Source: Sulfurospirillum halorespirans DSM 13726 (GTDB taxonomy: Bacteria > Campylobacterota > Campylobacteria > Campylobacterales > Sulfurospirillaceae). Taken from it: DNA of 64,000 bases. The notes beneath the pieces were generated by a model that was not told the DNA's origin, did not search any database, and saw only the letters and a program-made list of their open reading frames with translations. This document shows positions 1 through 64,000 of the stretch, one piece after another. Location: the NCBI RefSeq assembly GCF_001723605.1, contig NZ_CP017111.1, positions 1,922,001 through 1,986,000 of the forward strand, read 5' to 3'. A program made the position numbers and the translations under genes. Every line of letters starts with the position of its first letter. The first letter of the stretch is position 1.

Positions 1-455
1 CCATCATTACCACGCGGTTCACCAAAATAAATCCCACCGATCAATTCACGAACAACTAAAAGATCAACGCCTTTAAGCACTTCTGGCTTAAGCGTACTCG
101 CATCTAAAAGCTCATCAAAAATAGCCGTTGGGCGAAGGTTTGCAAACAATCCAAGCGCTTTACGAAGCTTCAAAAGTCCTGTTTCAGGGCGAAATTCACG
201 AGGCAACGTGTCCCATTTTTCACCACCGATGGCGCCAAATAACACGGCATCACTTTTCAAACAACCCTCAATCGTCTCATCCGGAAGCGGTGTGCCTTTA
301 AAATCATACGCAACACCACCCATCAAGTAGTCTTCATAGCGAAGCTCAAAATCCTCTTTCGCACAGACACTGTCTAAAACTTTGATCGCTTCATCAATGA
401 TCTCAGGACCAATACCATCGCCTCTAATAACCGCTATTTTGTAGATTTTTTTCAT
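1..455 (-). CDS. leuB: 3-isopropylmalate dehydrogenase, N-terminal part (runs off the window)
   Basis: The reading frame enters from the left edge and starts at the ATG at 455. It begins [20 protein letters not shown], the NAD-binding start of the isocitrate/isopropylmalate dehydrogenase family, and continues with GAIGGEKWD, LRKALGLFANLRP and the substrate-binding stretch LLVVRELIGGIYFGEPRG. LeuB oxidises and decarboxylates 3-isopropylmalate to 2-oxoisocaproate in cytoplasmic leucine synthesis. About 150 of an expected ~355 residues are present. The ATG overlaps the leuD stop codon (ATGA), so the two are translationally coupled in a leuD-leuB order. The family call is secure; only the missing C-terminus is unseen. 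Confidence 0.95.
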   Translation of the reverse strand, partial: MKKIYKIAVIRGDGIGPEIIDEAIKVLDSVCAKEDFELRYEDYLMGGVAYDFKGTPLPDETIEGCLKSDAVLFGAIGGEKWDTLPREFRPETGLLKLRKALGLFANLRPTAIFDELLDASTLKPEVLKGVDLLVVRELIGGIYFGEPRGND

Positions 456-940
456 TTCATGATCTCTTTTTTCGCATAATTCATCAATCCGCCACATCCG
501 ATAAGCTCTTGCATAAACGGAGGAATCGGGGTAAATTTATAGGTTTTTGCACCATTTTTCACTTCACCACTCTCCATAGAAATCGAGATGCTTTCGCCCT
601 CTTTAATGGTGTCAGTCTCAGCCAGTTCAAAAATGGGAAGTCCTGTGTTAAACGCATTTCGGTAAAAAATACGCGCAAAACTTTTGGCAACAACCGCACT
701 CACACCCGCAGCTTTAAGGGCGATGGGAGCGTGCTCACGACTGCTACCACAGCCAAAGTTTTCACCTGCAACGATGATGTCACCTGCTTTGACTTTGTTC
801 ACAAACTCAGGATCTTTATCTTCCATAACATGCTTTGCCAGCTCTTTTGGATCAGACGTGTTTAAATAACGTGCCGCAATGATTAAGTCAGTGTCGATAT
901 TATCGCCAAAACACCATACTTTTCCGCTAATCGTACTCAT
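452..940 (-). CDS. leuD: 3-isopropylmalate dehydratase small subunit
   Basis: This 162-residue protein is the swivel-domain subunit of isopropylmalate isomerase, which pairs with the Fe-S subunit LeuC to convert 2- to 3-isopropylmalate. Its length fits the short LeuD type rather than the ~200-residue enterobacterial form. Diagnostic motifs are [15 protein letters not shown] near residue 12, [22 protein letters not shown] near 58-80 and [11 protein letters not shown] near 92. The start is supported by AAGGAT eight bases upstream. The gene overlaps leuB downstream. Its leader region (941 to about 1146) contains repeat copy A. LeuC is not in the window. Confidence 0.95.
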
Positions 941-993
941 TGATTATCCTTAGGGGTCTTTTGATTTGATAGAGTTCTTGAGGAACTCTTCAT

Positions 994-1083
994 ACGCTTT
1001 TAAAGCAAAGCTTCAAAAGCTACGTTAACACTGGGTTTTCTTCGGCAGAAAGCCCACGCACCTTGGGTGCTTTAACTTCTTAC
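994..1083 (-). repeat. Dispersed structured intergenic repeat, copy A
   Basis: Copy A lies between leuD and the ABC ATPase. Read on the plus strand it has a 25-nt hairpin at 996-1020 (11-bp stem with one mismatch, AAA loop), then CTACGTTAACACTGGG, then CTTCGGCAGAAAGCCCACG, then a second hairpin GCACC-TTG-GGTGC at 1058-1070. The spacing between the two hairpins is 37 nt, identical to copy C. It lies downstream of the ABC gene on its strand and could terminate it. Confidence 0.8.
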
Positions 1084-1146
1084 AGATTGACTTGTGCAAG
1101 ATTTCAATAAAAAATTTTATCTAAATAGGGTTGTAAAAAAGTTTAA

Positions 1147-1935
1147 TCACCCCGCGCTTTGAACAAAATAGCGCCCTTTTTCACACTTTACATGTAAAGG
1201 CAGATCAAAAACCTCTGAGAGATGCGCGTCACTTAGCAGTGCTTCTTTTGCCCCTTGCGCTAATATTCGCCCCTCTTTGATCAACACCACATGCGAAATC
1301 TCTTCAAAAATCTCCTCCAAATGATGCGTCACCAAAATGATGGTTCGATGCGCTGCAATTTTGCGTATCATCTCTATAAAATTAAGCTGCGCCTTGATGT
1401 CAAGCCCCACAGTGGGCTCATCGACTATCATCGCTTTGGGCTCATGCACCAAGGAGCGCGCAATAATGCACTTTCTAAGCTCCCCCGTGGACATCTCAGA
1501 GATGCGTTTATGCCTTAAATGGCGTATGCCTAAGAAGTCCAAAACCTCTTCCACTTTCTTTACATGTAAAGGTGAAAATTCTTGATGCTCGTAAATGTGA
1601 AAACTGCTGTAAAAGCCTGAGAGTATCACTTCAAAGGCGTTTAGACCGGGTGCTCGTTCGCTAAATTGGTAGTGCAGATCGTTCGTAATGATGCCCAGAT
1701 GCTTTTTAAGCTCCCAAATATCCCACACCTTTTTGCCAAAAACCTCTTTGGTCGTCGTTTCGTTAAACCGCGGATAAAGATCGTTGGAAAAGAGCTTTAG
1801 AAGTGTCGATTTTCCCGAACCATTTCCCCCTAAAATCACCGTATGTTGTCCCTCGTTGATGCTTAAATTGATGTCATGCAAAACATCTTGCTCATCATAC
1901 GCGACATTGACATGTTCAAAATGAATAATTTCCAT
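1147..1935 (-). CDS. ABC transporter ATP-binding protein (standalone)
   Basis: The 262-residue nucleotide-binding domain has Walker A GGNGSGKST near residue 36, signature STGELRK, Walker B AMIVDEPTVGLD and switch VTHH. It resembles the single-domain ATPases often annotated ModF/YlmA-like, but no permease or binding protein adjoins it, so the substrate is unknown. I place the start at the ATG at 1935, which has GAGGAG seven bases upstream and begins MEIIHFEHVNVAYDEQ. A longer in-frame start at 2085 would add 50 non-family residues and overlap the divergent neighbour. The gene carries two exact palindrome copies that read LHVK. Confidence 0.85.
   Translation of the reverse strand: MEIIHFEHVNVAYDEQDVLHDINLSINEGQHTVILGGNGSGKSTLLKLFSNDLYPRFNETTTKEVFGKKVWDIWELKKHLGIITNDLHYQFSERAPGLNAFEVILSGFYSSFHIYEHQEFSPLHVKKVEEVLDFLGIRHLRHKRISEMSTGELRKCIIARSLVHEPKAMIVDEPTVGLDIKAQLNFIEMIRKIAAHRTIILVTHHLEEIFEEISHVVLIKEGRILAQGAKEALLSDAHLSEVFDLPLHVKCEKGRYFVQSAG
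1187..1198. repeat. TTTACATGTAAA palindrome copy
   Basis: Exact copy near the 3' end of the ABC ATPase gene, read in that gene as Leu-His-Val-Lys. Confidence 0.95.
1559..1570. repeat. TTTACATGTAAA palindrome copy
   Basis: Second exact copy inside the ABC ATPase gene, again read as LHVK, after the Walker A/Q-loop region and before the signature motif. Confidence 0.95.
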
Positions 1936-2050
1936 TCGATAACTCCTCTTCAATGCCACGATTATAGCGCATTTCATTTTGACATAAAATTTTCGAGCAA
2001 CATCAAAAAAGGATAAAATCAACACAAATCTAAAGTCGTAAGGCAGATTC

Positions 2051-2956
2051 ATGACCCCAATCATCCTGACCCAAGAAGAGGACATTAAAGCAAAAATCTA
2101 CACCATTCGTGTACTTCAAGTGATGCTAGATCGTGACTTAGCAGAGCTTTATAGTGTGGAGACACGCGTTTTAAATCAAGCCGTCAAACGTAATAGCAAA
2201 CGATTTCCCATTGAATTTATGTTTCAACTGACAAAACAGGAGTTAGAAAATTGGATGTCACAATTTGTGATATCCAATAAAGAGCTTATGGGCCTTAGAA
2301 AACTCCCATTTGCGTTTAGCGAACAAGGTGTTTCCATGCTTTCAGCGGTTTTAAAAAGTAAATCTGCCATAGAGATGAGCATTCAAATCATCAAAAGTTT
2401 TGTGGCTATGAAAAAATTTATGACAAACAACGCCTTGATCTTTCAGCGTCTTGACATCCTCGAACAGAAGCAATTTCTCACCCATGAAAAAATTGACCTT
2501 ATTTTAAGTGCCATCGAAGACAAATCCATCAAACCAAAACAAGGTATATTTTACAACGGGCAAATGTACGATGCTTATGTTTTTAGTGTTGATCTTATCA
2601 AGAGTGCCAAATCAGAGATTATTCTTATCGACAATTATCTTGACGAAAGCGTCTTCACGCTGCTTTCCAAAAGAGGCAAAGATGTCAAAGCCACTCTTTA
2701 CACGCAAAACATCACTAAAGTACTTGAACTTGACCTCAAAAAACACAACGCACAGTATCCACCCATTTTGCTTAAAAAATTCAACCAAGCCCACGATAGA
2801 TTTTTAATTCTTGATCGAACCGAGGTGTACCATATCGGTGCAAGCCTCAAAGATTTGGGTAAAAAGTGGTTTGCTTTTTCAAAACTCAACATCGAAAATT
2901 TAGCCATTTTAGAAAGGATTGAGAAACATTTTAATGACCTATTTATAAAGCAGTAA
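2051..2956 (+). CDS. ORF6N domain protein with PLD-like C-terminal domain
   Basis: Residues ~10-115 form an ORF6N domain, a DNA-binding-type module first known from phage antirepressors: RDLAELYSVETRVLNQAVKR, then RFPIEFMFQLT and FAFSEQGVSMLSAVLKS. The C-terminal half (about 165-300) contains HDRFLILDRTEVYHIGASLK and KKWFAFSKL, typical of the phospholipase-D-like domain joined to ORF6N in chromosomal proteins. One HxD-type motif is visible; catalysis is uncertain. The length of 301 is usual for this architecture. The start has AAGGCAG upstream. It is divergent from the ABC ATPase and lies about 100 bp before the RND gene. Its cellular role is not established. Confidence 0.8.
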   Translation: MTPIILTQEEDIKAKIYTIRVLQVMLDRDLAELYSVETRVLNQAVKRNSKRFPIEFMFQLTKQELENWMSQFVISNKELMGLRKLPFAFSEQGVSMLSAVLKSKSAIEMSIQIIKSFVAMKKFMTNNALIFQRLDILEQKQFLTHEKIDLILSAIEDKSIKPKQGIFYNGQMYDAYVFSVDLIKSAKSEIILIDNYLDESVFTLLSKRGKDVKATLYTQNITKVLELDLKKHNAQYPPILLKKFNQAHDRFLILDRTEVYHIGASLKDLGKKWFAFSKLNIENLAILERIEKHFNDLFIKQ

Positions 2957-3058
2957 GTCTCTTTGTCATCATGCCAGAATTAAAGATATATTTATACCGA
3001 GTTATACTACCATTGCGTCAATTATTTCACCACAAATTTTGTGCCTTAGGCGGCTTTG

Positions 3059-6000
3059 ATGTTTTCTAAATTTTTTATCAATCGACCCAATTTTGCTATC
3101 GTTGTTTCGCTTATTATCATCATTGCTGGGGTTATGGCGATTCGTACGTTGCCGGTTCAAGAGTATCCTGATGTTGTGCCTCCGCAAATTATCGTCTCTA
3201 CGACCTATTCGGGTGCGGATGCGATTACCCTTGAAAACACCGTAGCTTCCGTTCTTGAAGAGAAAATAAACGGCGTGGATAATATGCTCTACATGATGTC
3301 AACCACGTCGCCCAGTGGGCTTCTTACGATGAATCTCTATTTTGAAGTCGGCACGGATATGGCGCAAGCAAAGCTTGATGTCAACAACCGTGTGAGGCTG
3401 GCGGAGAGCAAACTTCCTGACGCGGTCAATCGTCAAGGCGTTGAAGTGGCAGAACGCTCCAACGATACCTTGCGTGTGTTAGCACTCACCTCAGAAAACA
3501 ACCGTTACGATACTATTTTTATGTCCAACTACGCTATTAACAACATCTTAGAAGAGTTCAAGCGCATCCCTGGTGTTTCTGAAGCTGTAGTTGTGGGAAA
3601 TCAAGAGTACGCCATTCGCGTTTGGGTCGATCCGCAAAAACTCTCGTTTTACAACGTAACAACCACCGAAGTGATGAATGCGATTAAAGCGCAAAATGAG
3701 CAGTATCCTATGGGGCAAATCGGTCAAGAGCCGATTCAAAACGCTGTTGCGTTTACCTACACGGTCACATCAACGGGCAGGCTCAATTCGCCAGAAGAGT
3801 TTGAGCAAATCTTGGTCAAATCCAACCCTGATGGCTCTGCGTTAAGGCTAAAAGATGTGGCGAACCTTGAACTAGGCTCGGAGCGTTACTTCTTCAAAGG
3901 ACTCTTTAACAAAGAACCCACCTCAATGATACGCATTACGCTGACCTCTAAAGCCAATGCACTTGAAGTCTCTGACTTGCTCGATAAAAAACTTGAAGAG
4001 ATCAAAAAAAGTTTCCCTGAGGGGCTAAAAATCGGCACGACTTACGATCCAACACTGTTTGTTAAAGCCTCGATTAAAGAGGTGATCGTCACCCTCTTAG
4101 AAGCGGTTGCGTTGGTTATTTTTGTGGTTTACCTCTTTTTGGGCAATATTCGAGCGACGATCATTCCCGTTCTTGCCATCCCTGTTTCCATCATCGGCAC
4201 CTTTGCAGGCTTTTATGCCACAGGCTTTTCCATCAACCTTTTGACACTTTTTGGACTCACTCTTGCCATTGGTTTGGTTGTGGACGATGCGATTATCGTC
4301 ATTGAAAATGTCGAGCGGATTTTGCGCAAAGAATCCCTTAGCGTTAAAGAAGCAACCATTAAAGCGATGCAAGAGATCACGGCGCCTGTCATTGCCATTG
4401 TCTTAGTTTTATGCGCGGTTTTCATTCCTGCCTCGTTTATGGGAGGGCTCAGTGGAACGATGTCACGTCAATTTGCCATTACCATTGTTATCTCGGTCAC
4501 CATTTCAGGTCTTGTTGCGCTAACACTCACCCCAGCACTTTGCTCTTTGCTTCTGAAAAAAGAGGAAGAGGAACCGTTGTGGGTTATTCAAAAATTTAAC
4601 GCTCTCTTTGATTACATCACGCATCATTTTGGGCAGATCGTTAAAAATGCAATTCGTTACGCACTTTTCAACCTGCTTCTCTTTGGCATTTTGATCTTTG
4701 CGATTGTCAAACTGATGAGCATTATCCCCTCAGGTCTTGTTCCTAAAGAGGATAAAGGGGTCTTTTTTGCAGTCACAACCCTGCCTGCTGCGGCGTCACT
4801 CTCACGCACTCATGCGATCAATATCGCCGTAGGAGATGTCGCACTTAAACACCCTTCTGTCGATAAAGTCGGTGGTTTTTCAGGCTCTGATTTTAGCTCA
4901 AAAGCCTACACCACCGAAGCGGGATACAGTTATGTTCGTCTTGTTGATTGGGATGAGCGCAAAGATGCCAATCAAAGTGTTGATGCGATTTCAAAAGAGA
5001 TTATTCAACAACTCTCCTCCAATAAAGAAGCACGCATCGTAGCCGTTGAACCCTCTGCTATCAGTGGTCTTGGCGTCTCCGGTGGTTTTGAGATGTACAT
5101 TCAAAATAAAACGGGTGGCACGTATGCCTCATTAGAAAATTATGCCAAAGAGATCGTAGCACGCGCATCCACACGTGAAGAACTTCGCTCGGTGCGCAGT
5201 ACACTCAGCACCAACACACCTCAATATCGCATCGAAGTGAATCATCAAAAAGCTCAAGCGTATGGCATTGATATTGCCGATATTTACACCACGATTCAAG
5301 CCACGTTTGGAAGTGTTTATATCAACGATATTAACCTTTTTGGGCGTAGTTACCGTGTGAATATCCAAGCCAAAGGTGATTTTAGAGAAGGAACACAAAA
5401 TTACAGTGATATTTTTATCAAGTCCAGTGATGGAGACGCGATTGCATTAAGCGACCTTGTTACCTTGAAACGTGTCATCAATCCCAACATCACAAAACGT
5501 TTCAATATGTTTCCATCGGCTCAAATTTTGGGTGAAACCAATACAGGTTACTCTTCAGGCGAAGGGCTGAAAATCATGGAAGAGATCGCGGCAGAAGTCT
5601 TGCCGGAAGGCTACTCCATCGCATGGGGAGGCGCATCATTACAAGAGAAAAAACTCCTTGAAACAGGCAATCTCTCGTTTATTTTCGCGATCGTGTTCAT
5701 CTTTTTGATTCTTGTGGCACTTTATGAGAGCTGGATGATTCCTTGGGCGATCGTTTTAGCCGTTCCCTTTGCGCTGCTTGGGGCAGAACTCTCCATCTGG
5801 CTTCGCGGGCTTCAAAACAACATCTACTTCCAAATAGGACTTATCACCCTTGTCGGACTTTCGGCTAAAAATGCGATTTTGATGGTGGAATTTGCTTTGC
5901 AAAAGATGGAAGAAGGGTACAGTTTGATCGATGCAACGATCGAAGGAGCGAAGATTCGTTTTCGCCCGATCATCATGACCTCCTTTGCCTTTATCGCAGG

Positions 6001-6169
6001 AACCTTGCCGCTCGCCCTAAGTTCGGGTGCGGGAGCCAATAGCCGTCATGTCATCGGCACCACCGTTGTGGGTGGCATGGTCACACTCACCCTCATCGGC
6101 GTCTTTTTTGTACCGCTTTTTTTCTATCTTATCATGAAGATTAAAGAAAAATTTCTTCCTAACTCTTGA
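3059..6169 (+). CDS. RND efflux pump inner-membrane subunit (HAE1/AcrB-like)
   Basis: This ~1036-residue protein is a full-length hydrophobe/amphiphile RND transporter: a first membrane helix after MFSKFFINRPNFA, a large periplasmic loop, a helix cluster with the proton-relay pair VVDDAIIVIEN near residue 408, a second periplasmic loop, and a final helix cluster with SAKNAILMVEFA and RFRPIIMTSFAF. Such pumps export hydrophobic toxicants using the proton gradient, in complex with a periplasmic adaptor and an outer-membrane channel. Neither partner gene is adjacent; upstream is the ORF6N gene, downstream a convergent LysE exporter. The ATG at 3059 is preferred to the TTG just before it. It contains no copy of the 12-bp palindrome. 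Confidence 0.92.
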   Translation: MFSKFFINRPNFAIVVSLIIIIAGVMAIRTLPVQEYPDVVPPQIIVSTTYSGADAITLENTVASVLEEKINGVDNMLYMMSTTSPSGLLTMNLYFEVGTDMAQAKLDVNNRVRLAESKLPDAVNRQGVEVAERSNDTLRVLALTSENNRYDTIFMSNYAINNILEEFKRIPGVSEAVVVGNQEYAIRVWVDPQKLSFYNVTTTEVMNAIKAQNEQYPMGQIGQEPIQNAVAFTYTVTSTGRLNSPEEFEQILVKSNPDGSALRLKDVANLELGSERYFFKGLFNKEPTSMIRITLTSKANALEVSDLLDKKLEEIKKSFPEGLKIGTTYDPTLFVKASIKEVIVTLLEAVALVIFVVYLFLGNIRATIIPVLAIPVSIIGTFAGFYATGFSINLLTLFGLTLAIGLVVDDAIIVIENVERILRKESLSVKEATIKAMQEITAPVIAIVLVLCAVFIPASFMGGLSGTMSRQFAITIVISVTISGLVALTLTPALCSLLLKKEEEEPLWVIQKFNALFDYITHHFGQIVKNAIRYALFNLLLFGILIFAIVKLMSIIPSGLVPKEDKGVFFAVTTLPAAASLSRTHAINIAVGDVALKHPSVDKVGGFSGSDFSSKAYTTEAGYSYVRLVDWDERKDANQSVDAISKEIIQQLSSNKEARIVAVEPSAISGLGVSGGFEMYIQNKTGGTYASLENYAKEIVARASTREELRSVRSTLSTNTPQYRIEVNHQKAQAYGIDIADIYTTIQATFGSVYINDINLFGRSYRVNIQAKGDFREGTQNYSDIFIKSSDGDAIALSDLVTLKRVINPNITKRFNMFPSAQILGETNTGYSSGEGLKIMEEIAAEVLPEGYSIAWGGASLQEKKLLETGNLSFIFAIVFIFLILVALYESWMIPWAIVLAVPFALLGAELSIWLRGLQNNIYFQIGLITLVGLSAKNAILMVEFALQKMEEGYSLIDATIEGAKIRFRPIIMTSFAFIAGTLPLALSSGAGANSRHVIGTTVVGGMVTLTLIGVFFVPLFFYLIMKIKEKFLPNS

Positions 6170-6262
6170 CACGCTTTTAAAGCAAAGCTTTAAAAACTAC
6201 GTTAACACTAAGTTCTCTTCGGCAGAGTGCCCACGCACCTTCGTTGCTTTTACTTCTTGCAA
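6170..6262 (-). repeat. Dispersed structured intergenic repeat, copy B
   Basis: Copy B fills the space between the convergent RND and LysE-family genes. The 25-nt hairpin lies at 6173-6197 with one mismatch at its base, followed by CTACGTTAACACTAAG, CTTCGGCAGAGTGCCCACG and a degraded first hairpin (GCACCTTCGTTGC). It then reads TTTTACTTCTTGCAAA as in copy C. Position suggests a bidirectional terminator role here. Confidence 0.8.
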
Positions 6263-6281
6263 AATCTAATTTTGAAAGAAG

Positions 6282-6914
6282 CTACTTACGTTCAAGTCCT
6301 AAAAGCCCAAAACCAAGAGCGATGAAAATCGCTCCGCTCACACGGTTGAACCATAATGCTCGTTGATGGGTCAAAAACCACGACTTGAATCGCTTCGCAA
6401 AAAAGGCATAGCACATCAATGTGCCAAATGAAAGAAGCATAAAGGTCAATGTTAAGATGAAAAACTGCTCTAAAAGCGGTGCTTCTGGATTGAGAAATGG
6501 TGGAAAAAGTGCCGTAAAAAAGATGATCGGTTTTGGATTGGTGATGCAGACTAAAAACCCTTTTTGGAAAATCTTCGCGTAATGCGCAACACTTTTGTGG
6601 CGCCCAAGATCCACCTGTTTAAAAATGCTTCCCAATGCGCGAAACTGCTTAATGCCAATGTAAATAAGATAACACGCCCCTAAAATTTTAAACGCCAGAA
6701 ACAACACCAATGACGTTTTCAATACCACACCAAGACCTAACATCGCGGCACTGGAGAGTACAAAAAGACCGATGGCATTACCCAGTGATGAAAAGAAAGT
6801 CGCTTTAAGGTCATAACTCACAGAGTTATTGATCGCCAAGAGAACCGCGGGACCTGGGCTTGCTATCGCGATAAATGCAACCATTGTGTACAAAAGCCAT
6901 GTGTGAAGTGCCAT
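6282..6914 (-). CDS. LysE/RhtB family amino-acid exporter
   Basis: This ~210-residue membrane protein has six predicted helices and the N-terminal family signature AIASPGPAVLLAINNSV near residue 17, followed by GNAIGLFVLSSAAMLG and CITNPKPIIFFTALFPPFL. Members export amino acids or small metabolites across the inner membrane. Two ATGs lie in tandem; the second (6914) has better spacing from AAAGG. It is divergent from an ArsR-family repressor gene, with an ATCAA-N6-TTGAT operator between them, so its substrate may relate to a toxic ion or stress sensed by ArsR. The exact substrate cannot be told from sequence. Confidence 0.85.
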   Translation of the reverse strand: MALHTWLLYTMVAFIAIASPGPAVLLAINNSVSYDLKATFFSSLGNAIGLFVLSSAAMLGLGVVLKTSLVLFLAFKILGACYLIYIGIKQFRALGSIFKQVDLGRHKSVAHYAKIFQKGFLVCITNPKPIIFFTALFPPFLNPEAPLLEQFFILTLTFMLLSFGTLMCYAFFAKRFKSWFLTHQRALWFNRVSGAIFIALGFGLLGLERK

Positions 6915-6957
6915 CATTTGCCTTTTTGTTTTTGGGTATTATAACGCATTTTATTAG

Positions 6958-6995
6958 ATCAATATATCTTGATGTGAAATCTTCTATGCTATACT
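6958..6995 (+). promoter_or_regulatory. ArsR-type operator and -10 box
   Basis: An inverted repeat ATCAA-TATATC-TTGAT lies at 6958-6973, followed by TATACT at 6990-6995, 28 bases before the arsR start. ArsR/SmtB repressors commonly bind ATCAA-N6-TTGAT-like sites near their own promoters. The site also lies about 45 bases upstream of the divergent exporter. Confidence 0.5.
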
Positions 6996-7022
6996 ACGTC
7001 AAATAAAGACAAAGAGAAGCTC

Positions 7023-7343
7023 ATGGAAACTTTTTTAAAAACCGTTGGCGCACTGAATGACGAAACGCGCTTGCAAATTCTTCATTTTATTCACACAAAC
7101 GGCGAAGTGTGCGTGTGTGAGATCGAAGAGGCATTTTCGATGATCCAGTCGCGCGTCTCACGCCATCTCAAAATCCTCAAAGATGCTGGCTTTTTGCGCG
7201 TTGATCGACGTGGAAAATGGGCGTATTATACGGTTCGCTCACCGTTGGATCGTTTTAGACTCGAATGTTTAGAGGAGATCAGCTACCTTGAGATGCCCGT
7301 GCCACGTGATGGGCTTACATGTAAAAAGGAAAGTTCACTATGA
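7023..7343 (+). CDS. ArsR family metalloregulator
   Basis: This 106-residue winged-helix repressor begins with the dimer helix and LNDETRLQILHFI, then carries the metal-sensing motif VCVCEIEEAF (paired cysteines near 31 and 33, as in ArsR ELCVCDL). The recognition helix is QSRVSRHLKILKDAG and the wing DRRGKWAYYTV. Such proteins leave DNA on binding arsenite/antimonite or related thiophilic metals. The C-terminus is unusual: LTCKKESSL is partly encoded by a palindrome copy (7314-7325, one mismatch), which also abuts the ribosome binding site of the overlapping exoIII gene. No arsC or arsB is beside it; the LysE exporter is the likely divergent target. Confidence 0.88.
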   Translation: METFLKTVGALNDETRLQILHFIHTNGEVCVCEIEEAFSMIQSRVSRHLKILKDAGFLRVDRRGKWAYYTVRSPLDRFRLECLEEISYLEMPVPRDGLTCKKESSL

Positions 7344-8104
7344 AACTCATCTCTTGGAACGTCAATGGCATTCGCGCCGTTGCTAATAAAAACGCGTTTG
7401 CGTGGGTGGATGCGTTCGCTCCCGATGTCTTGTGCTTGCAAGAGATCAAAGCGGAAGCGGAGCAGATTCCTGAGCCTCTTTTTAACCATGCCTTTACATG
7501 TAAACATGTCAATTCGGCTTCTAAGAAAGGGTATTCGGGTACGATGAGTTTTTCAACGCTTCCTTTTGAGAAAACAGACACCGCGTGGCACATCGACCAT
7601 ACGCACGAAGGGCGCATCTTGGAGCACCATTTTGGTGATGTTGCGCTATTTAATGTCTACTTTCCCAACGGGCAACAAAGTGAAGAACGCCTTGCGCATA
7701 AGATGAAATTTTACAGTGATTTTTTAGCACACACAGAAGCGCTAAGAAAAGAGGGAAAAGGCATTATCATCTGTGGGGATGTCAACACGGCGCACCGTGC
7801 GATTGACCTTAAAAATCCTAAAGCCAATGAAGATACTTCGGGTTTTTTGCCGATTGAACGTGCGTGGATCGATAGGCTTTTAGACCATGGCTACATCGAC
7901 ACGTTTAGACATATCCACGGCGACATCACAGATGCCTATTCGTGGTGGTCGTATCGTTTTGGTGCGAGGGAACGTAATGTCGGGTGGCGGATTGATTATT
8001 TTTTCATTTCCAAAGAGCTGGAACCTCGTCTGAGAGATGCGTTTATTCTAAGTCACATCGGAGGCTCGGATCATTGCCCTGTCGGTATTGAGATCGATTT
8101 GTAA
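7340..8104 (+). CDS. xth: Exodeoxyribonuclease III
   Basis: This 254-residue member of the exonuclease/endonuclease/phosphatase fold is an AP endonuclease of base-excision repair. Motifs in order are ISWNVNGIRA near residue 4, LCLQEIKAE (metal-binding Glu), NVYFPNGQ, IICGDVNTAH (Asp/Asn), DAYSWWSYRFGARERNVGWRIDYF, and SHIGGSDHCPVGIEI at the C-terminus with the catalytic Asp-His. Its ATG overlaps the arsR stop (ATGA), with AAAGGAAAG upstream, so it is cotranscribed with the metalloregulator. An exact palindrome copy at 7493 reads FTCK. The ExoA/Xth call is firm. Confidence 0.93.
   Translation: MKLISWNVNGIRAVANKNAFAWVDAFAPDVLCLQEIKAEAEQIPEPLFNHAFTCKHVNSASKKGYSGTMSFSTLPFEKTDTAWHIDHTHEGRILEHHFGDVALFNVYFPNGQQSEERLAHKMKFYSDFLAHTEALRKEGKGIIICGDVNTAHRAIDLKNPKANEDTSGFLPIERAWIDRLLDHGYIDTFRHIHGDITDAYSWWSYRFGARERNVGWRIDYFFISKELEPRLRDAFILSHIGGSDHCPVGIEIDL
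7493..7504. repeat. TTTACATGTAAA palindrome copy
   Basis: Exact copy inside the exoIII gene, read in frame as Phe-Thr-Cys-Lys. Confidence 0.95.
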
Positions 8105-8111
8105 GATACAC

Positions 8112-8135
8112 ATAAGCTTTACATGTAAAGCTTAT
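8112..8135. terminator. Perfect 24-bp palindrome between convergent genes (terminator-like)
   Basis: The 12-bp core at 8118-8129 is extended by ATAAGC on the left and GCTTAT on the right to a loopless 24-bp palindrome. It lies just past the exoIII stop and overlaps the stop codon of the convergent PAS gene, followed by TTTTCG. It can form a hairpin in either transcript and is a plausible bidirectional terminator. Confidence 0.65.
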
Positions 8136-8533
8136 TTTCGTTGTTGTTTGTACATCTCGATGGTCGTTCTAAGATCGTGAATATCGGTGTGGGTTCCCAC
8201 AACTTTGGTCGGATACCCATCTGCATTGTACGCAATCACTTTGGCTTGATCCAGCACCCATTTATAGCTTCCATCATGGCACAACATGCGGTGCTGATGC
8301 TGGTAATGCTTGCTTCTGCCACTTAAAAGCGCCGTGAGTTCATTGAGACAGTAGCTGAGATCTTCGGGGTGAATGAGCGACATCCAACGCTCTTTGCTCT
8401 GCTCGAACGCCTCAAATTCATAGCCCAACATCGTGACCCATTGCGGTGACAACATGATGCGATTGCCGAGTGGATTCCACTCCCAAAACCCGTGTCCTAC
8501 GCATTCTAAAATGGTTAAGTACTCTTTTCTCAT
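8132..8533 (-). CDS. Standalone PAS-domain protein
   Basis: This 133-residue protein consists of a single PAS_3-type domain: ILECVGHGFWEWNP at the start, LSPQWVTMLGYEFEAFEQS, WMSLIHPEDL, HRMLCHDGSYKWVLDQAKVI and GTHTDIHDLR, the usual PAC-like end. There is no membrane segment and no output domain. PAS domains bind small ligands, haem or flavin, or mediate protein contacts. The neighbour 190 bp upstream is a divergent MCP, so it may deliver a signal to chemotaxis or c-di-GMP proteins nearby, but that is inference. Confidence 0.75.
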   Translation of the reverse strand: MRKEYLTILECVGHGFWEWNPLGNRIMLSPQWVTMLGYEFEAFEQSKERWMSLIHPEDLSYCLNELTALLSGRSKHYQHQHRMLCHDGSYKWVLDQAKVIAYNADGYPTKVVGTHTDIHDLRTTIEMYKQQRK

Positions 8534-8603
8534 CGCGTATAGCCTTTACTATTTGGTATGGGAGAGTATACATTTCAAGTGTGATATTTGCGTTACATTC
8601 CTC

Positions 8604-8615
8604 TTTACATGTAAA
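8604..8615. repeat. TTTACATGTAAA palindrome copy
   Basis: Exact intergenic copy (14 bp palindromic with the flanking C/G) in the 190-bp divergent region between the PAS gene and the first MCP gene. Nothing else recognisable was seen in that region. Confidence 0.95.
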
Positions 8616-8724
8616 GGTTTTAAAGCTCAAAAGATCATCCATTTTTCCTTATTTTTTCTTATAAATTTACATATAATTTACGCAAGACCGCTACTATACG
8701 CACCAAAAACTTTAAAGGGGCGTT

Positions 8725-10338
8725 ATGTATTTAGCTTCCATCAAAAACAAGCTTGTCTTTTTGCTTGTCATTATTTTCCTAGGTTTCAGTGCCATTGGCG
8801 TTGAGATTATCAAAGAGGCAAACGATGCCAAAATGGCTGCCATTCGGTTGACCAGTATCGCAGATATCGAAAATTCTATTTTAGACCTTCGCATTCAACA
8901 GCGTGATTATCAGATCTATTTTAAACAGTCCAATCTCGATCATTACGAAAAAATCTATCAAAAATTACTCGCTGATTTAGAAGCGCTTAAGTTGATGCTT
9001 ATGAGTCCGCAAAACCATCAGCGCATCGCAAGTCTTAAAAATGTGCTTGTTGAATGGCATGATGTCAACACTCCGCGCATGCAACTGTTTGGAAAATACG
9101 GCGCCACAATGCACGAGCCAAGCTTTGCGCAAACTTATCCAGAAGATGCAAAAAAGCTCAACGAATACTACAAAAAAAGCAGTCAAGCGTTTGTCGTCAT
9201 TACCGAAAAACTCGATGATTTAGCACTCAGCGTGAAAACCAATAACTTCAACCGTTTGGATACCAATAAACTCATATCGCAAATATCGCTTGGCGTGATT
9301 TTTCTTTTTGTCTTTACGATCTTTTTTATCGTCACACGCTCCATCAAAAACTCTGTGGCACATGCTAAAACAGCGTGTGAGAAGATGCGCCAGAGCAAAG
9401 ATCTCAGCGTGAGCATCACCACAGGCACGAAAGATGAGATCAACGACATTGTCAGTTCCATCAACGCACTGATCGCCGATGTTGCAGAGGCCCTTAACCA
9501 AGCAAAAAGCAACGCGCTTGAAAATGCTTCCGTTGCTGAAGAGCTCTCCAGTACGAGCCTTCAGATCGGCAAGCGCGCCGAAGAAGAAGCCAAAGTTGTT
9601 TTTGAAACCACGAATGATGCAAAAGAAGTTGCCAAAGCAATTGGTGAGGCAAGCGTACAATCTCAAAATGTCAAAGAAATTACAACCGATGCGCAAAAAA
9701 GCTTACTAGGGGCTCAAGAACTGCTCAATGAAACGCTCTCACAGCTTAGCCAAACAGCAGAAGCCGAAGCGGCGATCAATGAACGCCTCAATCGCCTCTC
9801 AAGCGAAGCCGAACAGGTCAAATCTGTACTGGATGTCATCGGCGATATTGCCGATCAGACCAATCTTTTGGCACTGAATGCCGCCATTGAAGCGGCGCGC
9901 GCAGGGGAACACGGACGTGGCTTTGCCGTGGTCGCGGATGAAGTGCGTAAACTGGCAGAACGCACTCAAAAAAGCCTCATCGAGACCAATGCCACGGTCA
10001 ATGTCATCGTTCAGTCCATCAGCGACATCAGTGGTGAGATAAACCACAACGCCAAACGCATCCACGAGCTTTCCGAGTTTTCAAACCAAGTGACCACCCA
10101 AACGAATGACGCCGTGGGTATGCTAGAACAGAGTGTCAACGCAACTGAAGAGGTCGTCACTAAAGCCAATGGCAACGTCAAGCTCATCAAAACAGCCGTC
10201 ATCGAAAAAATCGGTGAAATTAACACGCTCTCAAGCTCCAACGCCAGAAGTGTTGAAGAGATCGCAGCAGCAGCCGAACACCTCTCCAAGCTCTCTTCCA
10301 CGCTCAGCCACACCTTATCACAGTTCAAAACCGCGTAA
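8725..10338 (+). CDS. Methyl-accepting chemotaxis protein
   Basis: This 537-residue transmembrane receptor has a first helix at about residues 9-27, a helical periplasmic domain to about 187, a second helix ([16 protein letters not shown]), a HAMP-like linker, and a signalling domain with the hairpin tip [23 protein letters not shown] and [14 protein letters not shown] near 375-415. The periplasmic part is an all-helical ligand domain of unknown ligand. No CheR-docking pentapeptide is present at the C-terminus. The start has AAAGGGGCG upstream. A clear stem-loop follows the stop codon, so it appears monocistronic. Confidence 0.92.
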
Positions 10339-10344
10339 CGTTTT

Positions 10345-10369
10345 GCCCAAAGAGACCACCTCTTTGGGC
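10345..10369 (+). terminator. Stem-loop after MCP gene
   Basis: A perfect 10-bp stem GCCCAAAGAG / CTCTTTGGGC with loop ACCAC starts six bases after the MCP stop codon. The T-run after it is short (GCTTT), so it is a moderate intrinsic terminator. Confidence 0.7.
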
Positions 10370-10402
10370 ATGCTTTAACCAGAATTTGCTATCATTTGAT
10401 AC

Positions 10403-10414
10403 TTTACATGTAAA
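10403..10414. repeat. TTTACATGTAAA palindrome copy at nudC ribosome binding site
   Basis: Exact intergenic copy whose right arm runs into the nudC Shine-Dalgarno sequence (TAAAAAGG), 11 bases before the ATG. Confidence 0.9.
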
Positions 10415-10425
10415 AAGGTTTTCTT

Positions 10426-11238
10426 ATGCTTGAAGAGATAATGTCACGTAAACTCACCCCATTTTTTATGCCAGCAGACGACAAAAAAGGGACAGTCATC
10501 GGCTTTTGCGGTAGCGATATTTTGATGAGAGAAGACGGCACATTGCCCTCCATGGAATTTTTTGCCCTCTTGGGTGAGCCCAAACATCGCTTTCACATCG
10601 GCTCCTTTGATGAAGAGTTGTACATCCTTTTTGCATGGGAAAAAAGCACGCCACTTCCGCAAAGTCTCGTGAAAACCAATTTACGCCATTTTTTAGGACT
10701 CTACCCACCGCATCTTTTTGCGATGCTCGCACGCGCCAAACAACTCGCGCACTGGATTTACGACAACCAATTCTGCGGTCGCTGTGGCGCACCTGTGGGT
10801 TATACTTCAAAATTTTCATCACTGGGCTGCTCCTGTGGCAACTACATCTTTCCACGTCTTTCGCCTGCGTGCATCACCCTCATTACGAAAGGCGATGAGA
10901 TACTTTTAGCGCGCTCGCCCTACTTTAAAGAAGGTGTGTACAGTCTAGTAGCTGGCTTTGTCGAAGCAGGCGAAAGTGTCGAAGCAGCCCTTCACCGCGA
11001 AGTGTTTGAAGAAGTAGGCATTCGCGTAAAAAATCTTCGCTACTTTGGCTCACAGTCTTGGCCGTTTCCGCACTCCTTGATGCTTGGTTTTTTTGCCGAG
11101 TATGAAAGCGGTGAGATTCACATTCAAGAAGAGGAGATCGAAGATGCGCAGTGGTTTAACATTAATGCGCTTCCACCTTTGTCGCATGAGACATCTATAG
11201 CTCGAATGATCATCGAAGAGTGGCGTAAAAATCATTGA
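10426..11238 (+). CDS. nudC: NAD(+) diphosphatase / RNA decapping hydrolase NudC
   Basis: This 270-residue protein has the three-part NudC layout: an N-terminal domain, a zinc ribbon CGRCGAP...CSCGN near residues 122-145, and a Nudix domain with the box GFVEAGESVEAALHREVFEE near 178-200. The family-specific SQSWPFPHS follows the box (SQPWPFPxS in relatives). It hydrolyses NAD(H) to NMN and AMP and can remove NAD caps from RNA in the cytoplasm. The start is fixed by AAAAGG, which overlaps a 12-bp palindrome. It stands between an MCP and msrP with no obvious operon. Confidence 0.92.
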   Translation: MLEEIMSRKLTPFFMPADDKKGTVIGFCGSDILMREDGTLPSMEFFALLGEPKHRFHIGSFDEELYILFAWEKSTPLPQSLVKTNLRHFLGLYPPHLFAMLARAKQLAHWIYDNQFCGRCGAPVGYTSKFSSLGCSCGNYIFPRLSPACITLITKGDEILLARSPYFKEGVYSLVAGFVEAGESVEAALHREVFEEVGIRVKNLRYFGSQSWPFPHSLMLGFFAEYESGEIHIQEEEIEDAQWFNINALPPLSHETSIARMIIEEWRKNH

Positions 11239-11293
11239 TTTTTTGTTGATAGTTTTCTGTTAAAATAAGGCAAATTCACGTGAGGAGTTTGCC

Positions 11294-12211
11294 ATGAACA
11301 TCACCCCTGAAGCACTTTTTGAAGCACGCCGTCACTTTTTAAAACTTGGAGCTGGCGCTCTGGTAAGTAGCACCGCTATTTCACAGCTTTTAGCCGACAC
11401 TCTCTTAGATATGAGCCTCACTTACACGCCTGATCCCAATCCGCTCAAACTCTCGCCCAACACCTTTGAGCAGATCACCAATTATGTCAATTTTTACGAA
11501 TTTTCAACCGACAAAACTGCTCCCGTCAAACTCTCTCAAAAGATGAAAACAGATCCATGGAGTGTTGGCTTTTTTGGCGACATCAAAACCGAACAGATGC
11601 TTAGAGTCGATGAGCTCATCGCCAAATTTGGACTAGAGGAGCGCATTTACCGCTTTCGCTGTGTTGAGGGCTGGTCGATGGTCGTTCCGTGGATCGGCTT
11701 TCCACTGTACAAATTGCTTGATTACTTAGAGCCAAACAGCAAAGCCAAATACGTCAAGTTCACCACGCGCCATGACCCTGCCCTCTTTCCCGACCAAGCC
11801 AAAGGCATCTTTGCTTCCATCCCTCATCCGTATGTTGAAGGCTTGCGCATGGACGAGGCACGCAACCCACTCACGTTCATCGCTGTGGGCATGTACGGCA
11901 AACGCCTGCTTCCGCAAAATGGCGCTCCGATTCGTCTTGTTGTGCCGTGGAAATACGGCTTTAAGTCCATCAAATCACTCGATCTCATCGAATGTGTGGA
12001 GAGCGAACCGCTCAATACATGGCAAGCCATCGACGCCAAGGAGTACGGCTTTTACGCCAATGTCAATCCTGCCGTTGACCACCCAAGATGGACACAATCC
12101 AAAGAGCGCTTGCTCGGAAAACTGACCAAACAAGCCACCTTGCCCTTTAACGGCTACGAAAAAGAGGTCGCAGGATTTTACGCAGGAATGGACTTAAGGA
12201 AATTCTTTTGA
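11294..12211 (+). CDS. msrP: Protein-methionine-sulfoxide reductase catalytic subunit MsrP
   Basis: The 305-residue molybdoenzyme carries a Tat signal ([16 protein letters not shown], residues 12-27), so it is exported folded to the periplasm. The sulfite-oxidase-type Mo-pterin fold is marked by [20 protein letters not shown], whose cysteine ligates molybdenum, and by [15 protein letters not shown]. It reduces oxidised methionines in periplasmic proteins with electrons from the membrane haem protein MsrQ, encoded next with overlapping stop and start. GAGGAG precedes the ATG. Molybdenum use links it functionally to the molbindin gene at 62972. Confidence 0.95.
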
Positions 12212-12756
12212 AAGCCCTCCTCGTCCTTCTTGCCCTTCTCCCACTGGGGTTTGCGTACTTTAAACTTGAAAGTGCCATCGACCCCATTAAGATGCTCTAC
12301 AACATCACGGGCGTTGGGGCGATAACGCTTCTTTTACTTTCACTCGTACCTTCTACATGTAAACGTATTTGCAGTCTCAATTTTCTTCGTTATCGTAAAA
12401 CCATCGGGCTTTTGAGCTTTGCTTATGCCCTTTTACATGTAAGCGTTTTTATTGTCCTAGACAGCGAATTTGACTTCATCACGATCTTTGAAAAAAGCCT
12501 CAAAAAACCGTTCATCTATATCGGGGCTATCGCTTTTATCATCCTTCTTTTCATGGCGCTTACTTCGTTTAAAAAGCTCTTCGCAAAGTTTTCAAAGTAC
12601 CATAAATCGGTCTATGTAGCATTAGCACTTGCTCTTCTTCATAGCTTCTGGGCACAAAAGGTCGCTGGGGTGTTTGAATACAGTGTCGTTGCCGTTGGTG
12701 TGGGTCTTTTAGGGGAGAGAGTTTGGGCGTGGAAAGCTTTACATGTAAAAAATTAA
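12208..12756 (+). CDS. msrQ: Haem-binding membrane subunit MsrQ
   Basis: This 182-residue protein has about six membrane helices of the ferric-reductase-like YedZ fold, with haem-ligand histidines in YALLHVSVF and ALLHSFWAQ. It passes quinol or flavin electrons to periplasmic MsrP. The start is TTG, overlapping the msrP stop (TTGA), with AAGGA upstream. The gene carries three palindrome copies: 12352 (TCTACATGTAAA), 12432 (TTTACATGTAAG) and exact 12738. The last encodes the C-terminal ALHVKN. Palindrome-coded residues thus include the LHV containing a probable haem histidine. Confidence 0.92.
12738..12749. repeat. TTTACATGTAAA palindrome copy
   Basis: Exact copy forming the last codons of msrQ (ALHVKN-stop). 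Confidence 0.95.
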
Positions 12757-12810
12757 ATTAACCAATATTTTGCTAACATAATCCCCTATTTTCACCACAA
12801 AGAACACTCA

Positions 12811-13410
12811 ATGAACGCATTTATCTCAGGTTTTAGCCTCGGTTTTTCACTTATCCTTGCCATTGGGGCGCAAAATGCTTTTGTACTCAAGCAAGGCATT
12901 AAAAAAGAGCATGTATTTGTCATCTGTTTTGTCTGTGCACTCTCTGATGCCATCTTAATTTTCGCTGGTATTTCGGGGTTTGGCTATTTGGTAGAGCAGT
13001 TTCCTACATTACAAACCGTCGCAAAGTATGGTGGTTTCGCCTTTTTGTTTATCTATGGTTTGAAAAGTTTTTACTCGGCATGGAGTATGTCACATGAGCT
13101 AAATCCGCTCGACCAACCAACGACTTCGCTTGCAAAAACCATTCTTCTCGTACTCGCATTTACGTGGCTCAACCCGCATGTGTATCTCGATACCGTCATT
13201 TTACTCGGCTCCGTTTCGACCAAGTTTGGCGCCCTTGCACCGCTGTTTGGTTTTGGGGCGATGACTTCATCTTTCGTGTTTTTCTTCTCTTTGGGCTATG
13301 GAGCTAGGATTTTAACACCTATTTTTCAAAAGCCGATTTCTTGGAAGATTTTGGAAGTGCTCATCGGCATCGTGATGCTCTCTTTGGCATTTATGCTGTT
13401 GGGTTTGTAA
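12811..13410 (+). CDS. LysE/ArgO family amino-acid exporter
   Basis: This 199-residue six-helix membrane protein opens FSLGFSLILAIGAQNAFVLKQG, the LysE/ArgO signature, and contains TWLNPHVYLDTVILLGSV near residue 110, typical of basic amino-acid exporters of the ArgO branch. It likely exports arginine or lysine. It differs from the RhtB-type protein at 6282. The ribosome binding site is weak (AAAGAAC). The following stem-loop separates it from a convergent MCP gene. Substrate assignment is by family only. Confidence 0.85.
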   Translation: MNAFISGFSLGFSLILAIGAQNAFVLKQGIKKEHVFVICFVCALSDAILIFAGISGFGYLVEQFPTLQTVAKYGGFAFLFIYGLKSFYSAWSMSHELNPLDQPTTSLAKTILLVLAFTWLNPHVYLDTVILLGSVSTKFGALAPLFGFGAMTSSFVFFFSLGYGARILTPIFQKPISWKILEVLIGIVMLSLAFMLLGL

Positions 13411-13415
13411 AAAAA

Positions 13416-13443
13416 TGGAGATAAAGAACGCGCTTTATCTCCA
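13416..13443. terminator. Strong stem-loop terminator between convergent genes
   Basis: An 11-bp stem TGGAGATAAAG / CTTTATCTCCA encloses AACGCG. It is flanked by A-runs on both sides, so leftward transcripts of the MCP gene end in a hairpin followed by U residues. It is also the only terminator candidate for the rightward exporter gene. Confidence 0.8.
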
Positions 13444-13451
13444 AAATGCAG

Positions 13452-15062
13452 TTACGACTTAAATTGATTCAATTTGCCATTAAGATTTTCAGCTAATTTA
13501 GAGAGATGATCCGCCGCAGAGGCGATCTCTTCAACACTTCTGGCATTTTCACTCGTTAGCGCATTGATGTTGCCGACCATAGAGACAATTCTATCCGTGT
13601 CGCTGGCGATACGAATCGAATTTGCCGCACTGGTGGTGACAGAGACAACGCTTTCTTGCATGACCGTTGTTGTGCCAAGGATGGTCTCTTCCACACCCGT
13701 TGAGACATCAGAAAGGCGTTGAATGTTTTTGGCATTTTTACCCATTTGATCGGAAGAATCAACGATGGACTGGACGATAACGTTAATCGTCGCATTAATT
13801 TCCGTCAGTGAATTTTGCGTCCGCTCTGCCAGTTTTCGCACTTCATCGGCGACAACCGCAAATCCTCGTCCATGCTCACCTGCTCGTGCGGCTTCGATGG
13901 CAGCATTTAAAGCCAAAAGATTCGTTTGATCAGCAATATCAGAGATGACCGTTAAAATTTGTTTGACTTGCTCGGCATCGTGACTCATCTGCTCTAGTTT
14001 TTGAGCCAAAGCTGTTTCGGCTTCACTAGCAATGCCCACTTCATTGCGAAGGGTAATGACCTCATTTTTAGCGTTATCCAGTTTTTGACCTGCGTCCGTG
14101 ATGCTTTTTTTCATCAATTCGGAAAGTGCAGCAGTCTCTTGCACAAAGGTTTTAATCGTCGCGATCTCTTGAATTGTATTTTCAACGATGGTTGTACTTT
14201 TTTCGGCATTGCGTCCGATTTGCATACTCGTTGTGCTCAGTTCATGCGACACAGAGGCATTTTCACTTGAAGAGTGCTTGGCATCGACAATGGTATGCTC
14301 TAAGGTCGTCACTAGAGCATTAAAACTATCGGAGATCTTTTTAAGCTCATTTTTCTTGTCATAGGTGATTCTAAAGCTAAGTGCTTTGTTTTGCACAAAG
14401 GAGACCATCCCATCGCTAATAATTTTAACACCTTTGATAATATTGTGTCGAATGGAAAGACCTAACAACAGAAGCGTTATCATCGAAGCCATAGAGACAA
14501 AGATCATTATATAAACAGCCTTTTGTTTTTCATTCATCGCATGATCGGCTTCATGTTTTGCAAGTTCAAAATTGTATTTCATATGCTCTTCAAAGACATG
14601 GGTTAAGTTTTGAATAATCAATTTATTGCTATCGACCATTGCATTAATTTCAGTTTGTTTCTGCTCTCGTGACAAGATTGTTAATTTTTCTAACAAACTA
14701 AAATAGCGCTCAACTGCCTCATGATCTTTCGAAAACAATACCTTATCTTGATCATTTGAAAATAAAAGTTCATACGCTTTCAAACTCTCTTTAAGCGCTA
14801 TTTTTGCTTTCTCAATATTTCCCTCGACTCGTTCCCACTCTTTCTGATCGGTTTGAGATATGTGCTCCCACACATACAATCTTAATCGATACGCCTCTTG
14901 CATGGCATTATTCAACACGAATACGCTCGGAAGAGAATTGACATTACTGTAATTTGTCTCCTCAAATACTGTATTCATTTTTAGAAAACTAATTCCAAAA
15001 ATCGTAAATGTTGCAAGAATAGCAACCGTAAGCATGACTAAAAGTTGTTTTGAAATATTCAT
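13452..15062 (-). CDS. Methyl-accepting chemotaxis protein
   Basis: This 536-residue receptor shares its signalling half with the MCP at 8725 (identical [20 protein letters not shown] and [14 protein letters not shown] tip), but the periplasmic part (residues ~30-185) is different, a four-helix-bundle type. Membrane helices lie at about 8-27 and 187-205, followed by HAMP. The start has AAAGGAG upstream and the ATG is at 15062. A strong terminator lies just downstream. No pentapeptide tail is present. The ligand is unknown. Confidence 0.92.
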
Positions 15063-15176
15063 GGCGAGACTCCTTTGTTTGTGTTAAGGAATCATAGCGG
15101 TCATGTGTTGTAAATGCGTTACATTTGAAGAAAAGGATGAAGTGACGTTACATGCAAAGATTTAATGAGGATATTT

Positions 15177-16061
15177 TTAGCGTTTCGTATCGCTTTTGGG
15201 AGGTAATCCATACATGCGGGTATACTCTCTGCTAAAGTGAGAAGGGCTCGCGTAACCTACTTGAAACGAAGCCATAGCCGCGTCAATCTGTTGCGATAAA
15301 AGAAGCTTTCGCGCCATTTGTAGGCGTACTTTTTTTTGGTATTGAATCGGTGTCAGGGTCGTCACACTTTTAAAATGCCGATGGAACAAGGAATTGCTCA
15401 TGCCAAGACTGTGTGCCATTTCACTAATACGTAAAGGCTCTTCAAAATGGGTATTGATCTGATGAATCGCTTGCATAATGCGATACGCATAGCTTCCCAT
15501 CGTAGCAAACTGTTTGATAAACATCTGCGGGTGATGATCTAGCAATCGGTACAAAATCTCTTTGATAATAAGTGGTGAGAGTGTTGCAATCATTTTTGGA
15601 TTTTTTAAAAGCGAAACCAAACGAATGAGCGCGTCCAAAAGGGCGTCGTCCATTTTACCCATGACCAAAGCACAGTCACATTTGTTCGTACAAGGTCGAG
15701 TCAATACATCGCCACTTTCTTGCACCACTTCCATCATTTCATCCAAACTAAATGTAAGTTTCAACGCCAAATAGGGAACCTTTTGGCTTGCTTCTATGAC
15801 TTTGCCACTCATAGGTAAATGCACCGAAGAGATCAGATACGTAGATGCATCGTAGGTGTAAATTTGCTCCGCCAAATGAACTTCTTTAACCCCTCTGGCA
15901 ATAAAATAGACCGAAGGCTCCATCATGGAACAGGCAAACTCTGAATTTGTAGAGACTTTGGAAAGACTAAGAGAGGTGATGTCGGTTTGCGTCGTGCCCT
16001 CTTCGAGAATAAGAGATTCTAAGAGCTGAATTAAATCATCTTTTTTGGAAAAAGTATTCAT
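15177..16061 (-). CDS. AraC family transcriptional regulator
   Basis: This 294-residue protein has an AraC_N-type cupin domain (residues ~25-185, with EPSVYFIARGVKEV and LPMSGKVIEAS) and a C-terminal double helix-turn-helix: PLRISEMAHSLGMSNSLFHRHFKSV, TPIQYQKKVRLQMARKLL and VGYASPSHFSREYTRMYGLPP. The start at 16061 has AAAGGAT six bases upstream; a longer frame to 16106 would read through a palindrome copy as FTCK and lacks a ribosome binding site. It is divergent from an FMN reductase gene 135 bp away, the likely target, as is common for this subfamily. Confidence 0.88.
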   Translation of the reverse strand: MNTFSKKDDLIQLLESLILEEGTTQTDITSLSLSKVSTNSEFACSMMEPSVYFIARGVKEVHLAEQIYTYDASTYLISSVHLPMSGKVIEASQKVPYLALKLTFSLDEMMEVVQESGDVLTRPCTNKCDCALVMGKMDDALLDALIRLVSLLKNPKMIATLSPLIIKEILYRLLDHHPQMFIKQFATMGSYAYRIMQAIHQINTHFEEPLRISEMAHSLGMSNSLFHRHFKSVTTLTPIQYQKKVRLQMARKLLLSQQIDAAMASFQVGYASPSHFSREYTRMYGLPPKSDTKR

Positions 16062-16070
16062 GGTAATCCT

Positions 16071-16082
16071 TTTACATGTAAA
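16071..16082. repeat. TTTACATGTAAA palindrome copy at araC-type gene leader
   Basis: Exact copy in the divergent promoter region, abutting the Shine-Dalgarno sequence of the AraC regulator gene (TAAAAGGAT). Confidence 0.9.
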
Positions 16083-16196
16083 ACCATAGTGTACAGTAAT
16101 AGGCAATAATTTTATATTAATGGTCTATCGTTTTTGTGACACAATGCGTTACAATTCTATCAATAAGTACCAAAAAAACAGAGGAGATGAAAGCAT

Positions 16197-16838
16197 ATGA
16201 ACGTAGTAGCGATTAATGGAAGTCCAAACAAAAATGGAAACACTGCACAGCTTATCGATACGATTGCACAAGAATTGGCCAAAGAGGGAATCACCACAGA
16301 AGTGTTACACATCGGCAATAAAACTATTCGTGGCTGTTTTGGCTGTGGCGCCTGTGCTAAAAACCAAGATGAACGCTGTGTGGCGAAAGATGATGAATAC
16401 GTCAATGAGTGCGTCCAAAAAATGAAAAAAGCCGATGGCATACTCCTTGGAACACCTGTGCATTGGGCAGGCATTGCGGGAACAATGAAATCCTTTTTGG
16501 ATCGTGCTTTTTACGTCTCTTCCGCCAATGGCAATCTTTTTCGTCATAAAGTGGGTGCTAGCATCGTAGCCGTTCGTCGTTCAGGTGGTGTCAGTACCTT
16601 TGATGCGATGAATCACTATCTGACGTATGCTGAGATGATTATGCCCACAACCAATTATTGGAATGTCGCCCACGGAAGAGTTCCTGGGGAAGTGCATGAA
16701 GATCTTGAGGGCATGCAAATCGCCAGAGTTTTGGGTAAAAATATGGCATGGACACTTAAAGTCATGCAAAATGCGAAAGAAAACAACATCGTAGCGCCGC
16801 TCCAAGAAGCAAAAATTATGACCAATTTTGTGCGTTAA
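16197..16838 (+). CDS. NADPH-dependent FMN reductase / flavodoxin-fold iron-sulfur flavoprotein family
   Basis: This 213-residue flavodoxin-fold protein starts VVAINGSPNKNGNTAQLID, an FMN phosphate-binding loop. It contains RGCFGCGACAKNQDERC, a cysteine cluster near residues 43-60 as in the Isf/NAD(P)H-quinone reductase-like family, and LLGTPVHWAGIAGTMKSFLDR. It probably reduces quinones, nitro compounds or other electrophiles. A good GAGGAG precedes the start. It is divergent from the AraC regulator. A one-mismatch palindrome copy at 16843 follows the stop codon, and a related enzyme lies at 46889. Confidence 0.82.
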   Translation: MNVVAINGSPNKNGNTAQLIDTIAQELAKEGITTEVLHIGNKTIRGCFGCGACAKNQDERCVAKDDEYVNECVQKMKKADGILLGTPVHWAGIAGTMKSFLDRAFYVSSANGNLFRHKVGASIVAVRRSGGVSTFDAMNHYLTYAEMIMPTTNYWNVAHGRVPGEVHEDLEGMQIARVLGKNMAWTLKVMQNAKENNIVAPLQEAKIMTNFVR

Positions 16839-16861
16839 TCGTTTTACATGTAACGCAAACT

Positions 16862-17449
16862 TTACTTACGCATTCCTCTGAAAAGTTGTGAGAAACGTGA
16901 ACGTCTGCTGATCTCCGTGGGGAAGCTAGGATCACTGGCGTGTCTTACGTCTTCGATGGAATAAACCGCTAGAGGATTGTGCTTAGCGATCAACTCACGT
17001 ACAACGGCAATGCTAGAGCGTTTAATGACCGTAAAGATAATGTTAACAGCCCCAGCATTGCCTTCAGCATCGGCAACCGTGACACTGTATTTCAGCGCAC
17101 GCAAAGCAGCAACTAAAATGTGAGAGTCTCGCTTGGTAATAATGCGCACCACCACCATGCCAATCGCCAAACGATTTTCAATAAACATTCCGATGTAATT
17201 ACCGAGTGAAAAACCAATGGCATAGGCAATATAATTAATAGGATTGGTCAGATTTTCCATGACTTTAGAGATGGCTAAAAGCCAGATGGTAACTTCAAAA
17301 AAACCTAAGATAGGCGCCCACAGTCTGAGCCCTTTTGAAACAAAAATAATGCGAAGTGTACCAATGCTCACATCCGCAATACGTGCAAGAGCAATTAAAA
17401 CGGGAATACCGTACAGTGTAAACCACTCTTGTTGAAATAACTCACTCAT
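16862..17449 (-). CDS. UPF0316 family membrane protein (DUF5698/DUF2179)
   Basis: This 195-residue protein has three N-terminal membrane helices (residues ~12-85, with RIADVSIGTLRIIFVSKG and IAYAIGFSLGNYIGM), then a cytoplasmic DUF2179-like domain with KRDSHILVAALRAL, and ends in a basic tail. The family is widespread and has no established biochemical function. AAAGGAT supports the ATG at 17449. It converges with the FMN reductase gene only 23 bp away, with a palindrome copy between. Confidence 0.82.
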   Translation of the reverse strand: MSELFQQEWFTLYGIPVLIALARIADVSIGTLRIIFVSKGLRLWAPILGFFEVTIWLLAISKVMENLTNPINYIAYAIGFSLGNYIGMFIENRLAIGMVVVRIITKRDSHILVAALRALKYSVTVADAEGNAGAVNIIFTVIKRSSIAVVRELIAKHNPLAVYSIEDVRHASDPSFPTEISRRSRFSQLFRGMRK

Positions 17450-17606
17450 GTTTCATCCTTTGGATCATTTGACGCATAAAGAATCTATCATAACACCACT
17501 TCTTTAAAGCTTACAAAAGAGTTACAGAAATATTCTCTTTAATTTTTATCCTAGAATATTATGCTAAAATTTAATAATCTATAATTCATACTGTATTGAG
17601 AATTAA

Positions 17607-18467
17607 ATGCTTCTAAAACTCTTTGTTTTCTCTTTTGTTCTTTTCACCACACTGAGCGCCAAAGAGTATACGTTCGCAACCTACCCTTCCAACACACCTG
17701 CAAAAATCACACAAGCGCTCACCCCTTTAATGGAGTACTTAAGTGCGCAAAGTGGCGATACGTTTAAGCTCGTTGTGACAAAAGACTACGAAGAGCTCAC
17801 AAGGCGCATTGAAGAAAAAAGCGTTGATTTTGCCTGGGTCAATACGAAAAATTTTGTGCTACTTAAAGAGAAAATCCCGTCCCTTCACTACCTTGTGACC
17901 TACTTGGAACACTCGAAAAGTGGGCAAATCACCCCGTATTATCAATCCTTTATTGTAGCGATGAAAGACGCTAACATTACCTCATTGGAAGGAGCACAGG
18001 GTAAACACTTCGCCTTTACTGACAAAGAGTCAACCTCTGGCTATGCGTATCCCATGATCATTTTTGAAGAGCATCACATCAACCCCTATACGTTTTTTCA
18101 AAAAGTCTTTTTTCTCAAAAAACACGATAAAGTCATTGAAGCATTGATGAGCCACTCCATTGAAGTTGGCGCTATCTCGGATGGTACCTACTATAACGCT
18201 TTGGAAAAATACGGTGATCGTCTTACCATTCTTGCCACGTCTGAGCCCATTCCGCTTGATGCCATTGTAGCCTCCGCAAATGTCTCCTTAAAAGAGAGTC
18301 AACGCATTGCGCACCTGCTTGAGAACATCCCTTTAGATGCGCCCTCCAACAAAGCATTTGAAGAACATCTTGGATGGGCCAGTGCTGGCTTTGTGAAAAA
18401 GGATGAGCACTTCTACGAAACCTTTAAACGAACCCTCAAAGTGCCTCTGTATGAAACTCTACAATAA
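17607..18467 (+). CDS. PhnD-like periplasmic binding protein paired with a diguanylate cyclase
   Basis: This 286-residue type-2 periplasmic binding protein has a signal peptide (residues 1-18, ending TLSA). PhnD/phosphonate-family signatures follow: TFATYPSNTPAK, VDFAWVNTKNFV, FAFTDKESTSGYAYPM and the GAISDGTYY motif. No ABC ATPase or permease is nearby. Instead the gene overlaps by 17 bp a membrane diguanylate cyclase, followed by a second binding protein. The likely role is ligand sensing in the periplasm and control of the cyclase rather than uptake. Ligand unknown; phosphate-like anions are the family norm. Confidence 0.85.
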   Translation: MLLKLFVFSFVLFTTLSAKEYTFATYPSNTPAKITQALTPLMEYLSAQSGDTFKLVVTKDYEELTRRIEEKSVDFAWVNTKNFVLLKEKIPSLHYLVTYLEHSKSGQITPYYQSFIVAMKDANITSLEGAQGKHFAFTDKESTSGYAYPMIIFEEHHINPYTFFQKVFFLKKHDKVIEALMSHSIEVGAISDGTYYNALEKYGDRLTILATSEPIPLDAIVASANVSLKESQRIAHLLENIPLDAPSNKAFEEHLGWASAGFVKKDEHFYETFKRTLKVPLYETLQ

Positions 18468-19923
18468 AATCCTTTTTCTAACGATCATGCAGCTTGCTGC
18501 CATTTTACTTTTTGGGATTTACCAAATTCAATCCCTTTACCTGACCCAAAAAACAGCTTTTGATCAAAAAAATCTGATCCAATCAGACATGATTCAAAAG
18601 CGCTTTGAAGAAAAACTCGAATCATTACAAAAAACGGCGCAAATCCTCATCAATTCCCAAGAGGTCATTACAGGCATTATCAGCAATGACACCGATATGC
18701 TCTACAATTGGAGCAAACTCTTTCTCTCCTCTTCCATCGATAAAATTCATTTTATCGATTTGGATGGCACCATCATCAGCCGAGGTGAGCTGGAATTTCG
18801 CTTTGCCGATGATGTTTCAAAGCGTTTCTACGTTCAACAAGCCCTTCAAAATGACACGTTCCTAGGCATCGATCTAGTCGATGGAGAGGAGTGTTTAGTC
18901 TACGCAAAGCGCGTTAAGCAGTACGGGCAAAAGCCCATCGGCATCATCAGTGTTGCACTGATTATCGATGACGCATTGCTTGCTTCTATGGTGCAAGGTA
19001 CCACGATGAGCATCGCTTACCACTCTGAGCATCAAACCCTCTCTACAACGAAAGAGCAAAAACTTACCAACGCCTCATCTTTACATGTAATGCTCCAAGC
19101 AGGAAGCATTAAAGAGGCAAGCTTTAACATCGGACTGACTTCGGCAGAAGAGCTCAGTGCCCTCAAAGAGGCGCGTACTAACTTTTTTGTGGGTATTGGG
19201 TTTGCCCTCATCATACTTGTTCTTGCCCTTCATTTTACATTGCTGAAGCATCTTAGAGAGTATAAAGCGCTTGCGCAAGTCCTCATTGACTTTTACGAAG
19301 ACCGTTTGGATATCAAGGAGGTTATTGCTACCATCAAGCAGGTAACCAAAGAGCGTACCACGCCTGAGGTGAAAAAAATTGCCGAAGCACTGTTTAATAT
19401 GAGCCAAAAAGTCGCCGACACCCAAAATGCACTTGAACTCTTAAGCAGTACCGACCAGCTAACCAATCTTTCCAACAGACGCAAACTAGAGGAGTGTTTG
19501 GAGCAAAAACTCAAAGAGAGTGAGAGAGGAAGCTTCTTTTCAATTGTTATGATCGACATTGACCGTTTTAAAACCATCAACGATACTTACGGACACGAGA
19601 TAGGCGACCACGTTTTGGTTCATACTGCACGCCTGATGCGTGAATCCATCCGAACGAGTGATATACTTGGACGTTGGGGTGGAGAAGAGTTTTTACTGAT
19701 TTTGCCCCAAACGAGCCTTGAAGGAGCGCTTGTTATGGCAGAACAGATGCGCTCAACCATTTACCACTTCACGTTTGAGCACTACCCACAACGTGTCACA
19801 ATGAGTTTGGGCGTTTCCACGCACCATGTGGGCGACACCCCAAACAGCATTTTAAGGCGTGCCGATAACGCACTGTACCGAGCCAAAAACAGCGGAAGGA
19901 ACAGGGTTGAACATGAAGATTAA
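18451..19923 (+). CDS. Membrane diguanylate cyclase (GGDEF)
   Basis: The ATG at 18451 begins MKLYNKILFLTIMQLAAILL, a membrane helix. A periplasmic sensor domain (about 30-250), with cache-like FIDLDGTIISRGELEFRF, is closed by a second helix (NFFVGIGFALIILVLAL). A linker leads to the GGDEF domain (about 325-490) with DIDRFKTINDTYGHEIGDHVL and the active site RWGGEEFLLI. It makes cyclic di-GMP from two GTP. No RxxD inhibitory site is evident just before the GGEEF. It is sandwiched between two binding-protein genes and overlaps both. Confidence 0.9.
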   Translation: MKLYNKILFLTIMQLAAILLFGIYQIQSLYLTQKTAFDQKNLIQSDMIQKRFEEKLESLQKTAQILINSQEVITGIISNDTDMLYNWSKLFLSSSIDKIHFIDLDGTIISRGELEFRFADDVSKRFYVQQALQNDTFLGIDLVDGEECLVYAKRVKQYGQKPIGIISVALIIDDALLASMVQGTTMSIAYHSEHQTLSTTKEQKLTNASSLHVMLQAGSIKEASFNIGLTSAEELSALKEARTNFFVGIGFALIILVLALHFTLLKHLREYKALAQVLIDFYEDRLDIKEVIATIKQVTKERTTPEVKKIAEALFNMSQKVADTQNALELLSSTDQLTNLSNRRKLEECLEQKLKESERGSFFSIVMIDIDRFKTINDTYGHEIGDHVLVHTARLMRESIRTSDILGRWGGEEFLLILPQTSLEGALVMAEQMRSTIYHFTFEHYPQRVTMSLGVSTHHVGDTPNSILRRADNALYRAKNSGRNRVEHED

Positions 19924-20734
19924 AAACATTTTGAGCATTGTGCTCCTATTGTGTCTCTCACTTTTTGCCAATGAAAAACAAAAGCTTGTCTTTGCGGTAA
20001 ATCCTTATAAAACCACTCCAGAGCTTCAAACGATTCATGCTGAGCTGATTGGCTACCTTGAAAAGGCGTTGGATCGTGAAATCGTTTTTGTGGTTTCCAA
20101 AGATTACAATCATCTCGTAACACTGATAGAGCAAGGCAGTGTCGACATTGCCTCCATTTCGCCCAAATTGTTTGCCACATTGCGTTTAAAAGAGCCTGAG
20201 GCACACTATTTAGCAACTATTAAATTTGCCGATAGCCAGGGAAATGTTCGAAGCTCGTATCATAGCTTGATTGTTACATTAAGCGACAGTTCCATTCAAA
20301 CCTTTGCCGATTTGAGGGGTAAAAGCTTTGGATTTACCGATGTTGATTCGACCTCAGGGTACCTCTATCCACAGTTTATGATGCGCCAAAATGGGATTGA
20401 TCCTGAAAAAGAGCTTGGCAAAATTTATATGCTAAAAAAACATCCTAAAATCATTCAAGCCTTATTTGAAAAATCAATCGAAGCAGGAGCTGTGGTTGAT
20501 GGAGTTTATCGCGCACTTTCCAAAGAGGAAAAAGAAAAAATTCGCATCCTTGCCACTTCAGAAGAGATACCGTATGATTTGATGATTGCTTCAAAACAGA
20601 TGGATAAAGCCTTTGTAACAAAGATTAGAGCGCTTCTTTTAGCTTTCCATTCAACCCCATCCTCCACCTTTAGCATTGCCGGATTTGAGGAAAAATCGCT
20701 TTTTCTCTACGACCGCCTTCGCGATTTGGAGTAG
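19913..20734 (+). CDS. Second PhnD-like periplasmic binding protein of the same locus
   Basis: The start at 19913 overlaps the cyclase stop by 11 bp and gives a signal peptide MKIKNILSIVLLLCLSLFAN. The 273-residue protein parallels the upstream binding protein: VFAVNPYKTTPE, VDIASISPKLFATL, SFGFTDVDSTSGYLYPQ and GAVVDGVYRAL. The two are paralogues within one operon, which suggests either different ligands for one cyclase or a heteromeric sensor. No transporter subunits accompany it. It converges with ywbE; a one-mismatch palindrome (20744) lies between. Confidence 0.85.
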   Translation: MKIKNILSIVLLLCLSLFANEKQKLVFAVNPYKTTPELQTIHAELIGYLEKALDREIVFVVSKDYNHLVTLIEQGSVDIASISPKLFATLRLKEPEAHYLATIKFADSQGNVRSSYHSLIVTLSDSSIQTFADLRGKSFGFTDVDSTSGYLYPQFMMRQNGIDPEKELGKIYMLKKHPKIIQALFEKSIEAGAVVDGVYRALSKEEKEKIRILATSEEIPYDLMIASKQMDKAFVTKIRALLLAFHSTPSSTFSIAGFEEKSLFLYDRLRDLE

Positions 20735-20756
20735 ATTTTAGGCTTTACATGTAAGC

Positions 20757-20954
20757 TTAGAGAATAATCTCTTTCACACGCCCAACCGCACCACTTTCAA
20801 GGCGCACTTTGATGCCATGCGGATGGTTCGCTGAATTGGTCAGAATGTCTTTAACGACACCTTCTGTAAGCTTGCCACTACGTTGATCTTCTTTTAAAAC
20901 GATCAAGACTTTAACCCCTTTTTGGATGTTACTTCGACTCTGTCCTGCACTCAT
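20757..20954 (-). CDS. ywbE: YwbE family protein (DUF2196)
   Basis: This 65-residue protein has the YwbE pattern: SNIQKGVKVLIVLKEDQRSGK, then EGVVKDIL and HPHGIKVRLESGAVGRVKEI. It looks like a small beta-barrel of the kind that often binds nucleic acid, but function is not established. AAAGGAT lies before the ATG and an exact palindrome copy lies just upstream. It follows recQ on the same strand by 32 bp. Confidence 0.85.
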   Translation of the reverse strand: MSAGQSRSNIQKGVKVLIVLKEDQRSGKLTEGVVKDILTNSANHPHGIKVRLESGAVGRVKEIIL

Positions 20955-20971
20955 TGTTATCCTTTGGTTGT

Positions 20972-20983
20972 TTTACATGTAAA
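20972..20983. repeat. TTTACATGTAAA palindrome copy between recQ side and ywbE
   Basis: Exact copy in the 32-bp gap between ywbE and the recQ stop codon on the same strand, about 8 bases before the ywbE Shine-Dalgarno sequence. Confidence 0.95.
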
Positions 20984-20986
20984 AAA

Positions 20987-22777
20987 CTAAGCAAGCTTGG
21001 CGCACAGCTCTAAAAAGGCTTCGCCATAGCGCTCAAACTTCACTTCGCCCACACCACTGATGTCTAGCATCGCCTCTTTGTCATGCGGCAATTTTTCTGC
21101 CATCTCTTTAAGGGTTTTATCGCTAAAGACGACATATGGTGGAATGCCATTTTCTTTGGCAATTTCTGAACGAAGGGTACGTAATCGCTCAAACGTAGAG
21201 AGTTCAAACGTGCCCGTGACAACCTGTTTCGCTTTTTTAGAGGCTCTTTTGTGCTCTTCCAAACGCTTCGCATGAATGCTTACATGTAAACGTTGTTTGA
21301 TGATTTGCGCACCAAATTCACTGAGACTTATCACGCGGTATTCGCCTACTTTTAACGCTTCAAGCTCCATCAGCCTGTCGCCGATGCTGAGCCACTGCGC
21401 TTTGGTTTTATCGCTTCCAATGCCAAAAACAGAAAGACTTTGATGCCCATTTTGTTCTATCTTTTCACTATTTGCCCCCATTAACACATCCACGACGTAT
21501 TGCAGTCCAAAACGTTGCCCTGTGCGGTACACACTCGATAAAAGCTTTAACGCTTCATGTGAGATATCAACACTTTCCTTCTCGCCATCGACGCAATTAT
21601 CGCAACGCGTTACACAAGGATTTATCGTGTCATCAAAGTAGTTCGCGATCTGTTGGTGGCGGCACACTTGTGACGTTGCAAATTTTGCCATTGCCTCTAA
21701 TTTTTCATAGGCTACTTTTTGATACTCCGATGTTGGCTGTTCACCGATGCGGCGCTTATGCTCCACGATGTCAGAATTGGAAAAAAGCAGCAAGGTCGAA
21801 GATGGCAAGCCATCACGACCAGCACGTCCAATTTCTTGGTAGTAGTTTTCGATAGTTTTAGGCAGTGACATATGCACCACAAAACGAATGTTGCTCTTAT
21901 CGATACCCATACCAAAGGCGATGGTTGCCACAACGACTTGAATTTCATCGTTTAAAAATGCGCGAAAGGTCTCATTTTTCTCTTCCGTGGGAAGTCCTGC
22001 ATGGTAAGCACGTGCGAGGATTTTGTGCGTTCCTAAAAACAGCGCTAAACTTTCGGTATCTTTTCGACTCAAGGTGTAGATGATGCCACTCTCTTTTTCA
22101 AAACCACTCAAAAAAGCAAGGAGTTGTTCACGCCCATTGGCATTGCGATAGTCAGCTTTAATGACAAGATTGTCTCTCTCCACTTTGGCACGAATGATTA
22201 AGGGATTGGAGAGGCTTAATTGATGCAGAATATCGTGTTCGACAATCTTCGTTGCCGTCGCCGTAAAAGCAGCAATGGGTGTTTGTGGAAAGTAAAGTTT
22301 GAGGCGAAAAAGTTGGCGGTAATCTTCTCTAAATTCATGCCCCCATTCACTCACACAATGCGCTTCATCAATGACAAAAAAGTTAAGGGGAAGAGTTTGT
22401 AAGAAGTTTAAAAATGACTCACCCTTTAAGCGTTCAGGGGCAACATACAAAAGCTTGAGTTCACCTTTGCGGCACGCTTGCATGGTCTCTTGAATTTCGG
22501 ATGGAGATTGCATCGAAGAGATCATAGAAGCTTTAATGCCAAAGGTAGAAAGTGCGGTGATTTGGTCGTGCATCAAGGCTAAAAGAGGCGAAATCACCAC
22601 GCTAATACCTTCCATCACCAAAGAAGGTAGCTGATAACACAGAGACTTCCCCGCCCCTGTGGGCAAGATCATCATAATGTCTTTTTGCGCTAAGATTGCA
22701 TTGACAGCCTCTTCTTGATACGCTCGAAAACTATGGTGTCCAAAGACACTTTGAAGAATGCGGTATGGCTCAGTCAC
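20987..22777 (-). CDS. recQ: ATP-dependent DNA helicase RecQ
   Basis: This 596-residue 3'-5' helicase has all RecQ parts. The helicase core shows FRAYQEEAVNAIL, LPTGAGKSLCYQLP, FVIDEAHCVSEWGHEFR, FTATAT and FVVHMSLPKTIENYYQEIGRAGRDG. An RQC zinc site (CRHQQIANYF...CVTRCDNC) follows near residues 375-395, and an HRDC domain ends the protein (RSEIAKENGIPPYVVFSDKTL). It acts in recombination and fork repair. The start is GTG at 22777, two bases after the thioesterase stop, with no good ribosome binding site, so translation is probably coupled. A near-palindrome (21279) lies within. Confidence 0.95.
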   Translation of the reverse strand: MTEPYRILQSVFGHHSFRAYQEEAVNAILAQKDIMMILPTGAGKSLCYQLPSLVMEGISVVISPLLALMHDQITALSTFGIKASMISSMQSPSEIQETMQACRKGELKLLYVAPERLKGESFLNFLQTLPLNFFVIDEAHCVSEWGHEFREDYRQLFRLKLYFPQTPIAAFTATATKIVEHDILHQLSLSNPLIIRAKVERDNLVIKADYRNANGREQLLAFLSGFEKESGIIYTLSRKDTESLALFLGTHKILARAYHAGLPTEEKNETFRAFLNDEIQVVVATIAFGMGIDKSNIRFVVHMSLPKTIENYYQEIGRAGRDGLPSSTLLLFSNSDIVEHKRRIGEQPTSEYQKVAYEKLEAMAKFATSQVCRHQQIANYFDDTINPCVTRCDNCVDGEKESVDISHEALKLLSSVYRTGQRFGLQYVVDVLMGANSEKIEQNGHQSLSVFGIGSDKTKAQWLSIGDRLMELEALKVGEYRVISLSEFGAQIIKQRLHVSIHAKRLEEHKRASKKAKQVVTGTFELSTFERLRTLRSEIAKENGIPPYVVFSDKTLKEMAEKLPHDKEAMLDISGVGEVKFERYGEAFLELCAKLA

Positions 22778-23281
22778 TTAAAGGTCTATCTCGTCTTTAT
22801 CGATTCCATCGCTTTCAAACCACTCATCTTCGATAAAATCATTTTCAACAATCTGTGTGACATCACGTTTCATGTAGCGACCTGACGCGGTAACCGCTAT
22901 GTCACCATTGGGAAGTATCAGCTCTCCCGTGCCTTCAAAAATACGCCCTTTATCATGGGTCATACGCCCAACGACTTTAAGTTCTACATCGAGAGGTACA
23001 GGTTTTTTATATTTGAGCGTTAGCTCTATCGTCACGCCAAAGCTCTCCATCCCATAATGCGCCATAATCGCTCGCCCAATCGTCTCATCCAAAATCGAGG
23101 CTGAGATACCACCATGTAAAATGCCAGGGTAACTTTGAAGGTACGTATTGGGTGTAAAGTACGCCACAACCTCTTTGTTTTCAAGCTCGTAAAATTTTGT
23201 TTTAAGACCGAAAGGATTTTCAACGCCGCACACCAAACAGTTTTTGGAAATGTGCTGTTTACCCGTTACTTTAAATTTCAC
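22778..23281 (-). CDS. PaaI-type hotdog thioesterase with N-terminal cysteine motif
   Basis: This 167-residue hotdog-fold protein has LQSYPGILHGGISASILDETIGRAI near residues 48-72, the PaaI/acyl-CoA thioesterase signature with the catalytic acidic residue. The N-terminal CLVCGVENPFGLKT is the CxxC-type start common in this subgroup. It likely cleaves acyl-CoA thioesters; substrate unknown. The C-terminus is acidic. The start is GTG at 23281, overlapping the stop of the upstream gene (GTGA). It lies in a leftward unit with 23278-23751 and recQ. Confidence 0.82.
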   Translation of the reverse strand: MKFKVTGKQHISKNCLVCGVENPFGLKTKFYELENKEVVAYFTPNTYLQSYPGILHGGISASILDETIGRAIMAHYGMESFGVTIELTLKYKKPVPLDVELKVVGRMTHDKGRIFEGTGELILPNGDIAVTASGRYMKRDVTQIVENDFIEDEWFESDGIDKDEIDL

Positions 23282-23751
23282 TCTGCTACTCCATGCACCT
23301 TTTCAAGCTCTTTGCGCATTCTGGAATACAGTTTGAGGTCAACGATTTTATAGCTTTTCAAAAGTGCATCTAAAAGAGCCGCTTCAAGATCATTATGATC
23401 TTCTTTATTATCGGGAATAATTTTATCTTTGACCGTACAGTTGTTATAAAAATCATAGACATATTTCAAATCAACCTGATAATCCAAGCGGTGTGTCAAC
23501 TCATTTTTAAGCTTTCTCGTCTCATTCATAATGACAAACTCTTGCTCGTTAATGACTTTTAATGTACGTAACTCTTCAAGCAATTTAAACTGTGTCATGC
23601 TTCGAGACGTCCCTGGGATGAGCACTTCTGCCATAAATTCATAGTACGCTTCGACTGCCAATACCATCACATAAAGGTTTTTCCCGATAGGACTTTCCTC
23701 TTTCTCAATAAAATCTTTAAAATAGTGCAATTTTTGCATCTCTACCATCAT
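23278..23751 (-). CDS. Conserved hypothetical protein, all-helical
   Basis: I do not recognise this 157-residue protein with confidence. It is predicted mostly helical, soluble and charged, with no signal peptide. The segment RKLKNELTHRLDY near residue 83 resembles the R-x(n)-H stretch of HEPN-type helical bundles, but this is weak. AAAAGGCG precedes the ATG at 23751. It overlaps the thioesterase gene by four bases and follows the DEAD-box helicase by 15 bp, so helicase - unknown - thioesterase - recQ appear cotranscribed. A role in RNA/DNA metabolism is suggested by context only. Confidence 0.6.
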   Translation of the reverse strand: MMVEMQKLHYFKDFIEKEESPIGKNLYVMVLAVEAYYEFMAEVLIPGTSRSMTQFKLLEELRTLKVINEQEFVIMNETRKLKNELTHRLDYQVDLKYVYDFYNNCTVKDKIIPDNKEDHNDLEAALLDALLKSYKIVDLKLYSRMRKELEKVHGVAE

Positions 23752-23766
23752 GTATTCGCCTTTTAC

Positions 23767-25077
23767 TTATTTTACTTTACAATTTTTAGCGCCAATACCA
23801 CATGTTTTAGCAGTTTTTTTGGCTTTATTTGCTTTGATCTCTTCACGTTTTTTACGAAGACCCATTGGCTTTTTATTGGCTTTTTCACGGTCAATTTTGG
23901 CTTGAATCGTATGTTTTTTCGCCTCTTTTTCAACCCATACTTGCGTCTCAAAACCAGGGTAAAACTCTGTTTTAAGCGTGTATTTTAGGATCTTTTCGAT
24001 CTCTTTTAACTTTAACTTTTCTTCTTGAGAAACAAACGAAATCGCTCGTCCCTCTTTACCTGCACGACCCGTACGTCCTGCTCGATGCAAATAATCTTCT
24101 GCGTCTCCGGGGAGTTCGTAGTTAATGACATGCGGCAGATCTTCGATGTCAAGACCACGAGAGGCGATGTCCGTAGCGACCAACACACGAATAGAGTTTT
24201 CTTTAAAAGCAGCAACCGCTTTGGTGCGTTGTGAGTGCGCTTTATCGCCATGCAAGACCAATGTTTTCAAGCCACTTTTACTGAGGTAATCGCCCACTTC
24301 ATCAGCACTCTGTTTCGTTTTGGTAAAGACCAACACTTGATGCCAGTTTTCAGTACCGATCATGAAAGAGAGCATCTCGCACTTGCGCTCTTTGTCCACC
24401 ACGTAAATGGTTTGTTGCACATTTTTAGCAAATTCACCTTGATTGTTGATAGCCACAGTAATAGGTTTTTTCAAACTGACTTCGGAAAGACGTTTGACCG
24501 ACTTGGAAACTCCGACGGAAAACAGCAAGGTTTGACGTTTTTTAGGTAAAAGGGAAAGCAATGTCTCAACCTCATCCCAAAAGCCCATGTCGAGGATTCT
24601 ATCGGCTTCATCAAAAACGAGCATCTCCACACGAGAGAGATCAACATTGTCCAGTTTGATATGCTCTAAAAGTCGCCCTGGAGTGGCGATAAGAACATCG
24701 ATGCCCTTCTCCAATTTTTTAACTTGCGGTGTAAACTTTACACCACCGTAAATCGCCCCGATGGTTAACTCAAGGTTCTTGCCATACTCTTGCACGTTGA
24801 GATTGACTTGTGACGCAAGCTCACGTGTGGGCACTAAAATAAGCGCACGTACGACTTTTTTTGTGGTTGATTTTTGTGTTTTTTTAGCCAATATTTGTAA
24901 AAGTGGCAGTGCGTAAGCGGCCGTTTTTCCCGTGCCCGTTTGCGCCGTTGCCATAACATCTTTTCCCTCTAACACCAAAGGGATGACCTTGTTTTGCACA
25001 GGCGTTGGTTTTGTGTACCCAAGTTCAGTGACTGCTTCTTGTAGTGGTACAATCAAGCCTAGCTTTTCAAATAACAT
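23767..25077 (-). CDS. DEAD-box RNA helicase (RhlE-like) with altered motif III
   Basis: This 436-residue helicase shows the Q motif KPTPVQNKVIP, motif I ATAQTGTGKTAAY, Ia VPTRELASQV, GG, Ib TPGRLLEH, motif II DEADRILDMGF, motif IV VLVFTKTK, motif V ATDIASRGLDIEDL and motif VI HRAGRTGRAGKEG, with a basic C-terminal tail (about 380-436) for RNA contact. Motif III, normally SAT, reads SVG (LLFSVGVSKSV, near residue 187), although all other motifs are intact. Family members remodel rRNA or assist mRNA decay. An AGGATC lies upstream of the ATG. Confidence 0.92.
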   Translation of the reverse strand: MLFEKLGLIVPLQEAVTELGYTKPTPVQNKVIPLVLEGKDVMATAQTGTGKTAAYALPLLQILAKKTQKSTTKKVVRALILVPTRELASQVNLNVQEYGKNLELTIGAIYGGVKFTPQVKKLEKGIDVLIATPGRLLEHIKLDNVDLSRVEMLVFDEADRILDMGFWDEVETLLSLLPKKRQTLLFSVGVSKSVKRLSEVSLKKPITVAINNQGEFAKNVQQTIYVVDKERKCEMLSFMIGTENWHQVLVFTKTKQSADEVGDYLSKSGLKTLVLHGDKAHSQRTKAVAAFKENSIRVLVATDIASRGLDIEDLPHVINYELPGDAEDYLHRAGRTGRAGKEGRAISFVSQEEKLKLKEIEKILKYTLKTEFYPGFETQVWVEKEAKKHTIQAKIDREKANKKPMGLRKKREEIKANKAKKTAKTCGIGAKNCKVK

Positions 25078-25260
25078 CTCGATCCTTTATTTATCTTAAT
25101 GCTTTATTGTATCTAAGTTTTATTTAAAGAATTTAGTGAAGCACTTTGAGCTATCTCTTATTCACGCATTTTCATCATAAGAAGATTAACGATACCTTAA
25201 GTCCGTTTTTATGCTTTCTTCTATATCATTGGCGTGATAAATTTGTTACAAAGAGAGTTA

Positions 25261-26094
25261 ATGATGCGGCATTTCTTACGCCTTTTTCTCATATTTTCTC
25301 TCGGTCTTTGCTTAGAAGCACGCTCTCTCGTCTTTGCCCCTATTCCTTTTTTTAACGCCAACAAAGTTCTTGAAGATTTCTTCCCTATGGTGAATTACCT
25401 TGAACACGCATTGGATGAAAACATCACCATTCATTACGAAAAAAAGTACGATGACCTTATCGCCGCGTTTAAAGCCAATCAAGTGGATATTGCCTACTTT
25501 GGACCATTGCCTTTTTTGACATTGCAAAAGAGTTTTCCCTATGCGCTTCCGATCATCACCTTTCATGAAAGCGATGGAAAAAACGGTTACCGCTGTGCAT
25601 TGGTCAAATTTGGAGGCGATACCCTTTTAAATATTCCCCAAAGAGAGCTCAAAGTTGCACTAACGCAACCTCTCTCAACCTGCGGATACACCAATACCAA
25701 ACACCTCATAGAGAGCTCTTTTCATCTTAATTTAGACACCCTGCTGTACCGTTATGTTGGAACGCATGATGAAGTAGCGCTCTCGGTTGTTCGGGGCGAA
25801 TTCCACATGGGAGGTATTAAAGAGAGCATTGCACATGAGTATGCCTCTTTGGGGTTGGAAATTATCGACACAACACCCCTCATTCCTGGTTTTTCACTGG
25901 TGGTTAACACTCAAACGATCAGTGCTGAGAAAATCGCTAAGATCAAATCTATTTTGCTTTCTACACCCAAAGAGGTGTATGAAAAATGGGGCAAAGACAT
26001 CAACTATGGCATGAGTGAGACCGACATCAACATGTTTCAAAATTTCAAACATGATATGCAAACCGTAAACGTTCCCCATAGCGGAAGCTTTTAA
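25261..26094 (+). CDS. PhnD-like periplasmic binding protein paired with a second diguanylate cyclase
   Basis: The protein has a signal peptide (MMRHFLRLFLIFSLGLCLEA) and the PhnD-type pattern LVFAPIPFFN, VDIAYFGPLPFLTLQ, TQPLSTCGYTNTK and GEFHMGGIKESI. Tandem ATGs at 25261 and 25264 follow AAGAGAG; either may serve. Length is about 277 residues. It is distinct in sequence from the two binding proteins at 17607 and 19913. The stop overlaps the ATG of the next gene (TAATG), a GGDEF protein. No ABC transporter subunits are present, so signalling is more likely than uptake. Confidence 0.83.
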   Translation: MMRHFLRLFLIFSLGLCLEARSLVFAPIPFFNANKVLEDFFPMVNYLEHALDENITIHYEKKYDDLIAAFKANQVDIAYFGPLPFLTLQKSFPYALPIITFHESDGKNGYRCALVKFGGDTLLNIPQRELKVALTQPLSTCGYTNTKHLIESSFHLNLDTLLYRYVGTHDEVALSVVRGEFHMGGIKESIAHEYASLGLEIIDTTPLIPGFSLVVNTQTISAEKIAKIKSILLSTPKEVYEKWGKDINYGMSETDINMFQNFKHDMQTVNVPHSGSF

Positions 26095-28031
26095 TGCGTA
26101 AATTTCTCTTAACCGCCTTCAGTGTCATTATCGCGTACGCTGTTTTTTTCAGTTATGTTCACTCCAAAATGAAAGAAGAGCGCGATGTTCTCCTCTTGAA
26201 TGAACATAAAATTATAGAAACCTCGTACAAGGCAGTGACGCAGATGTACAGCATCTCCATCGAGAACTATTTTCGCTATGCCATTATGCAACCTCCCATT
26301 CTTAAGATTTTAAATGACGTCGTAGATACGAATGATACGCACGAAAAAGCGCTGCTCCGAGGCTCCTTATACCGCCTTTTATACTCTTTTTACAATGATG
26401 AGCTTAAGAGGCTTGGCATCAGGCAGTTTCATTTTCACACACCTCAAGGCGAAAGTTTTTTGCGTTTTCATGCTCCTGCTGAAAATGGTGACAACCTGAT
26501 GGAGGTACGTCCTTCCATCAAAAAAGCCAACATTGAAAAAAAATTTGTTACGGGATTTGAAGGAGGTCGCACATACCCTGGATTTCGCTATGTTTTTCCC
26601 ATTATTCAGGAAGGAAAACATTTAGGCAGCGTTGAAGTCTCTTTAGCGTATGAAAACATTGAGTTTGAGCTTTCAAAACTTTTGAGCTGGAAAGATCATC
26701 TGCTGCTGCTTAAAAAATCGGTCACAACCGATATGGTCTTTGAAGGACACAAACACCATTTTATGCCCTCACCTTTGAGCAATGATTTTGTCATCGAAAA
26801 CCAAAAAATTTCTAATATCACCGCACCTTCCATTGAATCGGAACTGACCAAAAAGATCAACACGATACTTAAAGAGCACTACAACATCGATGCAAAACTC
26901 AAAGAAGGTAAAAATTTCTCCATTCCTGTGCTTCAAGATGATGACGGTTATGTTGCTAATTTTTACGCTGTTTACGATCTCACAGGTACGCTTGCCGCTT
27001 ACGCCGTTACCTACAGCCATTTAGATGATCTTGTCAAAATCCAACATAAATACATTGCATCGCTTCTTTTTGGCTTTTTAACCTTTGTGCTTCTGGGCAT
27101 TGTCCTTTATCTACTTATTGAGCAGAGTCATAAAACGCTTAAAGAGAAGGTATTATTTGAAACCATTGTCGATAAAACGATCAATGGGGTGATTCTCCTC
27201 AATACCAAAGGGCAGATCACGTTTATCAATAACGCCGCAACAACGCTTTTAGGCTACTCGCTTAAAGAGGTCATCGGAAAAGATTCGCACGAGCTTATTC
27301 ATGTTCATCCGCATGACACCACCAAAGAAGAGTGCCCTATTTTAAACTCAATGCGTTATCAACGAACCTACCTCGGCGAAGAGGTTTTTCGTAAAAAAGA
27401 TGGAGAGCATTTTACCATCCATCTCAATGCCACCCCTTTTCTACAGGACAATAACAACATTGGCTCGGTCATTATCTTTAGAGACATTAGCAAAGAGAAA
27501 GAGGCACAAAAAACCATTGAACATTTGGCGTATTATGACTCACTCACAGAACTTCCCAATCGCAAACTTTTACTGGATCGCTTGAGCCATACGCTTGCCA
27601 ATACCAGCCGTGACCCTGAATTTTGCGGGCTTTTATTTATCGATCTGGATAATTTCAAATTTCTCAACGACACCAAAGGGCACGAATACGGCGACATGCT
27701 TCTGAAAATGGTTGCCAAACGGTTATCCAGTACGCTTCGTTTATGCGACACCGTTTCTCGTTTTGGAGGCGATGAATTTGTCATTTTAGTCACAAAACTA
27801 GGAGACGACCCCTACGAAGCCAAAACACGACTCAGGGAGATTGGTTATAAAATTCTTCATGCGATTGGTGAGCAATTTCGATTGATCAATTTTGATTACA
27901 CCTGCACGGCAAGCATTGGTGGAACGCTCTTTCATGAGACCAATAAAACGATCAATGAAATTTTAAAAGATGCCGACATCGCCATGTATGAAGTGAAAAA
28001 ACAACATAAGAATGAGATCAAAATCGTTTAA
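26094..28031 (+). CDS. Membrane PAS-GGDEF diguanylate cyclase
   Basis: This 645-residue protein has an N-terminal helix (residues 4-24), a long periplasmic sensor region (to about 320) with FHFHTPQGESFLRFH and GGRTYPGFRYVFPI as in cache-type double sensors, and a second helix (LLFGFLTFVLLGIVLYLLI). A PAS domain follows (NGVILLNTKGQITFINNAA, about 365-475), then a GGDEF domain with DIDNF-equivalent FIDLDNFKFLNDTKGHEYGD and active site RFGGDEFVIL. It makes cyclic di-GMP. Translation is coupled to the binding protein upstream, which probably modulates its sensor. Confidence 0.9.
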   Translation: MRKFLLTAFSVIIAYAVFFSYVHSKMKEERDVLLLNEHKIIETSYKAVTQMYSISIENYFRYAIMQPPILKILNDVVDTNDTHEKALLRGSLYRLLYSFYNDELKRLGIRQFHFHTPQGESFLRFHAPAENGDNLMEVRPSIKKANIEKKFVTGFEGGRTYPGFRYVFPIIQEGKHLGSVEVSLAYENIEFELSKLLSWKDHLLLLKKSVTTDMVFEGHKHHFMPSPLSNDFVIENQKISNITAPSIESELTKKINTILKEHYNIDAKLKEGKNFSIPVLQDDDGYVANFYAVYDLTGTLAAYAVTYSHLDDLVKIQHKYIASLLFGFLTFVLLGIVLYLLIEQSHKTLKEKVLFETIVDKTINGVILLNTKGQITFINNAATTLLGYSLKEVIGKDSHELIHVHPHDTTKEECPILNSMRYQRTYLGEEVFRKKDGEHFTIHLNATPFLQDNNNIGSVIIFRDISKEKEAQKTIEHLAYYDSLTELPNRKLLLDRLSHTLANTSRDPEFCGLLFIDLDNFKFLNDTKGHEYGDMLLKMVAKRLSSTLRLCDTVSRFGGDEFVILVTKLGDDPYEAKTRLREIGYKILHAIGEQFRLINFDYTCTASIGGTLFHETNKTINEILKDADIAMYEVKKQHKNEIKIV

Positions 28032-28056
28032 AATGTGCTAGACTTTTTTCAATGGG

Positions 28057-29277
28057 TTATGAAAAAAGTCTAATGCTAAAACTATTCCAGCCCTCTTTAC
28101 ATGTAAGACTCAGTTTAAATCCATGCTTTTGGACAATCTTTTTAACAATACTCAACCCCAAACCAAAACCCTCAGCTCCTCTAGTATCATCACCTTGGGC
28201 GAACGGTTCGCAGTAATACTCCAACGCGTGTTTGAGTGCTTCACCTCTGCTTTTAACGCTGATCGTGCGCTCTTTTACTTCGATGAGAATGGGTTTTTGT
28301 GTGGTGTATTTTAACGCATTATCGATTAAGTTTTTAAGCGCAATGGAGAGGTAATTAAGATCACCCTTGATCTCAAAAGGCTCATCGATGTGAAGCTCCA
28401 CCAAACTTTCATCTTCAATCAGTGCGCGTGAAAGGGACTCTGAGATGAGTGTTTCGGCATTGAAACGCGTAAGATTTAGTTGTTCCATATTGGCATTGAG
28501 CCGCTCGATATCTAAAAGCTCTTTGGTCAACTCATCAATCTGGGAAATCGCTTTTTTAAGACTCTGCTGATACTTCCCCTCCCCTAACATCTCTAAGGCA
28601 AGTTTGGATTTGGCAAGTGGTGTGCGAAGTTCATGCCCGATGTCACGAAGCAAGCGTTGACGTGAAAGAATCAGCGCTTCGATGTTAGACGCCATCGCAT
28701 TGAAGGTATTAGAAAGCTTGCCAAGTTCGTTGGAGCCAAAGCGTTTCATTCTTACATGTAAAGCACCTTCGCCAAATTTTTGAAGCGTTAACGCAATCTG
28801 TTTGAGCGGAAAAATAAGCTTGATGACCATCAAAAAAGTGATAATAAGCACAAAAATATCGGCAAAGATCAGATAACTCACACGATCAAAATGATAAAAA
28901 CCCTCCTCTTGGGTTATGTCGCGTACCAACAAGCTCTCATCCAAATAACTCAGGAGCAAAAGGTATCTGCCTTTGGTATCCATCAAAATTTTGACTTCTC
29001 CAAAGGAGCTGCTTTTTTCATAAATCGTTTGAGAGCCTTCCAACACGCTTTGCGACTCTGCAATGAGTTCAAAGTTAAAGGATTGAAGCCTTTTGGTAAG
29101 CGATGCTTGATCGTCATTGGCAAGGTCGCGAAAGAGCTCGGTGGAGGCTTGAAGGTACTTCTCTTTTAAGAGCATCTCTATTTTGGCTTGGGTGAGTTGG
29201 TTTGTTTCGCGTGAGACAAAAAGCATCAACGAAAGACTGACTAAAAAAAGTAAAAAGAGTTTGGTAAAAATGGACAT
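28057..29277 (-). CDS. Sensor histidine kinase, ArsS-like
   Basis: The start at 29277, two bases after the regulator stop, gives about 406 residues beginning MSIFTKLFLLFLVSLSLML. Helix one (6-22), a periplasmic loop of ~110 residues and helix two (YLIFADIFVLIITFLMVI) are followed by HAMP. The phosphoacceptor HELRTPLAKSKLALEML, N box LIDNALKYT and G box EGFGLGLSIVKKI follow. It resembles the ArsS-type kinases of Campylobacterota. It is last in the cytochrome - Spy - regulator operon, so it may sense redox or envelope state linked to the haem proteins. It contains near-palindromes at 28096 and 28751. Confidence 0.88.
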   Translation of the reverse strand: MSIFTKLFLLFLVSLSLMLFVSRETNQLTQAKIEMLLKEKYLQASTELFRDLANDDQASLTKRLQSFNFELIAESQSVLEGSQTIYEKSSSFGEVKILMDTKGRYLLLLSYLDESLLVRDITQEEGFYHFDRVSYLIFADIFVLIITFLMVIKLIFPLKQIALTLQKFGEGALHVRMKRFGSNELGKLSNTFNAMASNIEALILSRQRLLRDIGHELRTPLAKSKLALEMLGEGKYQQSLKKAISQIDELTKELLDIERLNANMEQLNLTRFNAETLISESLSRALIEDESLVELHIDEPFEIKGDLNYLSIALKNLIDNALKYTTQKPILIEVKERTISVKSRGEALKHALEYYCEPFAQGDDTRGAEGFGLGLSIVKKIVQKHGFKLSLTCKEGWNSFSIRLFS

Positions 29278-29278
29278 C

Positions 29279-29950
29279 TTAACCGACCATTTTATAGCCA
29301 ATGCCCCAAACCGACTTGATGTATTTGGGATTTTTTGGATCATCGCCTATTTTGGCTCTGAGATTGCTGATGTGCATATCGACCGTGCGATCTTTAGAGT
29401 TGTAGCCAATGCCATTAATCGCGTTAAAAATTACCTCACGCGAAAACACTTTGCCTTGATTGGAGAGTAAAAGAAGTAAGATGTCAAATTCGATTTTCGT
29501 TAAATCTAAATGATAGCCCTCCAAAGAGACTTCCATTTTCGCTTCATCGATTTCAAAATCTCCCACGCGCTTGTTTGACTGGGTATTTCTACGCAAAAAG
29601 GAGTTGATTTTTAGCACCAATTCACGTGGCTCATACGGCTTTGCAAGGTAGTCATCGGCACCCACGCCATAACCTAAGATTTTATCGCTGAGTTCATTGC
29701 GCGCCGAGGAGATAATGATATGCGCGTCACTCATCGCTCTAATCTCTTTGCACACATCAAACCCATCCATCTGCGGTAACATCAGATCAAGGACGACCAC
29801 TTTATAGTGCGAAGGATTGGCTTTCAAATGTGAGAGAGCCTCTTTAGGTTTATCAAAAGCCTTCACTTCAAAATCGTAATTGTGCAGGTAATCACCAATG
29901 AGCGATTGCATCTCCAAATCGTCTTCGATGAGTAAAATTTTCTCGCTCAT
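29279..29950 (-). CDS. OmpR/PhoB family response regulator
   Basis: About 223 residues from MSEKILLIEDDLEMQ. The receiver domain has acidic pair EDD, phosphoacceptor VVLDLMLPQMDG near Asp-51, and KPYEPRELV. The C-terminal winged helix contains LTKIEFDILLLLLSNQGKVFSREVIF and RTVDMHISNLRAKI, ending VWGIGYKMVG. The ATG at 29950 overlaps the Spy-like stop (ATGA). Its partner kinase follows two bases later. It probably controls the cytochrome operon it belongs to, an inference from gene order. Confidence 0.92.
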   Translation of the reverse strand: MSEKILLIEDDLEMQSLIGDYLHNYDFEVKAFDKPKEALSHLKANPSHYKVVVLDLMLPQMDGFDVCKEIRAMSDAHIIISSARNELSDKILGYGVGADDYLAKPYEPRELVLKINSFLRRNTQSNKRVGDFEIDEAKMEVSLEGYHLDLTKIEFDILLLLLSNQGKVFSREVIFNAINGIGYNSKDRTVDMHISNLRAKIGDDPKNPKYIKSVWGIGYKMVG

Positions 29951-30324
29951 TCCACTTCCCACTCTTCAAGGTTATGTGCAAATTTTTGGCGTTGTTCTGG
30001 GGTTAAAAGGTTGTGCATTTGCAGTAAAAAATGGCTCTCTATCGCGCTGGATTTTTGGCTGATTGCTTGGTTGATTTTCTGCAAATCTTCTTCGTTTAAA
30101 ACCTCATGCGTCAGCAATGCCTCTTTTTGATCTTCCATCTTTCCCTTGAACTCACGAAAGGCTTTGATGTCGACTCGAAACTGCTTAATAATGCTTTTCG
30201 CAACCTCTTTTTGCTCAGAGGTTAACTCCAAATAAGAGAGGTCTTTACTCAGGTGATGCTCTTTTTTACCGTCATGATCGGCATACAGACAAAGTGTGAG
30301 AAGTAAAATGAGCAGTATCTTCAT
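29947..30324 (-). CDS. Spy/CpxP-like small periplasmic protein
   Basis: This 125-residue protein has a signal peptide (MKILLILLLTLCLYA) and two LTxxQ-type repeats characteristic of Spy/CpxP: ELTSEQKEVAKSI near residue 33 and LLTPEQRQKFAHNL near 108. The mature protein is wholly helical and charged. Relatives are ATP-independent chaperones or feedback regulators of sensor kinases; being directly upstream of a two-component pair favours the CpxP-like feedback role. The ATG is adjacent to the stop codon of the cytochrome b gene. Confidence 0.75.
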   Translation of the reverse strand: MKILLILLLTLCLYADHDGKKEHHLSKDLSYLELTSEQKEVAKSIIKQFRVDIKAFREFKGKMEDQKEALLTHEVLNEEDLQKINQAISQKSSAIESHFLLQMHNLLTPEQRQKFAHNLEEWEVE

Positions 30325-31428
30325 TTACAGCCTTTTAATATCGCGATTGTTCAGTAGTCCATTTTCAATATTATCATGGCATGCCTTACAATTTGATGGT
30401 TTTCCAATATCCGCTTGTGCAAAAACAGCTTTGTCAATCTTTTTGTGGCGATTTTTCCAAAAAGGTGTTTCGGTGATCGCAAGATAGGTTTTATCGTTTT
30501 CCAAGCTTGCTAGAATACGCAGAGAAGACTCTTTGGTGGAAGTCTCAGAACTGTTTTTCACTAAAAATGCTTTGATCGACTCTGTGGTTGCAGCATCCAG
30601 TGAGGCATCATCGCCAAAGTGGTTTTCCAGTGTGTCCATCATGCTCACCCACGATTTTTGTGGCAGTAAAAAAGGAGGATAGAGTGTATGACAACTGATA
30701 CACTCTTTGTAAAAGGCAGGGTTCTCTTTGGTGTAGTCCATTTTAGGATTGCCATCGGCGATTAAAAGACTGTTAGGCGCTACGAGCATATACACAAACG
30801 CAAAGAGAGAAAGCGCAATGGCAACACCACCAAAGATTTTTTGCATCAGTGTGAGTTTAACACCCTCTTCCTCGCCTAGCTTATACCCATCAACCATCGA
30901 CTCTAAGGCGCGTGATTTATGGAAAAGCTTATCCAATAAAACACCCGCGATATGCGCAAAAATCACCGCCATCAAGACATTGGCAAAAAACTCATGCACC
31001 TCTTTAAAAAGTTTCATATCGCGAAACATCGTGTGATTCATAAAGGAAAACACGCCCATGCCCTCTTTGACGCCGTACGTTAACGCACCTGAGATTACCG
31101 CTAAAAAGGTTAAAACGATCATCGCGATGATGGCATAACTCGAAGCTGGATTGTGCCCGATGTACTCTTTTTTGTTGCCAAAAATGGAAAATATATACTC
31201 TTTTAAATCGCTAAGATTAAAGTTAAAATCTTTAAATTTAGAGTATTTGACATCCAAAAAACCCCACAGAATTCTAAACAAAAACAGCAGTGCGAGTGTG
31301 TACCCCAGCGCTACATGTAACGTAAGTAAACGTTTGACTTCGGGGGTAAGAAAAACCGCCAACATCATGACCATAAGCAGTGCATGTGAGACTCGTGTGT
31401 AAAGTCCCCAGACTAAAATCTTTTTCAT
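30325..31428 (-). CDS. Cytochrome b561-type membrane protein fused to a diheme cytochrome c domain
   Basis: Residues ~1-220 form a di-haem cytochrome b of the prokaryotic b561 type, with several membrane helices and histidines in YTRVSHALLM, LTLHVALGYTL and EVHEFFANV/FAHIAGVL. After another helix (FGGVAIALSLFAFVYMLV) comes a periplasmic domain with two haem c sites, CISCH near residue 243 and CKACH near 351, similar to the diheme cytochrome encoded next to it. It likely moves quinol electrons to the soluble cytochromes. The start at 31428 overlaps the upstream stop (ATGA) and has GGAG upstream. Confidence 0.85.
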   Translation of the reverse strand: MKKILVWGLYTRVSHALLMVMMLAVFLTPEVKRLLTLHVALGYTLALLFLFRILWGFLDVKYSKFKDFNFNLSDLKEYIFSIFGNKKEYIGHNPASSYAIIAMIVLTFLAVISGALTYGVKEGMGVFSFMNHTMFRDMKLFKEVHEFFANVLMAVIFAHIAGVLLDKLFHKSRALESMVDGYKLGEEEGVKLTLMQKIFGGVAIALSLFAFVYMLVAPNSLLIADGNPKMDYTKENPAFYKECISCHTLYPPFLLPQKSWVSMMDTLENHFGDDASLDAATTESIKAFLVKNSSETSTKESSLRILASLENDKTYLAITETPFWKNRHKKIDKAVFAQADIGKPSNCKACHDNIENGLLNNRDIKRL

Positions 31429-31880
31429 TCCCATCTCCCATAATTTGGAATCACGATAGCGCGTTCGCTGTAGTTGCCTTTATCCGCCGTGGTGTGACAG
31501 GCGAGACAATTAGCGATTGAATTCACCTCTTTTTGCTCAATGAATTTCGCAGGAATTTTGCGATGCTCTTTGATGAAATAAGGCGACTTTGTGATCTGCA
31601 TCGTGCTGTTGTTTGCAGTAATCTTACCGCTTCCTGCATTACTTACAAGATAGCTTAATATCTGCTCACTTTCAACCTTGCCTAATGAGGCGTCGGTGCC
31701 AAAGTGATCGCTCAGATTTCCCATCACTTTTTCCCATGAAGCTTTACTTAAAAGGGCTGGCTGATACCCAAAGTGACAACTCGCACACTCTTTTTGATAC
31801 TGTGCATTATCCGCAGGTGCAACACTGCCTGCAAAGGCAAAGCTGAGTCCAAGTGCTGTGATTAAGAGTAATTTTTTCAT
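31425..31880 (-). CDS. Periplasmic diheme cytochrome c (DHC family)
   Basis: About 151 residues with a signal peptide (MKKLLLITALGLSFAFAGS) and two haem c motifs, CASCH near residue 33 and CLACH near 129. The spacing and the segment LSKASWEKVMGNLSDHFGTDASL match the DHC (dihaem cytochrome c) family. The second of two tandem ATGs is better spaced from AAGGAG. DHC is the known electron partner of SHP, whose gene precedes it by a few bases, and of the cytochrome b that follows. The same W-x3-M-x2-L-x2-HFG-DASL pattern recurs in the fused domain of the next gene. Confidence 0.88.
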   Translation of the reverse strand: MKKLLLITALGLSFAFAGSVAPADNAQYQKECASCHFGYQPALLSKASWEKVMGNLSDHFGTDASLGKVESEQILSYLVSNAGSGKITANNSTMQITKSPYFIKEHRKIPAKFIEQKEVNSIANCLACHTTADKGNYSERAIVIPNYGRWE

Positions 31881-31889
31881 CATATCTCC

Positions 31890-32306
31890 TTATTGGTTAA
31901 TGATGTACGTTAAAACATCACCTTTTTCAAGCGCGACTCCCTCACGCGCAAACACATCGTTGAAATTACGTCTCAGCCACTTTTCGACCTCAGCAACATC
32001 GGTAAGGCGAGTTGGATTTACAGATGGGGCTAATGCCGTAATAGGTTTGTTGGTATTGACATTTTGCCCACCATTTTTGAGATTGGTTGAGTGACACGTG
32101 GTACAACTCATCTCGCCTCCTTTTTTGCCCGTATGTTTGGAGACAAAAAGTGTTTCGCCTCGCTTGGCATCAAAGCCAGAAAAACTAGGATTTGCAGCCT
32201 TTGCTTCGGTGCTTAAGCCCTCCATGTAGGTTTTCATGGGGGTATTGAACTCTTTGGCATTGAGCAGTGTGAATGTCAGTAGGATAAAACAGACTGTTTT
32301 TTTCAT
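31890..32306 (-). CDS. SHP-like monohaem cytochrome c (DUF1924)
   Basis: This 138-residue periplasmic protein has a signal peptide ending LLNA, a single haem motif CTTCH near residue 71, and GETLFVSKHTGKKGG before it, with PTRLTDVAEVEKWLRRNFNDV after. This is the DUF1924/sphaeroides haem protein pattern. SHP binds oxygen or other small ligands at an open haem face in characterised relatives. It leads a leftward operon with the diheme cytochrome and cytochrome b, the known shp-dhc-cytb arrangement. AGGAG precedes the ATG. Confidence 0.85.
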   Translation of the reverse strand: MKKTVCFILLTFTLLNAKEFNTPMKTYMEGLSTEAKAANPSFSGFDAKRGETLFVSKHTGKKGGEMSCTTCHSTNLKNGGQNVNTNKPITALAPSVNPTRLTDVAEVEKWLRRNFNDVFAREGVALEKGDVLTYIINQ

Positions 32307-32381
32307 ATCGAACTCCTAAATTGATACTGAAATCTTAGGACAACAGTGTCAATTTAGGGTTGACTTCTTCTTTACACTTTC

Positions 32382-32393
32382 TTTACATGTAAA
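32382..32393. repeat. TTTACATGTAAA palindrome copy
   Basis: Exact copy (TCTTTACATGTAAAGA, 16-bp palindrome) just past the stop codon of the putative prp regulator and upstream of the cytochrome operon; it may end the regulator transcript. Confidence 0.9.
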
Positions 32394-32396
32394 GAG

Positions 32397-33347
32397 TTAG
32401 GGCAACTCCGTTCGCGGCTCAAACGGTGAGATATTGTTGAGAAACAAAGCTCCATACGGTGTCTGCTTTTCGATGTCATAGTAACAATCAATCAGCGTTT
32501 TATCGGAGACAATGGCACCCTTAATGATACGAAGAATCTTAGCAGCATCGGTACGAATGATATGACTTGGCGCTTGGGAAGCGGAAGTAAAGTAGCGGTG
32601 CATGCGGTAGATCAATTTTTTGTTTTGAATCTCAACGATTAAAGAGTCAATCGGCATTTTGAAAAACATAAAATTTTGCTTGACATTGATGGAGATGTAC
32701 GCCGTGTCCATGCCGTAGATCTTCGTCGAATGCGAGTCAAAAAAGTAGAGGCTTTTGTTGTAATTGTCGTAAAAAGTGTCGTGCATGAGCTCTAAGATTT
32801 GTATTTTTTCACTCTTGGTGTAAAAATTGCCTATGTGTGAAAACGCAAAACGCAACAGCGATTCGATGGAGTACCACTCGGTTGATTCAAACGCATAGTT
32901 AGAAATCTGCTCATACCGCAATTTTTTAAGCTCCACCGCTTCGGCAGAAATCACCCGTTTGTAAGGCGTTGGAACCACTTTGTCTCGATACGCTGGACCA
33001 GGGAACTGCGGATGGATCACAAAGCGATCTTGCGCCTCTTTGTCTAAAATGTACCGAAGTCCGCCCTCATAGCCTTGATCGATAATGCGTATCTCATCTT
33101 TGGGAATATGCTCCAACATATCTTCAAAATCAACCCCATTGCACTCACTCTCCCAAATAGTAGGAGGATAGCGAAAAAATTTGGAGATGGAAGTTTTAAC
33201 CTCAGAGGAAGGCTCTTTGGTGACCAGTTTGTCGATCCATGCAGTGAGGGTTCTGCGGTCTTTGTTGATGATGGAGGCAAACTTGGAGATACTGAGACCC
33301 GAGCGATTGTAAATCGCAACAATTTTCTCGATGGCGTTATCGTACAT
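32397..33347 (-). CDS. Putative regulator of the divergent methylcitrate operon (HTH N-terminus)
   Basis: This 316-residue protein has an N-terminal helix-turn-helix-like segment (IVAIYNRSGLSISKFASIINKDRRTLTAWI, residues ~8-38). The remaining ~270 residues have no family I recognise; they contain ESTEWYSIESLLRFAFSHIGNFY and many aromatic residues. It is not PrpR of the sigma-54 type, not GntR, LysR or TetR. The ATG at 33347 has AAGGTGAG six bases upstream. It is divergent from prpE across 152 bp, the usual place for the operon's regulator; the role is inferred from that and from the N-terminal motif. Confidence 0.65.
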   Translation of the reverse strand: MYDNAIEKIVAIYNRSGLSISKFASIINKDRRTLTAWIDKLVTKEPSSEVKTSISKFFRYPPTIWESECNGVDFEDMLEHIPKDEIRIIDQGYEGGLRYILDKEAQDRFVIHPQFPGPAYRDKVVPTPYKRVISAEAVELKKLRYEQISNYAFESTEWYSIESLLRFAFSHIGNFYTKSEKIQILELMHDTFYDNYNKSLYFFDSHSTKIYGMDTAYISINVKQNFMFFKMPIDSLIVEIQNKKLIYRMHRYFTSASQAPSHIIRTDAAKILRIIKGAIVSDKTLIDCYYDIEKQTPYGALFLNNISPFEPRTELP

Positions 33348-33385
33348 GAAGCTCACCTTAGTACTTTTTAACTACATTATGTATA

Positions 33386-33475
33386 AAAACTGTACGAGTC
33401 TAGCATCTATGTCTGAAAATTGTCTTAAAAAATCAAAACTAGTACACTGAATTAAACCTTAAGTCGTTATATAAT
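33386..33475 (+). promoter_or_regulatory. prp promoter with repeated AAAACT-(A)GTAC motifs
   Basis: TATAAT at 33470-33475 is a good -10 box 25 bases before prpE. Upstream lie two similar sequences, AAAACTGTACGA (33386) and AAAACTAGTACACT (33436), and a third GTACTAC at 33488 after the promoter. The copy near 33440 is at about -45, an activator position. These may be operator sites for the divergent regulator. Confidence 0.45.
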
Positions 33476-33499
33476 TGTTCAAAATTTGTACTACAGGAG

Positions 33500-35416
33500 A
33501 TGTCAGTGTCATTGAAGTATGAGTCAACTTACAAAGAGTCCATTGAGAACCCAGAGAAATTTTGGGCACAAGCGGCGACAAAAGTGCATTGGTATCACCA
33601 ATGGGACAAAGTCTTAGATGTCGTTGATAACCATTATAGATGGTTTGTTGGCGGATGTATGAACAGCTGTTACAATGCGCTGGATTTGCACATTGACAAT
33701 GGCCGAGGTGACCAACTTGCCATTATCTATGACTCGCCTGTCACCGATACCAAAAAAACCTATACCTATAGGGAACTACGCCAAAGAGTCTCTAAAACGG
33801 CGTCCATTCTTGTAAACAAAGGTGTCGTCAAAGGCGATCGTGTCGTCATTTATATGCCAATGATCCCCGAAGCGGTCATTGCGATGCTAGCGTGTGCGCG
33901 CATCGGAGCGATTCACTCCGTTGTTTTTGGTGGATTTGCTGCTCACGAGCTAGCAACGCGTATTGATGATGCCAAACCTCGCGTCATTATCAGTGCCTCA
34001 TGCGGTATTGAGATCAGCAAGCTAATCAAATACAAACCTCTTTTGGATGAAGCCATCAAACAATCGACCCATAAACCAACGACCTGCCTTATCTGGCAAC
34101 GCCCGCAAGAGAGAGCCAATATGCTTCCATGGCGTGACATCGACTGGGAAGTCGAAGAGGAAAAAGCGGGCTTAGTTGAGTGTGTGCCCGTTGATGCGAC
34201 TGATCCACTTTACATTCTCTACACCTCAGGAACGACAGGCAAACCTAAAGGCGTTATTCGCTCTAATGGCGGTCACTCGGTTGCAATGAAATGGTCGATG
34301 GACAATGTCTACAACGCCAAACCAGGCGATGTTTTCTGGGCTGCCAGTGATGTGGGTTGGGTTGTCGGACACTCCTACATCGTGTATGGACCTTTGATGA
34401 ACGGATGCACGACCATTATCTATGAAGGGAAACCTGTACGAACCCCAAATCCAGGTGCTTTTTGGAGAGTGTGTGATGAGTACAAAGTCAATATACTTTT
34501 TGCTGCTCCTACCGCATTTCGTGCCATTAAAAAAGAGGATAGCAAAGGTGAATGGGTCAAAAAATATGATCTAAGCGCACTCAAAAGCATCTTTTTAGCC
34601 GGCGAGCGCTGTGACAGTGATACGTTAGAGTGGATCACCAAAATCACCAATAAACCCGCCATTGATCACTGGTGGCAAACCGAAACGGGTTGGGCAATCG
34701 CAGCCAATCCTATGGGACTTGACCCAATGCCTATTAAAGCAGGCTCTCCTACCAAACCAATGCCAGGGTTTAACCTCAAAGTGCTTGATGAACAAGGCAA
34801 TGAGTGTAAACCTAATCAATTAGGCAATTTGGTACTCAAACTCCCACTCCCGCCTTCGTGTTTGATGAGCATTTGGTCGGATGATCAACGCTATAAAAAA
34901 TCGTACCTCAACTTCTACCCCGGCTACTACCTCACGGGGGATAGTGGCTACATTGATGAAGACGGTTATGTCTGGGTAATGGGACGTATGGATGGTGTCA
35001 TCAATGTCGCAGGTCACAGACTTTCCACAGGAGAGATGGAAGAGGTCATCTCAAAACATCCCGATGTGGCAGAGTGTGCGGTTATTGGTGTGGATGATGA
35101 ACTCAAAGGCGAAGTACCAATGGCATTTGTTGTACTCAAAGATGGCATTGAGCGTGACAATCGCTCCATCGCGGATGGCGTTATACAACTGGTGCGTGAA
35201 GAGATTGGTGCAGTGGCAGGACTTAAGCTTGCGACTGTCATTGAAAAACTTCCTAAAACGCGTAGCGGTAAGATTTTGCGAGCCACGATGCGTTCAATGG
35301 TCGATGGTAAAGAGTGGAGTATGCCCTCCACCATTGAAGACGAAAGTGTCTTAGCTGACATTCAACAATCAATCGAAAAACTGGGATACCCCATCCCTAA
35401 AAAAGGAAAAAAATGA
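33500..35416 (+). CDS. prpE: Propionyl-CoA synthetase
   Basis: This 638-residue AMP-forming ligase has the N-terminal ACAS-type segment, P-loop [70 protein letters not shown] and the C-terminal regulatory lysine in [15 protein letters not shown]. It activates propionate to propionyl-CoA for the methylcitrate cycle. The ATG at 33500 touches AGGAG with no spacer; the in-frame GTG at 33506 has proper spacing and may be the real start. It heads prpE-B-C-D and overlaps prpB. It differs from the Acs at 48453, which has acetate genes beside it. Confidence 0.93.
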
Positions 35417-36300
35417 GTATGATCAGTGCAGGTTCACTCTTTAGAAAAGCGGTTAATGAAAACCATCCGCTTCAAATTGTCGGTGTCATCAACGCCTACA
35501 GCGCTATGCAAGCAGAGCGTGTTGGGCATAAGGCGCTCTATCTTAGCGGCGCAGGCGTTGCCAATGCGAGCATCGGACTTCCTGACCTTGGTATGACAAA
35601 CTTAGAAGATGTCTGTATTGATGTCAGACGCATTACGAGTGCCAGTTCATTGCCTCTATTAGTCGATGCGGATACAGGTTGGGGTGGCGCTTTTAACATC
35701 GCTCGTACCATCAAAGAGCTTACCCGTGCAGGTGCAGCGGCCTGTCACATTGAAGACCAAGTCGCACAAAAACGTTGCGGCCATCGCCCCAATAAAGAGT
35801 TGGTCAGTAAAGAAGAGATGTGTGACCGCATCAAAGCTGCCATGGATGGCAAAATTGATGATGAGTTTGTCGTCATAGCACGCACCGATGCACACGCCAT
35901 GGAAGGTCAAGCAGCAGCGCTTGAGCGGGCGCAGGCATACGTTGAAGCGGGGGCTGATATGATCTTTGCCGAAGCGATTCATACCCTCGAAGAGTACAAA
36001 CAATTTACCAAAATCATCAAAGTACCTGTGCTTGCCAACATCACCGAATTTGGGCAAACACCCTACTTTACATGTAAAGAGTTAGAGTCCGTTGGCATCT
36101 CGATGGTGCTCTACCCACTCTCAGGCTTTCGCGCGATGAATCAAGCCGCGTTGACGGTCTTTAAAGACATCTTGAAAAATGGCAGTCAGAAAAATTCGAT
36201 CCCTTTGATGCAAACGCGTACAGAGCTTTACGACATGTTGAACTACCACGCCTTTGAAGCGAAGATCGACGCACTGTTTACATGTAAAGATCAAAAGTAA
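35413..36300 (+). CDS. prpB: 2-methylisocitrate lyase
   Basis: This 295-residue member of the isocitrate lyase/PEP mutase superfamily splits 2-methylisocitrate to pyruvate and succinate. Visible motifs are [33 protein letters not shown] with the Mg-binding aspartates, the catalytic KRCGHRP loop near residue 120, [10 protein letters not shown] and [11 protein letters not shown]. It overlaps prpE by ATGA. Two exact palindrome copies are read FTCK, one near residue 220 and one at the very C-terminus (LFTCKDQK), so the usual family tail is modified. A hairpin and repeat copy D lie between it and prpC. Confidence 0.94.
36067..36078. repeat. TTTACATGTAAA palindrome copy
   Basis: Exact copy inside prpB, read YFTCKELE. 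Confidence 0.95.
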
Positions 36301-36316
36301 TCGTTTACATGTAAAC
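36276..36316 (+). terminator. Paired palindromes forming a 13-bp stem after prpB
   Basis: Two exact copies (36277 and 36304) can pair with each other as GTTTACATGTAAA / TTTACATGTAAAC around a 15-nt loop containing the prpB stop codon. No T-run follows, so partial termination or mRNA end protection inside the prp operon is more likely than full termination. Confidence 0.5.
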
Positions 36317-36319
36317 ATT

Positions 36320-36394
36320 TCTGCCAACACCGTTGGCAAGCTTTAGCGCCCCAGTGGCTAACGTAGGGAAAGGAGCTTTGCTTCTTTCCCGTGT
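36320..36394 (+). repeat. Dispersed structured intergenic repeat, copy D (divergent sequence, same fold)
   Basis: Copy D lies between prpB and prpC in the opposite orientation to A-C. Hairpin one TGCCAAC-ACC-GTTGGCA is at 36322-36338. Then come GCTTTAGCGCC, CCAGTGGCTAACGTAG, and a 25-nt hairpin at 36366-36390 (GGGAAAGGAGC-TTT-GCTTCTTTCCC) ending CGTGT. The linker CTAACGTAG, the GCTTTGCTT apex and the length of 25 match copies A-C, while most stem bases differ and still pair. Confidence 0.7.
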
Positions 36395-36414
36395 AAAATT
36401 ATCAAGGATAAAAA

Positions 36415-37542
36415 ATGGAAGCAAAAGAGAAGAAAAAAACAGGTGGACTCGCAGGTGTTGTTGCAGGTCGTTCTGCTATTTGTACCGTAGGAACGGGGCA
36501 TGGTCTGAATTATCGAGGCTATGACATCTACGATCTGGCAAAAAATGCAACCTTTGAAGAAGTCTCCTACCTTTTAACCAAAGGCGCTCTACCCACACAA
36601 AGTGAGCTTGAAATTTACAAAAAAGAGCTCATTCAAGCGCGTGCATTACCCGATGCACTCAAAGTGGTGCTTCGCACACTGCCTAAAAATGCTCATCCGA
36701 TGGACATTATGCGTACGGGCTGTTCGACACTGGGGTGTTTAGAGCCAGAAGCCGATAATTTTAGCGATCAAGGTGCGAAGATTACCCGTTTGATGGGCAT
36801 TTTTCCTTCCATCTTACTCTACTGGCACCACTACCATGTGAATGGCAAAGAGATCGATACGAACAGTTCACAAGATACCATCGGTGGTTATTTTCTGGAA
36901 AAACTCCACAACAAACAACCCAGCGAACTGTGGATCAAAGCGATGCACGTCTCGTTGATTCTCTACGCGGAGCATGAATTTAACGCCTCTACATTTGTAG
37001 CACGCATTGGAGCTTCTACGCTTTCTGATATTTACTCAGCGATCACTGCGGCGATTGGCGTGCTTCGAGGACCTTTGCACGGAGGGGCGAATGAAGCAGC
37101 GATGGAGCTCATTTCAGAATATAAATCGGTACATGAAGCAACGCGTGGTATTTATGAAAAGTTAGAGAATAAAGCCAAAATCATGGGTTTTGGACACCGT
37201 GTCTATGTGAGTAATGACCCACGTAACATTGTCATCAAAGAGTGGTCACGCAAACTCGCAGACGATGTGGGCAATAGCACGATCTTCCCTATTTCTGAAA
37301 TCATTGAAAAAATCATGTGGGATGAGAAAAAACTCTTTCCAAATCTTGATTTCTACAGCGCTTCAACGTACCATTTCATGGGCATTCCAACAGCTTACTT
37401 TACGCCGATATTTGTTATGAGCCGAACAGCGGGTTGGGCAGCGCACGTGGTCGAACAACGAGGCGACAACAAACTCATTCGCCCCAATTCAGAGTACATA
37501 GGACCAGAGAATAGAGCCTATGTTGACATCAAAAACCGATAA
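36415..37542 (+). CDS. prpC: 2-methylcitrate synthase
   Basis: This 375-residue citrate-synthase-family enzyme condenses propionyl-CoA with oxaloacetate. Motifs: LAGVVAGRSAICTVGTGHGLNYRGYDI at the start (short type-II-like form typical of PrpC), YAEHEFNASTFVARI with catalytic His, GPLHGGANEAAMELI, GFGHRVYVSNDPR, and YSASTYHFMGIPTAYFTPIFVMSR followed by GWAAHVVEQR. AAGGAT precedes the ATG. It is separated from prpB by the hairpin and repeat copy D, and from prpD by 13 bp. Confidence 0.94.
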   Translation: MEAKEKKKTGGLAGVVAGRSAICTVGTGHGLNYRGYDIYDLAKNATFEEVSYLLTKGALPTQSELEIYKKELIQARALPDALKVVLRTLPKNAHPMDIMRTGCSTLGCLEPEADNFSDQGAKITRLMGIFPSILLYWHHYHVNGKEIDTNSSQDTIGGYFLEKLHNKQPSELWIKAMHVSLILYAEHEFNASTFVARIGASTLSDIYSAITAAIGVLRGPLHGGANEAAMELISEYKSVHEATRGIYEKLENKAKIMGFGHRVYVSNDPRNIVIKEWSRKLADDVGNSTIFPISEIIEKIMWDEKKLFPNLDFYSASTYHFMGIPTAYFTPIFVMSRTAGWAAHVVEQRGDNKLIRPNSEYIGPENRAYVDIKNR

Positions 37543-37555
37543 ATAAAGGAACACT

Positions 37556-39010
37556 ATGAGTACAGATATGGGTATTTTAGATACCAAGCGACCCGAGTTT
37601 GACCCCCTTTTAACCGACATTGCACGTTACGCTTCAGAATTTAGCATCAAAAGCGATGATGCCTATGAGACAGCGCGTTACTGTTTAATGGATACGCTAG
37701 GATGTGGACTTTTAGCCCTGAAATTTCCACAATGTACCAAACTTTTAGGACCCGTCGTTCCAGGCGCTTCGATGCCACATTTGGGTGCAAAAGTACCAGG
37801 AACTTCCTACCAACTTGACCCAGAACGTGCTGCGTTTAACGTGGGTGCGATGGTTCGATGGCTTGATTTTAATGACACATGGTTAGCGGCGGAATGGGGA
37901 CATCCGAGTGATAATCTAGGCGCTATTTGGGCAGTGGGCGATTACATCAGCCGTCGCAATATCAGCGAGGGAAAAGCGCCTCTTAAAGTCAAAGACATTT
38001 TAACCGCGATGATCAAAGCGCATGAAATTCAAGGTATTTTAGCGCTTGAAAACTGCTTCAACAAAGAGGGAATGGATCACGTGCTTTTAGTCCGTGTGGC
38101 ATCCACGGCGGTTGCTGCTGCAATGCTGGGAGGCACATTTGAAGAGATCAGAAATGCCGTTTCACATGCATGGGTTGATGGTGGGGCGCTTCGTTGTTAC
38201 CGCCATGCGCCTAATACGGGCTCTCGTAAATCATGGGCAGCAGGCGATGCGAGCAGTCGAGGGGTGAATTTAGCGCTTAAAGCACTTGCAGGTGAAATGG
38301 GTTACCCCTCAGCGCTCAGTGCAAAATTCTGGGGGTATGAAGATGTCAAGATGGGCGGTAAGAAACTCACCATTCCACAACCTTTTGGAAGCTATGTGAT
38401 GGAGCAAGTGCTGTTTAAAATCAGCTTCCCAGCCGAATTTCATGCCCAAACCGCTGTTGAGTGTGCCGTAAAACTTCACAATGAAGTCAAAGATAAGCTT
38501 GATGCAATTGAAAAAATCGTCATTACGACACAAGAGTCAGGTCACCGCATCATCAATAAAGTAGGTCCTCTTGCCAACCCAGCCGATCGTGACCACTGCA
38601 TTCAGTACATGGTGGCGATTCCGCTGATTCATGGCAATTTGATCGCAGAACACTACGAAGATCTGTATGCCAACGATCCTCGTGTCGATAAACTTCGTGA
38701 TAAAATGGAAGTCGTTGTCGATGCGCGTTACACCAAAGAGTACCTTGAAGCCGACAAACGCTCCATCGCCAATGCCGTACAAATCTTTTACAAAAATGGT
38801 AGCAAAAGCGAGAAAGTCGAAGTCGAATACCCAATAGGACATAAGAGGAGACGAAAAGATGGAATCCCACTTTTAATCTCAAAATTCAAACACAACCTAG
38901 CAGGCAGACTTAGCCCAAAACAGTGTGCAACTATAGAAAAAGCGTGTGAAAATCAAGCAAGCCTTGAAGCGATGAATTTCAACGAATTTAGCGACCTCTT
39001 TGCCCTATAA
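37556..39010 (+). CDS. prpD: 2-methylcitrate dehydratase
   Basis: This 484-residue MmgE/PrpD-family enzyme dehydrates 2-methylcitrate to 2-methylaconitate without an Fe-S cluster. Signatures include [14 protein letters not shown] near residue 43, [25 protein letters not shown] near 100, [38 protein letters not shown]-like segment [12 protein letters not shown] and [22 protein letters not shown] precedes the ATG. A good intrinsic terminator follows the stop codon and closes the prp operon. No acnD/prpF is present, consistent with the PrpD route. Confidence 0.95.
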
Positions 39011-39015
39011 TTTCT

Positions 39016-39043
39016 AAGAAGCCCTTCGTATAGGGGCTTCTTT
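39016..39043 (+). terminator. Intrinsic terminator of the prp operon
   Basis: A 9-bp stem AAGAAGCCC / GGGCTTCTT with a 9-nt loop starts six bases after the prpD stop codon and runs into TTTCCC. Confidence 0.8.
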
Positions 39044-39111
39044 CCCACAAAGTCTTATTAACATTTCTAATGTACAATAGCATATCTCGTTTTTACATGT
39101 AAGGACTTTTT

Positions 39112-39594
39112 ATGCGTACTCTTATGACGACTATCCTTCTGTTCGCAACATTGATGCTCAGCGGTTGTGCTCCAAAAGAGGTCAATTTAGCAACCATCAA
39201 CCCTGTTTTGAGTCCTGCGCCTAACCAAATTATTGCGGTCTACGATCCTGATCGCGACACGATTATGTTTCATGAGTTTTCACTGAAAAACAGTGTTTTA
39301 GTGGAGCAAACGTGGGGCAAAGTCTTGCCATTTCGGGTCGAATTTATGGATTTGTGGGTGACGGGTTTGGGGCATGATATTCGTCGTTTGACCAATGGAA
39401 ATGCCGAAACGATCAAGGAAGCATTGCTGTATGACGCAGCATTGCAAGGGATGCAAACCTTACATGTAAACCAAAAAGATTATATTATCGACTACGAATT
39501 TGCCCGCGATATGCAAAGTGCGATTGATCGTTACGAAGAGAAGATGAAACGCTATGAAAGAGACCGCGAATTCCCGCGTATCATAAACCACTAA
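39112..39594 (+). CDS. Small lipoprotein of unknown function
   Basis: The 160-residue precursor has a lipoprotein signal (residues 1-19, lipobox LSGC) so the mature protein would be anchored by Cys-19 to a membrane facing the periplasm. No known domain was recognised; the middle contains FRVEFMDLWVTGLGHDIRRL and the C-terminus is a charged helix. A one-mismatch palindrome (39092) fuses with its ribosome binding site (TAAGGA), and another (39459) reads LHVN inside. Repeat copy C follows the stop. It is probably monocistronic. Confidence 0.7.
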   Translation: MRTLMTTILLFATLMLSGCAPKEVNLATINPVLSPAPNQIIAVYDPDRDTIMFHEFSLKNSVLVEQTWGKVLPFRVEFMDLWVTGLGHDIRRLTNGNAETIKEALLYDAALQGMQTLHVNQKDYIIDYEFARDMQSAIDRYEEKMKRYERDREFPRIINH

Positions 39595-39609
39595 TAGAGT
39601 TACTCTACA

Positions 39610-39705
39610 ACACGCTTTTAAAGCAAAGCTTTAAAAGCTACGTTAACACTAGGTTTTCTTCGGCAGAAAGCCCACGCACCCTTGGTGCTTTTACTTCTTG
39701 CAAAT
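39610..39705 (-). repeat. Dispersed structured intergenic repeat, copy C
   Basis: The best-preserved copy. Its 25-nt hairpin at 39614-39638 is a perfect 11-bp stem GCTTTTAAAGC-AAA-GCTTTAAAAGC. It is followed by CTACGTTAACACTAGG, CTTCGGCAGAAAGCCCACG, the second hairpin GCACC-CTT-GGTGC at 39676-39688, and TTTTACTTCTTGCAAA. It separates the lipoprotein gene from yjdM. Confidence 0.85.
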
Positions 39706-39782
39706 TGAGTTTTGTAAAAACTCTAATCTCTTTTTGAGACGAGTTTTGGCATACTAAAAAGAAATCATTAAGAGAGAGTATC

Positions 39783-40121
39783 ATGCAATTACCTGCTTGT
39801 CCAAAATGTAACTGTGAATATACCTACGAAGATGGCGAGATGATTATCTGCCCTGAATGTGCTCATGAGTGGTCTAAAGATGCTACGACAAACGAAGAGT
39901 CTGCGGCAAGCATCAAAGATGCGCATGGCGCAATTTTAAGCGATGGTGACACGGTTGTGCTGATTAAAGATTTGAAACTCAAAGGCTCCTCTGCGGTCAT
40001 CAAAGGTGGAACCAAAGTGAAAAATATCCGTTTAAATTACGAGAGCGACCATAATTTGGACTGTAAAGTCGATGGCATTGGCGCGATGGGGCTTAAATCG
40101 GAGTTTGTCAAAAAAGCTTAA
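39783..40121 (+). CDS. yjdM: YjdM/PhnA family zinc-ribbon protein
   Basis: This 112-residue cytoplasmic protein opens with a zinc ribbon, CPKCN near residue 6 and CPECAHEW near 24, then the PhnA domain with [32 protein letters not shown] and [21 protein letters not shown]. The family is well conserved; despite the PhnA name it is not required for phosphonate use and its function is uncertain. GAGAG precedes the ATG. It overlaps the convergent azlD stop region by four bases. Confidence 0.9.
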
Positions 40122-40441
40122 AGTACCTTTTGAATTAAAATCATATACGTTAGTGTTGCGACAAAAATGCTCAAAAGGGCGTTTTTAAACTTTACATGTA
40201 AAGCAATCGCAACACTGACACCAATAATTTCGGCTAAACCATACGGATAACTTTCCCACTTCACATCTTTCAGCGCGTAAAAGACCAAAATGACCATAAT
40301 CATGAGCGGCATATTGAGTTCAATGTATTTAATCAGGGGCGAAGGCTCGCGTGTACGAAAGAGTAAAAACGGGATGATGCGCGTTACATAGGTTAAAACA
40401 GCCGCAACGGCGATACTTCCGATGAGGTAACTACTTTCCAT
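40118..40441 (-). CDS. azlD: Branched-chain amino-acid exporter small subunit AzlD
   Basis: This 107-residue protein has four hydrophobic helices and the AzlD pattern [11 protein letters not shown] near residue 19 and [18 protein letters not shown]. With AzlC it exports branched-chain amino acids. The start overlaps the azlC 3' end by 11 bp. It holds an exact palindrome copy read LHVKF. Confidence 0.88.
40191..40202. repeat. TTTACATGTAAA palindrome copy
   Basis: Exact copy inside azlD, read ALHVKF. Confidence 0.95.
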
Positions 40442-41105
40442 TTTCCATACTCCTCTTAAAAACGATCAACACAAATGCCGCCGCACACAGCGATAAAATC
40501 AGCATCTTTTGCGGTGGAAACAGCACCATGCCAAACAACCCGATAATCAGTGCCACAAAAAAGGGCTTATGCAGTCTGTTTTTCTTATACAGCTCAATGG
40601 AAAGTACCACAAACAGAGCCGTTAAAGAGAACTCAATGCCCTCGTAATTAAATGGCAAAATGTTACCCAGCATCGCGCCCATCACACTGCCTACAATCCA
40701 ATAACATTGATTTAAAAAGGTAATCAGCAGGTACGCTCTCTCACGGTTGCCTTCAGGCACTTCCGTGGTTTTTAACAGCGCAAACGTCTCATCGGTCAGT
40801 CCAAAAATGAGGTAATGCTTCTTCCATGAAAAATGTTTAAAGGTTGAAATCATCGAAAGCCCGTAAAAGGTGTGGCGAAGGTTGAGCAAGAAGGTGGCGA
40901 TGCCAATTTCCAAAATCGTTGCTTGTGAGGCAAAAAGAGTGAGCACTAAAAACTGACCCGAACCTGCAAAGATAAAAGCACTCATAAAAAAAGCATAATA
41001 CCACGGAATAAGAAGCTTTGAAAGCAGCAGACCAAACGCCATGCCAAGGGGAATGTAGCCCATCATAACAGGAATCGTAAGTTTCAAAATAGCCAAAAAA
41101 TTCAT
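40431..41105 (-). CDS. azlC: Branched-chain amino-acid exporter large subunit AzlC
   Basis: This 224-residue membrane protein has the AzlC start (IPVMMGYIPLGMAFGLLLSKL), FAGSGQFLVLTLFA near residue 50 and NLRHTFYGLSM near 75, with seven or so helices. It is the main exporter subunit for valine, leucine or isoleucine. It pairs with azlD, overlapping by 11 bp. An exact palindrome copy lies immediately upstream next to its AAAGAAG ribosome binding site. Confidence 0.9.
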   Translation of the reverse strand: MNFLAILKLTIPVMMGYIPLGMAFGLLLSKLLIPWYYAFFMSAFIFAGSGQFLVLTLFASQATILEIGIATFLLNLRHTFYGLSMISTFKHFSWKKHYLIFGLTDETFALLKTTEVPEGNRERAYLLITFLNQCYWIVGSVMGAMLGNILPFNYEGIEFSLTALFVVLSIELYKKNRLHKPFFVALIIGLFGMVLFPPQKMLILSLCAAAFVLIVFKRSMENGK

Positions 41106-41114
41106 ACGTCTTCT

Positions 41115-41126
41115 TTTACATGTAAA
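41115..41126. repeat. TTTACATGTAAA palindrome copy between the small flg-linked gene and azlC
   Basis: Exact intergenic copy in the 23-bp gap between the stop of the small membrane protein and the azlC start; its right arm, read leftward, runs into the azlC ribosome binding site. Confidence 0.95.
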
Positions 41127-41128
41127 GA

Positions 41129-41299
41129 TTATTTTTTGATATAGCGATCCAAATACTTTTGGGTGGCATTCGCATCGCTTGATTTTTGCTGTAGCTCTTT
41201 TTTAGAAGCACTCTCTTTAGGCGTTGCATCACTAAAATAGAGTTGATCGATCGCGACAATCAGCGCGATTACGATCAAAAACGGTATAAAAATGAGCAT
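41129..41299 (-). CDS. Small membrane protein following flgG
   Basis: A 56-residue frame starts at the ATG at 41299, six bases after the flgG stop, and ends at 41129. It begins MLIFIPFLIVIALIVAIDQL, one membrane helix, followed by a charged region with KKELQQKSSDANATQKYLDRY. Codon use looks normal. There is no clear ribosome binding site, so translation would rely on coupling to flgG. No family was recognised. The frame fills the otherwise empty space between flgG and azlC, which supports it being real. Confidence 0.55.
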   Translation of the reverse strand: MLIFIPFLIVIALIVAIDQLYFSDATPKESASKKELQQKSSDANATQKYLDRYIKK

Positions 41300-41305
41300 A
41301 GTATA

Positions 41306-42094
41306 TTATGATTTGAGTGCGTTGACGGTTTGAAGCATCTCATCACTGGTCGTAATGGCTTTTGAGTTCGCCTCATACGCCCTTTGCCCGATGATAAGAT
41401 CGGTCATCTCATCGACAAGTTCGACGTTACTCATCTCAACAAATTGTTGTCTCACTTGTCCAAGACCATTTAAGCCGGGAGTATCCAAGATAGGATCGCC
41501 TGAAGCGGTGGTGTTGATATAATTGTTATCGCCCAAAGAGTGAAGACCTGCGGGGTTGATAAAGTTGGCAAGCTCGATCTGACCAATCTCTGTCGTTGCA
41601 GTTTGACCCGATTGTAAAACCGAGACAATACCATCAACGCTGATGTTAACCTCTGTTGCATCCTCAGGAATAACGATATTTGGGATAAGTTGATACCCAT
41701 CGCTGTTGACGATATTGCCATCTCCATCAAGTTTAAACGAACCATTTCGCGTATAACCTGTCGTGCCATCAGGAAGCTCGATTTGAAAAAAACCATTTCC
41801 CGTAATTGCCATATCCAACGAGTTACCGGTCTCTTTAAAGTTACCTTGTGTGAACTGCTTTGCAATCGCTGTTGGGCGAACACCCAGACCGATTTCGATT
41901 CCCGTAGGTGAAGACGATGTTCCACTGGTGGATGTTCCTGCGTAGGTCATGGTTTGGTACATCAAGTCTGCAAACTCAGCGCGCTGTTTTTTATAGCCAA
42001 TGGTATTTACGTTTGAAATATTGTTTGTGGTGGTATCGATCTGCGTTTGTTGCGCGATCATACCCGTTGCTGCTGTGTAAAGTGATCGTATCAT
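41306..42094 (-). CDS. flgG: Flagellar distal rod protein FlgG
   Basis: This 262-residue rod protein shows the N-terminal RSLYTAATGMIAQQTQIDTTTNNISNVNT motif, TGNSLDMAITGNGFFQIELPDG, and the C-terminal coil EMSNVELVDEMTDLIIGQRAYEANSKAI ending in LQTVNALKS. It is secreted by the flagellar type III system to form the distal rod across the periplasm. It follows the FlgF-like gene by 18 bp in a leftward operon under a probable RpoN promoter. Confidence 0.95.
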   Translation of the reverse strand: MIRSLYTAATGMIAQQTQIDTTTNNISNVNTIGYKKQRAEFADLMYQTMTYAGTSTSGTSSSPTGIEIGLGVRPTAIAKQFTQGNFKETGNSLDMAITGNGFFQIELPDGTTGYTRNGSFKLDGDGNIVNSDGYQLIPNIVIPEDATEVNISVDGIVSVLQSGQTATTEIGQIELANFINPAGLHSLGDNNYINTTASGDPILDTPGLNGLGQVRQQFVEMSNVELVDEMTDLIIGQRAYEANSKAITTSDEMLQTVNALKS

Positions 42095-42112
42095 GTGTTA
42101 TTCCTTATTTTT

Positions 42113-42916
42113 TTATGCTTTGGTCGAGGCAAGTTTTGAGATGGCTTCTGAGTTGAGATCGTTCATGTGCGATTTCATCACTTTTTGGTATATTTCCACC
42201 ATACGATTGGTCTCAATGAGCCCAACCATTTCCGTCACAGGATTGATATTGCTGGTCTCTAAAAAACCTTGTTCTATCAGATTTCCATCTTCCAGTTGCG
42301 TTAACTCATCGGTACTTTTAAAGGTATAAAAACTTGCACCTTCTTTGAGCAATGATTTAATGTCATCACTTTGCACGATCATGAGATTGCCTATTTGATC
42401 TTCTCTGTTGTAAACGCCACCCGCTTTATCGACTCTAAATTCTCCATCATCAGGAATGGTGATGTACTGCTGATTTTGAAAATAGGTCGCTGGTAAAACA
42501 GGATAGCCCTCTTTTGTCGTTAAAACGCCCTCAGAATTGAGCGTAAACGCGCCATTTTGGGTCAAGCGAATACCATTAGGGGTTTCCACCATAAAAAAAG
42601 CATCTTCACGTTTCAGTGCAAGATCCAACGCATTTCCTGTTCGTTTAATGCCACCTTGTTGGTACTTCACATACTCTTCAACCACTTGAGGCACTCTGAC
42701 ACCCACGGCATTCATAAACTTACTCGCCTCTTTGGTGTTGTCTTTAATCGGCATCTCATCTTTGTATTCTTGAAAAATACGTTTAAAATCTCCGACAACG
42801 ACATCGTCTCTTTTGAAGGCGGTGGTATTTAAATTGGCAAGGTTATTGGAGATGAGGTCGAGTTTATTAAACTGAGTGACCATCGCTCCGGTAACGCTGT
42901 AGTAGCTACTTTGCAT
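42113..42916 (-). CDS. flgF: Flagellar proximal rod protein FlgF (FlgG2-like)
   Basis: This 267-residue flagellar basal-body rod protein has SYYSVTGAMVTQFNKLDLISNNLANLNTTAFK at the N-terminus, GNALDLALKREDAFFMVETPNG in the middle and SNINPVTEMVGLIETNRMVEIYQKVM at the C-terminus. It pairs with flgG downstream, the usual flgFG order; in Campylobacterota this paralogue is sometimes called flgG2. It is secreted through the flagellar export gate. A sigma-54 promoter lies about 40 bp upstream. Confidence 0.92.
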   Translation of the reverse strand: MQSSYYSVTGAMVTQFNKLDLISNNLANLNTTAFKRDDVVVGDFKRIFQEYKDEMPIKDNTKEASKFMNAVGVRVPQVVEEYVKYQQGGIKRTGNALDLALKREDAFFMVETPNGIRLTQNGAFTLNSEGVLTTKEGYPVLPATYFQNQQYITIPDDGEFRVDKAGGVYNREDQIGNLMIVQSDDIKSLLKEGASFYTFKSTDELTQLEDGNLIEQGFLETSNINPVTEMVGLIETNRMVEIYQKVMKSHMNDLNSEAISKLASTKA

Positions 42917-42954
42917 TGTTTTTCCCGCTGTTTTTAAAATCTTTCCTTACTTGA

Positions 42955-42970
42955 AGCAACTCCCGTTCCA
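42955..42970 (-). promoter_or_regulatory. RpoN (sigma-54) promoter of flgF-flgG
   Basis: Read leftward the sequence is TGGAACGGGAGTTGCT, which matches TGGCAC-N5-TTGCW with the exact ten-base spacing between GG and GC. It lies 38 bases before the flgF ATG. Rod and hook genes are commonly under RpoN in Campylobacterota. Confidence 0.75.
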
Positions 42971-43014
42971 CTTTACCAAAATAATTTTTTAACGTCATTT
43001 AAAAGAAAACTCGG

Positions 43015-43020
43015 TATAAT
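43015..43020 (+). promoter_or_regulatory. -10 box of rpoD
   Basis: TATAAT preceded by CTCGG, about 70 bases before the rpoD start; Campylobacterota promoters typically lack a -35 box and here the upstream region is A/T-rich (TTTAAAAGAAAA). Confidence 0.5.
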
Positions 43021-43089
43021 CCACATCTTTTATTAAAGAAAACAAGAAATTTCCACCTCCATACACCTTACTCAAGGAGAGTCACACTT

Positions 43090-44946
43090 ATGGCTTCAAA
43101 AGAACTCTATACCGCATTAGAAGAACTTTTTGCAGAAAACGAAAAAGCATACGTCACTTACGAAAATGTCATGGATCTTTTTGTAAAGCCACCTACCCCT
43201 GCAAACGTCAAAAAACTGATGAGCCTTTTAGAAAAATACAAAGTTACCCTCATCTCTTCAGCTGAAATTGCCAAAATGCGCAATAAAGAAGAGGCGCGAA
43301 GACGCGAAGAAGAGCGCCAAAAAATCAAAGACGACGCCTTAGAGGAAGAGTTTGATCTTGCGAGCGAAAAAGAGCTTTTAGAGTGGTCACGCAGTGATAG
43401 CCCTGTTAGAATGTATCTTCGTGAAATGGGACAAATCTCACTTTTAACCAAAGATGAAGAGATCGACATCAGCAAAAAAATCGAATTTGGTGAAGACATC
43501 ATCATCGATGCGTTCTGTTCCGTTCCGTATCTTATCGACTTTATTCTAGACTACAAAGAAGCGCTCATTAACCGCGAGCGTCGTGTCAAAGAGCTTTTTA
43601 AAACCTTTGAAGATGACAGCGACGATGGCGATGATGAAGAAGAGTTTGACGAAGAAGAAGGTGAAGAAGGTGAAGAAAAAAAAACTTTCTCTAAAAAAGA
43701 CAACACGAGAACTGAAAAAGTTATCGAAAGCTTTAAATCACTTGAAAAAGCGAAAAAAGATTGGCTCAAAAGTCTCACCAGACCACCTGAAGAGAACTTG
43801 GATGATGCTGAAGAAATGATGAACTACGATCTTGGGTTGGCGTACAAAAAGAAACTGCTTAAAGACGCACTCATGGATCTTGGACCTACCAGTAAGTTGA
43901 TTAACGAGCTTGTAAAATCGATGGAAACAGCACTTAAAAGTGACTTTGAGTTCGATAAAGAACTTAAACGTTTAGAGTACCGTTTACCCCTTTTTAACGA
44001 CACTCTTAGAGAAAATCACGTTAAACTTTTAACCAACATTGTTGATCTTACCAAAGAAGACATCACGACCATGGTTCCTGAAGCGACGATGGTTTCGACC
44101 TACATGGAGATCAAAAAGCTTTTCCAAACGAAAGAAGCCAGCAAACAAGGGTTTGATCTTGATCCTGAGAAACTCAAAGAGGTTTTAGAGCAGATCAAAC
44201 GGGGTAAAAAAATTGCCGATGAGTCTAAAACGCGTATGGCAAAAAGTAACCTTCGTCTGGTGGTTTCCATCGCAAAACGTTACACCAACAGAGGCTTGCC
44301 ATTTTTGGATTTGATTCAAGAAGGCAACATCGGTTTGATGAAAGCGGTCGATAAATTTGAGTACAAAAAAGGGTACAAATTTTCAACCTACGCGACATGG
44401 TGGATCAGACAAGCCATTTCACGTGCCATTGCCGACCAAGCGCGTACGATTCGTATTCCGATCCACATGATCGAGACGATTAATCGTATCAATAAGATCA
44501 TTCGTAAACACCTTCAAGAAGAAGGCAAAGAGCCTGACATCGAGACCATTGCATTGGAAGTGGGTTTGAGTGCCGATAAAGTCAAAAACGTCATTAAAAT
44601 CACCAAAGAGCCCATTTCGTTGGAAGCGCCTATTGGTAACGAAGACGATGGTAAATTTGGCGATTTCGTTGAAGATAAAAGCTCTATCGCCCCAATCGAC
44701 CACATCTTAAAATCGGATCTAAAAGACCAAATTGATGAAGTGCTGGATCAACTCAATGATCGTGAGAAAGCCGTCATTCGTATGCGTTTTGGTTTGATGC
44801 ACGATGAGAGCGACCGTACGCTTGAAGAGATCGGTAAAGAACTTAATGTGACGCGTGAGCGTGTCCGTCAGATCGAGAGTTCTGCGATTAAAAAGCTCAA
44901 ACATCCAAAAGTTGGACGTAAACTTAAAAACTATATCGAGAGCTAG
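43090..44946 (+). CDS. rpoD: RNA polymerase primary sigma factor RpoD
   Basis: This 618-residue sigma-70 has region 1.1, region 1.2 ([17 protein letters not shown] near residue 103), an acidic non-conserved insert (around 170-200, rich in Asp/Glu), and regions 2-4. These include [75 protein letters not shown], and the C-terminal helix-turn-helix [22 protein letters not shown]. It directs RNA polymerase to housekeeping promoters. AAGGAGAG precedes the ATG. It contains no palindrome copy. Confidence 0.97.
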
Positions 44947-44949
44947 TCC

Positions 44950-45636
44950 ATGAGTAGTTTCGCAGAAGCGTGGATTGAGCACGACTACAATCCTTTCATT
45001 GTTTTTGATAACACCGGCAAAATCATCTCCCTCAACCAAGAAGCGCAATACCTTCTTGGTGAGGTCAACCATAAAAAAATCTTCGACATTGCCCAAACGT
45101 ATGCCAGTATGACCTATGGTTTTAAAACGACCATCGTCGACATCGCCTTTAGTTCGTACAAATTTTACGCCATCACAGTAGGGTATGACGATGAGACGTC
45201 TATCGGGATCAAGCTGTACAAAAGTGCTACAAAGAAGTTTGCGAACGTTGAAGAGTACGGCGAAAGTGTCAACATCTACGCCCTTTTAGACCTTTGCATC
45301 AGTGCCTCTTCCACCAACTCAACGATCAAATTTAAAAAAGAGTTTGACCCCACGTTTCCCGATGTTCGCCTTAAAGTCGAAGACTTTATGAAACTGCTGA
45401 CCAAGGTCTACCAGTCGCACATTACCTCTTCGGTCATTACAACGCGTTTATCGCTTATCACAGGTGAATACATCCGTTTTAACACCAAAAAATACCCAAT
45501 TTTTTCCATCTCCATCAAAGGCGATAACAGGGATCGAAACTACGAAAAAAGCATCGAAGAGATTGCCGTAAAAGGTAACTGTACGATTCATTTTGAAAAT
45601 GACGAAACACTGATTCACTCCGCCATGGTTTCCTAG
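44950..45636 (+). CDS. PAS-like protein coupled to rpoD, function unknown
   Basis: This 228-residue soluble protein begins with a PAS-like segment, EHDYNPFIVFDNTGKIISLNQEAQYLLG (residues 9-37). The remainder, with SVNIYALLDLCISASSTNS and EDFMKLLTKVYQSHITSSV, resembles a degenerate dimerisation/ATPase region of a signalling protein without recognisable catalytic motifs. It starts three bases after rpoD with little ribosome binding site, so it is probably cotranscribed with it. Whether it affects sigma-factor activity is unknown. Confidence 0.65.
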   Translation: MSSFAEAWIEHDYNPFIVFDNTGKIISLNQEAQYLLGEVNHKKIFDIAQTYASMTYGFKTTIVDIAFSSYKFYAITVGYDDETSIGIKLYKSATKKFANVEEYGESVNIYALLDLCISASSTNSTIKFKKEFDPTFPDVRLKVEDFMKLLTKVYQSHITSSVITTRLSLITGEYIRFNTKKYPIFSISIKGDNRDRNYEKSIEEIAVKGNCTIHFENDETLIHSAMVS

Positions 45637-45642
45637 AAATCT

Positions 45643-45674
45643 TTACATGTAAAGTCATTTGGCTTTACATGTAA
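45643..45674. terminator. Tandem palindromes forming a 12-bp stem between convergent genes
   Basis: Copies at 45642 and 45664 (22 bp apart) pair as TTACATGTAAAG / CTTTACATGTAA around the 8-nt loop TCATTTGG. They lie between the PAS-like gene and the convergent HxlR gene; symmetric structure allows termination in both directions. Confidence 0.7.
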
Positions 45675-45681
45675 CCTTCAT

Positions 45682-46056
45682 TTAAGAGCTTAAACATGCT
45701 CCTCCATCAAGCGCTTCAGCTGGATTCATGTGCTCTTTTCCCCACTGATACATCAAACTTAAAATCGGTATCAGCGTTTCGCCCTCTGGAGTGAGCGAGT
45801 ATTCTACTTTGGGCGGCACTTGGTTGTACTGCTCTCTGTGAATGATATTATGGCTCTCAAGCTCTTTGAGCTGTTGACTCAACGTTTTGTGCGCGATGGG
45901 CTGTAGCATCTCTTTTAAACGATTGTAGCGTATGACTTTGGATTCTGATATCTTCCACAAAATAATCCACTTCCACTTTCCCTCAAGAATTGACATCGCA
46001 TAATACATAGGACATTTTTCGTATTTATCGCTGAATTTTTCCATTTTTTGCTCCAT
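45682..46056 (-). CDS. HxlR family transcriptional regulator
   Basis: This 124-residue winged-helix protein shows the HxlR hallmarks: CPMYYAMSILEGKWKWIILWKI, RYNRLKEMLQPIAHKTLSQQLKELE and VPPKVEYSLTPEGETLIPIL. The cysteine near residue 15 is the one used for electrophile or quinone sensing in relatives such as YodB. Either the ATG at 46056 or the one at 46044 may be the start; the latter has a better spaced GGAG. It is divergent from a NIPSNAP gene and an FMN oxidoreductase, typical of electrophile-defence targets. Confidence 0.85.
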   Translation of the reverse strand: MEQKMEKFSDKYEKCPMYYAMSILEGKWKWIILWKISESKVIRYNRLKEMLQPIAHKTLSQQLKELESHNIIHREQYNQVPPKVEYSLTPEGETLIPILSLMYQWGKEHMNPAEALDGGACLSS

Positions 46057-46070
46057 TACTTCCCTTTTGG

Positions 46071-46085
46071 TTAGTATATAACTAA
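46071..46085. promoter_or_regulatory. Putative HxlR operator
   Basis: Inverted repeat TTAGT-ATATA-ACTAA lies 15 bases upstream of the HxlR gene. HxlR-type repressors usually bind such short inverted repeats at their own promoters; a second AT-rich stretch toward the NIPSNAP gene shows no clear copy. Confidence 0.4.
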
Positions 46086-46199
46086 AAAGTTCATTCTATA
46101 CTTAAATAATATATTGCTCTATACTTCTATTTGAGAGCATTGTGAAATCAAGTAGATATTCATACTCTAAGACGTAAAAAATTATCGAAAGGAAAAAAG

Positions 46200-46817
46200 A
46201 TGATTTATGAACTAACAACGATGCATTTGCATCTTTGGGGAACACAAAAAGCTGTGGAAGGTATTTTAAACTATAAAAATACATCACACAGTAATGGGAG
46301 ATTACTAGGATGTTGGAAAATTGAAATTGGTTCTATTGGGCCTGATTCTTTGCTTGTATTACGAGAGTTTGATAATGCAGGAGATATATTGGCTGAAAGG
46401 GAAAAATTCTTATTCGATAATAATCCTTTCGGTATAGGCGATGTGTTAAAAGAATTTAAAGTGGAATCCTTTATGCCATTTCCTTTTATGCCTCCGATAA
46501 AAATTGGTCAATTAGGACCAATATACGAATTCAGAGAGTATCAACTTGCGGTAGGTGGTATTAAAAAAAGCATAGATGCATGGGAAAAAGATTTGCCAGC
46601 ACGGCAAAAAATCTCGCCTGTCATTATAGCCATGTACGCCTTGGAAGGACCGGCTCGTATAATGCATATCATCGCGTATGAAAGTTTTGAATTCCGACTT
46701 AACGTGAGACAAGAATTATATCAGAAAGGAATTTGGCCACCAAAGGGAGCAGCTGAGGAGATTATAAAGGCTACAAATATGATAGCGTTGCCAACGTCCG
46801 TTTCACAGTTAACGTAA
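46200..46817 (+). CDS. NIPSNAP family protein
   Basis: This 205-residue protein has two NIPSNAP-like ferredoxin-type repeats: MIYELTTMHLHLWG at the N-terminus and LGPIYEFREYQLAVGGIKKSIDAWEKDLPARQKISP from residue ~107. Bacterial NIPSNAP proteins are small oxygenase-like or stress proteins of mostly unknown function. The gene is visibly more AT-rich in codon third positions than its neighbours, which hints at recent acquisition. GAAAGG precedes the ATG. It is followed by an FMN oxidoreductase and faces the HxlR gene. Confidence 0.75.
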   Translation: MIYELTTMHLHLWGTQKAVEGILNYKNTSHSNGRLLGCWKIEIGSIGPDSLLVLREFDNAGDILAEREKFLFDNNPFGIGDVLKEFKVESFMPFPFMPPIKIGQLGPIYEFREYQLAVGGIKKSIDAWEKDLPARQKISPVIIAMYALEGPARIMHIIAYESFEFRLNVRQELYQKGIWPPKGAAEEIIKATNMIALPTSVSQLT

Positions 46818-46888
46818 TCAGCTAGCGTATATTTTGTACGTTTTGCTAGCACTACATCTATATATCAAAATAGTAACAAGGAATTAAT

Positions 46889-47572
46889 ATGAAAGTTGTA
46901 GCCATCAATGGAAGTCCACGCAAAAATGCCAATACCGCAACCCTGCTTAAAAATGCCCTTGAAGGAGCAGCAAAACAAGGGGCACAAACCGAGCTAATAC
47001 ACCTTTATGACCTCAACTATCAAGGCTGTGTGAGCTGCTTCGCCTGTAAACTCAAAAGCGGAAAATCCTATGGAAAATGCGCGCACAAAGATGAGCTCAA
47101 ACCCCTTCTTGAAAAACTACGAGAAGCAGATGCCATTCTCTTAGGCTCACCCATTTACTTTGGTAATATCACCGGCATGATGCGCTCTTTTATTGAGCGT
47201 TTGGCATTTCAATACACTCTTTACGATGTCAATTACTCCTCTTTATTCTCCAGAAAAATACCCATAGGGTTGATGTACACGATGAATTTAGATGAAAAAC
47301 GAATGCGAGAATGGGGTTATGTTGAAGCGCTTAGTGGTCTTGAAAAAAGACTTGGCAGTATTTTTGGCTCTTCTGAAGCGCTTTATGTCACCGACACCTA
47401 TCAGTTTAAAGACTACTCCAAATACGAAGTAACCGCCTTTAGCGAACCGCACAAAGCCCAAAGGCGCAAAGATGTGTTTCCCAAAGATTGCGAAAAAGCG
47501 TTTGATATGGGAGTTCGCTTTGCCACGCAAGGTGTTTCATCCACGTTTTGCAGTAAAATGGCTCCGCATTAG
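46889..47572 (+). CDS. Flavodoxin-fold NAD(P)H oxidoreductase
   Basis: This 227-residue protein starts VVAINGSPRKNANTATLL, the FMN-binding loop, and contains YQGCVSCFACKLKSGKSYGKC, a cysteine-rich segment near residues 48-65, then ILLGSPIYFGNITGMMRSFIERL. It belongs to the same family as the protein at 16197 and is about 15 residues longer at the C-terminus. It probably reduces quinones or electrophiles. AAGGAATT precedes the ATG. It is likely controlled by HxlR at 45682. A strong tandem-palindrome hairpin follows. Confidence 0.82.
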   Translation: MKVVAINGSPRKNANTATLLKNALEGAAKQGAQTELIHLYDLNYQGCVSCFACKLKSGKSYGKCAHKDELKPLLEKLREADAILLGSPIYFGNITGMMRSFIERLAFQYTLYDVNYSSLFSRKIPIGLMYTMNLDEKRMREWGYVEALSGLEKRLGSIFGSSEALYVTDTYQFKDYSKYEVTAFSEPHKAQRRKDVFPKDCEKAFDMGVRFATQGVSSTFCSKMAPH

Positions 47573-47582
47573 AAGGAGATTC

Positions 47583-47625
47583 GCGTTTACATGTAAGAGT
47601 GAAATCTTTACATGTAAACGCTTTT
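47583..47625 (+). terminator. Tandem palindromes forming a 14-bp stem with T-run
   Basis: GCGTTTACATGTAA (47583-47596) pairs with TTACATGTAAACGC (47608-47621) around an 11-nt loop and is followed by TTTT. The palindrome cores start at 47586 and 47607, 21 bp apart. This is a full intrinsic terminator for the oxidoreductase gene; SapC converges from the right. Confidence 0.8.
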
Positions 47626-47637
47626 AATATTAAAAAC

Positions 47638-48327
47638 CTACAACCCCAGCCGTCTGATATTGCTCAGCGAGATCAGATGTGCTGTCATAAAAGGGGTCGC
47701 TCCTTTTTTGCAAATGTCGAGTTTTTTCTTCTCACTTAGGTGGTTCAGTTTTTCTTCATTGAGCGTAAAAAAGCCATTGATGGTATGTGTTTTACCCTCT
47801 TCATCCAGAACAGTGGCACTTTTTTCCACCAAAAGCTCCCATGTCTCTAACTCTTTAATGAAAGCGTTGCACGCTTGCAATTCGCCTTGGAAACGAATGA
47901 GAAAATCCAACGTGTTTTTGGTTAGATCACTGGGTGTTTTGTCCTCTTTAAAAAGCGCTCTTGGTTGATTTGAGGCATTTAATGCTTCCAAAGCCTCTTC
48001 TTCAATACCTAAAGAAAAGCCCTCTTTTCCCTCATTTTGAACCAAAATAAACGGATAACGTCTCAAAAATGCAGGAAGATATTTGCCTTTTTTAAAACGA
48101 TGCGTCTCATCTAAATAGACGTTTTTATCGTTAAAACCAAGTAACGCGATGGCAAGCCAATCCCCTTCTTTATTTTTCGTAAATAAAATCGGATAGTCCT
48201 TGCACGCTTCGTAAAACTCTCCAATGCCCAAAGGAACGCTTATCATCGTCTCTAAGTTTGGATAGCCAAGGGCGTCATTGACAGCTTTGGTTTGATCTTG
48301 CGGTTGGTTGATAATATGCAATGCCAT
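47638..48327 (-). CDS. SapC family protein
   Basis: This 229-residue protein matches SapC: VPLGIGEFYEACKDYPILFTKN near residue 31, LDETHRFKKGKYLPAFLRRYPFIL and GFSLGIEEEA. SapC was named from the Campylobacter S-layer locus, where its function is unclear. There is no signal peptide, so it is cytoplasmic. AGGAAC precedes the ATG at 48327. It follows acs on the same strand direction but 120 bp separate them. The C-terminal part contains CNAFIKELETWELL and KLDICKKGATPFMTAHL. Confidence 0.82.
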   Translation of the reverse strand: MALHIINQPQDQTKAVNDALGYPNLETMISVPLGIGEFYEACKDYPILFTKNKEGDWLAIALLGFNDKNVYLDETHRFKKGKYLPAFLRRYPFILVQNEGKEGFSLGIEEEALEALNASNQPRALFKEDKTPSDLTKNTLDFLIRFQGELQACNAFIKELETWELLVEKSATVLDEEGKTHTINGFFTLNEEKLNHLSEKKKLDICKKGATPFMTAHLISLSNIRRLGL

Positions 48328-48417
48328 AGGTTATGTTCCTCTAATTGATCGTAATATGTTTGAGTATCATAACATTTTAAGGGCAAATTTTCACTGTGAA
48401 TGAAGAGAAAAAGAAGA

Positions 48418-48444
48418 AGCGGTCACACGTTACATGTAACCGCT
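48418..48444 (-). terminator. Hairpin after acs containing a near-palindrome copy
   Basis: AGCGGT and ACCGCT enclose GTTACATGTAAC (48429-48440), itself a perfect 12-bp palindrome two bases away from the common core. It lies nine bases past the acs stop codon; read leftward it is followed by CTTCTTCTTTTTCT. Confidence 0.6.
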
Positions 48445-48452
48445 GTGGAGGT

Positions 48453-50399
48453 CTAAAATTCGATGAGATTTTGAATTTTCTCAACGATGCTTGGATCTTC
48501 AAGCGTGGAGATATCTTGGGTAATCGGCTCTTTTTTCGCAATCGAGCGAAGAATTCTTCGCATGATCTTACCGCTTCTGGTTTTTGGAAGCCCCGGAACG
48601 AAACGGATCGCGTCGAGTTTGGCAATATTTCCAATTTCCTTAACAATCAGCTTGTTAAGCTCTTGGATCATATACACCTCTTCACTTAAGCTATCTTCGC
48701 CCTTAATGACAATATAGGCAAAAATTCCCTCGCCTTTGATCGGATCAGGACGACCGACAACAGCCACTTCAGCAACGTTTTCATGGTGAGCAAGAACCGC
48801 TTCGATCTCAGCCGTACCAATTCTATGACCTGAAACGTTGATAACATCGTCGGTGCGCCCTGTAATGACAATGTAACCATCATCATCGTACATCGCGCCA
48901 TCACCCGAGAAGTAAACCGGTTTGCCATCTTTTTTACAGTCGCCAAAATACGACTTCACAAAACGATCACTATCACCCCAGATATTGCGGATCATGGATG
49001 GCCAAGGTTTCGTGATACACAAGAACCCTTTTTCACCTTTGGGTGTTGGATTGCCGTGCTCATCAATAATTTCGGCTTTAATGCCAGGAAGTGGGAATGT
49101 CGCCGAACCAGGTTTGATCGGTGTAGCACCCGGAAGTGGGGTAATCATATGACCACCCGTCTCTGTTTGCCACCATGTATCCACAATCGGACAATTTCCT
49201 CTACCAATTTGCTCATAGTACCACATCCACGCATCAGGATTGATCGGCTCACCAACGGTTCCAAGTACTTTGAGAGAACTTAGGTCGTACTTTGAAGGAG
49301 CATCTGCACCCTCCTTGTGAAGCAAACGAATCGCTGTTGGAGCGGTATAAAACTGATTGACACGGTGCTCTTCGATCATACTCCACCATCTGCCTACATC
49401 GGGGAATGTTGGAACGCCTTCGTACATAATGGTCGTTGCACCCATCGCGAGTGGTCCATAAACGATGTACGTATGCCCAGTAATCCAGCCAACGTCCGCA
49501 GTACACCAAAACGTATCATTTTCTTTCACATCAAAAACGTGTTCCATTGTGTATTGTGCCCAAAGGATGTAGCCAGCACTTCCGTGTTGAACACCTTTTG
49601 GTTTGCCAGTACTTCCTGAAGTATAAAGGAGAAACAATGGATCTTCTGAGTCCATCCATTCAGGATCACAATACTGAGATTCGTTCATGATGATCTCGTT
49701 GTAAACATAGTCACGTCCTGGAACATATTCGATGTCTTCAAAGTTTCTCTGAACGATCAGTACTTTTTCACAACTCTCACACCCGACACTCAGCGCTTCA
49801 TCTACAACGGGTTTTAACATGTAAGGTTTACCACGACGAAATGCACCATCGGCAGTAATGACAAGCTTAGCCTCAGCATCTTGGATACGATCACGTAATG
49901 CTTCAGCAGAGAATCCACCAAAGACAACGGAGTGAATCGCACCAATTTTTGCACATGCAAGCATTGCAAAAGCCGCTTCTGGAATCATTGGCATATAAAG
50001 CACTACACGGTCACCTTTTTTGATGCCAAATTTATTGCGCATTAAGTTCGCTAAGCGGTTAACACGGTAGAAAAGTTGAAGATAGGTGATAATGCGACGC
50101 TTACCATCCTCACCCTCCCAAATAATCGCCGCTTTATTTTTGCGAGTCTTTAGATGTCTTCCTAAACACTGATGCGTAACGTTTAATTTGCCACCTTCGA
50201 ACCATTTGTAAAATGGAGCGTTATCCTCATTCAAGACTCTATCATAGGGTTTAAACCACTCGATTTTTTCGCGTGCGAGTTTATCCCAATAGCCTTCAAA
50301 ATCCTCATCCGCTTGAATGCAGAGCTCTTTGTATTCGCACATATTTTTAATTCTGGCTTCTTTACTTAAAGCTCTACTTGGTTCAAAAAGTTGTGACAT
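48453..50399 (-). CDS. acs: Acetyl-CoA synthetase
   Basis: This 648-residue AMP-forming acetate:CoA ligase has [22 protein letters not shown]-loop [12 protein letters not shown] near residue 265, [38 protein letters not shown] (the Trp pocket residue is typical of acetate-specific enzymes), [20 protein letters not shown] and the acetylation-site lysine in [15 protein letters not shown]. It activates acetate in the cytoplasm. It follows actP by 70 bp with a hairpin between. The start has AAAGGAT upstream. The paralogue at 33500 is the propionate enzyme. Confidence 0.96.
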
Positions 50400-50430
50400 C
50401 GTTACGATCCTTTTTCATAATTTATTAACA

Positions 50431-50452
50431 CCTCTTGGTTTTACCCAAGAGG
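50431..50452 (-). terminator. Intercistronic hairpin between actP and acs
   Basis: CCTCTTGG-TTTTAC-CCAAGAGG forms an 8-bp stem in the 70-bp gap. Read leftward it is followed by TGTTAATAAATT rather than a clean T-run, so it may attenuate or protect an mRNA end. Confidence 0.5.
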
Positions 50453-50469
50453 CTGAATTTTTATACTGT

Positions 50470-52110
50470 TTAGTGACTTGAAGAGCCCTCTGCTCCAATA
50501 CCTGTTTGACTTCTGATGTACTGATGATCAAACGCTGCGATCTCTTTAGCGGCACTTTCACTGTTATCCATCAAAGAGATAATCCAAATACCAAAGAAAG
50601 CAACTGTCATTGAGAAAAGTGCTGGGTTTCCATAAGCGTAGATCGCTGTTTTATTGCCTAAAACATCCACCCAAACCGCTTTACTGAGAATTACCAACAC
50701 AATCGCTGTAAACAGTCCTAAACTACCGCCATACACAGCACCTCTTGTTGTAAGCTTTCTCCAAAACATTGAGAGGAAGAGAATTGGGAAGTTAGCACTT
50801 GCTGCAATCGCAAATGCAAGACCTACCATGAACGCAATGTTCTGCTTTTCAAACGCAATGCCTAAGATAATCGCTACGATACCAAGGGCGATTGTAGAGT
50901 ATTTAGAAACTCTCATCTCTGTCATTTCATCCACACGACCTCTGGCAAATACGTTTGCATAAAGATCATGACTGACCGCACTTGCACCTGCAAGTGTAAG
51001 ACCTGAAACAACCGCTAAAATCGTTGCAAAAGCAACCGCTGAGATAAATCCTAGGAAGAGATTTCCACCAATCGCATGTGCGGTGTGAATCGCTGACATG
51101 TTACCACCACCGATGATGCCACCTTTGACTGGGTCAAGATAGGTTGGATCATTTGTAAGTAATACGATAGCACCAAAACCTATGATGAAGGTTAAAATAT
51201 AAAAATAACCTATAAATCCAGTGGCAAAAAAGACAGATTTTCGAGCCTCTTTAGCATCACTCACGGTGAAGAAACGCATCAAGATGTGTGGAAGACCTGC
51301 GGTTCCAAACATCAAGGCAATGCCTAAGCTGATCGCTGAAATGGGGTCACTGACTAAGCCACCTGGTGCCATAATCGCAATCGTTTTCTTCGCCGCTACC
51401 GCTTGGGAGAAAAGTGTTTCAAAGCTAAAGCCCACTTTGTACATGATCATGATCGCCATGAACGATGCACCAGAGAGAAGTAAAACCGCTTTGATGATCT
51501 GAACCCATGTTGTTGCCAACATGCCACCAAACGTAACATATAAGATCATCAAAATACCGACCATAATGACCGCGTACTCATAATCAAGTCCAAATAAGAT
51601 CTGAATAAGTTGACCCGCACCAACCATTTGAGCGATCAAATAAAGCGCTACGGTTGCCAATGAGCCAAGAGCGGCAAGAACACGAATCGGTGTTTGTTGT
51701 AATCGGTACGATGCAACATCACTAAAGGTATATTTACCTAAGTTTCGAAGCTGTTCTGCCACCAAGAAAAGGATGATCGGCCAACCGACTAAGAAGCCGA
51801 TAGAATAGATCAAACCATCAAACCCTTTGAGGTAAACAAGCCCCGAAATTCCTAAAAAGGATGCCGCAGACATGTAATCACCTGCAATGGCAAGACCGTT
51901 TTGAAAACCCGTAATTCCTCCACCTGCGGTGTAAAAATCTTTAGCCGTTTTGGTTCTTTTAGCCGCCCAGTAAGTAATACCAAGGGTTGCAAGAACAAAG
52001 AGAACAAACATAATAATCGCTGAAACGTTTAAGTCACGCTTGCCGCTAAATTGAGCATCCGCTGCAAAAGCGAAATTGCTTAAGGTTAAGAGGAGTAAGC
52101 CCCATTTCAT
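50470..52110 (-). CDS. actP: Cation/acetate symporter ActP
   Basis: This 546-residue sodium:solute symporter has a signal-like first segment ([19 protein letters not shown]), then about 13 membrane helices. Family marks are [70 protein letters not shown] and [15 protein letters not shown]. It takes up acetate and related short acids with a cation. It overlaps the DUF485 gene (ATGA) and precedes acs, forming an acetate uptake and activation unit. Confidence 0.95.
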
Positions 52111-52421
52111 TTTTCGCTCCTTGCTTCTTCTTTGATTTGACGGGTTAGCTCATCAAATTCGCCGTTTGCTCTTTGAGTATATATACCCGTAAGCACAAAC
52201 GCAATAATAATGACACCAAGTCCCACAGGGATACCAACGGTCGTAACGCCTTCTCCAAGCTTAATTGCAAAGGTCGTAGGAGAAAAAGCAATTACAAGGA
52301 TGAAAGAGTAGTACACAACCAGCATAACGATCGCTAGTTTCCATGCAAAACTACTTCTTTTTTTTACGAGTTCGGCGAATTTTGGGTTGGCCTGTACTCT
52401 GTCGTAGATGTTCTGACTCAT
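52107..52421 (-). CDS. DUF485 membrane protein of the actP operon
   Basis: This 104-residue protein has two membrane helices ([17 protein letters not shown] and [19 protein letters not shown]) and the DUF485 pattern [20 protein letters not shown]. It is found directly upstream of ActP in many proteobacteria and is thought to assist the symporter. The start at 52421 follows AAGGAGC. Its stop overlaps the actP ATG. Confidence 0.9.
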
Positions 52422-52470
52422 AAATGCTCCTTCTTTGTGATGTGGTAGCCTGATGACATTGTAAAGAAGT

Positions 52471-52492
52471 AACATAGCATTAACGTAGCATT
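52471..52492. promoter_or_regulatory. Tandem 11-bp direct repeat upstream of the actP operon
   Basis: AACATAGCATT and AACGTAGCATT follow each other without a gap in the region between the response-regulator gene and the DUF485 start. Tandem repeats of one helical turn are typical binding sites for OmpR-type regulators, and one is encoded next door. Confidence 0.4.
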
Positions 52493-52550
52493 TTTATTTT
52501 TGGAATAAAAGAGAGATTTTTTATAAATAATGTGAGTAAATAAGTAACTT

Positions 52551-53228
52551 TTAGCGGTTTTTCTCGGGAAAATACTTCTCAATCTTGTACCCAACACCCT
52601 TAAGATTGATGATAAAATCTTCCTTAAGAAGCTTGCGAAAACGACTGATTTCAGCCCTAATAGAGGCATTATCGATGGGTTCATCGTTCCATACATAGGT
52701 GCGGAATTTCTCGAAGTCAACGACCACACCCATATTCTCAGAAAGTAGTGTCACAATTTGTAACTGTTTCTTTGTAAGCACCTGAACAGTGTTATTGTAA
52801 AAGAGCATCTGCTCCTCTTTGGAGAAGACATATTTGGAGTTTAAGATGATGTGTTTGAGGTTTTTGATTGCGGATTCTTTTTTGATCTTGTCGATGCGAA
52901 GCCCCAGTTCTTTAAGATGAAACGGCTTTTTGAGATAATCCGAAGCGCCTAACTCAAACGCTTGAGAGATGTCATCGATGTCCACATTCGCACTGATGAA
53001 AATGGTCGGAAACGCATGTTCGATCTCATTGAGCGCTTTGAGCAGGCTGAGCCCACTCATTTTAGGAATGTTGATGTCTAAAAGTAACAGATCAAACGCA
53101 TCTTTTTTGATCGCTTCATACGCCTCTTCGCCGTTACCAAAAGCGATGACTTTGTGCCCCAACGCTTCTAAATACTCCTCAATGGAACTTCGTAACATCA
53201 ACTCATCTTCTAGCAGTAAAATTTTCAT
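52551..53228 (-). CDS. OmpR-family response regulator, possibly for acetate genes
   Basis: This 225-residue regulator has a receiver domain (LLLEDELMLRSSI, phosphoacceptor LLLLDINIPKMSG near Asp-51, KKPFHLKELGLRI) and a C-terminal winged helix (LTKKQLQIVTLLSENMGVVV, ASIRAEISRFRKLL, LKGVGYKI). It follows its partner kinase by two bases. Its transcription is in line with the actP-acs genes downstream, which makes control of acetate metabolism likely, in the manner of CrbSR systems elsewhere, but the kinase is not a CrbS homologue. Confidence 0.88.
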   Translation of the reverse strand: MKILLLEDELMLRSSIEEYLEALGHKVIAFGNGEEAYEAIKKDAFDLLLLDINIPKMSGLSLLKALNEIEHAFPTIFISANVDIDDISQAFELGASDYLKKPFHLKELGLRIDKIKKESAIKNLKHIILNSKYVFSKEEQMLFYNNTVQVLTKKQLQIVTLLSENMGVVVDFEKFRTYVWNDEPIDNASIRAEISRFRKLLKEDFIINLKGVGYKIEKYFPEKNR

Positions 53229-53230
53229 CG

Positions 53231-54703
53231 TTATCCTCTCACAAAACGGTAGCGAAAACAGGTTTTGGATTCATCCGAGTCTACCTCTATCATGACATCA
53301 TTCGCATCGCAAATTTCTTTAACGATGTTTAACCCCAAACCAAACCCGCCACGCGCCTCATCTTCTCTGTAATAACGATTGAACAATTGCTCAGGCGCTT
53401 TGATCTTCTCGCCTCTATTTTCCACCTCAAACACAACCTCATTTTCATGCGCATACAGCTTTACATGTAAAGGTTGTTTTTCGTAACTGTACTTGATCGC
53501 ATTGGAGAGATTATTGTCGCAAATGCGCTGTAATTCGATCTCATTGAAGAGTATAAACAGCTCAGGTGCGATGTTCGTGCTGATGTGCAGTTTATTGCCC
53601 TGAGCAACATCTTCAAAGTAATCCACGCGCTCTGTCAAAAACGTCGAAAAGTTGATCATACTTTTTTCGTACACGACTCTGTCTTTTTTCACGACATACG
53701 CCAAATCTTCATAGATGTTATCCAGAACCTTCACCGCCGCTTCGATTTTGAGCAGATAAGGATTGGTTTCAAATTTGAGATTGTACAGATCGATATTCAT
53801 GAGAATGATCGAAAGTGGCGTATTGATCTCATGAATCGCGTTTTTAACGAACCGATCTTGTTTTTCAAGGAGCTCCTGTGTAAAATCAATTGAGCGTTTA
53901 AGCTCCACTGTCTTTTGCTCGACAATGCCCTCAAGGTTGCTGTTAAGCTCCACAAGTGCGTTGTTTTTGGCTTTAATCTCTTCGATCATCACGTTCGCAT
54001 GGGTGACGATCTCTTGAAACTCTTGAAACTTGATCTTTTCCATATCGATAAACTCATAACTTTGAGACGCTTTTTTAAACGAGTAGACGATAAAACGAAT
54101 TTCACGCTTCATAATGTCACTCACATAACGGTACTCCACCGTGCTCACCAAGTATAAAAAGAGTGTGAGCATGTAGATTTTCAGCACAAAATTAATGATC
54201 TTATCTTGGTACGCTTTCTTCTTTTCCGCCAGTACATTTTCGATGTTATGTGTGCTGACACCACTGCCCAAAATGAGCTCAAGTGGCGCATAATGCTCCG
54301 TAACAACGATGTCTTTGCCCACATCTTCCACAGGCAATTCTGCGCTACGGTAGAGCATTTTCCCCGAGCTGTGCTCTAAAAAAAGATAATTTTGTCCATT
54401 GCTTGGAGGAATGAGTGCTTTTAAATCTTCTTTGAGTTTGTGATAGATCTGCTCTTTGGAAAGCCCTTCGCTTTGAGAAAAACGGTACTGCGTGATGTTA
54501 TGAAGCAAAAGCAGTTGGGCTTCTGCACTGTTTTGCTGTGTCTGAATGTAACTCTCTTCGATGATTTTGATCTCTTTTTGAAAATCGATGTATTCATTGA
54601 CGATGACCAAACACGCGGAGATAAACGCAAAAACGCCTGCAAAAAGAATCGCCATAAAATTAATCTGATTGATGCTTTTGGTGTCTTTTCGTTTTTGAAG
54701 CAA
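53231..54703 (-). CDS. Sensor histidine kinase with periplasmic domain
   Basis: This 490-residue kinase has helix one (INFMAILFAGVFAFISACLVIV, residues 14-35), a ~130-residue periplasmic domain, a second helix (VLKIYMLTLFLYLVSTV), a coiled coil (about 220-265), a phosphoacceptor HEINTPLSIILMNIDLY, N box NLSNAIKYS and G box GGFGLGLNIVKEI. The start is TTG at 54703, supported by TAAAGGA, which overlaps a 12-bp palindrome. It is divergent from the agmatine deiminase gene. The ligand is unknown. Confidence 0.88.
   Translation of the reverse strand: MLQKRKDTKSINQINFMAILFAGVFAFISACLVIVNEYIDFQKEIKIIEESYIQTQQNSAEAQLLLLHNITQYRFSQSEGLSKEQIYHKLKEDLKALIPPSNGQNYLFLEHSSGKMLYRSAELPVEDVGKDIVVTEHYAPLELILGSGVSTHNIENVLAEKKKAYQDKIINFVLKIYMLTLFLYLVSTVEYRYVSDIMKREIRFIVYSFKKASQSYEFIDMEKIKFQEFQEIVTHANVMIEEIKAKNNALVELNSNLEGIVEQKTVELKRSIDFTQELLEKQDRFVKNAIHEINTPLSIILMNIDLYNLKFETNPYLLKIEAAVKVLDNIYEDLAYVVKKDRVVYEKSMINFSTFLTERVDYFEDVAQGNKLHISTNIAPELFILFNEIELQRICDNNLSNAIKYSYEKQPLHVKLYAHENEVVFEVENRGEKIKAPEQLFNRYYREDEARGGFGLGLNIVKEICDANDVMIEVDSDESKTCFRYRFVRG
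53460..53471. repeat. TTTACATGTAAA palindrome copy
   Basis: Exact copy inside the kinase gene between the N and G boxes, read PLHVKLY. Confidence 0.95.
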
Positions 54704-54711
54704 AAAAATCC

Positions 54712-54723
54712 TTTACATGTAAA
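54712..54723. repeat. TTTACATGTAAA palindrome copy at kinase ribosome binding site
   Basis: Exact copy in the divergent promoter region; its arm runs directly into the AAAGGA of the TTG-started kinase gene. Confidence 0.95.
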
Positions 54724-54784
54724 ACTTTTTGGAGACTATTTTACCTACATTCTCCCAAAAAAAGGAGATACAAGCCATTTTGGG

Positions 54785-54790
54785 TATAAT
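54785..54790 (+). promoter_or_regulatory. -10 box before agmatine deiminase
   Basis: TATAAT preceded by TTTTGGG, 33 bases upstream of the ATG; no convincing -35 box was seen. Confidence 0.45.
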
Positions 54791-54823
54791 TTGGCTCAAA
54801 CCTACGCTACAGGGAGTGACACA

Positions 54824-55816
54824 ATGAAAATCCGAATACCTGCCGAATGGGAAGAGCAAGAAGCACTGGTTGTCGTTTTCCCTCCAAAAGAGAGCGACTG
54901 GGCACACTCCATTAAAGAGATTCATCAAACCTACTTGACCTTTATCGCAACGATTGCGCGTTTTCAAAAGTGCATGGTCATTTGTGAAGACAAAACAGCA
55001 CTGGCAACTTCACTGCCCAATTTACAAAACATCGAACTCATCCAAATGCCCACCAATGACACATGGATACGCGATTTTGGTGGCATCAACATCTATAAAA
55101 ATCATAAACGCCGTACGTATGACTTTGTTTTCAACGCGTGGGGCAATAAATTTGAAGCCAATTTAGACAACACGATTACGAAGCAACTTTTTGAAGAAGG
55201 CTATTTGGAAGGCAAACTCAAAAGTTTGGACTTTGTATTGGAGGGCGGAAGCATCGACAGCAACGGTCATGACGTGATGCTCTCAACCGCATATTGTCTT
55301 TTTGAAGAGAACCGAAACGCCCATCTTTCTAAAAAGAAGATCAAAAAAACACTGATGGAGCTTTTTGGGCTTAAAGAGCTCATTATCTTAGAACACGGCG
55401 CACTCATGGGCGATGACACCGACTCGCACATCGACACGTTGGCTCGTTTTATTAACAAAAACACCATCGCGTACGTGAAGTGTTATGACAAAAAAGATGA
55501 ACACTACAAAGAGCTTCGTAAAATGGAAAAAGAGCTGCAAAAAACAGACTTTCATCTGCTTCCGCTCCCCCTTCCCTCAGCGAAATACTTCAACGATCAC
55601 CGCATCCCAGCAACCTACATGAACTTTGTGCTCATTAATAACGCCGTGCTGGTTCCAACCTACTCAGACGCCTGCGATGCAGAAGTTTTAGCGACTTTTG
55701 AGCGCTATTTTCCGGATCGTGAGGTCGTTGGCATCGAATCCTCCGTGCTGATTCGAGAACACGGAAGCTTGCATTGCGCTTCCATGAATATTTACAAAGA
55801 GAGAGATGACGCATAA
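54824..55816 (+). CDS. aguA: Agmatine deiminase family protein
   Basis: This 330-residue guanidino-group-modifying enzyme begins IRIPAEWEEQEALVVVFPP and has TNDTWIRDFGGINI, FVLEGGSIDSNG, EHGALMGDDTDSHIDTLARF and the C-terminal catalytic cysteine in LHCASMNIYK. It converts agmatine to N-carbamoylputrescine. The length matches the short Campylobacterota form. The ATG at 54824 has AGGGAG upstream; a longer frame into the kinase region is spurious. The next enzyme of the pathway, AguB, is encoded 3.4 kb away at 59184, separated by metal-transport genes. Confidence 0.88.
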   Translation: MKIRIPAEWEEQEALVVVFPPKESDWAHSIKEIHQTYLTFIATIARFQKCMVICEDKTALATSLPNLQNIELIQMPTNDTWIRDFGGINIYKNHKRRTYDFVFNAWGNKFEANLDNTITKQLFEEGYLEGKLKSLDFVLEGGSIDSNGHDVMLSTAYCLFEENRNAHLSKKKIKKTLMELFGLKELIILEHGALMGDDTDSHIDTLARFINKNTIAYVKCYDKKDEHYKELRKMEKELQKTDFHLLPLPLPSAKYFNDHRIPATYMNFVLINNAVLVPTYSDACDAEVLATFERYFPDREVVGIESSVLIREHGSLHCASMNIYKERDDA

Positions 55817-56724
55817 TGACTTTGCAGAAAAAAGCGACTATTGTATCGAGTGCTACCGCTACCATTCTTATCGTTATCAAGCTATTTATTGGACTTTTGA
55901 GTGGTTCTGTCGCTGTTTTAGCCTCTGCCATCGACTCTGTTTTAGACTTAATTGTCTCAGCCTTTAACTATTTTGCCATCACCAAAGCCGAGCAACCTGC
56001 CAATAAAAAGTTCAACTACGGCAAAGGCAAAATCGAAGCGTTAGCCGCGGTTATCGAAGGGACGGTCATTACGGTTTCGGGTCTTTTTATCTTTTACAGC
56101 GCCATCAAAAAAGCGCTCTTTCATGAACCCCTCGAACGCTTAAGTGAGTCTATCCTTGTTATGCTCATTTCGCTAGGTCTTACCATTGCTTTGGTCATTT
56201 TTCTCAATTACGTTGCCAAAAAAACACGCAGTATGGTCGTAAAGTCTGACGCCCTGCACTACAAAACAGACGTGCTCAGCAATGGCGCCATTTTGGTCTC
56301 TTTGGTGCTCATTCAAGTCACAGGATTTGAGCTGATCGACTCCATTATGGGTGTGATTATCTCCATCTACATTATCCATTCAGCGTATGAGATCATTCGC
56401 GATGGCGTTTACATTTTGCTGGATGCCTCACTGGATGAAGAGATTGTGGAGAGCATTAAAAACATCATTCTTGAAGAAAAAGAGCTCAGCGATTTTCACT
56501 ACCTCAAAACCCGAAAATCCGCCAATACCAACTTCGTTGACGTTCACTTGGTTTTTAGCCCAGGTATTTCACTGATGCGAGCGCATCATGCAGGAGATCG
56601 GATCGAAGAGAAGATTAAAGCGCTGATACCGGAGGGTGAATGGGTCATCAACGCCCATCTTGACCCTTACGATGACTCCGAAATCAACGATATGAGGCAA
56701 CAAGTCAAAGGAGAGATGGATTAA
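55816..56724 (+). CDS. fieF: Cation diffusion facilitator, FieF-like
   Basis: This 302-residue CDF transporter has six membrane helices and metal-site motifs LASAIDSVLDLIVSA (Asp pair, helix 2) and VKSDALHYKTDVLSNG (helix 5), plus the C-terminal cytoplasmic domain with FVDVHLVFSPGISLMRAHH. The D-D/D-x3-D pattern fits the Fe/Zn exporters of the FieF class. It overlaps the agmatine deiminase stop (TAATG) and converges with feoB, so iron efflux and uptake genes are adjacent. Confidence 0.82.
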   Translation: MTLQKKATIVSSATATILIVIKLFIGLLSGSVAVLASAIDSVLDLIVSAFNYFAITKAEQPANKKFNYGKGKIEALAAVIEGTVITVSGLFIFYSAIKKALFHEPLERLSESILVMLISLGLTIALVIFLNYVAKKTRSMVVKSDALHYKTDVLSNGAILVSLVLIQVTGFELIDSIMGVIISIYIIHSAYEIIRDGVYILLDASLDEEIVESIKNIILEEKELSDFHYLKTRKSANTNFVDVHLVFSPGISLMRAHHAGDRIEEKIKALIPEGEWVINAHLDPYDDSEINDMRQQVKGEMD

Positions 56725-56736
56725 TTCCCTCTCCTT

Positions 56737-58833
56737 TTAAAACAGTAGCGCTATCCGATACCCAACAAATGCCAATCCCCACGCAATCACGGTCGTAAAG
56801 ACGAAAAGATAGACAAGGTATTTGTAACTCCCACTCTCTTTCATAAAAACAACCGAGGCTGCCATACAGGGCAGATAAAACATCACAAAGATGATAAACG
56901 AAACCGAAGAGGCAAATGAGATCTGCTTTTGAAGCTCGCTGATCAAGCCTTCATTACCCTCATCCACGTCCGAGCCAAGCGCGTATAAAACGCCCAGCGT
57001 TGAGACCACGACCTCTTTTGCCGCTAGACCTGATTCGAGTGCTACCGTCATTTTCCAGTCAAAGCCGATGGGTTGAAACAGAACATCGGTTGATTTGCCA
57101 AGCATGCCTAAGAAACTCTTTTCAAGTAAGAGTTGCGCTTTTGCATTTTCAAGCGTTGCTTTCTCTTCATCGCTGCTGACTAATTCGATTTTTTGATTAT
57201 AACTCTCTTCGATGGTTGGGTATTTTGGGTAATTGCTCGCAAACCAAATGAGCAGTGAAGCCGCTAGTATGAATGTTCCTGCTTTTTTAAGGTACATGAC
57301 AGCCTTCGTGACCACGGTATGCCAGATAAGTCTAACGGAGGGCAAACGATACTTTGGCATTTCCATCACAAAGGGTTCGTCCACACCTTTAAACACAAAC
57401 ACTTTTAAAAATTTAGCTGCGATCAAACCGATAAATGCCCCTGCGATATAAATGAGAAAGAGCACATTTCCCGCATTATTTCCTGCAAAAAAAGCACCTG
57501 CAAAAAGCACATACACAGGAAGCTTCGCCCCACAACTCATAAACCCGATGATAAAAAGTGTGATGAGCCGATCTTTGTCATTTTTAAGGGTTCGTGCACT
57601 CATATATGCTGGCACCGAACAGCCAAAACCCGTCACAAGCGGAATGAAACTTTTACCGTGCAGACCAAAACGGTGAAAAAAGCCATCGAGTAAAAACGCC
57701 ACGCGCGCCATATAGCCCGTCGTTTCCAAAAGCGCGATACCAAAAAAGAGTATGACGATGTTAGGTAAAAACATCACCACCGCACCAACGCCTGAAATGG
57801 CGCCATCGGCGATCATGGAGCCTAGTTCTCCGTCGCCAAAAATCGTTTTGGCATAATTTCCAAGAGCCACAAAAAAAGCATCGATCCAGTCCATCGGAAT
57901 GGAACCGAGCTCAAACGTGAGTTGGAAAAGCCCCCACATCAAAAAGATAAAAATAGGAATCCCAAAGAATTGGTGAATCAAAAGAGCATCAATTTTCTCA
58001 GTAACATTTTTAGAAACACTCTTTTTACATGTAACCGTTTCCGTCACCGCCCCTTTGGCAAAAGCAGCTCTCTCTTCCGCAAAAATTTCACTCACATCTT
58101 TCGTCTCATGGTGCAAGTAAAGATGTTCCAGCGCCTCTTTAAGCAAAGGTGAGAATTCAAGCCAAATGGGTTCATCGTGCATTTTATGGTAAATTTTTGG
58201 ATTTTCTTGTAACAGTTTGAGCACCAAATCACGATACGCAAGCTCTGTTTTATACCGCTTTTGCTTTAAAAAGAACGAAAGCTTTTCCACCTCTTCTTCG
58301 ACCACATCGCTGTAAATCAGTTTTGATTTTTCAAACGGAAATAACGAAACATCAATCGCACGATTCAGCAGTTTCCCAATCCCTCTTTTCGTAGCAGCCG
58401 AAACCTTCACACAGGGTACACCAAGAATGGAGCTGAGCTGTTCATGGTTGATGCAGATGCCCTCTTTGTGGGCTTCGTCCATCATATTGAGCGCCACGAT
58501 CATCTTTTTATCGAGTTCTAAAAGTTGCGTGGTCAGATAAAGATTGCGCTCCAAATTGGTCGCATCGACCACGTTGATGATAAGATCGTAATGCTCATTT
58601 TCTAAAAAATCTTTCGTAACGCGTTCGTCTTGTGTGTAGTCATTGAGCGAGTAAGTTCCAGGAAGATCGACGATTTTGATAGAGCGATTTTGCGTCATAA
58701 AACGCACTTCCGCTTTTTCAACCGTCACACCTGAGAAGTTGCCTACTTTGAGGCGCGCATCGGCGATGGAGTTGATGAGCATGCTTTTGCCCACATTGGG
58801 TTGCCCCACAAGGGCGATGATGAGTTCGTTCAT
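56737..58833 (-). CDS. feoB: Ferrous iron transporter B
   Basis: This 698-residue protein has the N-terminal G domain (G1 GQPNVGKSMLIN, G2 region FSGVTVEKAE, G3 DLPGTYSLN, G4 NMMDEA), the guanine-dissociation helical domain, and a membrane part with two Gate motifs (GFGCSVPAYMSARTLKN and LESGLAAKEVVVSTLGVLY). It takes up Fe(II) across the inner membrane. Its ATG overlaps the feoA stop. A one-mismatch palindrome (58024, reads TCK) lies in the gene near the end of the soluble part. Confidence 0.96.
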   Translation of the reverse strand: MNELIIALVGQPNVGKSMLINSIADARLKVGNFSGVTVEKAEVRFMTQNRSIKIVDLPGTYSLNDYTQDERVTKDFLENEHYDLIINVVDATNLERNLYLTTQLLELDKKMIVALNMMDEAHKEGICINHEQLSSILGVPCVKVSAATKRGIGKLLNRAIDVSLFPFEKSKLIYSDVVEEEVEKLSFFLKQKRYKTELAYRDLVLKLLQENPKIYHKMHDEPIWLEFSPLLKEALEHLYLHHETKDVSEIFAEERAAFAKGAVTETVTCKKSVSKNVTEKIDALLIHQFFGIPIFIFLMWGLFQLTFELGSIPMDWIDAFFVALGNYAKTIFGDGELGSMIADGAISGVGAVVMFLPNIVILFFGIALLETTGYMARVAFLLDGFFHRFGLHGKSFIPLVTGFGCSVPAYMSARTLKNDKDRLITLFIIGFMSCGAKLPVYVLFAGAFFAGNNAGNVLFLIYIAGAFIGLIAAKFLKVFVFKGVDEPFVMEMPKYRLPSVRLIWHTVVTKAVMYLKKAGTFILAASLLIWFASNYPKYPTIEESYNQKIELVSSDEEKATLENAKAQLLLEKSFLGMLGKSTDVLFQPIGFDWKMTVALESGLAAKEVVVSTLGVLYALGSDVDEGNEGLISELQKQISFASSVSFIIFVMFYLPCMAASVVFMKESGSYKYLVYLFVFTTVIAWGLAFVGYRIALLF

Positions 58834-59057
58834 GCTCTTTGCACTCCGATGCTCTTGGCTTCTTCAAAACGAAGCGCTAAAAGCGTACTTCCCACTTCGA
58901 TCTCCATCGTACTTTTTGCGATACTGGTTGCTTTGATTTTGAGGTGACTTCCCCTGCGAAGTCCCAATGAAAAAAGTCTCTGTTTGAGTTCGCCATCGGC
59001 TTCTATATGCGTAACGACAGCGTTGTCGCCAGCATTCATCTCTGAAAGTGTTATCAT
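58830..59057 (-). CDS. feoA: Ferrous iron transport protein A
   Basis: This 75-residue SH3-like protein has DNAVVTHIEADGELKQRLFSLGLRRGSHLKI, the standard FeoA core, and ends with ALRFEEAKSIGVQ. It is a cytoplasmic partner of FeoB. GGGGAG precedes the ATG. The 126-bp divergent region to aguB contains AT-rich inverted sequences (TATCAAAACCTGCGATAAT) that could include a Fur site, but no convincing match was found. Confidence 0.93.
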   Translation of the reverse strand: MITLSEMNAGDNAVVTHIEADGELKQRLFSLGLRRGSHLKIKATSIAKSTMEIEVGSTLLALRFEEAKSIGVQRA

Positions 59058-59143
59058 TAAGCTATCTCCCCTTGTTCATTATCGCAGGTTTTGATAATGT
59101 CCATCAAGATATTAGGTTAAAACGGATTAAAAGCTTATTAATG

Positions 59144-59149
59144 TATAAT
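59144..59149 (+). promoter_or_regulatory. -10 box before aguB
   Basis: TATAAT in an AT-rich stretch, 34 bases upstream of the aguB ATG, with no clear -35 box. Confidence 0.4.
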
Positions 59150-59183
59150 AAAAATAACAAAATTAAGCACATAGGTGGATTTT

Positions 59184-60056
59184 ATGAAAGTCGGACTCAT
59201 CCAACACGCCGTTGAAAGTACCAAAGAAAAAACCCTCGCCAAAACCGTTTCGCTCATCGAAAAAGCCGCCAAACAAGGCGCCGAGCTTGTCGTGCTGCAA
59301 GAGCTTCACCAAGACCGCTACTTCTGCATCAACGAAGATGTTGACTGTTTTGACCTTGCCTCTTCGTGGGAAGCTGACATCGCATTTTGGTCAGGCATCG
59401 CCAAAGCCAACACCGTCGTTTTAGTCACTTCACTCTTTGAAAAACGCTCCGCCGGACTCTACCACAACACCGCCGTCGTCTTTGAAAAAGATGGCACAGT
59501 CGCTGGAAAATACCGAAAAATGCACATCCCCGATGACCCAGGTTTTTACGAAAAATTCTACTTCACTCCGGGTGACATGGGCTACAACCCCATTCAAACC
59601 AGTGTCGGCAAATTAGGTCTCCTCGTCTGTTGGGATCAATGGTACCCAGAAGCGGCACGTTTGATGGCGCTCAAAGGGGCTGAAATGCTCATCTACCCCA
59701 CCGCCATCGGTTGGTTCGATGAAGACGCCGAAGATGAAAAAAAGCGCCAATGTGACGCATGGGAGACCATACAACGCGGTCACGCCGTAGCAAACGGACT
59801 TCCTGTCATCAGCGTAAACCGCATCGGCAAAGAAGCTGACAACCACGGTGTACTTGATGGCATCCGCTTCTGGGGCAACTCCTTTGTCGCAGGCCCACAA
59901 GGCGAAATAATCGTTCGCGCAAGCCATGACAAAGAAGAAGTACTCATCGTCGAAGTCGATCTTGAAAGAGGCGAACACGTCAGACGCATCTGGCCGTTTT
60001 TACGAGACCGCAGAATCGAAACGTATGGGGATTTGACGAAACGATTTATCGACTAA
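59184..60056 (+). CDS. aguB: N-carbamoylputrescine amidase
   Basis: This 290-residue nitrilase-superfamily enzyme hydrolyses N-carbamoylputrescine to putrescine, completing agmatine use. The catalytic Glu is in VVLQELHQDRYF near residue 41, Lys in GKYRKMHIPDDPGFYEKFYF near 115, and Cys in LLVCWDQWYPEAARLM near 153. GWFDEDA and RGHAVANGLPVISVNRIG are also AguB-like. The ATG at 59184 follows AGGTGG. Two tandem palindromes follow the stop codon. Confidence 0.93.
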   Translation: MKVGLIQHAVESTKEKTLAKTVSLIEKAAKQGAELVVLQELHQDRYFCINEDVDCFDLASSWEADIAFWSGIAKANTVVLVTSLFEKRSAGLYHNTAVVFEKDGTVAGKYRKMHIPDDPGFYEKFYFTPGDMGYNPIQTSVGKLGLLVCWDQWYPEAARLMALKGAEMLIYPTAIGWFDEDAEDEKKRQCDAWETIQRGHAVANGLPVISVNRIGKEADNHGVLDGIRFWGNSFVAGPQGEIIVRASHDKEEVLIVEVDLERGEHVRRIWPFLRDRRIETYGDLTKRFID

Positions 60057-60062
60057 AACCTT

Positions 60063-60096
60063 TTTACATGTAAAGATTCAAAGCTTTACATGTAAA
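60063..60096. terminator. Tandem exact palindromes forming a 13-bp stem
   Basis: Exact copies at 60063 and 60085 (22 bp apart) pair as TTTACATGTAAAG / CTTTACATGTAAA around an 8-nt loop. They follow aguB by six bases and precede the ATPase gene by 14, so they may both end aguB and shape the leader of the defence pair. Confidence 0.75.
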
Positions 60097-60110
60097 CCTT
60101 TGGAGTGAGT

Positions 60111-61721
60111 ATGGAACTGGTTTATTTGTGGGTGGAAGAGTATAAAAACATTAAAAATCAAGGGTTTAATTTTTCACCTAGGTTTACATGTGAGTTTTTT
60201 CCTGAATATGATGAAAATAATAAACTAAAAGATAATTGTGAACTAAAAATCACACCAAAAGAGCATGTCAATATTTTCCCTACAAATATTAATGTCACAG
60301 CGATTGTTGGGGCAAATGGAGCTGGGAAGAGTAGTATTTTAGAGTTCTTAAATGAAATATTTCGTATTGAATATAATAAAAATAGAAATTTGATTGTAGA
60401 TTACGATCATGTTCTTAATTTTTGCCTAGCTTTTAAAATAAAAAATACAATCTATGCAATTAAATCAATTGATAATCACGATACTAATTCATTTGAAGAG
60501 AGTGAAAAAATTGAAAATATTTTAGAGTATTACCATTACTCAAATGATAAATCAAACATGAGTAACCAAATATTATTGGATGATATTTCAATAGCCAAAA
60601 TGCTGATATATGATTACTCGAAAAATAAAAATTTCAAATTATCCTCATTTATGTATATACCGAATCAAATATCAATACAACTATGTGATTTTGAAAAAAA
60701 ATTTGAAAAATTAATTTCAAATGACAAACTCTACCCAATGTCTAAACACGAATCAGATTTTGTTTATATAGAAAATATGAGCAAAGAAGTACATCATCAA
60801 ACAGATTTTTTTCATTCAATAACAGATATATATCATCAATTTTTAATATTGAAATTGTTAGAAAAATCTGAGGAAACAGTTGCTTTTTACTTATCAAAAA
60901 GTGATATTACAGAACAGTTAAGCGATAGTGAGTTACTTAGTGAAGAAGATTTTAAAAAATATTTTGAGTGTTATAAAGATTTACTACATGCCCCTAAAAG
61001 AGATATTGATACGTTAAACTCCGTAGAAAAAGAAATATATATTGACAAATATAGCGATTTTTTTGAATTTGATTTTTTTGATGAGAAAAATAGACAATAC
61101 AGTAGTTTAAGTCATGGTGAAAAAACACTTTTTGGACAATTACTTAATATTTATTACCATTCGGAAAAATCAAAAAATGACAATTTTCTCTTTTTATTTG
61201 ACGAACCTGAAATAGCGTTGCATCCAAATTGGCAAAAAAGCTATATTCAAGAATTATCCACATTGACTCAAAAACTAGAAAAAAATTATCATTTTATTTT
61301 TGCAAGCCATTCCCCATTTTTGCTTTCCGACATCCCTAAAGAAAACGTTATTTTCCTAGAAAAAGATAAGGATGGTAGGTCCAAAAATGTCACTAAAGAA
61401 ACAAAAATTGAAACCTTTGGAGCTAATATCCACACCCTACTCTCTCATGGTTTTTTTATGAAAGACGGGCTTATAGGCGAATTTGCGAAAGAGAAAATCA
61501 ATAAAGCTATTACAATTCTAAATAAACAAGGCAAACTCAGTAAAAGTTCTCTTGCATATTGTGAACAAATCATTTCAATTATTGGCGAACCTATACTTAA
61601 ACGACAACTTCAAAGAATGCTTGATAGCAAAAGGCTTTACAAAATGGACGAGATAGATCGCTTAAAAGCTGATATTTCAGAGCTTCATCAAAAACTAAAA
61701 AAATTAGAAAATAGAAAATGA
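60111..61721 (+). CDS. AAA15/OLD-like ABC-fold ATPase of a Septu-like defence pair
   Basis: This 536-residue ATPase has Walker A VGANGAGKSS near residue 67, an ABC-type signature LSHGEKTLFGQLL near 328, Walker B FLFDEPEIALHPN near 360 and H-loop FASHSPFLLSD near 397, separated by a long helical insert. It is the SMC/RecF-like AAA_21 class. It overlaps by four bases an HNH nuclease gene, the PtuA-PtuB (Septu) gene order. The ATG at 60111 follows GGAG; an upstream GTG at 60105 is less likely. The gene is far more AT-rich than all neighbours, strong evidence of acquisition. It has only a degenerate palindrome (TTTACATGTGAG, 60182). Confidence 0.82.
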   Translation: MELVYLWVEEYKNIKNQGFNFSPRFTCEFFPEYDENNKLKDNCELKITPKEHVNIFPTNINVTAIVGANGAGKSSILEFLNEIFRIEYNKNRNLIVDYDHVLNFCLAFKIKNTIYAIKSIDNHDTNSFEESEKIENILEYYHYSNDKSNMSNQILLDDISIAKMLIYDYSKNKNFKLSSFMYIPNQISIQLCDFEKKFEKLISNDKLYPMSKHESDFVYIENMSKEVHHQTDFFHSITDIYHQFLILKLLEKSEETVAFYLSKSDITEQLSDSELLSEEDFKKYFECYKDLLHAPKRDIDTLNSVEKEIYIDKYSDFFEFDFFDEKNRQYSSLSHGEKTLFGQLLNIYYHSEKSKNDNFLFLFDEPEIALHPNWQKSYIQELSTLTQKLEKNYHFIFASHSPFLLSDIPKENVIFLEKDKDGRSKNVTKETKIETFGANIHTLLSHGFFMKDGLIGEFAKEKINKAITILNKQGKLSKSSLAYCEQIISIIGEPILKRQLQRMLDSKRLYKMDEIDRLKADISELHQKLKKLENRK

Positions 61722-62560
61722 TAAAAATTGCTACGCCACATTTGGAAGAGCTGGCACACGAGCATTATGAAGAGTTAAAATCAAAAATAAAATTTCCTAC
61801 ATGTAAATATGCTCTTGAAGAAGTCATCACCGCAAAACCTGAAAAACTGCATGAAATTGCGATGCACTACAAAGGCGACACTTCATTTGATTTTATGAAA
61901 AATGAATACAAAAAATTTACCGTTAAAACAGATAATGATACATACGATGCCTATACCTTAGCCCAATCTCTTAACGTCACCGTTTGCCCCTATTGCAACC
62001 GAAATTATACGTTTACGGTTCGCTCCAAAAACGGCTCAATACGTCCGCAATTTGATCATTTTTACGATAAAGTGATGTATCCGATCTTGGCATTGTCGTT
62101 TTACAATCTTATACCCAGTTGCCCTACATGTAATGCAAGCATAAAAGGACGCAAGCAATTTTCGCTTACGACGCATGTGCATCCTTACATTGAAGGTTTC
62201 GATGATAAGGCACGTTTTGCTTTACATGTAAAGGACAGCTCGTTTTATTACGATGAACAAGGGTTTGATTTAAAACTGGGCTCAAACGATGCCAAAGCGC
62301 AAAAAAACATCGAAGATTTTGCGTTGGAAGAGATTTATAAAAACCACAAAGACATCGTCTTAGAACTTATCCAAAAATCGGTTATGTACAATGAAAGCTA
62401 CATCGAAGAGCTGATGCAAAACTACGAGGGAACACTCTTTAAAAATGAAGAAGATTTACTGCGTTTGATCTTTGGCGGTTACATCAGCGATGAAGACTTG
62501 GGCAAGCGCCCTCTTTCCAAACTTACCAAAGACATTTTAGAGCAGTTGGAGATTATCTAA
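61718..62560 (+). CDS. HNH endonuclease partner (PtuB-like)
   Basis: This 280-residue protein has a zinc-bound HNH fold: CPYCNRNYTF (Cys-90, Cys-93), QFDHFYDK (His-114, catalytic region), SFYNLIPSCPTCN (Cys-135, Cys-138). That CxxC-DH-N-CxxC order is typical of McrA/PtuB-type nucleases. The start overlaps the ATPase stop (ATGA). Unlike the ATPase gene, its base composition resembles the host, and it has one exact palindrome (62221) and two partial ones (61797, 62109), the last encoding the second zinc knuckle. The two genes probably form one nuclease complex that acts on invading DNA. Confidence 0.8.
   Translation: MIKIATPHLEELAHEHYEELKSKIKFPTCKYALEEVITAKPEKLHEIAMHYKGDTSFDFMKNEYKKFTVKTDNDTYDAYTLAQSLNVTVCPYCNRNYTFTVRSKNGSIRPQFDHFYDKVMYPILALSFYNLIPSCPTCNASIKGRKQFSLTTHVHPYIEGFDDKARFALHVKDSSFYYDEQGFDLKLGSNDAKAQKNIEDFALEEIYKNHKDIVLELIQKSVMYNESYIEELMQNYEGTLFKNEEDLLRLIFGGYISDEDLGKRPLSKLTKDILEQLEII
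62221..62232. repeat. TTTACATGTAAA palindrome copy
   Basis: Exact copy inside the HNH nuclease gene, read ALHVKD. Confidence 0.95.
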
Positions 62561-62563
62561 CTC

Positions 62564-62575
62564 TTTACATGTAAA
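62564..62575. repeat. TTTACATGTAAA palindrome copy after the nuclease gene
   Basis: Exact copy (CTTTACATGTAAAG) four bases past the HNH stop codon; with 60063/60085 it brackets the defence pair. Confidence 0.95.
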
Positions 62576-62612
62576 GCATTTCACTTTCGCATGGTGAAAA
62601 ATAAACCACTCT

Positions 62613-62640
62613 ATCGTTATGTATTAATAAATACTACGAT
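62613..62640. promoter_or_regulatory. ModE-like inverted repeat
   Basis: ATCGTTATGTATT and AATACTACGAT form an imperfect inverted repeat, reminiscent of the ModE consensus (TCGnTATATA arms). It lies 33 bases before the small membrane protein gene and 330 bases before the molbindin gene. Confidence 0.35.
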
Positions 62641-62672
62641 ATACTCTCCTTAATTCTTTGAGGAGGTTTACG

Positions 62673-62870
62673 ATGAGTGAGGTTTATTCTATATTTTTAT
62701 CGGCTGTTTTTTCAAGTTTTCTTGTGACGATGTGTATTATTGCGGTTCTTGGCTCATTGTATTACCTGACGTTTAAGTGTTTTGCTTCGTATATCTCGTT
62801 TGATAAAATCGCCCAAAAACGCGCTCAAAATTTGAAAAATGCCTCTGCTAAAGAGAATTCTATACTCTAA
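62673..62870 (+). CDS. Small single- or double-span membrane protein
   Basis: About 65 residues starting MSEVYSIFLSAVFSSFLV at 62673 with an excellent AGGAGG seven bases upstream. One long or two short hydrophobic segments span residues ~5-45, followed by a basic tail (KIAQKRAQNLKNASAKENS). No family recognised. The strong ribosome binding site and intact hydrophobic pattern argue that it is a gene. It lies between the defence pair and the molbindin gene and may be coregulated with the latter. Confidence 0.6.
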   Translation: MSEVYSIFLSAVFSSFLVTMCIIAVLGSLYYLTFKCFASYISFDKIAQKRAQNLKNASAKENSIL

Positions 62871-62889
62871 AAAATACCACCGTTGCCAA

Positions 62890-62947
62890 TTGACATTACA
62901 TAACACTCTGTGAGATAATTTTATTAACCATCAAGGTAAACCTTGAT
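62890..62947 (+). promoter_or_regulatory. Promoter and leader hairpin of the molbindin gene
   Basis: TTGACA (62890) and GATAAT (62914) are separated by 18 bases, the clearest sigma-70 promoter in the window. A 7-bp hairpin ATCAAGG-TAAA-CCTTGAT follows at 62930-62947, near the start of transcription, and could be an operator or a 5' mRNA-stabilising stem. Confidence 0.6.
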
Positions 62948-62971
62948 AGATCAAACCCAAGGAAGTGTGTT

Positions 62972-63397
62972 ATGAAAATAAGTGCAAGAAATCAAATCGT
63001 TGGAAAAGTGTCTGAGATCAAAAATGGTCCTGTAAACAGTGAAGTTGTTGTTGCGACTGCAGGTGGCGATAAAATCGTTTCTGTCATTACCAATGGTGCG
63101 GTTGTATCACTTGGTTTAAAAGTTGGTTCTGAAGCGCTTTGTATCTTTAAAGCACAAAGTGTTCTTCTCGCAAAAGCGGACATCGCACTTGCGGTAAGTG
63201 CTCGCAATAAAATCAAAGGTACTATTTCTGAGATCAAAGATGGTGCCGTTAATTGTGAGGTTATTATCGCTACTGCTGGTGGTTTAACCGTAACAGCTAT
63301 CGTGACAGAAGATGCAAAAAAAGAGCTTTCCCTTGCAAAAGGCGACACTGTTTATGCCATCATCAAAGCTTCAAGCATTTTAGTAGGCGCAAACTAA
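62972..63397 (+). CDS. Molbindin-type protein with two TOBE/Mop domains
   Basis: This 141-residue cytoplasmic protein is two Mop (TOBE) domains in tandem. Each begins SARNxIxGxxSEIKxGxVNxEV (residues 4-25 and 73-94) and continues with VATAGG or IATAGG. Such proteins bind molybdate or tungstate for storage and buffering. A strong promoter and GGAAGTG ribosome binding site suggest high expression. It fits a genome rich in molybdoenzymes such as MsrP in this window. A one-mismatch palindrome (63400) follows the stop codon. Confidence 0.9.
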   Translation: MKISARNQIVGKVSEIKNGPVNSEVVVATAGGDKIVSVITNGAVVSLGLKVGSEALCIFKAQSVLLAKADIALAVSARNKIKGTISEIKDGAVNCEVIIATAGGLTVTAIVTEDAKKELSLAKGDTVYAIIKASSILVGAN

Positions 63398-63411
63398 GCC
63401 TTACATGTAAA

Positions 63412-63981
63412 CTATTTTTCGTAGGTTTTAAAGTACCACATCAGCGCGAACATCAAGCCTGATGTGGTCGCGATGCTCTCATCAAACATAAATTCAACGG
63501 TCTCTTCACGTTTGAGGTAGATCACTTCGATGTTTTCATTTTCGATGCCACCACCTTCATTGACCTTCATCGTATCATCCAAAATAGCGTAGTACAGCGT
63601 TTGTCTCCCACCTGCAAAGCCAACGGCGGTGTAAAAAGAGGAAATTTTTTGAAGTTTGTCAAGCGGCACATCATACCCTGTCTCTTCCAAGACCTCTTCT
63701 TTGGCGATTTCGATGAGGCTTTTGTCTTTATCGACGATGCCCGCACACAATTCAAATGTAAAACCGTCATGGTTTTTAACATAGATGGAAGGGCGAAACT
63801 GCTTGACAAAGACAAACGAGTCTAAATCTTTGTGGTAGAGCAAAATGGCGACGCTGTTGTGTGTATCGACGATGTCCCAACGCTTTTCAACGCTGTTGTG
63901 CAAATAGTACATACTTTTAGGTTTGATGTAGTCTGAATGCACGCACTCCTCGATTTTAAGCACCTCAATCGTATGTTTCAT
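63412..63981 (-). CDS. NUDIX hydrolase, nucleotide-sugar/ADP-ribose pyrophosphatase type
   Basis: This 189-residue protein has the N-terminal segment MYYLHNSVEKRWDIVDTHNSVAILLY and a Nudix box GIVDKDKSLIEIAKEEVLEETGYDV near residues 96-120 (GX5EX7REUXEEXGU with minor change at the first Glu region: DKDKSLIE). It resembles NUDT14/UDP-glucose and ADP-ribose pyrophosphatases (FVFVKQFRPSIY). It likely hydrolyses nucleotide sugars in the cytoplasm. It converges with the molbindin gene, separated by a palindrome copy. Its upstream region runs off the window. Confidence 0.85.
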   Translation of the reverse strand: MKHTIEVLKIEECVHSDYIKPKSMYYLHNSVEKRWDIVDTHNSVAILLYHKDLDSFVFVKQFRPSIYVKNHDGFTFELCAGIVDKDKSLIEIAKEEVLEETGYDVPLDKLQKISSFYTAVGFAGGRQTLYYAILDDTMKVNEGGGIENENIEVIYLKREETVEFMFDESIATTSGLMFALMWYFKTYEK

Positions 63982-64000
63982 ACGCTTAAATCCACCCTTT

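Follow-up and report, generated by a model that had tools for sequence, protein, structure and literature searches.

Evidence for repeated exchange of the ATPase-gene middle in a Septu-like (PDC-M62) candidate defence pair at a Sulfurospirillum hotspot

Among the closest described relatives of the locus treated here are pairs of the Septu type, in which the ABC-type ATPase PtuA is accompanied by the HNH nuclease PtuB. In a tested Septu system, defence requires the ATPase as well as the HNH activity, and residues H75 and N91 of PtuB are both essential (PMC13096335). The nucleic acid that is cleaved varies among representatives, being tRNA-Tyr in two cases (PMC13096335, PMC11555353) and, as reported in PMC11555353, nicked DNA for another PtuAB. 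PtuAB proteins are also found as effectors of the retrons Ec78 and Ec83, and the candidate system PDC-M62, whose library entry describes a gene pair only, has been classed under Septu in one survey (PMC11811056). A precedent of a different kind is the TRD exchange of HsdS in type I restriction, where a variable recognition module lies between conserved blocks and the partner subunits stay (PMC12707154).

The ATPase-HNH pair and its described relatives

The pair lies on the forward strand of the window, by which we mean the whole stretch that was analysed, 64,000 nucleotides of contig NZ_CP017111.1 from Sulfurospirillum halorespirans DSM 13726. The ATPase gene (60111..61721, 536 aa; PDC-M62A/PtuA-like by PADLOC, Pfam AAA_21 and predicted fold) starts with an ATG at 60111, with an alternative GTG 6 nt upstream at 60105, and shares 4 bp (ATGA) with the HNH nuclease gene (61718..62560, 280 aa; PDC-M62B/PtuB-like by PADLOC). 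The original prediction had these coordinates, the overlap, the GC contrast between the genes and the positions of a palindromic repeat all correct. It had also recognised a PtuA-PtuB layout, which holds for fold and catalytic residues and gives way at the level of profiles: the ATPase matches PDC-M62A with an E-value of 1.3e-101 and PtuA1 with only 4.8e-24, and the nuclease matches PDC-M62B with 1.3e-86 and PtuB much more weakly, with 2.4e-8 (the Pfam families matched by the ATPase are AAA_21 and AAA_15). With both genes adjacent, overlapping and matching its models, the pair is nearer to PDC-M62 than to Septu PtuAB proper, from which it is also set apart by a hypervariable centre that lies between conserved ends (MELVYLW... 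and KRPLSKL...). The exchange of that centre goes beyond the gene pair described in the PDC-M62 library.

The model predicted for the ATPase has middling confidence (pLDDT 75.7, lower in the centre), and PtuA structures rank first among its matches, with Z-scores of 16-17 over residues 58-517, followed by SMC/Rad50 heads with 12-13, which points to a PtuA-type ABC ATPase fold. The nuclease model has high confidence (pLDDT 92.5), yet Foldseek gave just one convincing solved relative for it, from the effector complex of retron Ec78 (one chain, E 2e-3). Residues C90, C93, H114, N130, C135, C138 and N139 are invariant in 57 HNH homologues, and the two that correspond to the H and N of the nuclease motif, H114 and N130, are separated by 16 residues, exactly as H75 and N91 are in the tested PtuB (PMC13096335). 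Although the nearest solved structures for both proteins are retron Ec78/Ec83 PtuAB effectors, the pair differs from these systems in that no reverse transcriptase was found among the neighbouring ORFs (FeoA/FeoB, AguB, a small ORF, a TOBE protein and NUDIX), and the matches to the Retron I-A (Ec78) NCBIfam models NF041760 and NF041761 stay below their equivalog cut-offs (48.7 of 500 bits and 16 of 150 bits). Judged on its family and predicted folds, the pair is probably to be counted as a Septu-like (PDC-M62) candidate phage-defence system.

The chromosomal site and its resident sequences

In the window genome (G000), the pair sits between aguB (59175..60056, forward strand) and a NUDIX gene (63412-63981), and many congeners have these two borders, with other genes or nothing at all between them. 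Pairs of this family occupy the gap in eleven Sulfurospirillum genomes; three congeners (G012, G020, G030) have it empty, and others carry an HSDR_N protein, an AbiEii pair, a cytosine methylase with a GHKL ATPase, or unknown cargo. By its contents, the aguB-NUDIX gap (60056 to 63412) is a defence hotspot in the genus, the occupancy in relatives being one of the checks that had been proposed for this locus. Traces of turnover are seen in several genomes. In G027, the gap holds an unrelated 478-aa ORF with no Pfam match (L082 5490-6926), and after it only the final 34 residues of the HNH protein remain (L082 6940-7041, 94% identical), a remnant that looks like the scar of a replacement. In G016 the ATPase gene carries a frameshift (L069 6049-7541), and in G013 it is split by a Mutator-type transposase (L076 5714-8832); the nuclease gene is intact in both. 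A small ORF between the pair and the right border (62673-62870, 65 residues) is apparently membrane-spanning, has no Pfam match and is conserved next to the molbindin (TOBE) gene in other members of the genus.

The two genes differ sharply in their conservation at this site. The nuclease has 86-92% amino-acid identity between the window and six sister genomes (seven of the eleven), and in the ATPase centre (about residues 76-400) identity among the same loci drops to 9-28%, near the level of unrelated sequences and with 30-50% gaps in many alignment windows. The two ends of the ATPase are again alike: residues 1-40 reach 92-97% in amino acids and 90-94% in nucleotides, and the C-terminal tail 83-93% in five of the six intact loci. 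The remaining four of the eleven genomes have a nuclease with a different body that keeps the C-terminal end (...SKLTKDILEQLEII); in the window this conserved C-terminus, KRPLSKLTKDILEQLEII, occupies 62504..62557 on the forward strand. Across 61 loci, all 24 pairs with a nuclease identity of at least 75% have centres at 9-28%, and nuclease identity is uncorrelated with that of the centre (rho 0.02) and correlated with that of the ATPase tail (rho 0.65). The nuclease is resident in a relative sense only, since its synonymous differences per site (pS; 0.26-0.46 among the seven same-site loci, about 0.36 among distant sisters) are lower than those of feoB and NUDIX, often 0.7-0.8, and it must therefore have moved among species itself. 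Third-position identity drops to background inside the last 20 nuclease codons, and the recombination tracts that include the centres may also have taken up the conserved flanks and homogenised them.

Base composition had been read as a mark of recent import of the ATPase gene. Its GC content, judged against flanks and relatives, is indeed low at 0.28, against 0.38 for the HNH gene and 0.40-0.52 upstream, and at third codon positions it is a mosaic, with the AT-richness concentrated mid-gene (GC3 0.26 at the N-end, 0.18 in the centre, 0.22 and 0.24 in the later parts, 0.41 in the HNH gene and 0.55 in aguB). Nevertheless, the ATPase alleles of all sisters are AT-rich (GC 0.27-0.30), and the composition therefore does not date the window copy, so that the contrast between the genes was borne out and its reading as a sign of recency was rejected.

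The same had been deduced from the absence in the ATPase gene of exact copies of TTTACATGTAAA, a 12-base palindrome with 785 exact copies in the 3.03-Mb genome against 1 for a reversed control. Since 0.42 copies are expected per 1.6 kb, and none with a probability of 0.66, a palindrome-free ATPase is uninformative for a single gene. Exact copies stand at 60063, 60085, 62221 and 62564, and partial ones at 60183 and 61796 (2 mismatches each) and 62125 (3 mismatches). Those upstream of the ATPase (60063..60096, at -48/-26) are kept in nearly all sister loci, the one near HNH codon 168 is present in 7/7 loci with this nuclease type, and for the one 3' of the HNH gene (62564..62575) several sister loci have a counterpart close to where the nuclease ends; the upstream copies and that near codon 168 mark resident DNA. 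The eleven sister ATPases contain three exact copies, all at codon 25 and none in the centre, which is suggestive only as a sign of import. Recombination between these repeats, as originally proposed, was rejected, since they hold conserved positions in resident DNA and none of the breakpoints, which lie in conserved coding blocks, coincides with them. As a genomic feature, TTTACATGTAAA resembles HIP1, many copies holding their position between species. Four pairs at 10-base spacing exist in the genome, including that at 60063-60096, with extra inverted symmetry between the paired copies that could form a hairpin or terminator. A literature search found no description of TTTACATGTAAA in these bacteria, a weak indication given its incomplete coverage.

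Exchange and breakpoints within the ATPase gene

The ATPase can be divided into parts with different histories. The N-terminal end (60111..60344, forward strand, as are the following parts) contains the Walker A motif (VGANGAGKSS, residues 66-75) and a MELVYLW..YKNI..QGFNFS stretch that is near-invariant across the order. The hypervariable centre proper, residues 81-325 (60351..61085), is followed by the signature/Walker B/H-loop part, residues 326-450 (61086..61460; LSHGEK at 333-338, DEPE at 364-367, SHSPF at 399-403), by the FGANIHTLLSHGFFMKDGL block, residues 436-454 (61416..61472), and by a helical C-terminal tail (61473..61718). The window's centre has a near match in L032, a metagenome-assembled genome of a Campylobacterales lineage with the pair at a different chromosomal site: identity is 86% in the centre and 97% in residues 326-450, a part that moved together with the centre in this allele. 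Synonymous differences between both loci fall from 0.76 at the N-end and 0.51 in the P-loop block to 0.19 in the centre and 0.14 in residues 326-450, and rise again to 0.80 in the tail and 0.63 in the nuclease. At the sites that discriminate L032 from G017, the window matches L032 by 486 to 27 over residues 81-445 and G017 by 137 to 20 in the nuclease. Identity between the window and L032 hardly follows the conservation of the family (rho 0.07, the lowest of 2145 pairs, whose median is 0.84).

Other pairs of loci share centres as well, such as G021 (S. cavolei UCH003) and G230a, with 70% in the centre and 33% in the nuclease, and G390 and G370, with 70% and 37%. In AU tests, the grouping of the six sisters as one clade was rejected on the centre alignment (p = 4e-7), and each of four centre-sharing pairs was rejected on the nuclease alignment (0.006, 1e-35, 8e-6 and 6e-37), values that are descriptive because these pairs were picked after their centres had been seen. 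Congruent trees, which would have spoken against separate histories of the two genes, were thus not obtained. Since centres are shared across loci, fast evolution or lost constraint is not the sole cause of their divergence, and these comparisons show that the middle of the ATPase gene has been repeatedly replaced by recombination, with the ends and the nuclease staying or changing separately. In substance, this agrees with the original idea of an exchanged ATPase beside a nuclease that stayed, with the difference that the unit is the gene middle, about residues 76 to 400-450, and not the whole gene. As in HsdS, a variable module between conserved blocks is exchanged independently of its partner, although here it lies inside an ATPase beside a nuclease, and the system has no methyltransferase.

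In most sister pairs, change-points fall at residues 73-77, directly after Walker A, and near residues 396-400, at the H-loop, positions that in part reflect conservation, since both motifs are strongly constrained; the centre-sharing pairs and the synonymous sites avoid that problem. In them, similarity stops at about residues 450-460 in both G000/L032 and G390/G370, and similarity between G000 and G016 starts at about 61478 (residue 456), with 87-100% nucleotide identity from there on, as compared to 53-60% in amino acids between the window's tail and that of the other sisters. These joints fall in or just after FGANIHTLLSHGFFMKDGL, a recurrent switch point in G000/L032, G000/G016, G021/G230 and L181. 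The breakpoints are thereby placed, by sequence comparison, in conserved coding blocks: after Walker A, and in the H-loop and the FGANIHTLLSHGFF block (FxANIHxLLxHxFF). The site retains the first ~75 codons and in most cases the last ~100 as well, and the window's ATPase has at least three sources, namely a resident N-end, an L032-type centre and a G016-type tail.

A second set of loci comes from viral contigs (IMG/VR), which carry 22 relatives of the nuclease, many of them beside long ATPases; among annotated phage records, the ATPase has one weak match. The pair on L181 matches PDC-M62A and B at 7e-223 and 2e-193, and short similarity with the Bacillus phages phi105 and rho14 makes a Bacillus-type host likely. 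Left of codon 559 of its ATPase, the informative sites side with L175 (593 of 609, against 16 for L172); right of it, through the nuclease, they side with L172 (397 of 429, against 32 for L175). The change falls in AANIHSLLAHSFFMEEG, which corresponds to the Sulfurospirillum joint (FxANIHxLLxHxFF). L181 is a clean recombinant, and this joint thus recurs in a second set of loci, of Bacillus-like type.

The exchanged centre as a candidate sensor

The best overall explanation, with a probability of roughly 0.7, is a PDC-M62 defence pair in a hotspot, with a mosaic ATPase whose swapped centre retargets the system. ATPases of the Rad50/SMC type carry partner- and substrate-facing insertions between Walker A and the signature motif, the position taken by the centre, which is, by its location and variability, most likely the module that senses the trigger. 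An ATPase oligomer would sense infection through this variable centre, and its conserved ends would couple sensing to the HNH nuclease and, together with the nuclease C-terminus, keep both proteins matched. The nuclease would then cleave nucleic acid, whether DNA of the phage or tRNA of the host, both activities having been reported among PtuAB systems. A swap of the centre would alter recognition and retain the matched nuclease, as in the TRD exchange of HsdS, with the conserved blocks serving recombination as short homology and, within the genus, the conserved flanks serving it too.

Two other readings concern the exchange itself. A replacement of the complete ATPase gene, with the nuclease staying, would account for the jump in similarity between the window and most sisters exactly at the HNH start codon, 61718, where the import seems to reach the gene end; it is improbable, given that the gene start is still sister-like in its nucleotides, that the common tail is kept by five other sisters, and that the window's own tail is of the G016 and not of the L032 type. 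Even less credit is due to rapid divergence of the centre through point mutations that diversifying selection favours, without any exchange. Centres at 12-25% identity with many gaps do resemble an arms-race region, but those shared across genera differ at pS 0.14-0.19 beside ends and nucleases near saturation, L181 is a clean recombinant, and G000 and G017 would need near-saturated replacement next to flanks with pS 0.2-0.4. Local fast evolution inside a given centre type (residues 220-239) is possible, as in L177 and L179, whose differences are concentrated in the centre (68% identity there, 93-97% in the other parts).

The remaining alternatives accept the mosaic and dispute its meaning. 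If the centre were not a sensor and varied to escape phage inhibitors or to prevent mis-assembly between alleles, a variable surface would be favoured likewise, and inhibitor escape is the main alternative reason for its variability. This is a minority reading, the most serious of the four, and it is weakened by the position of the centre at the insertion point of Rad50/SMC-type ATPases and by AriA, of the same ATPase class, for which a complex with a phage protein has been solved (8v45, AriA-Ocr). That the pair is not a defence system and works, for instance, in DNA repair or as a toxin-antitoxin-like module is rather unlikely: HNH and ATPase pairs do have other uses, but the profiles that it matches best belong to a candidate defence family, it shares its fold and catalytic spacing with PtuAB, the gap holds other defence-type cargo or nothing in congeners, and relatives are found on viral contigs. 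The reading of a retargeted defence pair can be extended, with about even chances, to the whole PDC-M62/Septu-like family as an HsdS-like repertoire, in which a nuclease chassis at a fixed locus would receive interchangeable sensor cassettes at fixed joints (Walker A and the FxANIHxLLxHxFF blocks), probably in at least two phyla and with one phage trigger per cassette.

The family, the fold and HsdS-style modular specificity were already known. A literature search of incomplete coverage turned up no account of an exchanged ATPase centre in Septu or PDC-M62, which is weak evidence that intragenic exchange of the centre with recurrent joints is apparently new. For the question of how ATPase-nuclease defence systems sense infection, the natural exchange outlines a candidate PtuA-like sensor to about 250-320 residues, besides indicating which parts of the ATPase tend to stay matched to the nuclease. 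With natural joints and an allele series (seven Sulfurospirillum loci with one nuclease), sensing by the ATPase becomes directly testable. Finally, the finding suggests a route by which defence specificity may evolve without moving whole systems.
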